A stretch of DNA of 64,000 bases from Hydnum rufescens UP504 (lineage: Eukaryota; Basidiomycota; Agaricomycetes; Cantharellales; Hydnaceae), in assembly GCA_014904985.1 (NCBI GenBank), contig MU129116.1:1-64000 (forward strand), given 5' to 3'. Below, one piece after another: positions 1-64,000 of this stretch. The notes under the pieces are model-generated. The model made no database searches, was not told where the DNA came from, and saw only the letters and a program-made list of their open reading frames with translations. Each line of letters starts with the position of its first letter. Within the stretch, counting starts at the first letter, position 1. A program made the position numbers and the translations under genes.

Positions 1-2574
1 CCCCTTCTTCTCCGTCAGCATAACAGGTGAATCGGATAATTGCTAGTGTGCTCATGTTCACTTAGTTCCTGTATTAACTTGAAGCCCATGGTAATGGATG
101 CTTGCCTTTTTTGTTCCACAATTTGCTTCAGGCATTTAGCCAGGACCCCAGTGCGTGACTACATATGCGATTAGTTCAAGTTCCTTGATCCCGACATCAC
201 AGCAACACTGGTGGAGAAAGTTCTTGGCCAGAGGAGAGCAGCAGACCTCATGATTGGGAACTTGGGAATTAATATGAGTCCAACAACTACAATAATTCAC
301 GTACCTTTACAATAAATGCACTGATTTTGAACAGCAAGCTTCCTGCAGGAAATGGATTCACAGCATCTGCTTCATCCATGCCATCAATCAAATTAATGAT
401 GTCATCCTCATCTTCTTCAGGGTTACCGACATCAGCATTGAACGAGGCATTAGAGATCACAGTTGAAAGTCCCTTGATAATGCCCCTTGCACAAGGTTGA
501 CTGTATGTGACATACAGCTGTGACAAATAATCATTAGACAAGGAAGTAATGAGTCTAAATACCACATACCAGACTCTGTTCTCGAGTGCTTCCCAATCAT
601 GAACACTGCTCATGACAAGGAGTTCTTCCAACTCCCTCATTGCTGCGTCATTTGCACTCGCATTATCTGAGGTGATATGGCTGAGCTATGAGGTGTCAAA
701 AACTTGTTAGTCCTATACACCCTAAAAGGTGACTCCATTCTGATACCTTTTCAGGCGTTATTATGGATTTCGTTAAGTTGAAGAGATGTGCTGCCATATT
801 GGCACCCAAGTGGGAACCAGGGAGTTCCACAAATGAAATGAGCTCAGATTTAAGCTCCCAATTATCAGTAATGAAATGGGCAGTGACAGCGATATATGCC
901 TTCATAGTTGATGAAGTCCACCCATCAAATGTAAGGGATACCTTCCCAGGAGTAGACTGTACAAGACCTAAAGCCAAGGCAGAACTCGTGGTATAAAAAG
1001 TCCATACCTTAATCTGTTCCTCAAGGGATTCTTCAATTTTTCCTGCACGGGCCATAATCAACGTCATGATTTTTGTTCGTTTTGGGATATCCTTCTCGCT
1101 TGCCTTTGTGGTACCTTGCTTCATCTGGTACATCAGCATCTCATGGAAAGAGGGCAACTCTGTAATGTGTAGAGCCTTGGACAAGGTTACCATTACCAAA
1201 CACATGCAGTACCATTCAAGCAACTTACCTGATCTGTTTCAAGAATAAAATTCTCAATAAGTTGGCATAGCATGTCCGCATTCCATTGGTCCTGCCACTG
1301 CATGAGGGTGCCAAACTGTGTGATCTGAGGCTGCATCACACTATAGATACATTTGGAAGGTGAGTAATCAAAGCAGAATGGAAATAACTGACTTGTCTGT
1401 TTCCTTGCAGTCTTTGGCATTACTTGGAATGGCTTGGTTGTTCATAATGATTTTGAGGCTCTCACAATGCACTCTGTATGCTTCCCAATGCTGTCCCCCA
1501 TGTGCCGCAATATGGTTTCTCAGAGTTGACACCCCTGTTTTCACAGCAAAGTAACACTTGAGCCTCATGCTTTTTGAACCTTCCTTCTTCAACTCACTAC
1601 TAGGGTGAGTATTTTATGAAACAAAATATCTCTGCTACTCACATACACATGAGGCATGCCCAAATGAGCTCGTCTACTTGTTTGTCGGGATTTTTGTGCA
1701 CCTTGGGTTTTCCAAACATGCCATCAAGATCACGAGTAGCATTAGTTCTCTTTGGACGGTTTGCAAGGATCAATGCAGTTGATGCCTTATCTGCAGCAGC
1801 AAATTCTGCTGCCTCATCATCCTGGGTATGTGAGCCATTGTCAGCATCCGAATTACTATCATTGATACGCTGCTTCTTGGTGGCTTGTTGACCACCATGG
1901 GACTCGTCAGACAGGGTCTTGGTGTCACTACTAGATTTGGAAGGACCAGCAGCCTTCCTCTTCCCAGATTGCAAAGCCTGAGAGATTTCTGCACGCTTTC
2001 CAGTGGCCATGGTTATGGTGAGCATCTTTCTGTTGTTTGACATATTTAACGTACTAACCTTCACTTGGGTTTGTTGAACTGGATGTGAACCTGATACCTT
2101 TTCCTTCGCATTATGATTTCTGCATGGAATGATGGCCTCCCCAGCCCTGAGAGTCTTCAAGTTGTTTGGGTTGATGCCAAATGCAGCAAAGGCAGTGTGG
2201 ACCCCAGCGGGCTTTTTCGTTGCAGACACTCGGCATATATTTTTATGGGATAGAATATTCTTGGGTGCAGATTTTTTGATTGGGCACTTAGGCTGGTTGC
2301 CTACAGAGGTATGCAGCTCTTCATCAGAATCCTCATTGCCAGAATTGTACAAGAGCATTCCATGATTTGGTTTGTTCCCCAGATTTCGAGGAAAAGCATC
2401 AGCCGCAAGACGAGCCTTAGCAGCTAGTGTATTGGGGCTGACGTCCAATTCTAAGAGGGAAGCATCTTTGAAATTACCATAACGGTCCACAGCAGGCTGG
2501 TCAGGGTCCATGTGAGGGCCCTCATTATCAGACATGTTGGGTAGGAGAGAATTTTTCCCAGGCAAGGATTTCAA
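1..2574 (-). CDS. BED-type hAT transposase, multi-exon, 3' end beyond the window
   Basis: Cut-and-paste DNA transposase. Proposed exons are 2574-1643, 1599-1393, 1340-1229, 1175-747, 685-305 and 246-139. Introns 1600-1642, 1341-1392, 1176-1228, 686-746 and 247-304 (43-61 nt, GT-AG, CTCAC or CTAAC branch sites) keep one reading frame throughout. The BED zinc finger is rebuilt across the first intron: C-x2-C (WACLMC) at the end of exon 1 and H-x3-H (LRNHIAAH) in exon 2. hAT catalytic-core signatures follow: LTFDGWTSS, then ITSDNASAND across intron 4, then DVGIKELELIAYVVTHWG. A 1-base shift near 141 moves the frame to one that continues LAKCLKQIVEQKR, so this copy is frameshifted or my last exon edge is wrong. 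The dimerisation domain would lie left of base 1. The family call rests on the BED finger plus core motifs; no terminal repeat was identified. Confidence 0.82.
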
Positions 2575-2649
2575 TTATCAGAGCCTTTGGCTAGGAACAA
2601 ATATTGTAACACATTCGGAGCCTTGATTACTAGTCACCAGCCATGCCTT

Positions 2650-3239
2650 TGTGCATGATCAAGTAATTGCTCCTTCACTCACTCTTGTTCACTCTGAGGG
2701 TATCCCATCTGCCCTTGCATCTATGGCCAATGTCCTCTCAGTTTCGTTGTTGATCCCGTGTTCTATCATCGTGATATCACCATGCATTGTGCTGTGGAAT
2801 GTGATGCTCATAACAGCTCCAATTACACAATGTTTGCTGTGAACCCTAGCCAAATCTCCAAGACCTTCAATGAAGCAGCTCTTCATAAAATTTTTCGATG
2901 TCATTGCTCATTGCAGTGAAGTCCTCTTGGAGATCACAAAGTACAATGTTGAGGTGCAATGTCATTCTCCTACTACCATCCTCATAGCTATACACTGGTT
3001 TTATAGGCTCTCAATGTGTTGGTGCCAGAGACTTACTGGCTCTTCAATCGCTCATAAATGTTCTCAACTATCTCAAGAAAGGGGATATTGATATCCAGGT
3101 GCTATTCTTTCCAAGTCTGTTTTGTTCTCTTCAGCTAATGCTTTGTCGCAGCTTAAGAAGACCTTTTCCATTGATTGGGTTAAAGAAATGCTTCAAGAAA
3201 TCGTCCACAATTGTATTACAGCTGCTCGCCAGAAGCAAG
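2650..3239 (+). pseudogene. fatty acid synthase beta-subunit fragment (malonyl/palmitoyl transferase domain)
   Basis: Degraded piece of the fungal type I fatty acid synthase beta chain. Read across at least three frame changes it gives [12 protein letters not shown], then [69 protein letters not shown] and LKKTFSIDWVKEML. These line up in order with the end of the malonyl/palmitoyl-transferase domain (known pattern: VFYRGMTMQ, NPSRV, YNVENQQYVAAGDL, NVLNFIK). No start, no other FAS domain and no intact frame are present, so it is a pseudogene fragment. It stops where a LINE (ATG)n tail begins. Its last about 90 bases recur at 17266-17352 on the other strand, so the piece was duplicated together with the LINE. 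Confidence 0.8.
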
Positions 3240-4664
3240 GATGATGATGATGATGATGATGAATATATCGATATTTAGCCTGCACTCCCAAGGGGTGCCA
3301 AGGGCAGGGGACCAAAAGTCCAGGGGGTATTGTACATAGACTGAAGAGGAAATAAAAATAGAGAAGATGTCCATGACCGCAGACCTCCAGACCCTTTGAC
3401 CTGAGATACCACACCCAATACCAAATGGAGTCCTCATTTACATGGTGTCTGCTTCACACTTTCGTCGATGGGATCGTAACTGAGATCGGAAGCAGCCTTC
3501 ATCAGCGGGTTGTCTTGTATCATAGGGAATCATTATTTGGATGACTTTTTCTTGTATGCTCCACTGAGGTCAATGAACTTAGAAGTGTGCTCAGATCCCA
3601 TGTCAGTTCTGAAGAGATCAGTGATGTTAATTATGCCTTCTGAGTCCAGGAGTAGGGGTCTCCAGTCATCATACAGGGAGCAGTCTAGGAGGATGTGGGT
3701 TTGTGTTTTGAGGTGTTCCCTGCAGCAGCATGTCTCGTTTTCATCTGGTACAAAACATCTATAGTATTGGCCTGTGAAGGCATGTCCCATACGGCATTGG
3801 ACTAGTCAGCTGAATGATTTTTGCAAGAGTGATTTGAATGGTTTGCTAAGACGCAGAAGTGGGGGGTTGACGTTGCACATAGAATACTCTGTGGGCCAGT
3901 TTTGTGAGGGATCGTTCGCCCATCGTAGTTGCCAGTCTTTGAGCAGGTGTTGGTTGTTCAAGTTGCCGACATATGTGTTAGATGCTGAGTATGGGTATAT
4001 GGAGGGGAGGACTGATCCGCTTTTCGCTAGGGTGTCAGCTTTCTCGTTGCCCCTGATCTTGTGGTGACCCAGGACCCATTTCAACTTGATTTTGCACACT
4101 GGGCATTGGCCATCCCCAGTCTCTGAGGGGCTAGTGAGAGAGGCATTAGCTCTCATATGCCAGCCTGTGGGACACGAGTTGACATACCTTGATAGACGAC
4201 ATGATCGTCACCATCGTCATCATGATAGTCAAGTTCAGATTGCAGGCTACCTATCGATCAGGATAAAGGCACAGTGGTTTCTGATGAGTCTGCACCAAAG
4301 GAAGAGGGCAGAGACTGAGTAGTGAAGGAAAGAGATGAATTCGGGGATATGTCATGGATATATATGCATTTTGATCCTCTGCTGCAAGATCCTTCACAGA
4401 AATACGGGCAGAGCTTCGCTGTCAACCAGACACCAACCATAAGCATACACCTATAGGGTGATAAGAGTTGGGGCCTAGGTTGGGTAGATCCACTGCAATA
4501 TAATGGGTTTGTTGTTGTCTGATGTGGCCTCACTTCTGCCTGTTGTCAATGCACTAACACCAGCAGGGGATGGGTGTCTAAATAAGCAGGTGCCTCCATG
4601 TTTGCACTCCCCAGCCAAGTACAACTTGCAGTCAGTCGACCCTCCAGAATGAGATCCTTGGTGA
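3149..4664. repeat. left arm of a 1.5-kb inverted duplication (FAS tail + LINE)
   Basis: Near-identical in inverted orientation to 15833-17352: all LINE reading frames recur with practically unchanged products. The clearest difference is the trinucleotide tail (seven versus eight repeated codons). Homology starts inside the FAS fragment at 3149 and ends at 4664. The pair encloses 11.2 kb. Confidence 0.85.
3240..4664 (-). mobile_element. LINE (non-LTR retrotransposon) 3' end, 5'-truncated, copy 1
   Basis: On the minus strand, 4156-3806 encodes the tail of an RNase H domain (WVLGHHKIRGNEKADTLAKS, the usual GH...GNExADxLA block). 3790-3533 encodes the C-terminal Cys/His region (GHAFTGQYYRCFVP, CCCREHLKTQTHILLDC) and ends AYKKKSSK. 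The 3' UTR follows and the element finishes in a CAT/ATG trinucleotide run at about 3240-3262, the usual kind of LINE tail. Reverse transcriptase and everything upstream are missing because the copy ends abruptly at 4664. The tail abuts the FAS fragment, so the LINE probably inserted there. Confidence 0.75.
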
Positions 4665-4693
4665 CCTCAATCTTGAGTTCGTATCCGCCCTGG

Positions 4694-5760
4694 TGTTGGA
4701 GGGATAAATCCCTACACCATAGAATCCTCATCCTTGGCCCATTTTCCCTATGAACGAATCAATTATATGTCACTGCGCTCATTTAATTATATCGCCATTC
4801 GTTTATTCATGAAATCAATTGGATTCCTACCCTTTCCAACCCATAATATTGCCTCATTCCTTTACCATGTCCACCAGTCAATTTATTGACTATCTGCCAG
4901 ACTTCAACAGTCCTCATCAAAAAGGGGCAGTTTATGCCCTACTTCAAGTCCATTTTCTTTGGACAAGGCAATTCAACTTGCCATCTTTCTTCAAGACTGG
5001 GTGACTTGCCTGCTCTTCCAAGTCATCCTACTGCCTTAAGGGCGACAGATTGTGATTATGTAATGATGTGGACAGGGCCTAGTTCCAATTCTGGACTTGT
5101 GGATTCGTCACATGATCCAGGTAGGGGCTGCACTACTCTGAAGGAGTATTTTTCGAATTTCTCTGTCATTTTTGATCGGATCGACTCAAAACGACCGCTC
5201 CCAGAAAGATACGAATCATACCTATCGAACGGTACCAAACATGAAACAAACAGATCAAAAGTGCGGTCCCTGTAACAATATCTTGCCATGATTCATACTC
5301 TAAAGGAGTATTTCTTGATTTTCGAAGCCAATTCTTATCTGATTCGTTCGTGAGTACCACGCCCTGAAAGCTGTTAAAAATGCGCATCGAACGGTACTAA
5401 GGGCAAAACGAGCGGACGCGAACTCCATTTTTCACAAGACAACTCCCTCCCCATGACTCCCCCTTTGCTCCACCATTCAAAATAGTGAATTACTTCTGGC
5501 CCTCTTATGTCTGATGGAGAAGACCCTCAGGGAGACCTATTCCACTTTTCCTTAAGGGAACTTGTCCAGGTTTGAAGGAGAAATAGCATGTAATGTGTCA
5601 ATCTCCCCTTTTATCTTGAAATTGGAATATCTCCATCGGTTTTGAAGATTTTAACTTTATTTCTTTTTCTTTGTGTGTCCCTTAAGTCCGACTTTTTCAC
5701 TTTCTATTGAGTCGAAGTCTGGATTGTATATTAGGTGCAGCTAGCACACAAATTCATTAG
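4694..5760 (+). repeat. LTR-like repeat (family shared with 33000-33690 and 35220-35511)
   Basis: Starts TGTTGGAGGGATAAATCCC and is present again at 11118-12180. Its first about 400 bases are found inverted at 35511-35265 and its later part inverted at 33690-33000, each as diverged copies. Inside, a module ending CGCATCGAACGGTACYAA occurs twice. The TG start and dispersed copies fit a long terminal repeat, but I could not fix the 3' end or a target duplication. The right boundary given is only where I stop recognising homology. Confidence 0.5.
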
Positions 5761-6129
5761 TTCTCCCCCTCCCTCCAGTTTGAAGCTCCTTGAACAGCTG
5801 CTGGTCCCTGGGTGATTTCTCACTACAAAAAGCGAATTCTAACTACACTTTGACTAAGGTCTCAAGAAGAGATTCTTAGGGTGTGGTAATTTGACTGAAA
5901 GACACATTCTCACTTAATTGCTTGGGCTTTGTTGGCTCACTGCAATTTCCCCTGTTCAAAAGACCTTCCCCCACTCGAACCTGAACATCCGGATTAGATC
6001 TGTGATCCCCTCTTTCGTCCCTGGCTCAACATCGTGGACAGTAGTTGGATTGGTTTAATAACCATCCTGCTTACACCAGAGAAGGGAGAAGAACTGTCCC
6101 TCAACAAGTAGTCTCATAACCAGACCCTG

Positions 6130-7267
6130 TTATGAGAGGTGTCCAGTTTAGGTTGTCCTCAGTCCTGGTCTTCACATTGTGTCGACAAGCTCAGATCGTT
6201 ACTCAGTATGGGTTATTCCGGTGCTCTCAGCAAGCACACCACTCTCATCTGGTGCTGCCTCCAGAGGTGGTGGCAGTGGCGGTCGATCCAATAGCCCCCA
6301 AGCAGATGCAGCTGTCCCAGCTCGGCCACCCTCAATGTCCCAACGCAAGTCACTCAAAGACATGTTTGCACCTAGGGAAGAAGGTGCATGCTCAACCCTC
6401 CATTTTCAACTATTTATGTTGCATGCAGCCCTCAACTCATTTTCTTCCACACAGCTGGATGTTCATTATTCAGGACTCTCGCTGTGAGTGGTGTTGAAAT
6501 TGGGCTCAACCAAGAGGAAGAGGAAGACATTTACCCAATAGCAACTACAACTATCAACCAGACTTTGGTGGTGGCAGCAGTAGCACCAATCACAGCGGCC
6601 CCTGCCCCTGTATTCCGCAATGAAGTGGTACTATTTGACTGTTCAAGCCCTATGTTTTTCCCGATTCTGCCCTCAGACCATAACACGAGTTTGTGAGATG
6701 CCAAGTCGAATTGTACATGCGCTATCTTGATGTGGATCCATGCGAATGAACGCATACTGTGAACAAGGAGAAATCCAACATCCAGGCACTCCAAGATAAG
6801 CTGGATGCCATCAACTGTGAGCATGGTGATGCCTACATCAATGGGATTCAACCTGTCTTCAAGCCTCTTAAGGCTTGCCATTTTGATCCTCTTGGAACTG
6901 GGTTTGACAGGATGCCCTCATCATGTGGTACGATATCTTGCATGGCTGTATCTCTACTGTTGATTGCAGGATCACTGACAAGTCTCTCTTGGAGTACATG
7001 CAGTACTATGTTGACTGTTGCAATCCTGGTCATGGAGAAACATACCAGCTGGGCAAAGAATTCAGCCAACAACTCATTAACAACTGCCAGGAGGCTCTTG
7101 GAGAGCCTCCATTGTACAAAGACAGTGCATGCAATTTATTGTTATGGGTGAATAAAACTAACACTGCACGTGGTTTCAGTGATGTTCCCTATCGCTCCTC
7201 ACATGGAAGTGACACCTGCCAGGCTGGTCAGACACTTCCATTGATCTCAAAAGGCATGTCATTTTGA
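6130..7267 (+). pseudogene. unrecognised broken coding region, copy 1
   Basis: Open stretches in changing frames: a Ser/Gly/Pro-rich part (6179-6487), an acidic part beginning about 6500 (NQEEEEDIYPIATTTINQ), a stretch with MRYLDVDPCE then a stop then THTVNKEKSNIQALQ, and 6923-7267 (MWYDILHGCISTVDC, QYYVDCCNPGHGE). The second copy at 12550-13680 has the same pieces with different one-base indels, so some breaks are copy-specific. I recognise no family. It sits downstream of an LTR-like repeat, so it may be transposon cargo. Confidence 0.35.
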
Positions 7268-7269
7268 TA

Positions 7270-7745
7270 TTTGTATAGGACCTAATAGGCCTGTGTTCTC
7301 TTTGATATCAAATATTGATCAAAATGGGCCTTTATATCAAACAAGTGCAGTTTGACATAGTTTTGACATCAATTTGAGATCAAAGTGGGGACTTGGAACT
7401 TTTACTTGTAGAACTCTGCAATACCACTGGCTGACCTGTCAATTGCCTAATATCCTAAATAGGAAATTATGTAATGCACCCAAAAAAGCAGTGACATAAT
7501 TGTGCACAACAATAATATTACATAATATTAAATTACATAATTAGTTGATGATATAATTAAATATATTATATAATACCTATTACCTAATATACATATTACC
7601 TAATTGATTACATAATCCAGGTTGCATTACTACACCAGTGCTGACAAGAGGGGGCACCCCTGCCCCAGACCAACTCAAGGGGTGGGGGAGGGGGTAGAGG
7701 GGCCACCAGGGGGACAGGGGCCCCTGGGTGTACACTTAGGGGGAT
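7270..7745. repeat. AT-rich and GC-rich low-complexity tract
   Basis: 7270-7400 has repeated TTTGAGATCAAA-like words, as also seen at 30060-30190. 7450-7640 is built from ATTACATAAT/ATTACCTAAT words. 7650-7745 is G/C-rich with runs of G. No gene seen. Repeated at 13690-14160. Confidence 0.5.
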
Positions 7746-7746
7746 C

Positions 7747-7890
7747 CTATAATGGGGGGACAATGGGTTAGTTCAAAAAATCAATAGTAGTGCAAAAAGG
7801 GCAGCCAGAGGCTGCCCTTTTTGTACTAGAGTAGCTAAAGTTACAATAACATACCTTAACACCACACCCCAGTCTATACTGGGGTGTGGT
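7747..7890 (-). repeat. hairpin-bearing intron (7747-7854) plus adjoining exon palindrome, unit 1
   Basis: Read on the minus strand: palindrome ACCACACCCCAGT/ACTGGGGTGTGGT (7861-7873 with 7878-7890, 13 bp perfect), 6 nt, donor GTATGT at 7854, hairpin with 18-bp arms at 7789-7806 and 7810-7827 (one G.U pair), branch-like AACTAAC, acceptor ATTATAG at 7747. Length 108 nt. The same plan recurs at 10088, 10411, 10649, 14160 and 50095. Splice signals are consensus, but no intact reading frame joins the flanks. It is a predicted intron, not a proven one. Confidence 0.6.
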
Positions 7891-8059
7891 GGCTTGTCCT
7901 GGGCTCTTGGTGGATGGAGGTGGTGTGGTGTCGCGCAACAGAAAAAAATTGCTGGCAATTGCCAGTAAATTGAACCCGGGACTCAACACCGGCAGTTGCC
8001 CAGTTTCAAAGGCAAGCCACCTGCTGCTATGAAAAAGCCTAAATGCAGTAACCAGATAG

Positions 8060-8500
8060 ACCAATATAAAAGGGTGCATTAGATAATATTCTGTAATAAC
8101 TTTGGATAATATCCCATTACATAATACAGTGATTCCCATTAAAAAAAGCCTAAATGCAGAAATTGGATGAAGTACATCCAAATAAGTGCTAAGCAGATCA
8201 TTCTGAAATTTGGTGCATGATTAGAGACTACTTCTATGCAAATCATACTAAAATTTCAGCCAGATCCATTCATTAATTACAGAGCTATAAGGACAATAAG
8301 TTTAAATATTGAAAATAAATTTACTCCCCCCACAGACAAGGTATGGACTTGAAATTTGACATGGGGTATGACCACATAATTAACTAAACATGTGCCAAGA
8401 ATCAGCTTATTCTGTTTGCTTCTAGGTATTCAACTCCCAGTTCAGGCAAAAAAAGAACAAAAGCTACCATGAATGTTAAACAGTTTAAAATAGATGTGAA
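8060..8500. repeat. dispersed noncoding repeat shared with 63260-64000
   Basis: Blocks such as AAAAAAGCCTAAATGC, GAAATTGGATGAAGTACATCC, ATTCTGAAATTTGG and AAAATTTCAGCC occur in the same order at 63300-63640, and again in part at 63850-64000. Also present in the duplicated copy at 14470-14900. No coding potential seen. Confidence 0.6.
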
Positions 8501-8700
8501 CTGGGTGGAATAGGCTTATAATATTATAACCCTGACTATATCTGAAAATGGAATCAATTGGATGTGTGGAAGTGGCTGAAATTGAGGGGGAGGGGAAGAA
8601 AGATCAAAAGTCCATTACATAAGATGTAGAGCAGGGGTGGCTCTGATATTACATCACTGAGTTAATACATATGTGGGGAGTGCACATGACAGATATCAGC

Positions 8701-9727
8701 CCAACTGGACTCCATTTAGGGAGTGCTCCACAGGCCTCCCCCCTAAACAACAATTTCCTCCCCAGAGCCTTCCATCCATCCAATTGCCTTGAAAATGCAC
8801 ACTTAGGTCATCCAAACACATCTATAACATCCCTCAAACTTTCAAATTCATGGCTCCAGTGCCAGAGTCTCCATAATATTTTCAAGTTTCACTGAAATAC
8901 ACCCTCCAGTTGGGACACTTCCAAAGCTCCAATCACTCTGATTTTTTGTAGGCCACACCTGCTCACCATTTGAGCCTCAGCCCCCAAATTTCAGCCCATT
9001 CTGAGGACTTTTGATATCTGTCACATGACCAAGATCTTTCCCTCCCCCTGCTTCACTCAGTCCTCTAGTTCATATGGACTTTGTTGCCATCTGGAGTAGT
9101 AGCATGTGACAGTGTATGATTCAAATTTCAAGATATTCCATGCAATATTCATGGAGTTATTCAAGAAACATTCTAGATCAATTCAATTTGGGGGTCAGAA
9201 CAGCAGTATTTCCACTAAATACTGCTGTTCTGACCCCCAAATTGAATTGATCTAGAATGTTTCTTGAATAACTCCATGAATATTGCATGGAATATCTTGA
9301 AATTTGAATCATACACTGTCACACACTACTACTCCAGATGGCAACAAAGTCCATATGAACTAGAGGACTGAGTGAAGCAGGGGGAGGGGAAGATCTTGGT
9401 CATGTGACAGATATCAAAAGTCCTCAGAATGGGCTGAAATTTGGGGGCTGAGGCTCAAATGGTGAGCAGGTGTGGCCTACAAAAAATCAGAGTGATTGGA
9501 GCTTTGGAAGTGTCCCAACTGGAGGGTGTATTTCAGTGAAACTTGAAAATATTATGGAGACTCTGGCACTGGAGCCATGAATTTGAAAGTTTGAGGGATG
9601 TTATAGATGTGTTTGGATGACCTAAGTGTGCATTTTCAAGGGAATTGCATGGATGGAAGGCTCTGGGGGGGAAATTGTTGTTTAGGGGGGAGGCCTGTGG
9701 AGCACTCCCTAAATGGAGTCCAGTTGG
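8701..9727. repeat. foldback palindrome, 511-bp arms, 5-nt loop
   Basis: 8701-9211 and 9217-9727 are inverted copies of each other with very few mismatches and a loop of CCACT. The outer edges read CCAACTGGACTCC and its complement. Either a foldback/MITE-like element or an inverted duplication fixed at a hairpin. No ORF of note inside. The duplicated copy (15091-15832) has lost the outer half of its right arm. Confidence 0.85.
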
Positions 9728-9869
9728 CAGCCCTGGCTATAAGATTATAGGCTAAAAACCCATGAAGCTCCTGTGATAATTCATGCTATCCCAGGGATAG
9801 CATATGATTACTAATATTCAAATACTATTATTATTATTATTATTATTGATTTATTTATTATACACATAC

Positions 9870-9995
9870 ATCTGGTGAGCCAATGGCTCACCAGTACCAC
9901 ACAAAGAGCAGCCAGAGCAGCTCCTTCTGTGCGACTGTATCTAATACAATAAAAAAGACCTTTCACTAACACACCCACCGCAGCGGGTGTCATTC
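9870..9995 (-). repeat. degenerate hairpin-intron unit
   Basis: A GGTGAGCC/GGCTCACC-type palindrome at 9872-9894, a damaged hairpin with GAGCAGC and GCAGCTC words (9905-9935), and an exon palindrome ACACCC/GGGTGT (9971-9990) sit in the same order as the better units. The donor is GTCTTT (9959), a poor one, and the acceptor is not clear. Confidence 0.4.
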
Positions 9996-10087
9996 CTGTG
10001 TTACTCGCCCGCCATTTGTCAGGTCATCGCTCACCGGGGTTTCATTTACCGGGATGTCATTCGCTGGGTTTGGGGATGGGGGCTGGG

Positions 10088-10191
10088 CTACGATAAACAA
10101 TACATTAGTTACAAGTCAAAGCAGCACAAAAAGAGCAGCCATGGCTGCTCCTTTTATGCTGCTGTAATGTATAGAAACTCAAAAAACATAC
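10088..10191 (-). repeat. hairpin-bearing intron, unit 3
   Basis: Minus strand: donor GTATGT at 10191, hairpin arms 10143-10163 and 10120-10140 (21 bp, two mismatches), branch TAACTAAT (10102-10111), acceptor ATCGTAG at 10088. Length 104 nt. The preceding exon ends with a CCCAC/GTGGG palindrome at about 10203-10224. The exon that follows (10087-9960) consists of a degenerate 15-bp repeat of the type AATGANAYCCCGGT, which codes for five-residue repeats such as NDIPV, NETPV. Confidence 0.6.
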
Positions 10192-10410
10192 CTTAAATGA
10201 ACACACCCACCCCAGTGGGTGTGGTTCATATGTCTGTCGTTGGCTGGGGTTCCACTTGGGGGAACCCCATTCTGCGGTTTCATTCAGGGGGTTTGGCTTG
10301 TGGGCCTTCGTTCGGCAGTTTTGGGATCGCGGGGCTTCGCTCAGTGGGTTTGGGATCGTGTGCGGTCATGGGGTTTGGGGTTGTGGTTCATGCAGGTTCA
10401 AGTCCCAGAT

Positions 10411-10538
10411 CTAGAAAAATAAAGATGTTAGTTAAATATTAAAGCATCACAAGAAGAGCAGCTTACGCTGCTCTTCTTGTGCCACAAAAAAAAATACTCA
10501 TCTTGTAGTACCACACCCGCTGCCATGGGTGTGGTACT
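10411..10538 (-). repeat. hairpin-bearing intron with mutated donor, unit 4
   Basis: Minus strand: exon palindrome AGTACCACACCC/GGGTGTGGTACT (10507-10518, 10527-10538, 12 bp perfect). A donor at 10501 now reads ATGAGT instead of GTGAGT. The 15-bp perfect hairpin is at 10448-10462/10467-10481 with a 4-nt loop. The branch is TTTAACTAAC and the acceptor TTTTTCTAG at 10411. The hairpin has a G-C pair where other units have A-T. Confidence 0.6.
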
Positions 10539-10648
10539 TTATTTTGCACTGTGGCAAACAGGCTCTTGGGTGCCTGTTTGTACTGCTGCTCAGGTTTTGA
10601 TACCTGGGGTTGCAGGGGTCATTATTCGCTCAGGTGAAAGGCAAAGAC

Positions 10649-10797
10649 CTAAATAGAAAAACAAGTTAGTTAAGTGAAGGCAGCACAAAAAGAGCAGATT
10701 TTGCTGCTCTTTTTGCACAGCCATATCTACCAGGGGGGACTCACCTTAGGAATACTACCACACACCTGCCGCAGCGGGTGTGTAGCAAAGTGCCTCC
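10649..10797 (-). repeat. hairpin-bearing intron plus exon palindrome, unit 5
   Basis: Minus strand: ACACACC/GGTGTGT-type exon palindrome (10764-10790), donor GTGAGT at 10744, 12-bp hairpin at 10686-10697/10704-10715, branch TTAACTAAC, acceptor CTATTTAG at 10649. Intron length 96 nt. Upstream (11031-10745, minus) lies an open stretch of 96 codons ending at the donor, rich in Pro/Leu, with no recognised domain. It may be the first exon of the array. Confidence 0.6.
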
Positions 10798-11089
10798 TGG
10801 ATTCAGGAGGGCACTCATTGTCATACTTGGACAAAGCGTAGTCGACAGGTTGGGAGCCAGATAGGAGGGGATAAGGGGATAAAAAGGAAGGATAATCACA
10901 CCACCCTTAGCACTAGCTTCAGGTGGGGGAGCCAGACACAGAGCTAGGCACTGGCTTTGCTCTGAGTCTGGGGAAAAGGTTGTGGAGGGCATGGGAGGAT
11001 GATGAAAGATAGTAAAGTAGTGACTGGCCAAGTGGCACAGTCACTACCTAAGGAGAGGAAGGGGATCAGTAAGAGGAAGGGTGATCGCC

Positions 11090-14000
11090 CTCAATCTTGA
11101 GTTCGTATCCGCCCTGGTGTTGGAGGGATAAATCCCTACACCATAGAATCCTCATCCTTGGCCCATTTTCCCTATGAACGAATCAATTATATGTCACTGC
11201 GCTCATTTAATTATATCGCCATTCGTTTATTCATGAAATCAATTGGATTCCTACCCTTTCCAACCCATAATATTGCCTCATTCCTTTACCATGTCCACCA
11301 GGTCAATTTATTGACTATCTGCCAGACTTCAACAGTCCTCATCAAAAGGGGCAGTTTATGCCCTACTTCAAGTCCATTTTCTTTGGACAAGGCAATTCAA
11401 CTTGCCATCTTTCTTCAAGACTGGGTGACTTGCCTGCTCTTCCAAGTCATCCTACTGCCTTAAGGGCGACAGATTGTGATTATGTAATGATGTGGACGGG
11501 GCCTAGTTCCAATTCTGGACTTGTGGATTCGTCACATGATCCAGGTAGGGGCTGCACTACTCTGAAGGAGTATTTTTCGAATTTCTCTGTCATTTTTGAT
11601 CGGATCGACTCAAAACGACCGCTCCCAGAAAGATACGAATCATACCTATCGAACGGTACCAAACATGAAACAAACAGATCAAAAGTGCGGTCCCTGTAAC
11701 AATATCTTGCCATGATTCATACTCTAAAGGAGTATTTCTTGATTTTCGAAGCCAATTCTTATCTGATTCGTTCGTGAGTACCACGCCCTGAAAGCTGTTA
11801 AAAATGCGCATCGAACGGTACCAAGGCAAAACGAGCGGACGCGAACTCCATTTTTCACAAGACAACTCCCTCCCATGACCCCCCTTTGCTCCACCATTCA
11901 AAATAGTGAATTACTTCTGGCCCTCTTATGTCCGATGGAGAAGACCCTCAGGGAGACCTATCCACTTTTCCTTAAGGGAACTTGTCCAGGTTTGAAGGAG
12001 AAATAGCATGTAATGTGTCAATCTCCCCTTTTATCTTGAAATTGGAAATCTCTCATCGGTTTTGAAGATTTTAACTTTATTCTTTTTCTTGTGTGTCCCT
12101 TAAGTCCGACTTTTTCACTTTCTATTGAGTCGAAGTCTGGATTGTATATTAGGTGCAGCTAGCACACAAATTCATTAGTCTCCCCCTCCCTCCAGTTTGA
12201 AGCTCCTTGAACAGCTGCTGGTCCCTGGGTGATTTCTCACTACAAAAAAGCGAATTCTAACTACACTTTGACTAAGGTCTCAAGAAGAGATTCTTAGGTG
12301 TGGTATTTGACTGAAAGACACATTCTCACTTAATTGCTTGGGCTTTGTTGGCTCACTGCAATTCCCCTGTTCAAAAGACCTTCCCCCACTCGAACCTGAA
12401 CATCCGGATTAGATCTGTGATCCCCTCTTTCGTCCCCGGCTCAACATCGTGGACAGTAGTTGGATTGGTTAATAACCATCCTGCTTACACCGGAGAAGGG
12501 AGAAGAACTGTCCTCAACAAGTAGTCTCATAACCAGACCCTGTTATGAGAGGTGTCCAGTTTAGGTTGTCCTCAGTCCTGGTCTTCACATTGTGTCGACA
12601 AGCTCAGATCGTTACTCAGTATGGTTATTCCGGTGCTCTCAGCAAGCACACCACTCTCATCTGGTGCTGCCTCCAGAGGTGGTGGGCAGTGGCGGTCGAT
12701 CAATAGCCCCCAAGCAGATGCAGCTGTCCCAGCTCGGCCACCCCTCAATGTCCCAACGCAAGTCACTCAAAGACATGTTTGCACCTAGGAAGAAGGTGGC
12801 ATGCTCAACCCTCCATTTTCAACTATTTATGTTGCATGCAGCCCTCAACTCATTTTCTTCCCACACAGCTGGATGTTCATTATTCAGGACTCTCGCTGTG
12901 AGTGGTGGTTGAAATTGGGCTCAACCAAGAGGAAGAGGAAGACATTTACCCAATAGCAACTACAACTATCAACCAGAACTTTGGTGGTGGCAGCAGTAGC
13001 ACAATCACAGCGGCCCTGCCCCTGTATTCCACAATGAAGGTGTACTATTTGACTGTTCAAGCCCCTATGTTTTTCCCGATTCTGCCCTCAGACCATAACA
13101 CGAGTTTGTGAGATGCCAAGTCGAATTGTACATGCGCTATCTCGATGTGGATCCATGCGAATGACGCATACTGTGAACAAGAGAAAATCCAACATCCAGG
13201 CACTCCAAGATAAGCTGGATGCCATCAAACCGTGAGCATGGTGATGCCTACATCAATGGGATTCAACCTGTCTTCAAGCCTCTTAAGGCTTGCCCATTTT
13301 GATCCTCTTGGAACTGGGTTTTGACAGGATGCCCTCATCATGTGGTACGATATCTGCATGGCTGTATCTCTACTGTTGATTGCAGATCACTGACAGTCTC
13401 TCTTGGAGTACATGCAGTACTATGTTGACTGTTGCAATCCTGGTCATGGAGAAACATACCAAGCTGGCAAAGAATTCAGCAACAAAACTCATTAACAACC
13501 TGCCAGGAGGCTCTTGGAGAGCCTCCATTGTACAAAGACAGTGCATGCAATTTATTTTATGGGTGAATAAAACTAACACTGCATGTGGTTTCAGTGATGT
13601 TTCCCTATCGCTCCTCAACATGGAAGTGACACCTGCCAGGCTGGTCAGACACTTCCATTGATCTCAAAAGGCATGTCATTTGATGTTTGTATAGGACCTA
13701 ATAGGCCTGTGTTCTCTTTTGATATCAAATATTGATCAAAATGGGCCTTTATTTATCAAACAAGTGCAGTTTGACATAGTTTTGACATCAATTTGAGATC
13801 AAAGTGGGGACTTGGAACTTTTACTTGTAGAACTCTGCAATACCACTGGCTGACCTGTCAATTGCCTAATATCCTAAATAGGAAATTATGTAATGCACCC
13901 AAAAAGCAGTGACATAATTGTGCACACAATAATATTACATAATATTAAATTACATAATTAGTTGATGATATAATAAATATATTATATAATACCTATTACC

Positions 14001-15832
14001 TAATATACATATTACCTAATTGATTACATAATCCAGGTTGCATTACTACACCAGTGCTGACAAGAGGGGCACCCCTGCCCCAGACCAACTCAAGGGTGGG
14101 GGAGGGTAGAGGGGCCACCAGGGGGGACAGGGGCCCCTGGGTGTACACTTAAGGGGATCCTATAATGGGGGGACAATGGTTAGTTCAAAAAATCAATAGT
14201 AGTGCAAAAAGGCAGCCAGAGGCTGCCTTTCATACTAGAGTAGCTAAAGTTAAATAACATACCTTAAACCACACCCCAGTCTATACTGGGGTGTGGTGGC
14301 TTGTCCTGGGTCTTGGTGGATGGAGTGTGTGGTGTCGCGCAACAGAAAAAAATTCTTGGCAATTGCCAGTAAATTGAACCCGGACTCACACCGGCAGTTG
14401 CCCAGTTTCAAAGGCAAGCCACCTGCTGCTATGAAAAGCCTAAATGCATAAACCAGATAGACCAATATAAAAGGGTGCATTAGATAATATCTGTAATAAC
14501 TTTGGATAATATCCCATTACATAATACAAGTGATTCCATTAAAAAAGCCTAAATGCAGAAATTGGATGAGTACATTCAAATAAGTGCTAAGCAGATCATC
14601 TGAAATTTGGTGCATGATTAGAAGACTACTTCTATGCAAATCATACTAAAATTTCAGCCAGATCCATTCATTAATTACAGAGCTATAAGGACAATGAGTT
14701 TAAATATTGAAAATAATTTACTCCCCACAGACAAGTATGGACTTGAAATTTGACATGGGGTATGACCACATAATAACTAAACATGTGCCAAGAATCAGCT
14801 TATTCTGTTTGCTTCTAGGTATTCAACTCCCAGTTCAGCAAAAAAAAACAAAAGCTACCATGAATGTTAAACAGTTTAAAATAGATGTGAACTGGGTGGA
14901 AATAGGCTTATAATATTATAACCCTGACTATATCTGAAAATGGAATCAATTGGATGTGTGGAAGTGCTGAAATTGAGGGGAGGGGAAGAAAGATCAAAAG
15001 TCCATTACATAAGATGTAGAGCAGGGGTGGCTCTGATATTACATCACTGAGTTAATACATATGTGGGGAGTGCACATGACAGATATCAGCCCAACTGGAC
15101 TCCATTTAGGGATGCTCCACAGCCTCCCCCCTAAACAACAATTCCTCCCAGAGCTTCCATCCATCCAATTGCCTTGAAAATGCACACTTAGGTCATCCAA
15201 ACACATCTATAACATCCCTCAAACTTCAAATTCATGGCTCCAGTGCAGAGTCTCCATAATATTTTCAAGTTTCACTGAAATACACCCTCCAGTTGGGACA
15301 CTTCCAAAGCTCCAATCACTCTGATTTTTTGTAGGCCACACCTGCTCACCATTTGAGCCTCAGCCCCCAAATTTCAGCCCATTCTGAGGACTTTTGATAT
15401 CTGTCACATGACCAAGATCTTTCCCTCCCCTGCTTCACTCAGTCCTCTAGTTCATATGGACTTTGTTGCCATCTGGAGTAGTAGCATGTGACAGTGTATG
15501 ATTCAAATTCAAGATATTCCATGCAATATTCATGGAGTTATTCAAGAAACATTCTAGATCAATTCAATTTGGGGGTCAGAACAGCAGTATTTCACTAAAT
15601 ACTGCTGTTCTGACCCCCAAATTGAATTGATCTAGAATGTTTCTTGAATAACTCCATGAATATTGCATGGAATATCTTGAAATTTGAATCATACACTGTC
15701 ACACCTACTACTCCAGATGGCAAACAAAGTCCATATGAACTAGAGGACTGAGTGAAGCAGGGGGAGGGGAAGATCTTGGTCATGTGACAGATTCAAAAGT
15801 CCTCAGAATGGGCTGAAATTTGGGGCTGAGGA
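11090..15832 (+). repeat. 4.8-kb direct duplication, copy 2
   Basis: Second copy of 4665-9456, containing the LTR-like repeat (from 11118), the broken coding region (12550-13680), the AT-rich tract, a hairpin intron (14160-14262), the dispersed repeat (14470-14900) and a truncated foldback (15091-15832). It carries many one-base indels relative to copy 1. It ends exactly where the inverted LINE copy begins. Confidence 0.85.
14160..14262 (-). repeat. hairpin-bearing intron, duplicated copy of unit 1
   Basis: Same plan as 7747-7854: acceptor ATTATAG at 14160, hairpin GGCAGCC/GGCTGCC, donor GTATGT at 14262, exon palindrome ACCACACCCCAGT just beyond. One stem base pair is lost on both sides (GGGC to GGC) and the outer stem is damaged. 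Confidence 0.55.
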
Positions 15833-17352
15833 CCAAGGATCTCATTCTGGAGGGTCGACTGACTGCAAGTTGTACTTGGCTGGGGAGTGCAAACATGGAG
15901 GCACCTGCTTATTTAGACACCCATCCCCTGCTGGTGTTAGTGCATTGACAACAGGCAGAAGTGAGGCCACATCAGACAACAACAAACCCATTATATTGCA
16001 GTGGATCTACCCAACCTAGGCCCCAACTCTTATCACCCTATAGGTGTATGCTTATGGTTGGTGTCTGGTTGACAGCGAAGCTCTGCCCGTATTTCTGTGA
16101 AGGATCTTGCAGCAGAGGATCAAAATGCATATATATCCACGACATATCCCCGAATTCATCTCTTTCCTTCACTACTCAGTCTCTGCCCTCTTCCTTTGGT
16201 GCAGACTCATCAGAAACCACTGTGCCTTTATCCTGATCGATAGGTAGCCTGCAATCTGAACTTGACTATCATGATGACGATGGTGACGATCATGTCGTCT
16301 ATCAAGGTATGTCAACTCGTGTCCCACAGGCTGGCATATGAGAGCTAATGCCTCTCTCACTAGCCCCTCAGAGACTGGGGATGGCCAATGCCCAGTGTGC
16401 AAAATCAAGTTGAAATGGGTCCTGGGTCACCACAAGATCAGGGGCAACGAGAAAGCCGACACCCTAGCGAAAAGCGGATCAGTCCTCCCCTCCATATACC
16501 CATACTCAGCATCTAACACATATGTCGGCAACTTGAACAACCAACACCTGCTCAAAGACTGGCAACTACGATGGGCGAACGATCCCTCACAAAACTGGCC
16601 CACAGAGTATTCTATGTGCAACGTCAACCCCCCACTTCTGCGTCTTAGCAAACCATTCAAATCACTCTTGCAAAAATCATTCAGCTGACTAGTCCAATGC
16701 CGTATGGGACATGCCTTCACAGGCCAATACTATAGATGTTTTGTACCAGATGAAAACGAGACATGCTGCTGCAGGGAACACCTCAAAACACAAACCCACA
16801 TCCTCCTAGACTGCTCCCTGTATGATGACTGGAGACCCCTACTCCTGGACTCAGAAGGCATAATTAACATCACTGATCTCTTCAGAACTGACATGGGATC
16901 TGAGCACACTTCTAAGTTCATTGACCTCAGTGGAGCATACAAGAAAAAGTCATCCAAATAACGATTCCCTATGATACAAGACAACCCGCTGATGAAGGCT
17001 GCTTCCGATCTCAGTTACGATCCCATCAACGAAAGTGTGAAGCAGACACCATGTAAATGAGGACTCCATTTGGTATTGGGTGTGGTATCTCAGGTCAAAG
17101 GGTCTGGAGGTCTGCGGTCATGGACATCTTCTCTATTTTTATTTCCTCTTCAGTCTATGTACAATACCCCCTGGACTTTTGGTCCCCTGCCCTTGGCACC
17201 CCTTGGGAGTGCAGGCTAAATATCGATATATTCATCATCATCATCATCATCATCATCCTTGCTTCTGGCGAGCAGCTGTAATACAATTGTGGACGATTTC
17301 TTGAAGCATTTCTTTAACCCAATCAATGGAAAAGGTCTTCTTAAGCTGCTAG
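15833..17352 (+). mobile_element. LINE 3' end plus FAS tail, inverted copy 2
   Basis: Mirror of 3149-4664. 16338-16688 encodes the RNase H tail, 16704-16961 the Cys/His C-terminus, and the CAT run lies at about 17235-17260. 17266-17352 is the complement of the FAS beta tail. Same 5' truncation as copy 1, so it arose by duplication, not by an independent LINE insertion. Confidence 0.75.
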
Positions 17353-17657
17353 TGATGGTGGCTGTGGAGGCTGACTGATGGGCTGTGGAGCCGGCATTCT
17401 AGGAGGATCCGGAAGGTTATGGAAGATGGCAGAAGGCTCTGGAAGGTTGGAGGCTGTGTGCAGGAAATAGTATTTATAGCCTTCGCAGTTGGGGGATCAC
17501 TAGTTTCGATCTCTCAGGATTCCCACTGCGATAGGTGCGAGACTTGTGTGTCCCTTGTTGTGTGGTGTATACTCAGGATTCCCACTGCGATAGCGTGTGG
17601 TTAATTAATCTCTTTCCTCTTTCTGTTTGTGGCTTCGATGGCAGTGTCGCCCTGACA
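17353..17657 (+). repeat. LTR-like 3' portion, family D
   Basis: Contains a TATA-like TATTTATAG at about 17468 and a 19-bp direct repeat (CAGGATTCCCACTGCGATA) at 17516 and 17573, and ends CCCTGACA at 17657. Its last 150 bases recur at 49821-49961, ending at the same CCCTGACA. That common end next to unrelated sequence is what an LTR 3' end would look like. Confidence 0.45.
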
Positions 17658-18836
17658 GAAGGCTTTGCAGCCCCAGGTCAAGAACACCTTGTCTGTCACC
17701 TTAAGAAGTCCTTGTATGGACTTAAGCAGAGTCCAAGGCAGTGGTATATAAAGCTGCACTCTACCTTTGTGAAGTTTGGTTTCTCAAGATGTGCTTCTGA
17801 CCACTGTGTCTGGATCTGGGCTAAAGATGGTGTGAAGCTCATCATTCCAGCCTATGTGGATGATTTGATCATTGCCTGTAAAAATGTCCCACTTCTAAAG
17901 CGCATTAAAGAGGAACTCAAGCTTGAGTACAAGGTCCGTGACTTAGGTCCGGTTGCATACACTCTAGGGATTGAGATCATCAGAGACCGGGCTAACCGGA
18001 GGTTGTATCTCTCCCAGAGGAAGCACATTGGTGATGTCCTGGACCACTTCAATATGGCTGATGCCCGCCCTGTGTTTACTCCTCTGGCCAAGTCAAGTCC
18101 ATTGACTAAAGAAGACTGCCCTCAGACTCCTGAGGACTTGGAGTACATGAAGTCTGTTCCTTATCTCTCAGCTGTAGGCAGTCTGATGTACCTTTCAGTT
18201 GGTACATGTGCAGACATCAGCTTTGCAGTGGGAGCTCTAAGTAGGTTTAATGCAAACCCAGGACAGGCCCATTGGAAACAAGTTCAGCATGTCTTCAAGT
18301 ATCTTGCTGGTACAAAGGACCTTATGCTTTGCTATGGTCCTGGACAAGACTCAACCTGCCTTCAGATTTATTCTGATGCAGACTATGCTGGGGATGTTGA
18401 CTCGGCACACTCTACTAGTGGGCATGCTGTCTTTATTGGCAAGTGCTTGGTAAACTGGAGCAGTAAGAGGCAATCTGTTGTAGCCAAGTCTACTACAGAA
18501 GCAGAGTATATTGCTGCCAATGAGGCTGGCTCCGATGGTGTCTGGTTTCGGAATTTCATGTCTGAACTAGGATATCCTCCAAGTGGTGCAACCACTTTGT
18601 GGCTTGACAATCAGTCAGCTATCAGAGTTGGGAAGAACCCAGAGCACCATAGCCGAATGCGGCATCTGCTGCCTAAGTACCATTGGCTTCGGGAACAGGT
18701 GGAGGACAAGGTATTTTCACTTGAATATGTTTCTACTTCTTTGATGAGGGCAGATGTTCTTACAAAGCCCCTTGAGACAGTAGCCCATTCTCAAGTACTT
18801 TCACTTCTTGGGCTTGTTTCTGACTCTGCTTTGTAA
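17658..18836 (+). pseudogene. Copia-A pol fragment: reverse transcriptase and RNase H
   Basis: 5'-truncated Ty1/Copia polyprotein that starts within RT (EGFAAPGQEHLVCHLKKSLYG) and runs open to its stop. It has the RT active site YVDDLI and the RNase H motifs SDADYAGD, STTEAEY and DNQSAI. It is nearly identical to the full copy at 21159-26600 but keeps CCC at 18268-18270 where the full copy has lost one C, so this fragment preserves the uninterrupted frame. The upstream ORF extension into 17535 belongs to the LTR-like sequence. Confidence 0.85.
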
Positions 18837-18844
18837 AGTGGGAG

Positions 18845-19023
18845 TGTTGAAGTTGTGCCCTTGTATTAGTTGTTTTGTGCTATTGTTGTTTTTACTTCCT
18901 GTTTATGGTTGTTGTGATGGAGGTGGATATGGCTTAACTCTTGCTACATCAAGACTTAAGCCAATCCACCTCAGTTCCACTCTGGGTGTCTGTGTAGGCC
19001 TTTCCCATTCCTCCACTTGAACA
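18845..19023 (+). repeat. Copia-A 3' LTR (179 bp)
   Basis: Begins TGTTGAAGTTG and ends CACTTGAACA (TG...CA). Same length and sequence as 21159-21337. Preceded by the purine tract AAAGTGGGAG. Directly followed by Copia-B integrase sequence. Confidence 0.85.
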
Positions 19024-21052
19024 GGCATTCATGCAGGAACATGGTATAGCCTGTCAGCATACCACTAGGGCCACCCCTCAGCAGAATGATGTAGCAGAGA
19101 TCACCAACAGGATCCTAGAGAATGGAATCACCTCCATGCTCACTGCTGCCCATCTCCCTGCTTCCTTCTGGGGTGAAGCACTGTCCACCTTCCTCCATGT
19201 TCTGAATCGATCCCCCACATCTGCCCTTCCTGGGAAGACTCCCTATGAAGCCTGGCATGGGAAGAAACCTTCTGTGGATCATCTTCGGGTATTTGGATGT
19301 CAAGCCTATGTGCATGTCCAAAAGGACCAAAGGAAAGGGTTTGCACCCAAGTCCATGAAATGCATCTTTCTTGGCTACCCACCTGACTACAAGGGCTGGA
19401 GGTACTACAACCCTACCACCAAGGGTATCATCATCAGTTGGGATATTATTTTTGATGAGAGTCTACTCTCTGGGACTTCCCTCACATCAGAGAACCCCCA
19501 GTACACACTGCTCTTCATCCCCCCTGATATCCCCCCTGGTTCAGTGGGAGTATCTTCCCCTCATACCCCTGAGGCTCCCCCTCCCCCAAGATCTCCACCC
19601 CACCCTGATGATCATGAGGTTCCCCCCCAGTCACCTGGACCACCCCCTGCCCTCAGAATGCTGTTCCCCTCCTGTGTTGGCACCCCCTCCTGATCCCCCT
19701 CTTCATCAGTCAACTCGGGCTTGTGCCCCTCCTGGTGAGTGGTGGAAGGTGGACATGTCCAGACTGCACCCCCCTACACCACATGAACCAGAGAATGGCA
19801 ACTCACCAGAAGGGGCAGAACATGCAGAGGAACATGAGTGTGATACACATGACTGGTGAATTACATAATTTGCTTCCAGTGCAGTCACATGCACCCTCAC
19901 TGGGGGCACTTTTGTACAATTTGCTTCCGGCCCAGTCACATGCACCCTCAGTGGGGGCACTTTCGGACACTTTGCTTCGGCCCAGTCATGTGCACCCTCA
20001 CTGAGGGCACTTTCACCCACTTTGCTTCTGGCCCAGTCACATGCACCCCTCATTGGGGGCACTTTCATCCAATTTGCTTCCAGCACAGTCACATGTTCCC
20101 CCCCTGGGGGGACTTTCCCATCACCTCCAACTTGAAAACCTCAATTCATCCCAAAGGACCCTCAGCACTGAGGAGATGATTGAGTATGCCTTCCTTTCAG
20201 GGTGCAATTAAACCTCATTCATACAAGGAGGCCATCAAGTCTGATGACTCTCACAAATGGTTGGAGGCTGCCCAAGTCGAGTACAAGGCCATGGTTCTCA
20301 TTGGGTCTTCAAAATCAAGGAGAATCCAGATGGCTCCATTGAGAGGTACAAGGTTGTCTTGTTGCTCAGGGCTTCTCCCAAAAACCCCACCTCAACTACA
20401 CAGAAACCTTTGCTCCTGTTGCCAAATTTGCCTCCCTTCATGCCATTCTTGCCATTGCTGCCATTGAAGACATGGACATTGACCACATGGATGTCTCCTC
20501 TGCCTTCCTAAATGGTGACCTTGAGGAGGAAATTTACATGGCTCAACCAGAGGGGTTCATTCCAAAGGGGAAGGAAGGCCTTGTCTGTCGATCTCAAGAA
20601 ACCACTCTATGGTCTGAAGCAAAGCCCTTGACAGTGGTACAAGAAACTCAATGAACTCTTCATGGAGCTGGGCTTCAAGAGGATCCAATCTGACCACTCC
20701 CTCTTTGTGTGGGCTCAGAACAAGATCAAAATCATCATTCCAGTTTATGTGGATGATCTCACCATTGCTTGCAATGACCAGGCCACATGACTCCATGTCA
20801 AGGCTGAGCTCCAGACATGCTTTCAAGATGAGGGACCTGGGCAATCTCTCTTATCTAATTGGTGTTCAAATCACTCGAGACTGCACCCTAATCGCAAAAT
20901 GTTCCTTTCCCAACACAAACACATCCATGACATCCTGGAATGTTTCCACCAGTCCAATGCTCACCCTGTCTCCACTCCTCTTGATCCCAACATCCACCTC
21001 TCCAAAGATATGTCTCCCAAGACTCCTGAGGAGGTTGAATACATGAAACGAG
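19024..21052 (+). pseudogene. Copia-B polyprotein fragment with internal deletion
   Basis: Starts in the integrase core (FMQEHGIACQHTTRATPQQN) and passes through the integrase C-terminus (GYPPDYKGWR) and a Pro-rich linker. It then passes a 51-bp tandem repeat and RT pieces in shifting frames (DIDHMDVSSAFLNGDLEEE, YVDDLTIACN). It ends at EYMKR, where the sequence jumps straight to the LTR start, so RNase H is deleted. Frameshifts occur near 19680, 20210, 20300 and 20590. Both edges touch Copia-A LTRs. Confidence 0.8.
19858..20110 (+). repeat. 51-bp tandem repeat inside the Copia-B coding region (5 units)
   Basis: Unit of about 51 bp containing TTTGCTTC..GCCCAGTCACATGCACCCTCA..GGGGGCACTTT, i.e. 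17 codons (LLPxQSHAPSxGAL when in frame). Five units here versus four at 40650-40830 and four at 42440-42620. It lies between integrase and reverse transcriptase. Confidence 0.8.
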
Positions 21053-21158
21053 TGTTGAGATGTGATGGGTATCTCATTTGATATTTCTCTTCCCTGATTC
21101 ACACATTTGTTATTTGCTCCTATTTCCCTTTTTTGGTTAGTACCATGTATGGCATCTG
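21053..21158 (+). repeat. Copia-B LTR, 3' side removed by Copia-A
   Basis: Starts TGTTGAGATGTGATGGG. Matches the first about 105 bases of the Copia-B LTR (complement of 38946-38842) and stops at GGCATC where the Copia-A LTR begins. Confidence 0.8.
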
Positions 21159-21337
21159 TGTTGAAGTTGTGCCCTTGTATTAGTTGTTTTGTGCTATTGT
21201 TGTTTTTGCTTCCTGTTTATGGTTGTTGTGATGGAGGCAGATATGGCTTAACTCTTGCTACATCAAGACTTAAGCCAATCTACCTCAGTTCCACTCTGGG
21301 TGTCTGTGTAGGCCTTTCCCATTCCTCCACTTGAACA
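21159..21337 (+). repeat. Copia-A 5' LTR
   Basis: 179 bp, TGTTGAAG...TTGAACA. Unlike the 3' LTR it lacks a 56-bp tandem duplication. Confidence 0.88.
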
Positions 21338-21350
21338 GGTTATGGGCCCA
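21338..21350 (+). promoter_or_regulatory. primer binding site, initiator tRNA-Met half-molecule type
   Basis: GGTTATGGGCCCA directly abuts the 5' LTR. This is the copia-type site known to pair with the anticodon-side end of the cleaved 5' half of initiator tRNA-Met rather than with a tRNA 3' end. Copia-B has nearly the same site at 47098-47110. Confidence 0.75.
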
Positions 21351-21974
21351 TCGCCCCAGGCCTAGCTCCAATCGTCCTGAAACTGTGCACACGCCTTCTA
21401 CACATCGTACCCGCTGTCCACACCAATTTTCAGCCGATTCCATCCAGTGGTTCTTGAGTTATTCATCCTTCTTTGGCCGCTTTTCCTCATTCCATCAATC
21501 GCTTATATCTCCCTCAATTCATGGCCGTTCGTTGCTCTTTTTTGCGCACAGCCTCGCCCATACGCCCCCTACATTCCATCAAATTTTCAGGCGATTTGGT
21601 CCACTGGTTGTCTCGTCATCACTACTGTGGTCACCTGCTCCCCCTACCTCATTCCTGAAATTGCGAATATCTCACCATCCGCCCATCCGATTCGTCCCAT
21701 ATTTGACACACACTATCGTCGCTAGTGCCCCCACCGTCGTACCAAGTTACAGCCCGATCCGTCCACATCGTCCCACGAAATCCTCTAGGGTGTCCATCTC
21801 ACTTAGTTGAGTTCACCTCTCAAGTTTTCGCTTTTTTGGACGTTCCTGTGCATCGTTCCGCCTCGTTCTTTCGTCCCCTGGGAGTGCCCACTGCCCTCTA
21901 TCGTCTCGTCAAATTTCGTCGTCATCGGATTACTCCTTCCCTCACAATTCGAATTTCTTTCCCCTCACTCCAAT

Positions 21975-24900
21975 ATGTCCTCTACTACCACTTCCACCTC
22001 TTCTACCAATCTCCCTCTCCTCACCACTGCCAATTATTCCCTCTGGGCCCCTGCTATTGAGGATTACCTCAGGGCCAAGGGCATGTGGTACTGGATACAC
22101 ACCACTGTGCCTGATCCAGTCACAGATCTGAAGAATTGGCGCAAGTGTATGGAGGCTAGAGACCAGGCTGTGGGAGAAATTCGTCGTCACCTCTCTCCTG
22201 AGCTCAGGAGTGTGTCTCTCTCATCCACAGACCCTCAGGTGATTCTCACCACTATCAAGGACACCTATGGTGCCTCCACCTTTGCCACTCGGTACAATGC
22301 ATTACAGTCCCTCCTGGCTGTGAAGCAGGACTCCTCTGAGGCAGTGGCTGCCTTCATCTCTCGTGCTAGGGAAGCCCTGCGTTTCCTGCAGTCCACTCGT
22401 CCTCCTCCTCCAGTCTCTCCTCCCCATTGTGGCCAGTCCTGGTGGCACCTACTCCCTTGAGGACTCTGATAGGGAGCTCTTGATCTCTGTCCTCCTGAAT
22501 GGCACTCAGTACAGTGCTTTGACCACCTCCCTGCTTGCCCAATCCCACTTGACAGTGCAGCAGGTTGAGGATGCCCTCAAGAATGAGGAAGCCCATTGCC
22601 TGGGTGTCACTGCTGCTGCTGCTGCTGCCAATCCTGCTGCTTCTCCTGCTGCAGTTGCTCCAGCCTCCACCCTCTCTTGTGCCTTTTGTGGCAAAGGTGG
22701 ACATACTGTTGAGCGCTGCTTCAAGTTTAGAGATGCTAGCACCAAGGCCAAGGAAGAAGTCAAGGATTCATCCAAAAGGCAACGTCCTCGCAAGGGCAAA
22801 GCTAATACTGCCCAGGATGCTCAGACTCCTTCTGAGTCTGCAGGTGCTGCAAGTATTCGTCCTCCCTCCCTCTCCAGCTCCCTGCCTAACTCTTGGAATG
22901 CAGACACAGGGGCCACTTCTCATATGACTCCTCATAGAGAGTGGTTCAAGTCATATACCCCCTGCAATCTTCCAATTCGAGTTGCCAATGGCCAGGTTAT
23001 TTATGCAGCTGGAGTAGGTACTGTTGAGTTTTCTCCAGTTAGAGAAGGTCGTCTTTTGCGCTCTGTAATATTCTCTGGTGTCCTCCATGTCCCAGATCTG
23101 AATCAAAATCTCCTCTCAGTGTTGACTCTCACCTCTAAACATGCCTTTCGAGTTGTGATTGAGTCTGACACTCTTGAGTTTGTTAGAGATGGCATTCCTC
23201 GCTTCTATGCCTCAGTGGGAGCTGATAGAGTTGCCCTGTTGAGTGGGAGCACTGTAGTCCAGCCTCAGGTGGCTTCTCCAGCCCAGACAGCTGACTATCA
23301 TCTCTGGCATCGTCGTTTGGGCCACATCAGTGTGGGACGTCTTAAATCCTTGGTTGAGCACCATCTTGTTTCAGACCTGGTCCTCCCTACTGTTCCCTCT
23401 GTGGCCCCAGTCTGCCCTGCCTGCATGGATGGAAAGCAGACTAGACATCCCTTCCCCCAGACTGTGTCCTCCCGTCGCTCTCTCCCTCTTGAGCTGGTCC
23501 ACTCTGATCTCCATGGCCCTATCTCTGTGCCTACAGCTAATGGCTATCGGTACTGGATCACCTTCATTGATGATGCTTCCCGCTATCGACGAGTCTGGCT
23601 CCTCCATAAAAAGAGTGAAGCATTCTCTGCCTTCAAGCAGTTTAAATCTTGGGCAGAGAAACAGACTGGGAAGGCTCTCAAGGCTCTCAGGGATGACAAG
23701 GGTGGTGAGTACATGTCTAATCAGTGGGAGGCATTCATGCTTGAGCATGGGATTGAGAGACAGCACACCACTCGGGCTACCCCCCAACAGAATGGTGTTG
23801 CTGAGCGCACCAATCGCATTTTGGATGAAGGTGTTGCTTCTCTCCTCTCTGACTCCCATTTGCCCTCCAAGTTCTGGGGTGAAGCTCTCTCCTGTTTCCT
23901 GCACACTCTGAATCGCTCCCCCTCCTCTGCTGTCACTGGGAAGACTCCCTTTGAAGCCTTCTATGGTCAGAAACCCTCTGTCTCCCACCTGCGTGTCTTT
24001 GGGTGCAGGGCCTATGCCCATGTGCAAAAAGACAAGCGCACTTCCTTTCAGCCTAAGTCCAGGAAGTGCATATTCCTTGGATACCCTGTTGACTATAAGG
24101 GCTGGAAGTGCTGGGATCCTATGACCAATGAGGTATTCATCTCACGTGATGTGCACTTTGTGGAGACTGAGATGCCTGGGGCAAAACACTTTCCACATTA
24201 TCCAAAGTATGAGCCTCTGGCTGGAGTACAGCCAGGCTCAGTGGGAGAACCTGCTGGCACTCATCTTTCTCCTACATCATCTTCCCCCTCAGTGCCATCT
24301 GTTGAGCCTGTCAGCACTCCATCTGATGACTCTGACTCTGAATCTGGCTCTAGTGCTGATCCTGAGGACCCTCCTGATTTATCTTCATTTGCTCCTTCAC
24401 CTTCTCCTGCTCCTCCTGTCTCCTATTCTCCTGCTCCTGACCCTGTACCTTCTTCATCTTCCTCTTCTCCTGCTCCTGGACCTGTCCCTGATTCTGAAGC
24501 TACTGACTCTCCTGAACCTCCCTCTGGCTCCTCTGAGACTGGTCCTCCTGGTGCTTCTAAGCCTTATGTTACTCGTTCTGGGCGCTCTAGTCGTCCCATG
24601 CGTGAATGGTGGGTGGTCCCTCACCCCTATCAGCATGCCAAAGAAAAGAGGAACACTAGGCAAAGTGCAAGGACTCCAGAATCAACTCTTGAAGCTGACA
24701 TTGCTGCTCTGGAGTCTGCTAATGCTGGTAGAGCTCTCTCTCACTCAGAACTGATTGAGTATGCCTTCCTCACTTCTACCTCTGAGCCAAGGTCATACCA
24801 TGAAGCCATGACTAGAGATGATGCTCAGCTATGGCATGTGGCCACTGAACAAGAGTACAATGCACTCCAGGAACATGGGGCCTGGGAACTATGTGAGCTG

Positions 24901-26357
24901 CCTCCAGGGCGCAAGGCTATTGGTTCTAGATGGGTCTACAAGGTCAAGCTGAACTCTGATGGCTCAGTGGAGCGTTATAAGGCTCGGTTGGTGGCTAAAG
25001 GCTTCTCCCAGAAGCCCCACCTTGATTACACTGAGACCTTTGCCCCTGTTGCCAAGTTTGCTTCCTTACGGACTGTGCTGGCTATTGCTGCAGCTGAGGA
25101 CATGGAGATTGACCATATGGACATCTCCACTGCATTCTTGAATGGTGACTTGGATGAGGAGATCTACATGGCTCAGCCAGAAGGCTTTGCAGCCCCAGGT
25201 CAAGAACACCTTGTCTGTCACCTTAAGAAGTCCTTGTATGGACTTAAGCAGAGTCCAAGGCAGTGGTATATAAAGCTGCACTCTACCTTTGTGAAGTTTG
25301 GTTTTTCAAGATGTGCTTCTGACCACTGTGTCTGGATCTGGGCTAAAGACGGTGTGAAGGTCATCATTCCAGCCTATGTGGATGATTTGATCATTGCCTG
25401 TAAAAATGTCCCACTTCTAAAGCGCATTAAAGAGGAACTCAAGCTTGAGTACAAGGTCCGTGACTTAGGTCCGGTTGCGTACACTCTAGGGATTGAGATC
25501 ATCAGAGACCGGGCTAACCGGAGGTTGTATCTCTCCCAGAGGAAGCACATTGGTGATGTCCTGGACCGCTTCAATATGGCTGATGCCCGCCCTGTGTCTA
25601 CTCCTCTGGCCAAGTCAAGTCCATTGACTAAAGAAGACTGCCCTCAGACTCCTGAGGACTTGGAGTACATGAAGTCTGTTCCTTATCTCTCAGCTGTAGG
25701 CAGTCTGATGTACCTTTCAGTTGGTACACGTGCAGACATCAGCTTTGCAGTGGGAGCTCTAAGTAGGTTTAATGCAAACCCAGGACAGGCCATTGGAAAC
25801 AAGTTCAGCATGTCTTCAAGTACCTTGCTGGTACAAAGGACCTTATGCTTTGCTATGGTCCTGGACAAGACTCAACCTGCCTTCAGATTTATTCTGATGC
25901 AGACTATGCTGGGGATGTTGACTCAGCACGCTCTACTAGTGGGCATGCTGTCTTTATTGGCAAGTGCTTGGTAAACTGGAGCAGTAAGAGGCAATCTGTT
26001 GTAGCCAAGTCTACTACAGAAGCAGAGTACATTGCTGCCAATGAGGCTGGCTCTGATGGTGTCTGGTTTCGGAATTTCATGTCTGAACTAGGATATCCTC
26101 CAAGTGGTGCAACTACTTTGTGGCTTGACAATCAGTCAGCTATCAGAGTTGGGAAGAACCCAGAGCACCATAGCCGAATGCGGCATCTGCTGCCTAAATA
26201 CCATTGGCTTCGGGAACAGGTGGAGGACAAGGTATTTTCACTTGAATATGTTTCAACTTCTTTGATGAGGGCAGATGTTCTTACAAAGCCCCTTGAGACT
26301 GTAGCCCATTCACGAGTACTTTCACTTCTTGGGCTTGTTTCTCACTCTGCTTTGTAA
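21975..26357 (+). CDS. Copia-A gag-pol polyprotein, two frameshifts
   Basis: The likely start is the ATG at 21975 (MSSTTTSTSS), in good gag position; the frame is also open upstream without sense. Gag runs to about 22420, then shifts frame in a C/T-rich stretch (22400-22440). The second frame has the zinc knuckle CAFCGKGGHTVERC, protease DTGATSHMT, the HHCC integrase N-domain (HLWHRRLGH...CPAC) and the integrase core (HSDLHGP, FIDDASR, DDKGGEY, TPQQNGVAERTNR). It continues with RT (WVYKVKLNSDGSVERYKARLVA, YVDDLI) and breaks at 25790 where one C is missing relative to 18268. RNase H continues in frame 25845-26357 (SDADYAGD, DNQSAI) to the stop. A single base at each site decides whether this is a working element, so assembly error must be excluded first. 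Confidence 0.88.
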
Positions 26358-26365
26358 AGTGGGAG

Positions 26366-26600
26366 TGTTGAAGTTGTGCCCTTGTATTAGTTGTTTTGTG
26401 CTATTGTTGTTTTTGCTTCCTGTTTATGGTTGTTGTGATGGAGGCAGATATGGCTTAACTCTTGCTACATCAAGACTTAAGCCAATCACCTCAGGTTAGT
26501 TAGATACTCAATAAACTCTTGCTACATCAAGACTTAAGCCAATCACCTCAGTTCCACTCTGGGTGTCTGTGTAGGCCTTTCCCATTCCTCCACTTGAACA
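26366..26600 (+). repeat. Copia-A 3' LTR with a 56-bp internal tandem duplication
   Basis: 235 bp, same ends as the 5' LTR. The stretch CTTGCTACATCAAGACTTAA..AATCACCTCAG occurs twice. Preceded by the AAAGTGGGAG purine tract. Confidence 0.88.
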
Positions 26601-26777
26601 TACTTGGCCATTCAAGCCTCATCTGTTCCTTGTGAATGGATGTTCTCTTCTAGCAAAGACACTGACTCCTATTTATGCACACAGCTGACTTCGGAACATT
26701 TTGGTCAAATACAGTTGGCAAAAGCCCACCTCCAAAAGATCTGTAAACAAAAAATGGAGGCAAAGGAAGGTTATTAA
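26601..26777 (+). pseudogene. hAT transposase C-terminal (dimerisation) fragment
   Basis: 58 codons open to a stop: YLAIQASSVPCEWMFSSSKDTDS then LAKAHLQKICKQK. This is the hAT C-terminal dimerisation block (usual form YLAxxAxSxxxERxFSxxxxx). Everything upstream is cut off by the Copia-A 3' LTR. Opposite strand to the hAT at 1-2574, which lacks this part in the window. The two could be halves of one family, not shown. Confidence 0.75.
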
Positions 26778-27020
26778 TGAGATGTGCATAGAGTGCGGAG
26801 GTTCAGGAGTCTGTATTAGTGCCCATTAGTTACTAAAAATTTATGGCTCATTCTTACATGGGGTTCTGGTTTAAACCAGGTTTAAACCCAAACCGAACCA
26901 CACCAGAACCGAACCTGAGGTCTGGTTATGGTTTTGCATTTATGTGAGATTTTGGAACCTGGTTAGGTTATGGTTTTGTCCAAATTGGTCAAAACCAAAC
27001 CAAAACCGAACCGCGGCAAC
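26778..27020 (+). mobile_element. probable hAT 3' end with subterminal repeats
   Basis: Short words AAACCGAACC, CCAGAACCGAACC, AACCAAACCAAAACCGAACCG and their complements are crowded here, as is usual for hAT subterminal regions. No terminal inverted repeat pair could be closed because the 5' end is absent. Confidence 0.5.
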
Positions 27021-27843
27021 CATAGGCACAACCCCAGGTGCAACCCCAGGCACCTCCTCCTCAGCCTCACCCCCATCCACATGAGAGGGCGAACCCTTTG
27101 ACTCAGGCAATGCAACGCGTCGTTGCCTGGAGGACCATGAAGGCTCCTTGTTGCCCTCAGTGCCCTGCTTCAAGTGCCGATGGTTCACCAGCACAAGGGA
27201 ACACTTCTTGTTCCACTTGGTGCATGCTTGACAGCAGAACCAAGGACCGGACATGCACAGAGGCTCCTCCCCCTTCTTGCCACCCATCACCCACTGAGCA
27301 TGCACAGATGTGCACCAATTGCACTAAAAAACCCACATCAGCGACATTGTGACTTCAAAAAAACAATATTTTTTTTACTCACCATTGATGACCCCTCATC
27401 CTCACTCGAAACCAAAGGCACGTCTTTCAATGCACCCCTTGGCACCTCTGCCTCGGCTGCATGACAAGCAGCATCCTCAGCATTGTGCTGCACCTCAGCG
27501 TCAAGACAACGCGCCTCCTCTAATGCGAGCACAGCTGCCTCCTCCTGGGCACGTCGAATGCCCACATCATTCTTGATCTGTTCAATGTGCAGACACCAAG
27601 CTGCAAGTGCAAACCCCATCTCAGGCACAAGAGATGAAACCTCGGGCAACTGACCTTGAAGTTGCACCTGCCGCTTTACCACAAATCAGCGCAACCTACA
27701 GAAAACAGAAAAAAAAAAAAGTCATCATCACTCACCTCCCACTTTGCCAACTCGACCTTTGTGGTTGCAACTGCCTCCTCAGTCTGGAGGATCTCCATCA
27801 CCACCTTTGCCTTGATCAAAGAAAGGATAGCTTCGTCGGCCAT
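26940..27843 (-). CDS. three-exon Cys-rich protein, 3' end fused to the hAT end
   Basis: ATG at 27843. Exons 27843-27736, 27667-27383 and 27323-26940, with introns 27668-27735 and 27324-27382 (GTGAGT donors, CTGAT branch, AG acceptors), give one open frame of about 258 residues. Residues 1-125 are Ala/Glu-rich and probably helical (AQEEAAVLALEEARCLDAEV). Exon 3 opens with CNWC and then CCQACTKWNKKCS, a Cys pattern (C-x2-C-x6-C) like half of a fungal Zn2Cys6 cluster. The last about 25 residues are translated from the hAT subterminal repeats, so the original C-terminus has been replaced. Function unknown; DNA or RNA binding would be a guess. Confidence 0.6.
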
Positions 27844-27991
27844 ATTGATGATGATGGTACGGAATCAGAAGCAAGCGCAACAAACCCACCCTTTATAGTA
27901 ACCACCATGGCAACCGCTGAAACTGCCAAAATATCCACCTCGTAAACTCAAGTTACACACTTTGAGGGCTTTGCACTCAAAGGGGGGGTAC

Positions 27992-28447
27992 TGTTACAAG
28001 TCATACTTGTAACCTTGCTTACATACGAATAACCAAGCCAATTGTGCCATCACATGACCTTCCCCTTGCTGCCATTGTGCCTTCCTCTTTCAGCAATTCC
28101 TATTATATACATCCTTCCTTTATTCAACACCCCTTTATCCATAAACCCTTTTTGATCTCTAATAGTATAAGTAGTTACATGATGTACACTCACTCTTTAG
28201 AAGATCGAGAATATATTGTCAACCAATTGAATTCCCCTTTCGCGATCTCAGTTATCACTCGCAACTCTCATCTTAAAACCTTTGCATATTAAGTCTCAAG
28301 AAGCTGGTCTTCCTCATACATACTCGTCTCTCGTGACTTATGTAGCTCCCCACTTCGCAACTCCCTCATCAATCACCTTAAGGGCATTTCCTTGTATTCA
28401 ACTTGATTACATCATCATATCTTTTGCCTCGAGTACAACCCTTAACA
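27992..28447 (+). repeat. LTR with adjacent polypurine tract (probably Ty3/Gypsy, 456 bp)
   Basis: TGTTACAAGTCATACTTG... to ...ACAACCCTTAACA, preceded by AAAGGGGGGGTAC, a typical polypurine tract, so it is a 3' LTR whose internal region is missing or replaced. An inverted pair ACAAGT/ACTTGT lies at the start. The superfamily is inferred from tract and length only. Confidence 0.6.
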
Positions 28448-28455
28448 GATAGTTG

Positions 28456-29918
28456 ATGCTATGAATCAACAGCTAGAGCAAAAGGCCAAGGAATGGGAGC
28501 AACCTCTGGAGTCAGTGATGCAGATTGGCAACCTTGGCATCAATACCAGAGAATGATGAAGTGGAGGGAATCCATGGAATGTGTTTCATCACTTGTATGA
28601 GAAGGATTCTGACCCAGATTGGCCTCATCATGAGTATGTGGAGAAGGTTATACAGCCTGCATACTGTTCGCTCATTCTTGAACATGGTGGTGAAGACTCT
28701 GCTGAGTGGAAGAAGAAGGCCAAAGAACTTGTGGAACAACACAATGCTCCAAAGGCTGCCCAGGCCGCTGCAATTGCACTATCTCCTGCTGCTATGGGTA
28801 AAGTCATCAAGCAAACAACAAAATGTTGGACCGATGATTTGAAATGGATGGCTACTATGAACATCCATGGGTTCTGTGCATTGTTTAGTGGCATTCCTGA
28901 TGAGGCGGCATCCAAACACAATGCTGTGTTTACTGGGACACTGGTGATGAAAGCATGGCTGGATGAATCATTTCCCAAGGACAGCATGTTGCTGAAGATG
29001 ATTCATTCTCACATCCTAGTCTATCAGGGGGAGCAGTGGCTGCAAAGGGACATGAGGTGGAAGGTCCCAAAAACTATGCACATGATGTGGAAGGAGATTT
29101 CAGAAGAGCTCCAAAATCTTCTGAAGCCATTTGTTGGCCATGTCCCTAGGGTGCCATGGGCAACTCTACCCAGATTCCTTGCCAACAATCATCTGAAGAT
29201 GGAGAATTGGGTCACAGAGTTGGACTTTCCAAATCTAATGTCACTTGATGTATCAGTGGTCTGAATGGATAGTTGGAAGAAACTGTGGTGGGCATTTTTT
29301 GAACTGAAGGATGATTCACAGTGGGTTCGAATTCTACAGTTGGCGGATGACATGAGATTGCCAGATGACACTGCTATTGTTGTGGATCGATATAATGCAA
29401 TACTTGTTACTGCTGGGCAAGCATACAAATCTGAGGGCTTGGGTGGACCAGAAAGTCATAATGGTGTGAATGGGGTGGGTTCTTCAGCCACTGAAAATGC
29501 TCCCCCCCCAGAACCCAACAACCCACAGTCAAATTCAGTTGCCACAGGCTCATCTAGATCCCAAAAGCAAAGGTCTGATACAAGTGGGGGACCAGTCCAG
29601 AAGAAGAAATGGGTTCATGGTGGCAGGAAGAAGGGCGCTAGGGACGTGATATCCAGCAAGTTCATAGCAGAGTCAGATGAAGAGCCTGAAGAGCAGGGGG
29701 CATCTACGTTTGATGCATCACTTGGTGGTATTTCTGGCAGCACCTCAGGACCCAACCCATTTGCTGTGCCAGTTAACTGGGAAAATGGGCTGAACACTGG
29801 AGTGTACAACCCTGTGGTGCCAAATGATGTCCCTCCTAGCAACTTTGATGCATTGCTTGCACAATATCCTGATTTGGGCCTTGGATTGAATGTGTTTGCT
29901 GGATCTCCCTTATTTTGA
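28456..29918 (+). pseudogene. unrecognised gene with one frameshift and one in-frame stop
   Basis: The long open stretch 28581-29918 is interrupted only by TGA at 29262-29264. Upstream, at about 28490-28565, the next frame reads DADWQPWHQYQRMMKW and then shifts one base into NPWNVFHHLYEKDSDPDWPHHEYVEK. Visible features: a Trp-rich N-terminal part, an Ala-rich helix (about residue 60), and a low-complexity C-terminal half with Asn/Gly/Ser and a basic patch (KKKWVHGGRKKGARD) followed by an acidic one (ESDEEPEEQ). I recognise no family. It looks like a fungus-specific multi-copy gene carried in repeats, because it begins right after an LTR. Confidence 0.5.
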
Positions 29919-30759
29919 GCTCTTTTGTCATCCTGTTGGATTCATGTCCTTGTCAATCTTGTAGTTTCTCGTCTCTTGAATAGATAATAGATGTACACTG
30001 ATTAATTTAACTTGGAAGCTCATTGATACATTGATCTATGTAGTCTAAGTCCCCATGTTGATATTATTTGAGATCAAAAGACCATGTCTGTCGCCTGAGG
30101 TCATGGCATTGAAATTATTTGAGATCAAAGGATTTTGATGCCTCATAGGCAATTAATTTGATGCAGTTTGACATGTCTTTTGAGATCAGTCCAAGTGGCT
30201 GACTGAGGTGGAACCAGTATAATAAAGCATTATGAATTGGATGAGTAGATCATCGTAAACTGAGAGTAATTGGACACATAGTAAGAGAAGTGCACTGAAA
30301 GTATAGGAGGGGCAGCAGGAGGGTAGGAGACAGAAGGGAGTAGATGGAGGCACATTATAGGCATGACTCGAAGGAGCACAGACGTGCGAGTTCCAGAAGA
30401 GCGTAGAAGGGACACACTTTGTAGCATGTCCTTAGTTTGACTGACTCAAAGATCCTACATAGCCTGGCTAGGTAGTAATCACACTCCCTGTTTGGCCTGG
30501 CCTCATGTGGAAGTGGAGTGGTTGGGTGACTGGGAGAGGGCAGAGGATTACCTAGAATAGCAATCATTAGCAGTCTAACCGATAGTGAGTACTCACTGCT
30601 CAGTTCTCATATTCTTGCATTCCTACAAACAATGTGTTACTTCAACTCACTTCGGGGAGTAAAAACAATGTAGAATTCAATGGGAGAAGCCATGGACTCA
30701 CTGTGGCAGCTCCCTAATGTTGCGCAACATATGTACAATACTATTACATAATCACTATA
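29919..30759. repeat. noncoding stretch with TTTGAGATCAAA-type words
   Basis: 30060-30190 repeats words of the type TTTGAGATCAAA, resembling 7270-7400. 30230-30750 holds nothing I can support. Confidence 0.4.
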
Positions 30760-31560
30760 CTACACCATGGCAGCATACATAAGTGAACCAATAGCAGTGT
30801 GATAGAGCAAGGGGTGTTCGAATTTGTCATTCAGAGTTGTGGCCTGGACAGTGTGTCCTGGCTCAAGCAGAGTGGAGATGGTTGCACAATCTTGCATACT
30901 AAATGTGGTGAGCATGTGGCAAATGTACTGGCCTTGGGATAGAGTGATTGAGTGATTGGATGGATTGTGGGTAATTTCAATACCCAGGAATAGGTGGGGC
31001 ATGCTCATGGTGGATTCAAACATAGTTTGGATCTTGCTGAGAGTACTGTCAGCATGATGGGCAGTGGTACTGGTGATGATGGCATCATCTACCCAGATTG
31101 CAGTGATCTTGAAATCATTGCCATCACACCTAGTGTAAACACAATGGTCAGCACTAAGTGGAGAGAAGCCTTGGGAGATGAGTGCATCATGGATGTGTTT
31201 ATTCCATTCACACCCAGATTGCTTTAAGCCATATATCATTTGTTGGAGGTGGCAGACAAGACTGGATCCATTGCCATATCCTTCAGGCTGGGCCATGAAG
31301 ATTTCCTCACAGAGTTTTCCATTCAAGTATGTGCCCTTCACATCTAGCTGTCAGATTTCCATCCTGAGTATTGCCACTAATGCCATCATGATGCAGAATG
31401 AGTCAAGGTGCATAACAGGTGCAAAGGTTTCATTGAAGTTGATGCCAGGGGTCTGGGAATAGCCTTTGGCAATGAGTCTTGCCTTGTATCAGGTGAGTTT
31501 CCCATTCACATTGAATTTCTTATTGAAGGTCCAACAGTTGCCTACAGGCTTTGTGTGATA
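30760..31560 (-). pseudogene. Copia-C reverse transcriptase relic
   Basis: From 31560 down: [28 protein letters not shown]-stop-QLDVKGTYLNGKLCEEIFMAQPEGY, YGLKQSGCEW, active site WVDDAII, LGIEITHN, ending AIGSLMYA. Two in-frame TGA codons (about 31496 and 31348) and loss of RNase H make it dead. Distinct in sequence from Copia-A and B. Confidence 0.8.
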
Positions 31561-31739
31561 AAAGAACCTCGGTGCAGGATATGATTGTGGAGGTACAAAC
31601 CAGTGGGGTATGTACATGGGTACCTACATTATATATAGTAAAAAAGGGGATGGCCATAGGATAGGCTGGACAAGCAGAGAGGGGTGAGGCCACGGTCAAG
31701 CAGCATGTGATGTATGCTGTAGCCAATAACTGCCCATTT

Positions 31740-32270
31740 TAACACTCCCCTTGATGGTGGAGGCTACAGCACCAGCAAAAAACATGAGACAAAAGAAGAA
31801 AAATGGGGCAGCCCCCATATGCTCCCACTAGAACAAGAAAACAGGAAATGGGAAAGTGAGCAAAACATGGACAACAGCTCCCACTGGAGCAAATGAGTTT
31901 GAATGGGAATGGGGGGGGGGCAAGAGAAATAGGAAGAAAACATAGTCCCCTTGGAGTAGAGACCATAAACACTGAAAATTAAACCTGTCAGTAGTGGGAC
32001 CATGAGCTGAGCTGTCCAAGCTCATGTGAACTGAGAACTGAAAATGAAAAATGCTCCCAAGTAATAGTGGGTACCACAAGCCAAGTCCTCCAAAAAACTC
32101 CTTCATGTGAACCAAAATCGAAAAAAAAAATGAACCCCTTGGTAGGAGGGCTATGAGCTGAGCTTACTGAGCTCCCTCATGTGAACCAGAAACTGAAAAA
32201 TATAATGGCAGATGTCTTGATGATGTCAAGAACTGTGAGCCGGAAATCCAAATCCCCTCATGTGCATCCC
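31740..32270. repeat. degenerate about 100-bp tandem repeat
   Basis: The block ATGAGCTGAGCT..CTCATGTGAACC..GAAACTGAAAA recurs about four to five times with drift (clear at about 32005, 32095 and 32155). It lies between the Copia-C gag and RT remnants. A G run of ten occurs at about 31911. Confidence 0.45.
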
Positions 32271-32363
32271 AAAACAGCGAGCTGGGCCATGGCCAATGAC
32301 AAATCCCCCTTGCCCAAGTGCCACCTCCAACCCACCCAAAATTAAGCATGTACCATGTGCATT

Positions 32364-32771
32364 TCACCATGCAGTGGTCTTGTAACTCACAGATTTTGCT
32401 TCTTTGGGTTGAATGGGTGCAGTGGCAGTGCATTCCTGTGCATAGTGACCTGTTTTCTGACAGCAGTGGCAAGTCACGTCACTCAAATCCTTTGCAGTTT
32501 TTCCTTTCAGATGGGTACTGGATCTGGCAATATGGGCAGAGTCGCTGACATCAGTGTTGTTGTCAGGTTTGTTATGTGATTTGTATTCAATGAGAGCTGC
32601 TGAGACATCAGGTACTGTAAGTCGGCCATGCTGGGTCATAAGGGCAGTTGCAATGGGGTTGTAGGAAGTCAGTAGATTGAATATGAGAATGTCCATTGTA
32701 AGCAGGATGGTTAATGAACCAATCCAACTACTGTCTGCAAGGTTGAGCCAGGGATGAAAGAAGGGAGCCAC
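32364..32771 (-). pseudogene. Copia-C gag fragment with zinc knuckle
   Basis: Open for 135 codons. It carries CHCCQKTGHYAQEC (C-x2-C-x4-H-x4-C) near its end, the nucleic-acid-binding knuckle of gag. No gag start is kept. Same strand and order as the RT relic at 30760-31560. Confidence 0.7.
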
Positions 32772-32999
32772 AGGGACAATTTGAATATTCAGGTCTGGGG
32801 AAATGAAGGTCTTTCTGGTTAATAGACAATCCCAATGAACAGTGGTTGCTCAAGGGAATAGATCAGTGTCACAAAATAAAGATGTCAAGGCCACACCCTG
32901 AAGTTGTCCTCTTGACCATTCAGTCTTAATGCGGCTGTACACAGTCTTGACAAGTGGGAAATCTCCTCCAGACAGCAGCAATACTTCAGTGCCTCAGAC

Positions 33000-33690
33000 T
33001 GTGATAGAGGGAAATACCAACTATTTACATGCTCCCTCCCCTTTATATACATTCCAGACCACAATTAAAAATTCTGGAAGAAAGGCAGAGATAAGGGAAG
33101 CATAATGAAAAAGAAATGAAGCTAAAAGCTTCAAAACTGGTGGAGATATTCAAGAATCAAGTGAAAAAGAGACAAAAAACACTTTACAAGGCATTCCTCC
33201 CTTGAAACTGGATAGATTCCCTAAAGGAAAGGTGTAATAGGTTGCCCTGAGTTCCCTTTGCATTGGAATTAAGAGGGCCGGAACCAATTTGTCATTTGTG
33301 TTGGTGGAGCAAGGGGGGAGTCATGAGGAAGGGGTTGTCTTGTGAAAAATGGAGTTCACATCTGCTCATTTTTCCCTTGGTACCGTTCGATGCGCATTTC
33401 TAACAGCTTTTAGGGAGTGGTACTCACGAATGAATCCAATAAGAATTGGCTTTAAAAATCAAGAAATACTCCTTCAGAGTATGAATCATGGAAAGATATT
33501 GGTACAGGGACTGCAGTTTTGATCCGTTCATTTCTTGTTTAATACCGTTTGATAGGTACAATTCGTATCTTTCTGGGCGCAGTCTTTCTGAGTCAATCCA
33601 ATCAAAAGTTATGGAGAAAATTGAAAAATACTCCTTTAGAGTGACATAATCCCTTTTTGAATCATGTGACAGGTCCACTGTGGAAGATAA
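33000..33690 (-). repeat. LTR-like repeat, diverged inverted relative of 5095-5740
   Basis: The complement matches blocks of 5095-5740: CTAAAGGAGTATTT, GAAAGATACGAAT, CGCATCGAACGGTACC, CACAAGACAACCCCTTCC. It lies at the 5' side of the Copia-C gag on the same strand, so it may be the Copia-C 5' LTR. Confidence 0.5.
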
Positions 33691-33779
33691 AAACATCCAG
33701 TATCAGAAAATGCGAATATCCATTGATCCCAGCCATTGGAATGATCATGTGACCTATTACGAAATTAATTACGGCTAGG

Positions 33780-34210
33780 CATGAAAACAGAGTTCATTCG
33801 ATTACTCCATCAGTTTTGATTGGAGAGGTACGCCCATATAACTCTCGGAACGCCACGATTCACACCTTTCGAATGGTACCAAAAACAAGTTGAATGGACC
33901 AAAAATGCACTCTCCAGACCAATATTACTGTCAAAATCTGGGATTTTCAGTAAAAAAACAAGTTTCTCCGTCAGTTCGCATTTAATCCTCTCGGAACAAC
34001 CACGCCTGGAAAGATATAGAAAGTCCGCATCCAACAGTACTGAGCACATGAAGAACAGATCAAAACTGAACTCTACAGAACGATGTTACTATCAGAATCA
34101 ACACCCATCAGTAAAAAACAAATTTCTCTGTCAGTTTACACCAGATCTGCTTGGAACCACCACGCCCAGAAAGCTGTTAAAAATACACATTGAATGATAC
34201 CAAGAACGTC
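33780..34210 (+). repeat. direct repeat modules of about 130 bp, opposite orientation
   Basis: The modules share TTTCTCYGTCAGTT, CCACGCCYRGAAAG, CGCATCNAACRGTAC and GAACAGATCAAAACTG, about three times in a row. They are relatives of the two modules inside the LTR-like repeat at 5140-5410, but run on the plus strand and face the copy at 33000-33690. Confidence 0.55.
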
Positions 34211-34379
34211 TATTACAGATGCAAACTGTTGTTTCTGCATCGAATCCCATCCCATGCACTTGTCCCCATTATCAACCAGCAACAAAAACATCTTAACCAC
34301 TGGACTACAAACAAATTAATCTCCAAGAACTCAGAAATATCCTTTGATTTCATCTCCCATTGCCACAAATAACTTCTAG

Positions 34380-34631
34380 AACCTCACAGATAAGAAAGAT
34401 AACACCCCCTTGACTACCCTTTTGTTCTGTTTATGAATGACTCACCTTCCTTGCAACCACTTTATGAAAGATAACACCTTCTTAGCAACCCTTTTGTTCT
34501 GTTTATGAATGACTCACCTATCTTGCAACCACTTTATGAATGACTCACCTATCATGCAACCACTTTATGAATGACTCACCCTCCTTGACAACCCTATTGT
34601 TCTCACATATGACTCACCTAGGAGTGAGTCA
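34380..34631 (+). promoter_or_regulatory. cluster of six TGACTCA sites in a tandem repeat
   Basis: TGACTCA at 34438, 34510, 34541, 34572 and 34610, and its complement TGAGTCA at 34625. Four lie in a 31-bp repeat (TTTATGAATGACTCACC..TTGCAACCAC). TGACTCA is the known Gcn4/AP-1 type bZIP site. The cluster ends 32 bp before a TATA box. Confidence 0.65.
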
Positions 34632-34662
34632 TATTCTTTAAACACAGCCACCTTCAGAAAGG

Positions 34663-34669
34663 TATAAAA
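34663..34669 (+). promoter_or_regulatory. TATA box
   Basis: TATAAAA downstream of the TGACTCA cluster. The transcript would run rightwards. A good donor (AAAG|GTGAGT) follows at about 34893, but no long ORF does, so this is probably an LTR promoter. Confidence 0.5.
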
Positions 34670-35219
34670 GCTGGTAGATTTTCCTGTATCCCCCCATCAT
34701 CTTCTCACTACTGGAATATACTACTGTCTACAAATCTGCTTGCATCTGAAGAGAGTACTGATCTAAAAGCCATCTGGAGCTAAGTCATATACAAGGTTGT
34801 TAAGACTAAGTCACTGGAAGCCCTCTATGTGAAATACTAAGCCAAGGATAGTTGCAGGACCTAAGGTTAGAGTTGCTGGACATCCAAGGAAAGGTGAGTA
34901 ATAACAAAGTCAAGTCAGAAGAAGAAAGAAATACATTGACACACTGAATCAAGCTTAAACTAGTCCAGAACCCACTTTAGAATCTGCATTTTGACCAGGA
35001 GGACACAAATAGGTACACACAAATAGCAGTAAACAGTTCAATACAACACGTATAAGCCTTTCACAAGCATCCCACGATATATCATTGACTATAGCTAGTC
35101 CATACCATCGCCTTACCATCACTGAATACCATACACAACTTGTTAGAGAGTGATCAACCATCAGAGTGAACCAGCCCATTGAATAAAAACAGAAATACAG
35201 TCTCCCATCTACACACTGG

Positions 35220-35511
35220 CTGAACCAGAGTTTGATTTGACAGTCATCAGAGCTTCCAATCCTTCTTCTATACCGTAGGTCCAGAATGAAGGCCAGGCAC
35301 AGTCCATGTCATTACATAATCACAATTCTTCACCCTTAAGGCAAAGGAACAACATGGAATGATAGGTTTTGGACGTGTAGAATTTGGATTGTTTCTCCAG
35401 TGAATGAACAGTTTGAAAATTGAGGATGGGATGGACGTTCAATCTGTTTGTTTGTTTGTAAAATTGGCCTCAGATGGGGTTTCTATGGTGTAGGGATTTA
35501 TCCCTCCAACA
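35220..35511 (-). repeat. start of an LTR-like repeat (same family as 4694-5110)
   Basis: On the minus strand it starts TGTTGGAGGGATAAATCCC at 35511 and shares ATTGTGATTATGTAATGA and neighbouring words with 4694-5110. Homology to that family stops near 35265 and resumes near 33690, as if about 1.6 kb lay inserted between. Confidence 0.5.
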
Positions 35512-35549
35512 TATTAGGCCTCAGCTGGGTCATGGTCCCTCGCAACAGG

Positions 35550-38345
35550 TCAAAAAGCATTTAATTCCATTATGCGAAGTGCTGTGATGTGACTAATTAT
35601 GATGTGACAGCACGTTTGGGCACTTGCCAGTTCTGAAAGACGTCTCATCATCTGTTTGGTCTTGTATCTCAATCTGGATCTCCAGCTTGCCATCAAAGTC
35701 TGGTCTCCTTTGTGTACAAACTGTGCAGCTCTTTGGTTCGAATGGCTATGTGTGGCACTGGGCAAGATCAAAATCCCAAGCTGAAACATGCTATGTATGT
35801 TGCCCTCAAGGACAGCAGATTTGGGGCTCGATACATTGTTGTAGTGTGGAATGGAGGTAAGTACCCCATGGGGCAAGTCTTTCCTCATAAAGAAATGGCC
35901 ATCTGATAAGAATGCTTTGTTGTGAGTTGGCAATGGGACATTCTTCAATACACACACCAAATCCACTATACACTGTCATCAGACATCGACTTTATCAGAA
36001 AGATTCAACATCGCAGACATCAATACTTTGAAGATCTCTGTCAAAACCATCATATGCTGGAAACTCAGGCCAGTGCTATCATGGACACATTCAAATTCAC
36101 TACACAACATTTTGTATGAGGTACAGATTTCTTCTTTGTGTAATGTCGTGTCTGGGATTACTTTGGCAGAAACTCCAAGTATTTCTCCAGGGATTGCAAG
36201 GACAGCCTTGGGCAACTCAGTGTGAACAAACAACAATGGATATGTACGATTGATATCAGGCTTGTCAAGCAGAGGTGAGTACAACTTTGCTTTGGTTCTC
36301 TCTTCAGGTCTACTAAGACTCTTGATCAGGTCCATCAACTTTGTGCATCACAGATGAGAAGGCATCAGCTTTCCATCATCACTGTTTCTATTGTGTGAAG
36401 AATGAGCCCCCACTGTCTTCAAAATCTTTGTTGGGACATGGGTATACTGGGCAACCACACCAGAATAATTGCTGGTATGCTCAAGTCCATCACATGGTAT
36501 GTTAAGGTTCCCTCTATGTGAGGCCTGCCACTCCTGACATCTCTCTGCATATGAGATAATTTGCAGGCCTACTTTCACAATATACTCAAAAACCTCACCC
36601 AGGATCATGTCCATTAACTTGGGTGACTTGACAGATGTGCGTGATGCCAGACATGTAATCTTGGCACCAGGCCCATCATGATGCAAATCACTGGTATGTG
36701 CTCTGCAAGGCAATTCATCTATTACACAGGGATTGTTGGCTAACAAGTGGGATTTTTCTCGAATTCTCCATAGGATGTTCATCAAGACATGCATCAGATC
36801 CACAGTGCAGCATTGTCAGACATCAACAGTGTCAAATTGTTGGTAGATCGCAAACATCAAGACAGTGAATATCTTTGTCATAATCATCATGTGCCAGAAA
36901 CCCAAGCTGGCACCATCATGGACTCCTTCAAAATCACCATGCCACATTTTGTACAAGGTGTGCATCTCCTTTGGTAGCAATATTAACTGCAAGACTCTTT
37001 TGGCAGCAACCTCAAGCAGTTCCATGATAGTAGGCTTGAGGGGTTTAAACAGGTTCATCAACCTTGTGTTTCACTGGTAAGATGGTCCTGTTTCTTCAAC
37101 ACTGCCATATCCATCGTGTAAAAGAAGACTCGCTGACATCAAATTTGTGCAATCACAGATGTGCTCAGGTCTAATATGCAGCCATTCAAGGTCCCATTCA
37201 TGTAAGGTGGGTGTCTCCTTGTGCAGAACCCGCACCTCATCTTTTCTCTTGATTTTGAGGAACTCTGCAGGTATGTGAATCAAGGTATCACTCAACAGAT
37301 TCAAGAGCATCACATCAGGGTCTATTGTACAAGGTAAGTGGAGCTTCATCCAATCCATTTTTCGAGTCTTGATAAGATTCTTCCACAGGATCGACAGCTT
37401 AGCACATTCTGGGACTTGTGCTGTCAACACAGCAACCTCATAGTTTCCATCTCAGGCACTTGCATCTTTAGCAAAAGGTGAGTGCATTGTTGCCTGGTTT
37501 ATCTCTGCAAGTTGACTGAGAGGCTTAGACAGGTTGGTTGGCCTTGCAAGTTGGGAATCAGAAACCATGGCTTTGTCAACATCTGCATGTTTATCATGTG
37601 AATGGGAACTTGATGCCATTGGACAACATATAATGACTGTTGTCATTGGTACCAGCACCTGAAAGGTTGCTTTTGCAGCATTCACAACCATTCCCACAGG
37701 AGCTCTGACATATTTGGACAACATGATGCGAATGGATGTATGTTTGTGGCTAGGGTTCTCATATTTGGCTCGTACTGCTTCAGGCTCCATTTCATGTGGT
37801 GTCATTTTCATTATGATCTTACCCGCGTTTTTGAACTTGAACAATTCTGTAGGTCTATTGCCAGAGGCCTCGTTTGTCTCAATGTTGTCAAGTTTACTCC
37901 TCGGTCTTTGTTGAGATGCTTTAACAGGTTCCTTGAGTTCACATGCAACAGATCAAGAATCCTTGTTCCCTCAACATCAACATGTTTATCAGGAAAACAA
38001 AGACTTCTCCTCAAGAAATCTGGACAGTTGTGGATGTGCTCGAATCTGGTGCATGTCATTTCGAGTTCCGTATACAAAACTGTGTGTTTCATTGGTTTTC
38101 CACTGTTGTTAATCAAAGTTCCACTGATTTCCATCTGCATGAACGAGGTCGGGCACTTGGTTATGGCATCAGGCTTATTGTTAACCAGTAAGTGGGCCTG
38201 CATCATATACAATTCATGAGTTTTGACATGATCCCCCAACAGGATCAACTGTCTAACAGGTTTTGGATTTTGTGTCTTCGATTTGTCAAGATTGCTGAGT
38301 CCATTGTGTGAAGGGGAACTCTTTGACATTCTCAGTCCTCTCAGG
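35550..38345 (-). pseudogene. tandem diverged copies of an unrecognised protein module
   Basis: Seven consecutive minus-strand open stretches (38329-37811, 37844-37452, 37430-37071, 37061-36816, 36803-36348, 36338-35979, 35966-35550) carry recurring wording. 36338-35979 and 37061-36816 align over about 70 residues (ACTSYKMLCSEFECVHD-like, HMM..T.IFKVLM.A, D.VDV). Related pieces occur in the others (HDxxxSVEE, LxNLxKPL, LHKExPTL). DNA similarity is weaker than the pattern in the protein, which suggests old duplication of a coding module. No known domain is recognised. It lies downstream of, and in line with, the gag-like part at 47333-49090, from which Copia-B separates it. Confidence 0.45.
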
Positions 38346-38612
38346 TGTCATGAAATCAAGCATCTGTGTTCCTGGTAAGGTTCCTTGATTGAAAGTGAGT
38401 GTATCATTCTGGGATTTGTCTGTCTGACTCTAATGGGCTCCATTTCATGTTTATTGGGCTGAAGGGAGCCCTGCAATGTAAATGTCATGGCTTCACTTGG
38501 CCGTTGTGCATTCGCCGGTTCACTGGAGGGCAAACAGCAGCACCCACTTAGATCTCTCGATTTGTATCTCCCAGCATCCAAATGATGTAGGCTTCCTCAA
38601 TGATCCTCGGAC

Positions 38613-38946
38613 TGAGAAAGGTCTACAGCGGAATCACACAAAGGGTGATATCTGGAGTTCGGAGGAGTCAAACTAAGGATGAAGATATCTACATGAGTGA
38701 CAAGAAAAGAGACATACCTGGAGTTCGGAGGAGTCAAACTAAGATGAGACTGCCTCACAGAGACTACCAGGAGTCGAGATCAAACTAAGGGACTGCCTCC
38801 AGAGCTCCAAGGTATATAAAGGGCATCCGGTCCGAGATCACTGGATGCCATACATGGTGCTAACCAAAAAGGGAAATAGAGGCAAATAACAAATGTGTGA
38901 ATCAGGGAAGAGAAATATCAAATGGGATACCCGTCACATCTCAACA
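38613..38946 (-). repeat. Copia-B 3' LTR (334 bp)
   Basis: Minus strand TGTTGAGATGTGACGGG...CTTTCTCA. It contains CCTTTATATACC as a possible TATA region and two copies of TAGTTTGACTCCTCCGAACT. The last 18 bases equal the stub next to gag at 47111-47129, which confirms the LTR 3' end. Confidence 0.85.
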
Positions 38947-38954
38947 CTCCCACT

Positions 38955-41170
38955 TTATTTGCCTCCTAGCCTAACCAACCCCAATCTCTTGCAGCATTCC
39001 TCATGCTTCACTTGAACTAAGCCCTTTGTGAAGATGTCTGCTGTCATCTCTGTAGTAGGGACATATTCAAGTTGAATAGTCCCCAGCTCCACTTGGTCAC
39101 GAATCCAGTGATAGGACAGGAGAAGGTGTTTCATTCGTCCATGGTGCTCTGGATTTCTAGCAACAGCAATTGCAGATTGGTTGTCAGCATAGATGGTTGT
39201 TGGCCCAGTTGGGGGGTAACCGAGCTCTTGGAGGAATTGCCTCAGCCAGATGGCCTCAGCTCCTGCATGGTTTGAGGCAATGTATTCAGCCTCTGTAGTT
39301 GACCGGGCAACCACTGTTTGCCTTTTGCTGCTCCAATTAACACAGCTGGACCCAATGAAAAAGGCATAGCCATTTGTAGAACGCCCACTGTCCACATCCC
39401 CACCATGGTCTGCATCTGAGTACCCAGTGAGCCGAGACCCAAAGGAAGAGGGACCATATTCCAAGGCAAGATCTGAGGTGCCACAAAGGTATTGGAAAAC
39501 TCTTTGGACAGCTCTCCAGTGTTGGGGTCCTGCACATGAGTTGAACCTGCTCAGTACTCCCACTGCATAGGCAATGTCTGGACGAGTGCCAACTGCAAGG
39601 TACATGAGGCTTCCCACAGCACTGAGGTAGGGAACTCGTTTCATGTATTCAACCTCCTCAGGTGTCTTGGGAGACATATCTTTGGAGAGGTGGATGTTGG
39701 GATCAAGAGGAGTGGAGACAGGGCGAGCATTGGACTGGTGGAAACATTCCAGGATGTCATGGATGTGTTTGTGTTGGGAAAGGAACATTTTGCGATTAGG
39801 GCAGTCTCGAGTGATTTGAACACCAATGAGATAAGAGAGATTGCCCAGGTCCCTCATCTTGAAACGTTTCTGGAGCTCAGTCTTGACATGGAGTCGTGTG
39901 GCCTGGTCATTGCAAGCAATGGTGAGATCATCCACATAAACTGGAATGATGATTTTGATCTTGTTCTGAGCCCACACAAAGAGAGAGTGGTCAGATTGGA
40001 TCCTCTTGAAGCCCAGTTCCATGAAAAGTTCATTGAGTTTCTTGTACCACTGTCGAGGGCTTTGCTTCAGACCATAGAGTGGTTTCTTGAGACGACAGAC
40101 AAGGCCTTCCTTCCCCTTTGGAATGAACCCCTCTGGTTGAGCCATGTAAATTTCCTCCTCAAGGTCACCATTTAGGAAGGCAGAGGAGACATCCATGTGG
40201 TCAATGTCCATGTCTTCAATGGCAGCAATGGCAAGAATGGCACGAAGGGAGGCAAATTTGGCAACAGGAGCAAAGGTTTCTGTGTAGTCGAGGTGGGGTT
40301 TTTGGGAGAAGCCCTGAGCAACAAGACGAGCCTTGTACCTCTCAATGGAGCCATCTGCATTCTCCTTGATTTTGAAAACCCAACGAGAACCAACTGCTTT
40401 TCGACCTTGTGGAAGTGGGACAAGGTCCCAGGTGTTGTTGTCCATGATGGCCTTGTACTCGACTTGGGCAGCCTCCAACCATTTGTGAGAGTCATCAGAC
40501 TTGATGGCCTCCTTGTATGAACGAGGTTCAATTCCCCCTGAAAGGAAGGCATACTCAATCATCTCCTCAGTGCTGAGGACCCTTTGGGATGAATTGAGGT
40601 TTTCAAGTTGGAGGTGATGGGAAAGTCCCCCCAGGGGAGGAACATGTGACTGTGCTGGAAGCAAATTGTGCGAAAGTGCCCTCAGTGAGGGTGCACGTGA
40701 CTGGGCCGGAAGCAAATTGTGCGAAAGTGCCCCCACTGAGGGTGCACATGACCAGGCCGGAAGCAAATTGTACAAAAGTGCCCCCAGTGAGGGTGCATGT
40801 GACTGCACTGGAAGCAAATTATGTAATTCACCAGCCTCATGTTCCTGCACACGTTCTGCCCCTTCTGGTGAGGTGCCATCCTCTGGTTCAGGGGTAGGGG
40901 GGTGCAGTCTGGACATGTCCACCTTCCACCACTCGCCAGGAGGGGCACGAGCCCTAGTTGACCGACGAAGAGGGGCATCAGGAGGGGGTGCCAAAACAGG
41001 AGGGGGAACAGCATTCTGAGTGGCAGGGGGTGGTCCAGGTGACTGGGGGGGATCCTCAGGATCATCAGGGTGGGGTGGAGATCCTGGGGGAGGGGGAGCC
41101 TCAGGGGTATCAGGGGCAGATACTCCCACTGAACCAGGGGGGATATCAGGGGGGATGAAGAGGGGGTGTA
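38955..41170 (-). CDS. Copia-B pol: linker, reverse transcriptase, RNase H
   Basis: 724 codons open. From 41129: a Pro-rich linker (APPPPGSPPHPDDPED-like), then four 17-residue repeats (LLPxQSxAPSxGAL). RT follows (WVFKIKENADGSIERYKARLVA, DIDHMDVSSAFLNGDLEEEIYMAQPEGF, YGLKQSPRQWYKKL, YVDDLTIACN), then RNase H (SDADHGGDVDS, STTEAEYIAS, DNQSAIAVARNPEHH) to the stop beside the LTR. Upstream integrase (to about 41780) lies in another frame because a base is missing in a C run near 41160, where the relative at 19500 is in frame. All catalytic Asp residues are present. Confidence 0.88.
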
Positions 41171-41780
41171 CTGGGGGTTCTCTGATGTGAGGGAAGTCCC
41201 AGGGAGTAGACTCTCATCAAAAATAATATCCCGACTGATGATGATACCCTTGGTGGTAGGGTTGTAGCACCTCCAGCCCTTGTAGTCAGGTGGGTAGCCA
41301 AGAAAGATGCATTTCATGGACTTGGGTGCAAACCCTTTCCTTTGGTCCTTTTGGACATGCACATAGGCTTGACATCCAAATACCCGAAGATGATCCACAG
41401 AAGGTTTCTTCCCATGCCAGGCTTCATAGGGAGTCTTCCCAGGAAGGGCAGATGTGGGGGATCGATTCAGAACATGGAGGAAGGTGGACAGGGCTTCACC
41501 CCAGAAGGAAGCAGGGAGATGGGCAGCAGTGAGCATGGAGGTGATTCCATTCTCTAGGATCCTGTTAGTGATCTCTGCTACTCCATTCTGCTGAGGGGTG
41601 GCCCTGGTGGTATGCTGACGGGCTATACCATGTTCCTGCATGAATGCCTCCCACTGCTTGGACATATACTCCCCACCCTTGTCATCTCTAAAAGCCTTGA
41701 TGGTCCTTCCAGTTTGGTTCTCAGCAAGGGCCTTGAATTGTTTGAATGCAGCAAAGAGTTTATTCCCCTGATCTGCCCCC
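41130..41780 (-). pseudogene. Copia-B integrase core, part 1
   Basis: Reads FAAFKQFKALAENQTGRTIKAFRDDKGGEYMSKQWEAF, TPQQNGVAEITNR, GYPPDYKGWRCYNP. The usual Arg after GVAE is replaced by Ile-Thr, as in every Copia-B copy here. The N-terminal zinc-binding part is cut off at about 41755, where the sequence switches to a plus-strand linker piece (41756-41889). Confidence 0.75.
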
Positions 41781-41889
41781 AAGTTCAGTGGGAGCATCTC
41801 AACCCACTGCCCCAGGGCCCCCACCTCCACCAGATTCCCCAGGGATCTCTCCTAAGTCCCCAGGGACTGTCCCTTCATCAGGGAGCCTC

Positions 41890-41914
41890 NNNNNNNNNNN
41901 NNNNNNNNNNNNNN
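41890..41914. other. assembly gap, 25 N
   Basis: Run of N between a plus-strand Copia-B-like linker fragment and the second minus-strand copy. Real gap size unknown. Confidence 1.
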
Positions 41915-43985
41915 CCTTCCTTCCCTTTGGAATGAACCCTCTGGTTGAGCCATAAATTTCCTCCTCAAGGTCACCATTTAGGAAGGCAGAGGAGACATCC
42001 ATGTGGTCAATGTCCATGTCTTCAATGGCAGCAATGGCAAGAATGGCACGAAGGGAGGCAAATTTGGCAACAGGAGCAAAGGTTTCTGTGTAGTCGAGGT
42101 GGGGTTTTTGGGAGAAGCCTGAGCAACAAGACGAGCCTTGTACCTCTCAATGGAGCCATCTGCATTCTCCTTGATTTTGAAACCCAACGAGAACCAACTG
42201 CTTTTCGACCTTGTGGAAGTGGGACAAGGTCCCAGGTGTTGTTGTCCATGATGGCCTTGTACTCGACTTGGGCAGCCTCCAACCATTTGTGAGAGTCATC
42301 AGACTTGATGGCCTCCTTGTATGAACGAGGTTCAATTCCCCTGAAAGGAAGGCATACTCAATCATCTCCTCAGTGCTGAGGCCCTTTGGGATGAATTGAG
42401 GTTTTCAAGTTGGAGGTGATGGAAAGTCCCCCCAGGGGGGACATGTGACTGTGCTGGAAGCAAATTGTGCGGAAAGTGCCCTCAGTGAGGGTGCACGTGA
42501 CTGGGCCGGAAGCAATTGTGCGAAAGTGCCCCCACTGAGGTTCACATGACCAGGCCGGAAGCAAATTGTACGAAAGTGCCCCCAGTGAGGGTGCATGTGA
42601 CTGCACTGGAAGCAAATTATGTAATTCACCAGCCTCATGTTCCTGCGCACGTTCTGCCCCTTCTGGTGAGGTGCCATCCTCTGGTTCAGGGGTAGGGGGG
42701 TGCAGTCTGGACATGTCCACCTTCCACCACTCGCCAGGAGGGGCACGAGCCCTAGTTGACCGACGAAGAGGGGCATCAGGAGGGGTGCCAAAACAGGAGG
42801 GGGAACAGCATTCTGAGTGGCAGGGGGTGGTCCAGGTGACTGGGGGGGATCCTCAGGATCATCAGGGTGGGGTGGAGATCCTGGGGGAGGGGGAGCCTCA
42901 GGGGTATCAGGGGCAGATACTCCCACTGAACCAGGGGGGATATCAGGGGGGATGAAGAGGGGGTGTACTGGGGGTTCTCTGATGTGAGGGAAGTCCCAGG
43001 GAGTAGACTCTCATCAAAAATAATATCCCGACTGATGATGATACCCTTGGTGGTAGGGTTGTAGCACCTCCAGCCCTTGTAGTCAGGTGGGTAGCCAAGA
43101 AAGATGCATTTCATGGACTTGGGTGCAAACCCTTTCCTTTGGTCCTTTTGGACATGCACATAGGCTTGACATCCAAATACCCGAAGATGATCCACAGAAG
43201 GTTTCTTCCCATGCCAGGCTTCATAGGGAGTCTTCCCAGGAAGGGCAGATGTGGGGGATCGATTCAGAACATGGAGGAAGGTGGACAGGGCTTCACCCCA
43301 GAAGGAAGCAGGGAGATGGGCAGCAGTGAGCATGGAGGTGATTCCATTCTCTAGGATCCTGTTAGTGATCTCTGCTACTCCATTCTGCTGAGGGGTGGCC
43401 CTAGTGGTATGCTGACGGGCTATACCATGTTCCTGCATGAATGCCTCCCACTGCTTGGACATATACTCCCCACCCTTGTCATCTCTAAAAGCCTTGATGG
43501 TCCTTCCAGTTTGGTTCTCAGCAAGGGCCTTGAATTGTTTGAATGCAGCAAATGTCTCATCCTTAGTCTTCAACAAGTAGACAAAGCGATAACGAGTGGC
43601 ATCATCAATGAAGGTGACCCAATACCGGTATCCAGAGGAGGTTCGAACAGGGGTAGGACCATGAAGATCAGAGTGGACAAGTTCAAGGGGTTTGGAACGA
43701 CGGGAGGTGGCCACTTTTGGGAAGGGGTCTCTGTGCTGCTTTCCCAGGATGCATGCCTCACAGGTAGGGGGGAAAGGAGCAGTATTGTCAATTTTAAGGC
43801 CAGTGACAAGATCCTTCCCAACAAGTTGATTTAGCCTGTCATGGCCAATGTGGCCTAGACGACAATGCCAGAGTTCCAAGTCCTTAGCCACTTTGATAGA
43901 GTAGGCACTCTCCTGGGAGACAGTGCTTCCATCCAGGTAGGCCACATTGTCCTTTTGGATAGTGGCTGTGAAGACAAGGTGGAAC
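41915..43985 (-). pseudogene. second Copia-B copy: RT start to integrase zinc domain
   Basis: Repeats 40100-41755 with scattered one-base deletions and carries on into the integrase HHCC region (LELWHCRLGHIGHDRLNQLV, CEACILGKQHRDPFPK) and its core (HSDLHGPTPV, FIDDATR, DDKGGEY). 43945-42776 is one open frame of 389 codons. The RT part is truncated by the N gap after FLNGDLEEEIY. Confidence 0.8.
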
Positions 43986-44425
43986 CATGTTTAAAATCCA
44001 ATGCCTTGGTGGATGGTGACAGTAAAGCCATGATCCTGAAGGAAGGACAATGTGGTCCTACCCTGGATGGAAGCACTGTTCTACCCAGGAGGTGCCTACT
44101 CATCAAAAGTGCTAGACTTGAGAACTCGCATTGTCGATCTAGGCAACATTGGCCATGACAGGCATAAATCAACCTTGTTGGGAAGGTCTTGTCACTGGCC
44201 TTAAATTGACCAATACTGCTCCTTTCCCCCTACCTGTGAGGCATGCATCCTGGGAAAGCAGCACAGAACCCCTTCCCAAAAGTGGGCCACCTTCCCTTGT
44301 TCCAAACCCCTTGAAACTTGTCCCACTCTGATCTTCATGGTCCTACCCCTTTCGAACCTCCCTGGATACCGGTATTGGGTCACCTCATTGATGATGCCAC
44401 TCGTTATTTGTTTTATGCTATTGTT
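43986..44425 (+). pseudogene. inverted Copia-B piece (integrase N-domain)
   Basis: Complement of 43555-43985 with many small indels, so 43555-44425 forms an imperfect palindrome. On the plus strand it reads through the zinc-domain and HSDLHGP region in shifting frames. Confidence 0.7.
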
Positions 44426-45319
44426 GAAGACTAAAGATGAGACAGGAGTATACTGCCCATTCTCTGAGGTGAGAGAGGTGCCTGGCAGTAGACTCTCATC
44501 AAATATAACATCCCTACTGATCACAATGCCCTTGGTTGTAGGGTTGTAGCAGCGCCAGCCCTTGTAATCAGGTGGGTAGCCAAGGAAGATGCACTTCAAG
44601 GACTTGGGAGCAAATCCCTTCCTCTGGTCCTTTTGCACATGAACATATGCTCGACATCCAAATACCCGGAGGTGGTCCACAGAGGGTTTCTTCCCATGCC
44701 AAGCTTGGTAGGGTGTTTTTCCAGGTACAGCAGATGTGGGGAGCGATTGAGAACATGGAGGAAGGTGGAGAGGGCTTCACCCCAGAGGGATGCAGGGAGG
44801 TGGGCAGCACTGAGCATGGGAGGTGATTCCATTCTCTAGGATACAATTGGTGATTTCTGCTACTCCATTCTGCTGAGGGGTGGCCCTAGTCGTGTGCTCA
44901 CGGGCAATACCATGTTCTTTCATAAAGTCCTCCCACTGCTTGGACATATACTCTCCACCCTTGTCATCTCTGAATGCCTTGATGGTCCTTCCAGTTTGGT
45001 TCTCAGCAAGGGCCTTGAATTGTTTGAATGCAGCAAATGTCTCATCCTTAGTCTTCAAGAGGTAGACAAAGCGATAACGAGTGGCATCATCAATGAAGGT
45101 GACCCAATACTGGTATCCAGAGGAAGTGCGAACAGGGGTAGGACCATGGAGATCAGAGTGAACAAGTTCCAGAGGTTTAGAGCGACGAGAGGTGGCCATT
45201 TTGGGGAAGGGGTATCTGTGCTGCTTTCCCAGAATGCATGCCTCACAGAGGGTGGGAAAAGGAGCAGAGTTGTCAATTTTAAGGCCACGTCTGCTCTTTA
45301 GTCTTCAACAAGTAGACAG
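44426..45319 (-). pseudogene. third, more diverged Copia-B integrase copy
   Basis: Minus-strand integrase again (SDLHGPTPVRTSSGYQYW, FIDDATR, DDKGGEYMSKQWEDFMKEHGIAREHTTRATPQQN, then VDHLRVFGCRAYVHV). It has base substitutions not shared by the other two copies, so it comes from a different element rather than from local duplication. Confidence 0.7.
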
Positions 45320-46995
<1,676 letters not shown>

Positions 46996-47332
46996 TGGGA
47001 GGAGGTGGGTGGTGAGAATATGAGTGGTTGGAGAGTGAAGTGAACTCGACAGATGGAGAAGGTAAGTGCTGAAGACAGTATTGGTATGGCTAGAGGGATG
47101 GGCCATAACCTGAGAAAGGTCTACAGCGGTCCACATGATCAAAGTCTTTGGACGTCATCAGGAAACTAGGCCATTGCAACTCAGGTGGCTCCAATTCCTC
47201 AACACTTTGGTGTCTATTGCATGAACTGGTACCTGGCACTAGATGTTGTGAGTTCAGGTACCCGTGTTTGGTACCAAGTTCTGATGTGCAATTTCCTCTT
47301 GACTTAGAGGTACCCTTGTTGCTAATATTGAC

Positions 47333-49090
47333 TCATCGGTGTAGGTCTGCTGTTCTTTCTATCATTTGATGTTCTTCTAGCCTCCAAGGCAGCCAGTCAA
47401 ACATTTTAAACATGAGAATGATCTCTTTCAAGATCCACAGCAGATCAATCTTTGTACTTGGAAATCCAAAGTTATATGGTTCAAGGTCGTGTTCATTGGT
47501 AGACTCGTCAAGTCTTTTGTACTTAGTATCCTTGAATTTTGTGGAACAAATAGACATGGTAATAATGTTGTCAAAGGAATAGACTCGACATAGAACTTCA
47601 TGGATTCTGGGGAACTCTGAAGTTTGATACAAAATTCCTGAAGCATCAACAATGTGAGGCCTCAGCTTTTTCAAGTTGAAGTCCCCTTTTAGGAAAACTG
47701 TTGTGTTTCTTGGTATGACTTGAGATGTGTTCATTGGAAAAATGATATCCATTGGATTAACAGGAGACATTGTCCTAACACAGGACTTGATGGTCTCGAT
47801 TGGAAAGATACTCTGTAGAACAGACATTTTAGGCAAAGTGACTCATATGGATCATCCAGTGTTGCAATTGTGATCTTGCCAGAATCTGGGGTACAAAATC
47901 AAACATAGCAAAGCTTGAAGTTTTGTAATGACCATCATCAAACAAGAGGGGTGAAGAGCATAGTCAGTTTCTTGAATATTAGATCATCATTTGTGTTCAA
48001 TTTCAAGTTGTTGTCTATTGAATTTATCTGCTTGATCATTGATATTCAAAGCAGAACCACTGGCATGTGTAAGAGTATCTTTGTCACTTGATTCGTCATC
48101 TGAGTCAACAACATTGTGCATAATTGTCTTTGGCGGACAATTGATTAATTGGCGCCTTGGAGGGCGCTTTTTCATTTCCAAGCAATTGGTTCTGAATTTG
48201 GCTGAGTTAATTGAGATGTTGTCACTCTTTGCATGTGTGGCCTCCAGTGTAACCAACAATTGCTGAGTCTTTGAACCAATATGTAGGCTCTTGCCAAGCT
48301 CAAAGGAGGATCTGAGGATATCACTGAGTCTGATTGTCATGTCTTTGTTCATAATGGGCTTGAACAAAGGCTTGACATTCATGTTCTCTTGAAGCTCACT
48401 CACAAAGCAAAAGGCTGGGGAAGATCTCTTTTGTGTGTGGTCTTTCTTATTGCAGATGGTTACATCATCTAACGTCATCTTGTCTTTGGATTTAGATGTC
48501 AGCAGCTCCATCTCTGTAATGGCTGGTCTGTGAACTCATGGACTGTCTGTAACTTTCTCATGCATATCCACGTCCTCATTGGGCACATCTGAAACTCAAA
48601 CGTTGTGTTCCAGGTCCATGGTTGGCTGGTTGACTGGCACCTGCTGGGGCCATTCAACATACATGCAATTGGGATGTTCTGCCATTTGTCCTTTCAATTC
48701 TTTTGCATCATAGGGCTCAACCCACTTCTTTGTACAAGCTTTTTGCTGTTCTTCAGGGAATGAAACCTCCTGATTGAACAGGTCAAAACTGTGTACTGTA
48801 GATACTCAGTTTCGACATTCTCAGCATGAGACATCTGATTGTGCAGGACTCAAGCAATACCACCATCATCAAGATCGCCATGAGGCAAACTCAATCCATC
48901 AGCTTGAACAAGCTGACCATCTTTTGACATCTTCAAGATGTTTTTTGTGATAAATGCCTTTGTCTCAAGGCAGTCTTTGAGTAAGTGGCCGTATTCTCCA
49001 CACATAAAACATCATATTGGAGAAGTAGATTTTACAGGTGGTTTTGCAATCCTTTCAGCCTTGTACTGGCTTATCATGATTGTTAATGCC
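47333..49090 (-). pseudogene. retroelement gag-like relic with zinc knuckle
   Basis: From about 49080 down: ALTIMISQYKAERIAKPPVKSTSP, a stop, then CFMCGEYGHLLKDC at 49011-48970 (C-x2-C-x4-H-x4-C). Next comes a stretch with TEYLQYTV, and 48511-47987 (FVSELQENMNVKPLFKPIMNKDMTIRLSDILRSSFELGKSL). The last resembles the segment preceding the protease in basidiomycete Ty3/Gypsy gag-pol proteins. 47836-47333 (FLKGDFNLKKLRPHIVDASG) is of unknown kind. No protease or RT follows. Stops and frameshifts make it a relic. Confidence 0.5.
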
Positions 49091-49694
49091 CAATCTTTTT
49101 GACAAGATCATCCATACTTGATTTAACAGGGATGGGTGCACCTTGGTCAGCCACTTGGGCTGACCTCAAAAGGAGTACCATTTGAGGTCATTTCACTGGC
49201 CTAAGGAGGACTGATTTTCTTTGATGTCAATTGACAATGATCAAATTGACCTTAAGAGAAATTCAACTTCAGCCAATATCAATACTACATGGAGGGGGAA
49301 CCACATGGGGGTAGTGGGAGGGGGTCTGGAAACCAGGGGAATGTGGGCCTTGGGGTCAGCAGGCAATCTCAACACGGACTTGTACAAATTAGGCCTTGTA
49401 TTCAATGGCCCCCAAGTTGCAGGTAAGTCTACCCATTCTTTGATTGTTTGCTGCCAACACATTAAACTCTGATTTTTCGGTCATGCTAGCTTTGATTTCC
49501 AGCCTGTGCAAGTCAGGATCGTATGGCCGACAGCATTGTGTAACACTTTTTTGTACCAGGCCATTTTTATCCTGACCTTGCTTGCACTCTTGAGCATCTT
49601 CATAGTACATAGGTAGATGTTGTGTTCAAGTCCCAGTGTCTGGATGGAATCAAGTACACAGCTTCGGTGTCAAGCTTCGGTGGTGGAAGGTAAG

Positions 49695-49820
49695 TGTCAT
49701 CCGGTCCGAGATCACTGGATGCCATACATGGTGCTAACCAAAAAAGGAAATAGGGGCAAATAACAAATGTGTGAATCAGGGAAGAGAAATATCAAATGGG
49801 ATACCCGTCACATCTCAACA
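49695..49820 (-). repeat. Copia-B LTR fragment
   Basis: Minus strand TGTTGAGATGTGACGGG... to GATCTCGGACCGGAT, about 125 bp, the first third of the LTR. It abuts the family-D LTR-like piece. Confidence 0.8.
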
Positions 49821-49961
49821 GGATTCCCACTGTGATAGGTGCAAGACTTGTGTGTCCCTTGTTGTGTGGTGTATACTCAGGATTCCCACTGCGATAGTGT
49901 GTGGTTAATTAATCTCTTCCCTCTTTCTGTTTGTGGCTTTGACAGCAGTGTCACCCTGACA
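49821..49961 (+). repeat. family-D LTR-like 3' portion, second copy
   Basis: Matches 17513-17657 with few substitutions, including the doubled GGATTCCCACTG and the end CCCTGACA. Confidence 0.6.
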
Positions 49962-50051
49962 GGGATGAACTATGGACATCCACAGCCACCTAAGACCCCA
50001 TCTGAGAGGCAGGCCTGAGGGTCCCCCAACCTAGATGATGACAAATAAACT

Positions 50052-50206
50052 ATAGTACCACACATCTGCTGCAGTGGGTGTGTGGTACTATCTGGTGAGT
50101 TTCTCCTCAATGCCATGTACAATGGCACCAAAAGAGCAGCACCAGCTGCTCTTTTGGTGCTGCCTCTGTTTTATTTTTTTTACTAATGTATTATTCATTA
50201 TTGTAG
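50052..50206 (+). repeat. hairpin-bearing intron (50095-50206) plus exon palindrome, unit 6
   Basis: Plus-strand member of the family. Exon palindrome ATAGTACCACACA/TGTGTGGTACTAT (50052-50064, 50079-50091, 13 bp perfect), donor GTGAGT at 50095. The 16-bp perfect hairpin GCACCAAAAGAGCAGC (50125-50140, 50145-50160) has a 4-nt loop. Branch TTTACTAATG, acceptor TATTGTAG at 50206. The sequence before (49970-50094) and after (50207-50370) the intron is itself duplicated (CCACCYAAGACCCCATC, CAACCTA.ATGACAAATAAA), so exon plus intron looks like one repeating unit. Confidence 0.65.
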
Positions 50207-50526
50207 GTCCCTCCTTGTGCAAAACCCCACCTGATGAGAACACAGGCAAGCCCCAGGATGAACCACAAACATGCACAGCCACCCAAGACCCCATCCAAGA
50301 GCCAGCCCCAAAGATCCCAACCTATGCAATGACAAATAAAATATGGCACATACCCACTGTGGTGAGTGTGGGCACAATTTTCTTGCACAACAGACATCTG
50401 ACTCCATGCAGGTTGGATAACCTAGGTGAGTACTGCATGTTCTGATCATTTCTTCTAGGGGAGCAGATATATATCTGGATTAATATCTAAATATATTGCA
50501 ATACACTATGTTACAATTAATCTCTG

Positions 50527-50625
50527 CATGCCCTATATACCTCAGAGGTCTAGAGGGTGCCCCTTAGTTTGACACCTCCAAACTCTAGATATCACCCTCA
50601 TGTGATTCCACTCTAGATGCTCAAT
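50527..50625 (+). repeat. old relative of the Copia-B LTR 3' half
   Basis: Shares in order CCCTATATACC, CCCTTAGTTTGA, CTCCAAACTC.AGATATCACCCT, GTGATTCC.CTCTAGA with the LTR at 38613-38946 (minus). Diverged; no internal region. Confidence 0.55.
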
Positions 50626-50769
50626 ATCTTGTGGTCCCTGAGAATTTGTCAACTTGTGTGATATGTGGTTCATCAGCATGCAGACAATGACTGAGCCAGC
50701 CTCCCAAGGGAGAAGTCCATTATCTGGGTGGAATTCACATTTGTGCCTTTGAATCACAATCCTTAGTGC

Positions 50770-51187
50770 TCATTCATAACAGTACAAATTTTGCTGCATA
50801 TGCCTCACATAACCACACAAGTTCACCATCTCTATTACTATTCTTCATCCTAGTGGAGGTAAAATTGGAGATGCCTGATATTCTTGCTTTCCTTGAGATT
50901 TACAATGAAATCTAACATAAGGCAGACTGCGGAGGTTGCATGTCAACAAATTCTCAGAAACAAGATACAACACATGTTGTGCCACTCATTCAGCAAGACC
51001 ACTGATTTCTCTTTGTTGGTTATTTTTTGGAGAAATGAGATATCTGCCAAATGAATCACCAGGAGTCATCTGGGTTTCCAGGTGATTTGGCCCCTCATTT
51101 TCAACTTCATTTAGCTTCCTTTTGTGGTGATTTTGCCTACTGTGGAAACATCCTAATGACTATTTAAGAATTCACCCACATGTACAT
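50770..51187. other. no feature seen
   Basis: Unique-looking AT-rich sequence downstream of the Stealth-family gene stop. It may hold that gene's 3' UTR. Confidence 0.4.
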
Positions 51188-54100
51188 CTATGGAGATTCC
51201 CAAGTTAGCTTTGTTGGCCATATATTCTCCATCCAGCCACGGAATGTGGAGTCCACTTCCTCTACACTATGCAGCAGGTCATCGTTAATGCATATCATTG
51301 CAAGTTGATGCATTGCTATAGATCTCGACAGACGAGATAACTTGTTTCTAGATGCAATAGCTCCGTTCAATTCGAGAAACTCGAACGGTGTGTCACCTAC
51401 ATGTTCAAGGTAGTCAAACTTCAACATTCGTGACAGAATTCCAACAAACACAAACCAAGAACAAAATGATATCGGCTCATTGCACGAAGTGTCCAGTCTC
51501 GAATGTTGACTATGCCATTGGCTGCGCCACTGCCAACCCAAGGAGTGATGACATCCTTTAGTGAATAATTTATCTCAGCCCAATGGGTACCGAGGGGTAA
51601 CAGTGGGTGGGAAGAGGGTGGGCGCGATGATCGCAGGGCACGAGTCCCATCAGGGAGAAATGCTTTAAGACCTATAGGCCCACTGGACGAAATCAAAGAA
51701 CGGATGACTGCGACATTTGGAAACTTGAATACAGGGATCCCAACCGATAAAATCCACGATATAGAATGACCCACCACAATCACCGCATTCGGGATGTTCG
51801 AAAGCTATATTTGTAAATGCGCGGCTTGCTGTATCGATCGACTCGGGAAAGCACCTCTCGAGTTGGATGGTACATTCAGATATCTTAGTTGAGGGGCGCA
51901 TTCGTGACCCAGGAGATTTAGGTGTGAATTGTGGCCAGCTGGAGATCGCACCGGATTGCGTGAAAGCGTAAGGGTACCCATCAACAGATGCTGCATGCGT
52001 ATGAGCAAGACTCCAATAAGGCATTATTTATACCCAGGAAGAGAGATAGAGATGCGACTCACAAAAAACATATGAGGTAGAACCTGTGGTCTTACGCCCT
52101 AAGGCCCTGTTTACCACTTCTTCATTGAGAGTATCTCGGGCACTGGTCACGACATTGACATCTGAAGAGATCTGGCCTCGCGAAATTCCCCCAAGTTCCG
52201 ACCATGCAGTCATTCTTTCAACGTTCGAACGCCATTCGCCTTGCGGTCCACCTAGGCGACCAATGACCCAAGACCATAGAAGAATCTCACGCCAACGCTC
52301 AACAATATGGCTAGTGATGGTGACACTTAAGTACTCTTGAACCAGCGCAGAGAGATCAGGAGTATGGTTCTGCTCACTGTCCAAAAAGGAACATAGCATA
52401 TGCATCATCGTGATCCGCTTGACTGGAGTATTGTCCCCGGTAGATATGTTGAGAGGTTCGGAGCAATGCATCATGGAAAGACTTCAAAACAACCCACGCC
52501 TCAGAATTGAGAGCGGTTCCGTTCGTAAGCGCCGTTAATTCCTGGAATATTGAGAGTGAAATGGATTTTGGAGCGTGCGCAAGATACGGCCGTTTGCGGG
52601 AGCCATAGCGTTGATCTAAGGATGGTATGAGCCAAATGTACAATAATATGGAATCACACATTCACCGAGGAGCCAATTGCTATACTGCAGGGGTCGCCAT
52701 TCGCCATTCGGATCATCACTAGAGGGATTACTCGAAGCGACAAGAAGATCCGACTGCATTCGGAGGACTATGCCAAATTCTAGAGAGTCAGGGATCGTCA
52801 GTCTTCTATCTTAGTATGTCCAGTGGGACATACTTGGGGTGTAAAAATCAGCGGGAGATAGGTCAGCAGTCATGAAATAGTCATCGTTCTGACCGAGAGT
52901 ATCTATGAGCTTGATCATGTGCAAGGATGCCGGCTTTTACCATGTAGATACTAAGGACAGGAGTCTTGTTGGGAGGTGGTTGATTAGATTACTTGACGAT
53001 TGGACATACAAATGTTCCGAGATACTAGGAACACGCCCGAGTTGAGATTCGATTGCAAAACTAGGAACGGAAACAAGTCAGCAAGGGATGCATTGGGGGT
53101 TGGACTACTTCCGGGTACCTGTTAAAAATGGTCTCGTGATATGACTCGAAAAATTGGGCATGGGGGTGTATCTCTAGTTTGATGCCTTCATGCTCCCACA
53201 TGGCCTTATTCGGCCAGTTCCCATCGGTTAACCACTGGGGGATCTGCCCTATCCGTGACGATTTTTTGACCTTGTTGGGTGACAGTACATCTAGGTCCGC
53301 AATTGAGGCATTGAGAACAAATGGCAGGGCGAAGTCAGCAGATAGGATATGCAATCGATGCGTATGAGGTGCGAAATGTTTGAGCACAGAACGTATCGAA
53401 TATCGAAGCTCATCGTGATCCCTAAATCAATAGATTCGAGGGGAGAACCGAATTAGAGCACCAAAGCCAGGGCTCAGAGTGGCAATTCATTCACCGGTAT
53501 AAGTGGACCAATGGAAGTTTACGCCTCTGGAAAGCAAGATCGTGTTCCTCCACACCCACCAAAGACTCCAAGTCACGTCTAAATCGGCCCCTCTGCTCCG
53601 CGAGGGTCTTGGACTCTGCCACTTTCATAGCCAAGTGATGCAAAGGATCAGACCCGTTCACCCATGTCCAGACAACATCAAACCGCGGATGGGAAAAATA
53701 GTTCCCAAGTTGGGAATCAGCAGCCATTCCCCGGGGTTCGAAAAGGGAATCTAGAACGGATTGGGGAATATAATGTGGCTGATCTAGAGCCTGTGCGGGC
53801 TGGTCGACATCGGGTTTGTGCTGGAAAACAACGTAGCGCAGTGATTCAGGGGAACACCATTCGGATGGAGGCCACATAAAATAGGTTGAGGGCTTCTCGA
53901 TCCCGCAGGCACCATTCCAAAGAGGAACATTTGGTGGCATTAGCCTTAGGATTCCTAAGATTATGAAGACGACCGTCATTATCAATTGCCATGTAGCACA
54001 TTGTCGAAAAGCCTTGGCAGAAGGAGAGAAACTCTTGAGGCGATAGCGGCAGCAGTGGTATAGTCGTCGACTAGTGAAGAATTCGGAGGGAAATGATAAC

Positions 54101-54204
54101 AGCACAAGCGGTTTCCATGGGGTCTCAGGTGGCACCAAGGTGGGTGCAACATGCAGACCTTCCTCGATATCATCGTAGAGGTGCTCATAAGGGGATGAAG
54201 ACAT
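51188..54204 (-). CDS. Stealth-family sugar-phosphate transferase (XPT1-like)
   Basis: Predicted Golgi type II membrane enzyme of the Stealth family. Known fungal members transfer xylose phosphate to mannose on glycans (Cryptococcus Xpt1), which is the nearest functional guess. Start MSSSPYEHLYDD at 54204. One membrane segment lies at about residues 68-88 (LIMTVVFIILGILRL). CR1 is FDVVWTWVNGSDP, CR2 is DHDELRYSIRSVLKHFAP. CR3 is FNSFAIESQLGRVPSISEHL then QNDDYFMTADLSPADFYTP. CR4 is SHIVERWREILLWSWVIGRLGG, and the C-terminus has ICINDDLL..FRGWMENIWP. Supported introns: 53422-53494, 53061-53118, about 52910-53009, 52780-52833, 52616-52675, 51991-52062, 51708-51774 and 51397-51455. One frame change near 52400-52440 is unresolved (small intron or frameshift). 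All four conserved regions are kept. Confidence 0.85.
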
Positions 54205-55406
54205 AGTGCCCCAGGGGGGAACCGTCGGCTTTTATGGTTGGACGAAGGAGTGGCGGGAGTGGGCATTGTGAAAATAGATGGGTTATTTTGGGAATATACA
54301 CGAGAACAGAGCAAGAATAGATAGCGAGGAGAGCGCGCAGTATACGCAGTCGGTGCTATATCTGTATACAACAGAGATAATGCCAAATCTACCAAATTTG
54401 ACGGCTCTACTGTACTTACGGTCCAGTGGAAGCTACAGTAAGCGCGTTGCCAACAGTCTACTCAATTCTTATAGTCTCGTGACCAGTTTCTCTTTACTTG
54501 GTGTATCGGAAGAAAAACCCATTCCACAACGAGCGATCGATGGCCACAATAAATTAAGAGAGCACGGCCAACACATATGACTCCTGGTAACTCTCCTGAG
54601 TGTAGAGGCATTATGAAACAGTCTAAAATCTAAATATGTAGTTTGCCAGATGAGACACACGTGACAGACGTTTTTTCCCACTTAGCGAACTTCTGGGGGA
54701 CCTGCGTCCGGCAGTTCCCAGAGCAGAAAAATTTACTATAGAGGTGTCGACAAAAAACGGTTATACGTTTCTGCCTCACACACTCACAATGCAACCTCAT
54801 ATATAATGGAAATATGGATTCTTGCTTCATATTTTCACTTTCTTTCTTTTCAAAATTCAAAGATTCGGTTCAGTATCCTGTGCCTTTGTTTTTCAGTGAC
54901 CATTACTGGACCTGAGGGTCGTTTAAGACCTACATTTTGTAGCTATGGTATTTCTCTTCGTGTTCATCTATATTTCAAGTGATTTCCGTGCATTGTTGTG
55001 TCCAGAAACATGTTTTCCTGAGGGGTGGTGAAAATTGTTTTGGTGGCTGTGTCAGGGCCTATAACCACGCGCTCCTGAATTCCACAAGAGTATTGGGAAT
55101 ATTGCCATGGGCCACCATGATACGTATGCTCAAGCAGGCATGGGGTTATACTGTAAAGTGGGATTCGAGTTTAATAGCTTCGCAAGTACTAATAAGAATC
55201 ACGTGACGGTAACAACTGGTACGAGTCATTCAACGGATTGTCGACCCCACAACCTCAATTCCCTCTCAAGACTGACTGACACTCATTTGTACCAAAACAT
55301 GTGATACCACATCTCACAGATCGGGGTAGAATGGAACCAACGGAAGAGCGATACTAGCGCACCAAATGTACGTCTATTACCACCTACGCGGAGGTATCTA
55401 ATGAAT
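54205..55406. other. intergenic, promoter side of the Stealth-family gene
   Basis: 1.2 kb between the Stealth-family gene start and the PEX16 stop, both on the minus strand. Short ORFs here (for example 54278-54580) show no domain. I see no clear TATA box near 54204. Confidence 0.4.
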
Positions 55407-56849
55407 TCACAAAGTCAGGGTTGATATTTGCAGACGGGTTGAGGTAGGCGTACAATAATGATACTCATCGATGAGGGGGATCCAGTCTCGAAGGAGAGCA
55501 CTAAATAACCCCAAGATCGGCGTACGGTTCATGCCACCAATGAGGTACAATATCTTGGGGCTGCGGAGAAGTTGAATTCTCAGATATTTTGTAGTAGTGA
55601 AAAAACTGCGCACCGTGTATAACTTTCCCATACAGCACCGCGTAGAAGATACCAGAGCATTTCCCGATCTCGGCGGGCATACTCAGAGCGCTCGACCGAA
55701 CGTGTGGCATTTGAATTTCGGCGAAGATATCGGGAAAGGATATCCAATGCAATAGATACGAAGATTGGCCCCGACCTCGAATCTTCTGAGGGTACTAATC
55801 GTGATGCGGCGATAACTGAAGTCCAAGGCAGCGCGTGAAGTTCAAATTACAAAGGTGGATCCGTGATCATACTCACCGTAGATGAACGGTCGCAGGATGT
55901 GAAGAACCTCGGAAAACCAATCGGTTGGAGTCGTGAGTGGACGAACGAGTAATATTGGCGGACAAACGGAAGAGGGTTTAAGTGCTTTCGATAATAAAAA
56001 ATCGTCTACGGGAAGTCGATCGAGGCCAGAAGCAGGGGATAACACGGGGCTTGGTTGCGAAGGCGGAGTAGGGGGGAACAAGCGATTGTTCTTAATATGG
56101 TCCGGTGTATGTGGAGGTCCATGGGGAGAGACTGTTTCTTGTTTGGTACGAGCAACTGCCTCACCGACCACAATGGGATCAAGATCTCGTTCAGGGATGG
56201 GGGGATGTACTAGAGGACGGCGGGTAATCCATAAGAGGGAAAGGCGAAGCATCACCCTAGCGAGAGGACATCAGTGCGTTGCTATTTTAGAGCAGACAAT
56301 GAGAACCGACTTGATGGCTTCTAAAGTAAGAATACCCCTCCAGGCTGCGCGGTCGGCTCCGCGCCTTCTCAAATACATCTCGATGACAAGTTGTAGATAG
56401 CGTATAACTTCCAGGGCACGAGCGACATGCTTGTAGCGGACTCTCTTTTCTGTCCACGCTCGGGTATACCTAGAATGGTCACTAGGAGGGATGAGGGGCG
56501 TGGACTTGTCTCCCACGAATCTCCGGGCCAGCAACGTATCGTGGTAGAGACTGATCAAATTGAGAACAGTGGTTACTGTCGGAGATATGGATGAGGGCCT
56601 TCTGGGCGAAGCGAGGGTGACGAGAGGGTACTCACACGACTCCGACGCCAAATCGGCATCCTTGAACTTCCCAGGCAAGAACCAACTGAGGGAGCGAAGG
56701 GAAGATTCGATTGTTCCAATGATGGTGGAATTGTGGACTAAGAAGGACTCATAGCGGGCGATGGGGGAGAGGGTGTCTTTGACCTGGGTCATCGTGGTTG
56801 TTTGATCCCGGTACCACGTGCGCTTGTTTGCTTCTTTCTTGACCGCCAT
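55407..56849 (-). CDS. PEX16: peroxisome biogenesis protein Pex16
   Basis: Peroxisomal/ER membrane protein that recruits Pex3 and so supports insertion of peroxisomal membrane proteins. Exons 56849-56311, 56256-55877, 55794-55614 and 55560-55407 join in frame to about 417 residues. Introns are 54, 82 and 53 nt. Family signatures in order: YESFLVHNSTIIGTIESSLRSLSWFLPGKFKDADLASE, NLISLYHDTLLA, EAIKVMLRLSLLWITRRPLVHPPIPERDLDP, LRPFIY, IALDILSRYLRR, ERSEYARRDREMLWYLLRGAVWESYTRPK, and GLFSALLRDWIPLIDEYHYCT at the end. A Met at 56792 (MTQVKD) is a better match to the usual Pex16 start and would shorten it by 19 residues. Length is in the normal range for fungal Pex16. Start codons of this and the next gene are 14 bp apart (71 bp with the inner Met). 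Confidence 0.9.
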
Positions 56850-56863
56850 TGGGCTCGTGCTCC

Positions 56864-58459
56864 ATGCACCGCACTCTTGAAGTTTCGCCCTGTCTTCCTC
56901 CCCCCCAGCTGCAGGAGTCTGGAAAGAAATCTACTGGGAGTCCACGCGAAGGCAAGAAACGCACTCAACTTCTTGATCAACGTCGCAATCTCTACGTGCT
57001 AGGTATCCCCCAACATATCTCCCTGGAACAGTTTACGGGTCTCTTCAGTAGTTTTGGCGTAATTTCCCATGCCGTAATTCTTGCTGTTCTCGACGCGTTC
57101 TCTCGTCGCAGGGGCTTCATCGTCATGTCAAGTAATGAAGAAGCGGCACTTGCAATGAAGCGGATGTCGGGCGCGGTCGTGCAGTTAGTCCACAATACTG
57201 GAGCTCCCTTTTTTCCTTAGTAAAGCAGCAGTCTAACTAACCACCTCTTGCAACCAGAGGGTATAAACTCCATGTGTCCTGGGCAGTTGTTCAGCGTTCA
57301 AACGGTGTGCTTCAGCGTGGTCTTACGGGTGTCTTCCGCTATAATTACCCTTAGGATTTCTCGACGGCACTGATCGCAACCCATATTCCGGCGGTCTATG
57401 CCCGCCACCTTCAATCCTTCCTAATATCTCTTCGCCTTCGTACCCTGCCATCCAGTCTCATGAACAAACCTCTCCTGCGTCACACGGCTCTTCTTCCCTC
57501 CACTTGTCTGCTCAAATGCCGATTCTATTCCTCGCGAATCTTCATCCTGACGTCTTTCGCAATTCTACGGATGTTCTCCCTCTCTTGACTCCATACGGCC
57601 CCGTTCGCTCAATTAAGCTCCTAGAAACGAGACCTGCATTGTATGCTGACGACTATTCGAAGGACGAGGCCGCCAAGACTGCTACTTCTATTGGCCATCG
57701 CCTCCCCGAGGCCCCACTTGGCGCCCTCATTGAATACGTCCATCATCCCGATGCTTTAATGGCCCAAAAGGCTCTCCATGGTCAGCTGTATGGGTCCGTT
57801 TCAGGCCCAGGCCTCCACGCTTCTTTCATACCAAGCAGTTCCAAACGAAATCAGGACACCTCTTTGACATCAGTTCATAACCTTCCTTCAATTTTTCGGA
57901 GTGAGCAATTTCTCCACAAGAATAACTCGATACCTGGGAATTCCAAATGTCTGTATTCCCCAAAGTCTGGTAAATCATTCGATGGTTACACGCTAACTGC
58001 ATTGATAGCGATCGTTCCCAAGCAAGGTGATCACACGCTCCGTGAGGGCTCTATGCGGCTTCACATGAACAATCATATTCTTGATCATTCTCGTCATCAT
58101 TCCCAACTCCTTCCCCATCCTACGGCCCAGCGATACTCCCACTCCGTTCCATCATCTCTCCTAGGCTACAACTACGACTCAGCTCAGGCTGATGCTTCTC
58201 TTCAGCATCGTATCTTCATGTCCACAGCTCTCCCTGCAAGTTCTCTCTGCACTTATTCAACCTCCGAAGCGTCAGAACTATACATGTCTTCGTAAGTTCA
58301 GTCAGCACCATTATGACCGTATTTGATCCATAATCTACATCTATCAGTGAAAGCAATCTCGACCAACCTCTTGGCGTCTCCGAGAATCCACGTGTCCAAA
58401 CTCCAAGCCATCAATTCCACTCTTCGCCTTCAATTCGCAATGACTGTTCATTCCTGTAG
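56864..58459 (+). CDS. RRM-domain RNA-binding protein (Mei2-like)
   Basis: Exons 56864-57165, 57258-57304, 57355-58291 and 58348-58459 join in frame to 465 residues. Introns are 92, 50 and 56 nt. The first RRM begins at about residue 42: RNP2 NLYVLGIP, then LFSSFGVISHAVILAVLD, RNP1-like RRRGFIVMS, then after splicing KLHVSWAVVQRSNGFLDGTDR. A second RRM-like part starts PILFLANLHPDVF, with LLTPYGPVRSIKLL and GALIEYVHHPDALMAQKALHGQ. The rest is Ser/His-rich and unstructured. It resembles basidiomycete proteins related to Mei2, which bind RNA in meiosis or cell-cycle control; the role is inferred. The start ATG is chosen because the phases close perfectly, but an upstream exon overlapping PEX16 on the other strand is possible. 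Confidence 0.75.
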
Positions 58460-59404
58460 ATATCCTGACCCCCTGACAATGAGTTTGTCGGCCTATACTT
58501 GAATCAATATCCATCACTGGTCCCAATCTTCATCTTTGAATTGTGATTCTGCACTCAAGGTCCATTGCTTGATGTTCTGTGCATTCCACCTGATTTTTGT
58601 GTGAAGGTTGTTGATGAGTGCACTTGGGTCTCACTCAGGTTTGTTGGTCATTTCTAAAACCTTGGAAACATACAGTCTTTCACCACTGTTGAAATGGCTT
58701 TTTTGAAGAAGTGATGCCTTACTCTGTAAATCTTTAACAATTATTTAGAACTTTCAGGTTATGAACCACCTCAAGCCCCTCATGTTGGCCACCTTAGGTT
58801 GACTACATCCTGTGTGGATGTCAACCTAGTGAGGTACAATTGAATGTGTATCATTGTGGAGCTACAATTTGATTGCTCCATGTAAATAAGTACATAGCCT
58901 GAAGTGTAGTTCCACCAGGGGTATAGGGGTGCAGCCCCCAGGAACTCCAGGGTAGTGTAGCCACAGTTTTGAATGAGACCATTGATGGAGCAGTTATGTG
59001 CCTAGGGTATCCATGTACATTACTATATAGGTGTCACTACACCCCAGTAGAGTAGCCACACACAACAATACCTATTACAACTGTTTTCAAATTGATTGGC
59101 ACAGCCTGCATTTCTCCAGCTGCTCAGCAACAACCTCAAAACTTGTGCAAAGGATTGAGCCCTAACAAACCAAGATATCAACAAGTGGACAATTTCTTAA
59201 GTGTCTGGAGCAAGTGGAGGGAACAGCTAGAGTTCCAGAGGTATAAGACTAAGAGATATCTATGTATCTATCTATAACAGAAGGGAGTTAGGTCAAGGAT
59301 TACCTCATCTTCAGAGTTTCAATTTTGCTTAGCTCATCTGCAGAGTTTGAACTGGGCAGTGAGCCAGCACATCCCATGTGATGAGAGCCAAGGTGCCAAA
59401 AACA
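58460..59404. other. no gene seen; one short hairpin
   Basis: Contains TAGGTTGAC/GTCAACCTA at 58795-58833 and a possible MITE with loosely matching ends GTGTAGTTCCACC (58898) and GGTGTCACTACACC (complementary, about 59032). No coding feature is supported. Confidence 0.35.
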
Positions 59405-59409
59405 AATAC

Positions 59410-59487
59410 CCTTACTCAGGTTTGAACATGGGACCCCTCAATGCCATTACAGCAGCAGTCCACCTTAAGCAATGAGACTAAGGAGAT
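59410..59487 (-). ncRNA. tRNA-like sequence, possible SINE head
   Basis: On the minus strand TAGTCTCATTGC fits the A box (TRGYNNANNNG), and GTCCCATGTTCAAACCTGAG about 35 nt later fits the B box (GTTCRANNC). The cloverleaf is imperfect, and the acceptor stem does not close, so it is not a working tRNA gene. It fits a tRNA-derived SINE or pseudogene. Confidence 0.4.
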
Positions 59488-59791
59488 TGCTTATTTACTT
59501 GGTAATTAGAATCCTATGTACTGGCACTTCTAAGTGGTATGGAGGGAGTGTGATCAATCCACTTGCTCAGGGGGTTGTCCTTGGTAGGGGTTGAACTCCT
59601 AAGGCAGATTCAACCAGGACCTTGTGGTAATTGAATTTACATGCATAATTCCCAGCAAAGGGATGATGAGTGGTTCACAAAATCACAGCTTGTCCGGAGA
59701 TGTCTTTTCATAGTGCATCCCATCCTAAATCAGTGGCTCTATGGCTAATCTTGTGGTGAGGCTGGCAGGGGTCCATCCAAGCTTGGTGTAG

Positions 59792-60451
59792 TCACTTCAA
59801 CAAGTTGGGCATGGGAGGAAGCAATGATAAGGATCCCATGGGTGATTTACCAGATAGTTCAATGCTGTTATGCAAAGCTTTCAACTTTACCAGGCAAGCT
59901 AGAGTAAGCTCCACTTGCAGCTTCAGTAGTTTGTCTGCAATCTTAATTTCTTCTATCGAGCCAGCACTTCTCAACCTAAGTTGGTACTGCAAGTCCACAT
60001 CGATGACAAAACACTGTTTTTCTCCTCCCACTAAGACAACAGCATCCTTAATGACAGACTCCAGAGTGGATACAGAAAGCTGTATATTATGCATTAGATC
60101 TTCTTGTAATGTCCAACTACTCATATCTATGATTTCTTCAAAGTACTGTAGTAGGTGTAATACTTGGATGGGGAGAACTTTGCCCAAGCTGATAAAAACT
60201 GGTATATAGAGATGGGGAGGGTGGTCTGGGGGTCCTGGTAGCCTTCTTGGGCTAAATATAGGTGTGAGGTAATCTCCTGGAATCAGATTAAATTTCACAT
60301 TTGGGGAGGCAGATATAAACATTCTGCTGTGGCTGGATGAAACCTGGTGCCTGCTTGCATGAAAGGGGCCTGCAGATGTGGTGGGATGTCTCTTGACAGC
60401 AGTGAGAGGGCATGCCAGCTTGACAATGCTGTTGGCTGAGTGAGCAAACAC
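59792..60451 (-). CDS. hypothetical protein, 219 residues
   Basis: Open from the ATG at 60451. The C-terminal half looks helical and amphipathic (LMHNIQLSVSTLESVIKDAVVLVGGEKQ, IEEIKIADKLLKLQVELTLACLVKLKALHNSIELS). The N-terminal half is Pro/His-rich. No recognised domain, no clear introns. It lies in a repeat-rich region, so it may be chance or transposon-derived. Confidence 0.35.
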   Translation of the reverse strand: MFAHSANSIVKLACPLTAVKRHPTTSAGPFHASRHQVSSSHSRMFISASPNVKFNLIPGDYLTPIFSPRRLPGPPDHPPHLYIPVFISLGKVLPIQVLHLLQYFEEIIDMSSWTLQEDLMHNIQLSVSTLESVIKDAVVLVGGEKQCFVIDVDLQYQLRLRSAGSIEEIKIADKLLKLQVELTLACLVKLKALHNSIELSGKSPMGSLSLLPPMPNLLK

Positions 60452-60459
60452 TCAGACAG

Positions 60460-61209
60460 TGCTGGAGATGGGCCTGGGGCAAGGGGCTATGAAGGGGCAT
60501 CTGAGGCTTTAATTATGATAGGAGGACATCCCAGATCACTACTGCACATCAATGGGTCTGTGGAAGGATTGGGGATGCAGGGCATTGAGAAGGAGTAGGT
60601 CACCTCATCAGCTAGAGGGAACCAATGTAATGGGTGCACTGAAAATAGGGGCACAAGAGTTGAGGTCAAGAGGTAGATGAGATGAAACCTAAGTGAGGGT
60701 GATTGACTCCATGTGATCAATGCTAGCCTACCATGTAGAGGGCAGGGGCAGAGAGAGAGAGTGGCCTGGTGCAAGAACATGGCAGGACCTACAGGGGCAA
60801 GAGTATAAGCAGTACAATTGGCACTGGCCTCTCTCATACTGTCCTCATAGGCACATTGGGTGCTAGCTTCCCTGTGTTTGGAGACAGAAAGGAAGGGGAG
60901 GGGTAGGAGGTGGAGGGAGTGATGTTTAAGGGTTAGTAGGCATGATGAGTCACATACTAAGCTGATGAATAGATGCTACTGCATTGGCTTACCTCTTGGT
61001 CATCTATGGTACAGCCCAAGAGAAGTCAGAGACAGGAATGAGAGCACAAGAAGATGCAGCTGAGTCATATTGTTCATGTGAATGGCTACTAGAGCAAAGC
61101 AGAGATCTTGGCTAAGAGCATGTAGGACATAGAAGAGAAGATAATTCTCTGCAGCAAATGCTGCAGCTTACAAATGTGAGAACTAATTACATAAGGCTTA
61201 GGTGCAGTA
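60460..61209. other. no supported feature
   Basis: Purine-rich sequence. A minus-strand ORF at 60837-60487 shows no domain and no typical coding pattern. Confidence 0.3.
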
Positions 61210-61249
61210 CTACAGACTACATAAATGAATATATATATGTATTCCATTA

Positions 61250-62428
61250 CATGCATGGTTTGAAGCAATGCATTCAGCTTCTGTAGTTGACCAGGCCACC
61301 ACTGTTTGCCTTTTGCTGCTCCAATTCACACAGCTGGACCCAATGAAGAATGCATAGCCATTTGTAGAACAGCCACTGTCCACATCCCCACCATGGTTGG
61401 CATCTGAGTAGCCTGTCAGTTGGGACCCAAATGAAGATGGACCATATTCCAACACAAGGTCTGAAGTGCATGGAGGTATTGTAAAACCCTTTGGACAGCT
61501 TTCCAGTGCTGGAGTCCTGCACATGAGTTGAACCTGCATAGGCAATGTCTGGATGAGTGCCAACTGCAAGGTACATGAGGCTTCCCACAGCACTGAGGTA
61601 GGGAACTCATTTCATGTATTCAACCTCCTCAGGAGTCTTGGGAGACATGTCTTTGGAGAGGTGGATGTTGGGGTCAAGAGGAGTGGAAACAGGATGAGCA
61701 TTGGACTGGTGGAAACATTCAAGGATGTCATGGGTGTGTTTTTGTTGGGAAAGGAACATTTTGTGATTAGGGTGGTCTTGAGTGATTTGAACTCCAATGA
61801 GATACGAGAGACTGCCCAGGTCCCTCATCTTGAAACATTTCTGGAGCTCAGTCTTGACATGAAGTCATGTGGCCTGGTCATTACAAGCAATGGTGAGATT
61901 GTCCAAATAGACAGGAATGATGATTTTGATCTTGTTCTGGGCCCACACAAAGAGAGAGTGGTCAGATTGGATCCTCTTGAAACCTAGCTCCATGAAGAGC
62001 TCATTCAGTTTCTTGTACCACTGCCTGGGGCTTTGCTTCAGACCATAGAGTGGTTTCTTGAGATGACAGACAAGGCCTTCCTTGCCCTTTGGAATGAACC
62101 CCTCTGGTTGGGCCATGTAGATTTCCTCAAGATCACCATTTAGGAAGGCAGAGGAGACATCCATGTGATCAATGTCCATGTCTTCAATGGCAGCAATGGC
62201 AAGGATGGCATGGAGGGAGGCAAACTTGGCAACAGGGGCAAAGGTTTTGGTATAGTCAAGGTGGGGTTTTTGAGAGAACCCCTGAGCAACAAGACAAGCC
62301 TTGTACCTCTCAATAGAGCCATCTGCATTCTCCTTGATCTTGAATACCCAATGAGAGCCCACAGCTCTCCAGCCTTGCGGAAGTGGGACAAGGTCCCAGG
62401 TGTTGTTGTCTATTATGGCCTTGTACAC
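61250..62428 (-). pseudogene. Copia-B RT-RNase H fragment with dead RT active site
   Basis: Runs from MYKAIIDNNTWDLVPLPQ through AFLNGDLEEIYMAQPEGF (one Glu codon fewer) and KKPLYGLKQSPRQWYKKL. The catalytic YVDD box has become YLDN. After a stop and shifts it continues LIGVQITQDHPNHKMFLSQ, SPKTPEEVEYMK, SDANHGGDVDS and STTEAECIASNHA, then ends. Both ends are truncated without an LTR. More diverged than the other Copia-B copies. Confidence 0.82.
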
Positions 62429-62449
62429 CTAATGCACCCTCAAAATAGT

Positions 62450-62495
62450 ACCTCTTAGGTGGTTTGAGTTTGCATCTGCAAACCACCTAAGAGGT
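62450..62495. repeat. 17-bp perfect hairpin
   Basis: ACCTCTTAGGTGGTTTG (62450-62466) with its complement at 62479-62495, 12-nt loop. It lies just outside the break of the Copia-B fragment, so it may mark the end of the element that interrupted it. Confidence 0.6.
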
Positions 62496-62639
62496 GTTCT
62501 GAGTATAGGCATGTCTGAGACACACCTGAGGGGTATTTTTGGGGAATTTTTTTTCTAAGTTCACTATATAGACATGTCTAAAATAGCCTGCCACAGGCGC
62601 CACCTGGGAGGGTTTGTTCACTGGCTGGAGAGTGCTACA

Positions 62640-63255
62640 GGTCTAATTTAGGCATGTCTAATAAGATATTTTCAGGAGCCTTAGAGGTGTCTATCATCCT
62701 TACTGTGTGTCTACTGGTGTCTAAATCAACATTTTGAGCCCAAGACCTCTGGTGGCAGTACTAATAGGTGTCTAATGTTGTCTAGATCCAATAATAATGG
62801 TGCTATTGTGGATGCATGTCTACTAGTGTCTAAATTAAAACAAAGGCATCTGCTCAGGGGGAGATCATTAGATGGTGTCTAATGGTGTCTAATTTAACAG
62901 TTGTGGTACTCTTGTGGATGTGTGTACAGTAATGTCTAAATCAAACTTTTTGACATAAGGGCCCCTGCTCAGGTGACATCATTAGGTGGTGTCTAATGGT
63001 GTCTAAATCAAACATTTTGACATAAAGGCACTTGCTCAGGTTGCAGTACTAAGGGATGTCTAATGGTGTCTAGATCAATAATTGTGGGACCATTGCAGAT
63101 GTGTGTCTACAGTGTCCAAATTAAAACAAAGGCAACTGCTTGGACAACATCATTAGGTGTCTCATGGAGTCTAATGCTGTCTAAATCAATAGTTGTGGTT
63201 GCTCCTGTGCATGTCTGTCTACTAATCTACACCTAGACATGCCTAGACATGTCTA
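62640..63255. repeat. GTGTCTA-rich degenerate minisatellite
   Basis: TGTCTA(A/G) occurs every 12-40 bases. The longer unit of about 65 bp reads GTGTCTAATGGTGTCTAAATCAA then a spacer with AAAGGCAYCTGCTCAG and CATCATTAGG, repeated about five times. It ends with the palindromic TGTCTAGACA. Confidence 0.7.
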
Positions 63256-63259
63256 GACA

Positions 63260-64000
63260 AGGAAAGGGTGCATTAGGTAATATCCCATAATAACTTTGGA
63301 TATCCAGTTACATAATAAAGTGTTTCTTATTTAAAAAAAGCCTAAATGCGGAAATTGGATGAAGTACATCCAAATAATATTTAGCCATCCAGCCCAGTGG
63401 AGGCCCAGGACCAGGTGCCTGGGATGGGTGGAGGGACCCCTAAGGACCCTGGCTGAGTGAAGACACCAGGCCCAGAGCAAGTGGCTAGTGCCTGGAGAGA
63501 TAGGGGCAGTAAAATGAATACCAGAAATTGCGAAACTTGCCGGATCTGAACTGCTGGGCGGTTCATTCTGAAATTTGGCACATGATTGGGGACTATTAGG
63601 GCAAAGAACATATTAAAATTTCAGCCAATTCCGATCAGTAGGTATTGAGATATGAGGAAATCAAGTTTGGACACTGAAAATTAATTTCCTCCCCTTACAG
63701 AATACCTGGGAACTTGAAAATTTGCACAGTATGATGATATAATGTACTAATTATGTGCCAAAAATCATCCCAATCCACCCACTTTAAGGTAGGGAACTGG
63801 ACAATGGATACCAGAGGCAGTGAAAATTGCCAAAAAATACCCAATGAGCAGACCATTCTGAAACTTGGCATGTGATTAGACACTACTCAGGCAAAGAACA
63901 TATTCAATTTTCAGCCAAATCCATGCAGTATGTACACAGATATGAGGCAAATAGGTTTCAACCTTGAAAATTGATTTACTCCCCCTACAGACAAGATATG
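63260..64000. repeat. dispersed repeat shared with 8060-8500, tandemly doubled
   Basis: 63300-63380 and 63550-63720 match 8065-8440 in order. Within the window end, 63850-64000 repeats 63565-63710 (TTCTGAAACTTGGC.TGTGATT, GCAAAGAACATATT, TTTCAGCCAAATCC, ACTCCCCCTACAGA), a direct repeat of about 290 bp. Continues past the right edge. Confidence 0.65.

Follow-up and report, generated by a model that had tools for sequence, protein, structure and literature searches.

Six intron-like units lie in the window (the whole stretch of 64,000 nucleotides that was analysed; Table 1), where direct reading, followed by a re-read by script, found them at the positions given in the earlier note. The plan that had been ascribed to them stands in most of its parts, since a palindrome, a hairpin, the motif ACTAAY and a TAG acceptor occur in each unit, but the 10411 unit has no GT donor and carries AAG/ATGAGT in its place. 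The measured intron lengths (96, 91, 104, 108, 103 and 112 nt) agree with the 91-112 nt first claimed, whereas the gap between palindrome and donor, put at 3-8 nt, measures 5-10 nt in the six units. Two of the six exon palindromes are imperfect, with bulges. Since the 7747 and 14160 units stem from the duplication of a single stretch, the window holds five independent units; a seventh, degenerate unit is found at about 9990-9893. Judging from its orientation, the terminus at 7220..7294 probably bounds, on the left, the element to which the 7747 unit belongs. The window also contains a Ty1/copia frame, at 22324-25971, which together with the abundance of KDZ transposases in the genome would fit an agaricomycete fungus.

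Table 1. Intron-like units, exon palindromes, element termini and associated features in the window (KDZ, Kyakuja-Dileera-Zisupton)
Feature	Position	Strand	Remarks
Element terminus CAGGCTGGTCAGACA...	7220..7294	+	Aligns with termini beside the KDZ genes of loci L032 and L034
Intron unit, 108 nt	7747..7854	-	GTATGT donor, hairpin, AACTAAC branch, TAG
Exon palindrome upstream of the 7747-unit donor	7861..7890	-	
Putative promoter-proximal motif region	7954..8000	-	GGCAACTGCCGG / GGCAATTGCC
Degenerate last unit of the 10.8-kb arm	9893..9990	-	Palindrome and hairpin, no acceptor seen, then ATAATAATAA
Intron unit, 104 nt	10088..10191	-	
Exon palindrome (imperfect) of the 10088 unit	10197..10229	-	
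Intron-like unit, 91 nt, donor lost	10411..10501	-	AAG/ATGAGT
Exon palindrome of the 10411 unit	10508..10537	-	
Intron unit, 96 nt	10649..10744	-	GTGAGT ... TAACTAAC ... TAG
Exon palindrome (imperfect) of the 10649 unit	10755..10785	-	
Element terminus, duplicate of the 7220 terminus	13637..13711	+	
Intron unit, 103 nt, duplicate of the 7747 unit	14160..14262	-	
Exon palindrome, duplicate of 7861-7890	14268..14297	-	
Element terminus CACCTTGGTCAGCCA...	49139..49213	+	Left of the 50095 unit
Exon palindrome of the 50095 unit	50055..50088	+	
Intron unit, 112 nt	50095..50206	+	

Arms of serial units in a dispersed element

The genome searched comprises 63.2 Mb in 539 contigs, of which number 208 contains the window. 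The exact 15-mer GCACAAAAAGAGCAG occurs in it 652 + 697 times and its reversed control not once, an abundance far beyond chance. The hairpin core AGAGCAG-N4-8-CTGCTCT has 5,012 copies in the genome and its reversed control 4, which bears out the earlier claim of a family with a conserved hairpin and makes that family a very large one. Twenty loci of about 10 kb, selected for holding the exact 15-mer, were fetched, and a unit profile yielded 255 candidates in these loci and the window. The parser read 235 of them as introns, with a median length of 104 nt, TAG as the acceptor in 194, and GTGAGT (76), GTAAGT (57) and GTATGT (22) as the commonest donors. For later steps, 200 of the 235 units were kept, and the alignment was made of 70 of 139 non-redundant units.

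Throughout the 20 loci and the window, which were inspected (other copies were counted), the units sit in arrays, or remnants of arrays, of one dispersed element with shared exons. The flanking exons, which had been said to differ from unit to unit, do so within the window; elsewhere in the genome, however, whole successions of exons and introns are repeated in unchanged order, and those of loci L025 and L012 are 93.7% alike over 1.9 kb. The units form 64 runs, here called arms, of one to nine introns each, and donor, branch site and acceptor share one strand within each arm. Among arms of at least two introns there are 18 divergent neighbouring pairs, 233-1114 bp apart, and 8 convergent ones, 408-6459 bp apart, as expected if convergent arms belong to neighbouring elements. 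Each element consists of a centre and two outward-pointing arms with up to nine introns, and the two complete ones, L025 2667-8203 (CCCAAATC; 5,537 bp) and L010 3211-8519 (GGTTACCA; 5,309 bp), each display the whole plan. The centre of the L025 element, judged by eye, holds a long inverted repeat. In 24 of the 29 arms with at least four introns, CAGCACTTGGGCGCTT and GGCAATTGCCGGCGTTGA precede the first intron at a distance of 25-26 nt from start to start, with 3 and 4 substitutions, respectively, allowed in the scan.

On the exon side, 166 of 200 units have a stem scoring at least 9 no more than 60 nt from the donor, compared with 2 of 200 shuffles, and in 144 of those 166 units the stem ends 0-9 nt before the donor. 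Moreover, the sole arm examined for internal repetition, in L025, contains three adjacent blocks of exon plus intron, each of about 251-257 nt, that are 86-93% alike, a likeness which indicates that arms can grow by tandem duplication. Neither a known RNA family nor a tRNA accounts for the units. Rfam returned no matches in the window, L012, L019 or L025; the 23 weak matches in L025 all fall below the gathering threshold, the best of them, at the central inverted repeat, scoring 41.6 of 90 bits, and a known RNA family was rejected because no score exceeds that threshold. A tRNA origin was likewise rejected: in 10 loci ARAGORN made one prediction, at L013 4425-4521 (+), which overlaps a hairpin unit on the minus strand.

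Splice signals, stems and coding content

As a guide rather than a significance test, since the copies are related, and with conservation inflated by the choice of units for splice-like motifs, the donor GT differs between copies in 40 of 571 aligned cases, 4 times less often than other GT (1,959 of 6,639), and the acceptor AG in 43 of 476, against 1,613 of 7,529 for other AG; on the same footing, mismatches between copies amount to 8.5% in the intron hairpin against 18.5% in the intron linkers, to 11.9% in the exon palindrome zone against 20.3% in the exon linkers, and to 10.8% and 12.6% in the six donor bases and the branch, respectively. The low rate of change at the donor GT suggests past selection for splicing, and from the signals in the sequence we infer that the arms may be transcribed and spliced.

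In the alignment of 70 units, both sides have changed in 21 of 33 stem pairs, and paired cells make up 93.5%; these figures exceed all 500 shuffles and all slid versions. Among two-sided CpG pairs in both stems, Watson-Crick pairs lie above expectation and G-U is not favoured over A-C, so that the pairing, and with it the palindromes, could be kept at the level of DNA. In the intron stem G-U had seemed to outnumber A-C by 103 to 20, but this excess was discarded, since it arose from CpG context on one side and from a G-U pair in the consensus; the two-sided test shows none of it. The palindromes might then be DNA features, that is, sites for the transposase or a host protein, or cruciforms, with the resemblance to introns incidental. 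Besides the missing preference for G-U, the symmetric decay of CpG in the linkers favours such features, as does locus L031, where palindromes persist and the introns are gone. However, GT and AG are better kept at the inferred splice positions than elsewhere, splice signals occupy one strand per arm, and divergent neighbours point away from a shared centre. We consider it unlikely that the palindromes are DNA features of this kind only, and favour a role of the units as introns.

A median of 28.5 nt separates the donor from the intron hairpin, and a further 21 nt the hairpin from the branch adenosine. Together the two linkers measure 42-85 nt in 142 of the 172 units with a branch site (CTRAY is missing in 28 of 200 units), and 42-85 nt is the zipper-stem window that PMC12350175 gives for yeast introns. 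We infer that the hairpin may fold out the middle of the intron and aid splicing. The predicted folds count against a zipper stem, as only 13 of 60 units have a donor that is mostly free of pairing.

The exons of the arms, which are T-poor, have no detectable frame. The lengths of 171 internal exons leave a remainder of 2, 1 or 0 in 61, 56 and 54 cases, respectively, and no arm with at least four introns has a spliced sense ORF outside the shuffled range; a hidden coding gene in the arms was rejected on these grounds. Some antisense frames of spliced arms, of up to 353 aa, do exceed the shuffles, and are ascribed to the T-poor exons. Inside the two complete elements the longest ORFs measure 212 and 174 aa, so that neither appears to encode a KDZ transposase, and no Pfam match was obtained for five element ORFs, these two included. 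Could the arms be a decayed family of protein-coding genes whose spliced ORF has been lost? Several exons per arm, a promoter-like centre and an A+T-rich 3' end would fit a former gene, and KDZ elements are known to carry genes, as PMC12730594 reports. The lack of a frame in the internal exons (54 of 171 are multiples of 3), spliced sense ORFs that resemble shuffles and the five ORFs without a Pfam match argue to the contrary, and we regard descent from coding genes as very improbable; the arms are better read as non-coding.

Element ends and KDZ transposases

The ends of array elements mostly read 5'-CASSYTGGTCAGYCA, with one type reading CAACTCAGTCAGCCA, and bear the subterminal design ACCTAAGTTAGGTACC..GGTACCTAAGTAGG or a diverged version of it. 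A stricter terminus motif occurs 315 + 316 times in the genome (control 0), although not all of the 631 are array elements, as the motif also matches some KDZ-type ends. Among 100 termini listed of the 631, at least 19 facing pairs lie within 8 kb of each other, of which 16 join an a-type and a b-type end, 3 are b/b and none is a/a. Target-site duplications (TSDs) were sought in 21 distinct elements, namely 18 of the 19 facing pairs (C6:403081-410186 was left out) together with those of L020, L025 and L010. An exact TSD is present in 9 of the 21, of 8 bp in six and 7 bp in three, and absent from 12 end pairs, one of which matches in 6 of 7 bp; 462 mismatched pairings gave no exact 7-mer, and one pairing with at least 7 of 8 matching. 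Some copies are nested inside other copies, and the copy at C5:102535 is inserted in an intron, with TTACTGTT on both sides.

The TSDs and terminal motifs mark the ends of whole elements and not splice sites. They corroborate the idea that the units ride on mobile DNA, and bear on the earlier proposal that the units are candidate introners: their intron-like shape, large family, hairpin and association with mobile DNA all hold, while the view that each intron is itself the mobile unit is not supported, the TSDs being placed at whole-element ends. Were each hairpin intron mobile and able to create introns in host genes, one genome with a large family of similar introns and stable hairpins would be accounted for, and DNA-transposon introners with TSDs are on record (PMC9860276). 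Yet the exons are part of the repeat and have no coding signal, and whole exon-intron blocks have been duplicated in tandem (in one arm, of L025). Coding flanks, or a frame restored by removal of the introns, were not found, the exon lengths being spread over all three remainders with no long spliced ORF. Mobile single introns were rejected for the arms inspected, on the placement of the TSDs and the shared exons without coding signal, and we hold them to be a very unlikely explanation of the units. The evidence favours introns that travel as internal parts of a larger element.

The genome appears to be abundant in KDZ transposases, with at least 154 KDZ matches (150 of 584 candidates were scored). 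At all five KDZ loci fetched, the gene shares with the array elements an end on its 3' side: beyond the KDZ domain comes an inward-facing CAGGCTGGTC end, at a distance of 1,604-1,874 bp measured from that domain. The chance of such an end within 2 kb is 7.4% per locus at the word density of array loci, and the joint chance is about 2e-6 for five loci, or 3e-5 with the near-identical L032 and L034 (97%) counted once, one of the five, L030, having been picked because another terminus lay nearby; the KDZ link is far from chance. The KDZ-side ends align with array-element ends along about 75 nt and have the same terminal plan; in the window, the terminus at 7220 is similar to the ends beside the KDZ genes of L032 and L034. 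No 5' end could be located for the KDZ elements: a TSD-guided search, in which 8 bp were assumed, gave nothing in three of four cases and, in the fourth, one hit on another contig. In PMC12730594, Kyakuja elements are described with CA..TG ends and a 7-bp TSD, and Zisupton with an 8-bp TSD. Array elements possess 5'-CA..TG-3' termini and, where the TSD is exact, 7-8 bp of it. Given that all five KDZ loci carry an end of array-element design, the array elements look like non-autonomous KDZ transposons.

A candidate model and its relation to known systems

It is quite probable, in our judgement, that a non-autonomous KDZ-type transposon contains two divergent non-coding transcription units, whose serial spliceosomal introns are the units described here. 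The centre of the element would be a two-way polymerase II promoter, from which the arms would be transcribed outward and then spliced, the hairpin of each intron acting as a zipper stem that unites donor and branch site. The exon palindromes would stay in the spliced RNA and give a row of short hairpins on T-poor linkers. Arms would lengthen by tandem duplication of whole exon-intron units, and KDZ transposase from other elements would move the array element. As a first guess, the RNA may aid the spread of the element or its escape from silencing; that elements with a/b ends as well as those with c/d ends have the putative arm RNA suggests a benefit to the element. A bolder version, possible but doubtful, is that the whole payload of the transposon is a pair of spliced, hairpin-studded non-coding RNAs needed for its own spread, as a KDZ RNA cofactor or a silencing decoy, and that the zipper hairpin drives splicing in every intron.

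With non-autonomous KDZ transposons the array elements have in common the CA..TG ends, the 7-8 bp TSDs and a basidiomycete-like host, and their terminal design is that of KDZ genes in the same genome. In contrast to KDZ transposons, however, the interior of the array element is made of two divergent, multi-intron, non-coding arms. We know of no description of such KDZ cargo, and a search of the open-licence literature, outside which most subscription papers lie, found no account of a DNA transposon, KDZ or other, that carries serial non-coding introns. Introners likewise comprise many near-alike hairpin introns and are linked to DNA transposition, but the introns described here are internal to the element, serial, and set between exons without coding signal, rather than gained singly in host genes. 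The zipper stems of Saccharomyces also lie between donor and branch site, with linkers of 42-85 nt, whereas here the structure is predicted and repeated thousands of times on a transposon. Elements of the Ds/dSpm type are DNA transposons with spliceable sequence that splice themselves out of host genes; the array element, unlike these, brings its own exons.

If the arms are transcribed and spliced, some five thousand structured introns would serve the non-coding RNA of a transposon and not host genes. The array elements would then represent a type of DNA transposon whose cargo is non-coding, complex and maintained by selection, and their introns a natural library, with thousands of variants, in which to test how hairpins aid splicing. 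Moreover, elements landing in genes would be a plausible supply of ready-made introns. The hairpin core also occurs in 4 stretches of the viral and 106 of the bacterial collections, which is background only; those in bacteria, we would guess, are terminators.

Duplicated and neighbouring elements in the window

The window contains a segmental duplication with a spacing of ~6.4 kb, in which two segments each occur twice (see table), and it is this duplication that accounts for the twin intron-shaped units at 7747 and 14160. Read by eye, a separate long fold-back element adjoins the arm remnant, with arms of ~450-500 bp each around 9200-9240, and one of its sides terminates in ...CCAGTTGGACTCCATTTAGGGAGTGC. 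Also by eye, the element terminus to the left of the 50095 unit seemingly lies within a copia gag zinc-knuckle-like stretch on the minus strand.

Coordinates of the features discussed
Feature	Location	Strand
Duplicated segments, first pair	window, 4694-6076 and 11118-12491	
Duplicated segments, second pair	window, 7335-8490 and 13754-14490	
Fold-back element	window, 8700-9700	
Element terminus	window, 49139-49213	+
1,017-bp element	L031 (C27:52900-54600), 362-1378	

A short element elsewhere in the genome

The 1,017-bp element at locus L031 suggests that short derivatives also exist. Both of its ends are b-type, and its core is an inverted repeat of palindromes of the last-exon type; no target-site duplication was found at this element.

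Exon composition and CpG decay

Long CAG/CAA repeats precede the first palindrome in some first exons (loci L013, L015 and L022). Within the exon linkers of the array loci, CpG decay affects the two strands equally, with 803 changes to TG and 820 to CA, a pattern that methylated repeats would be expected to show.
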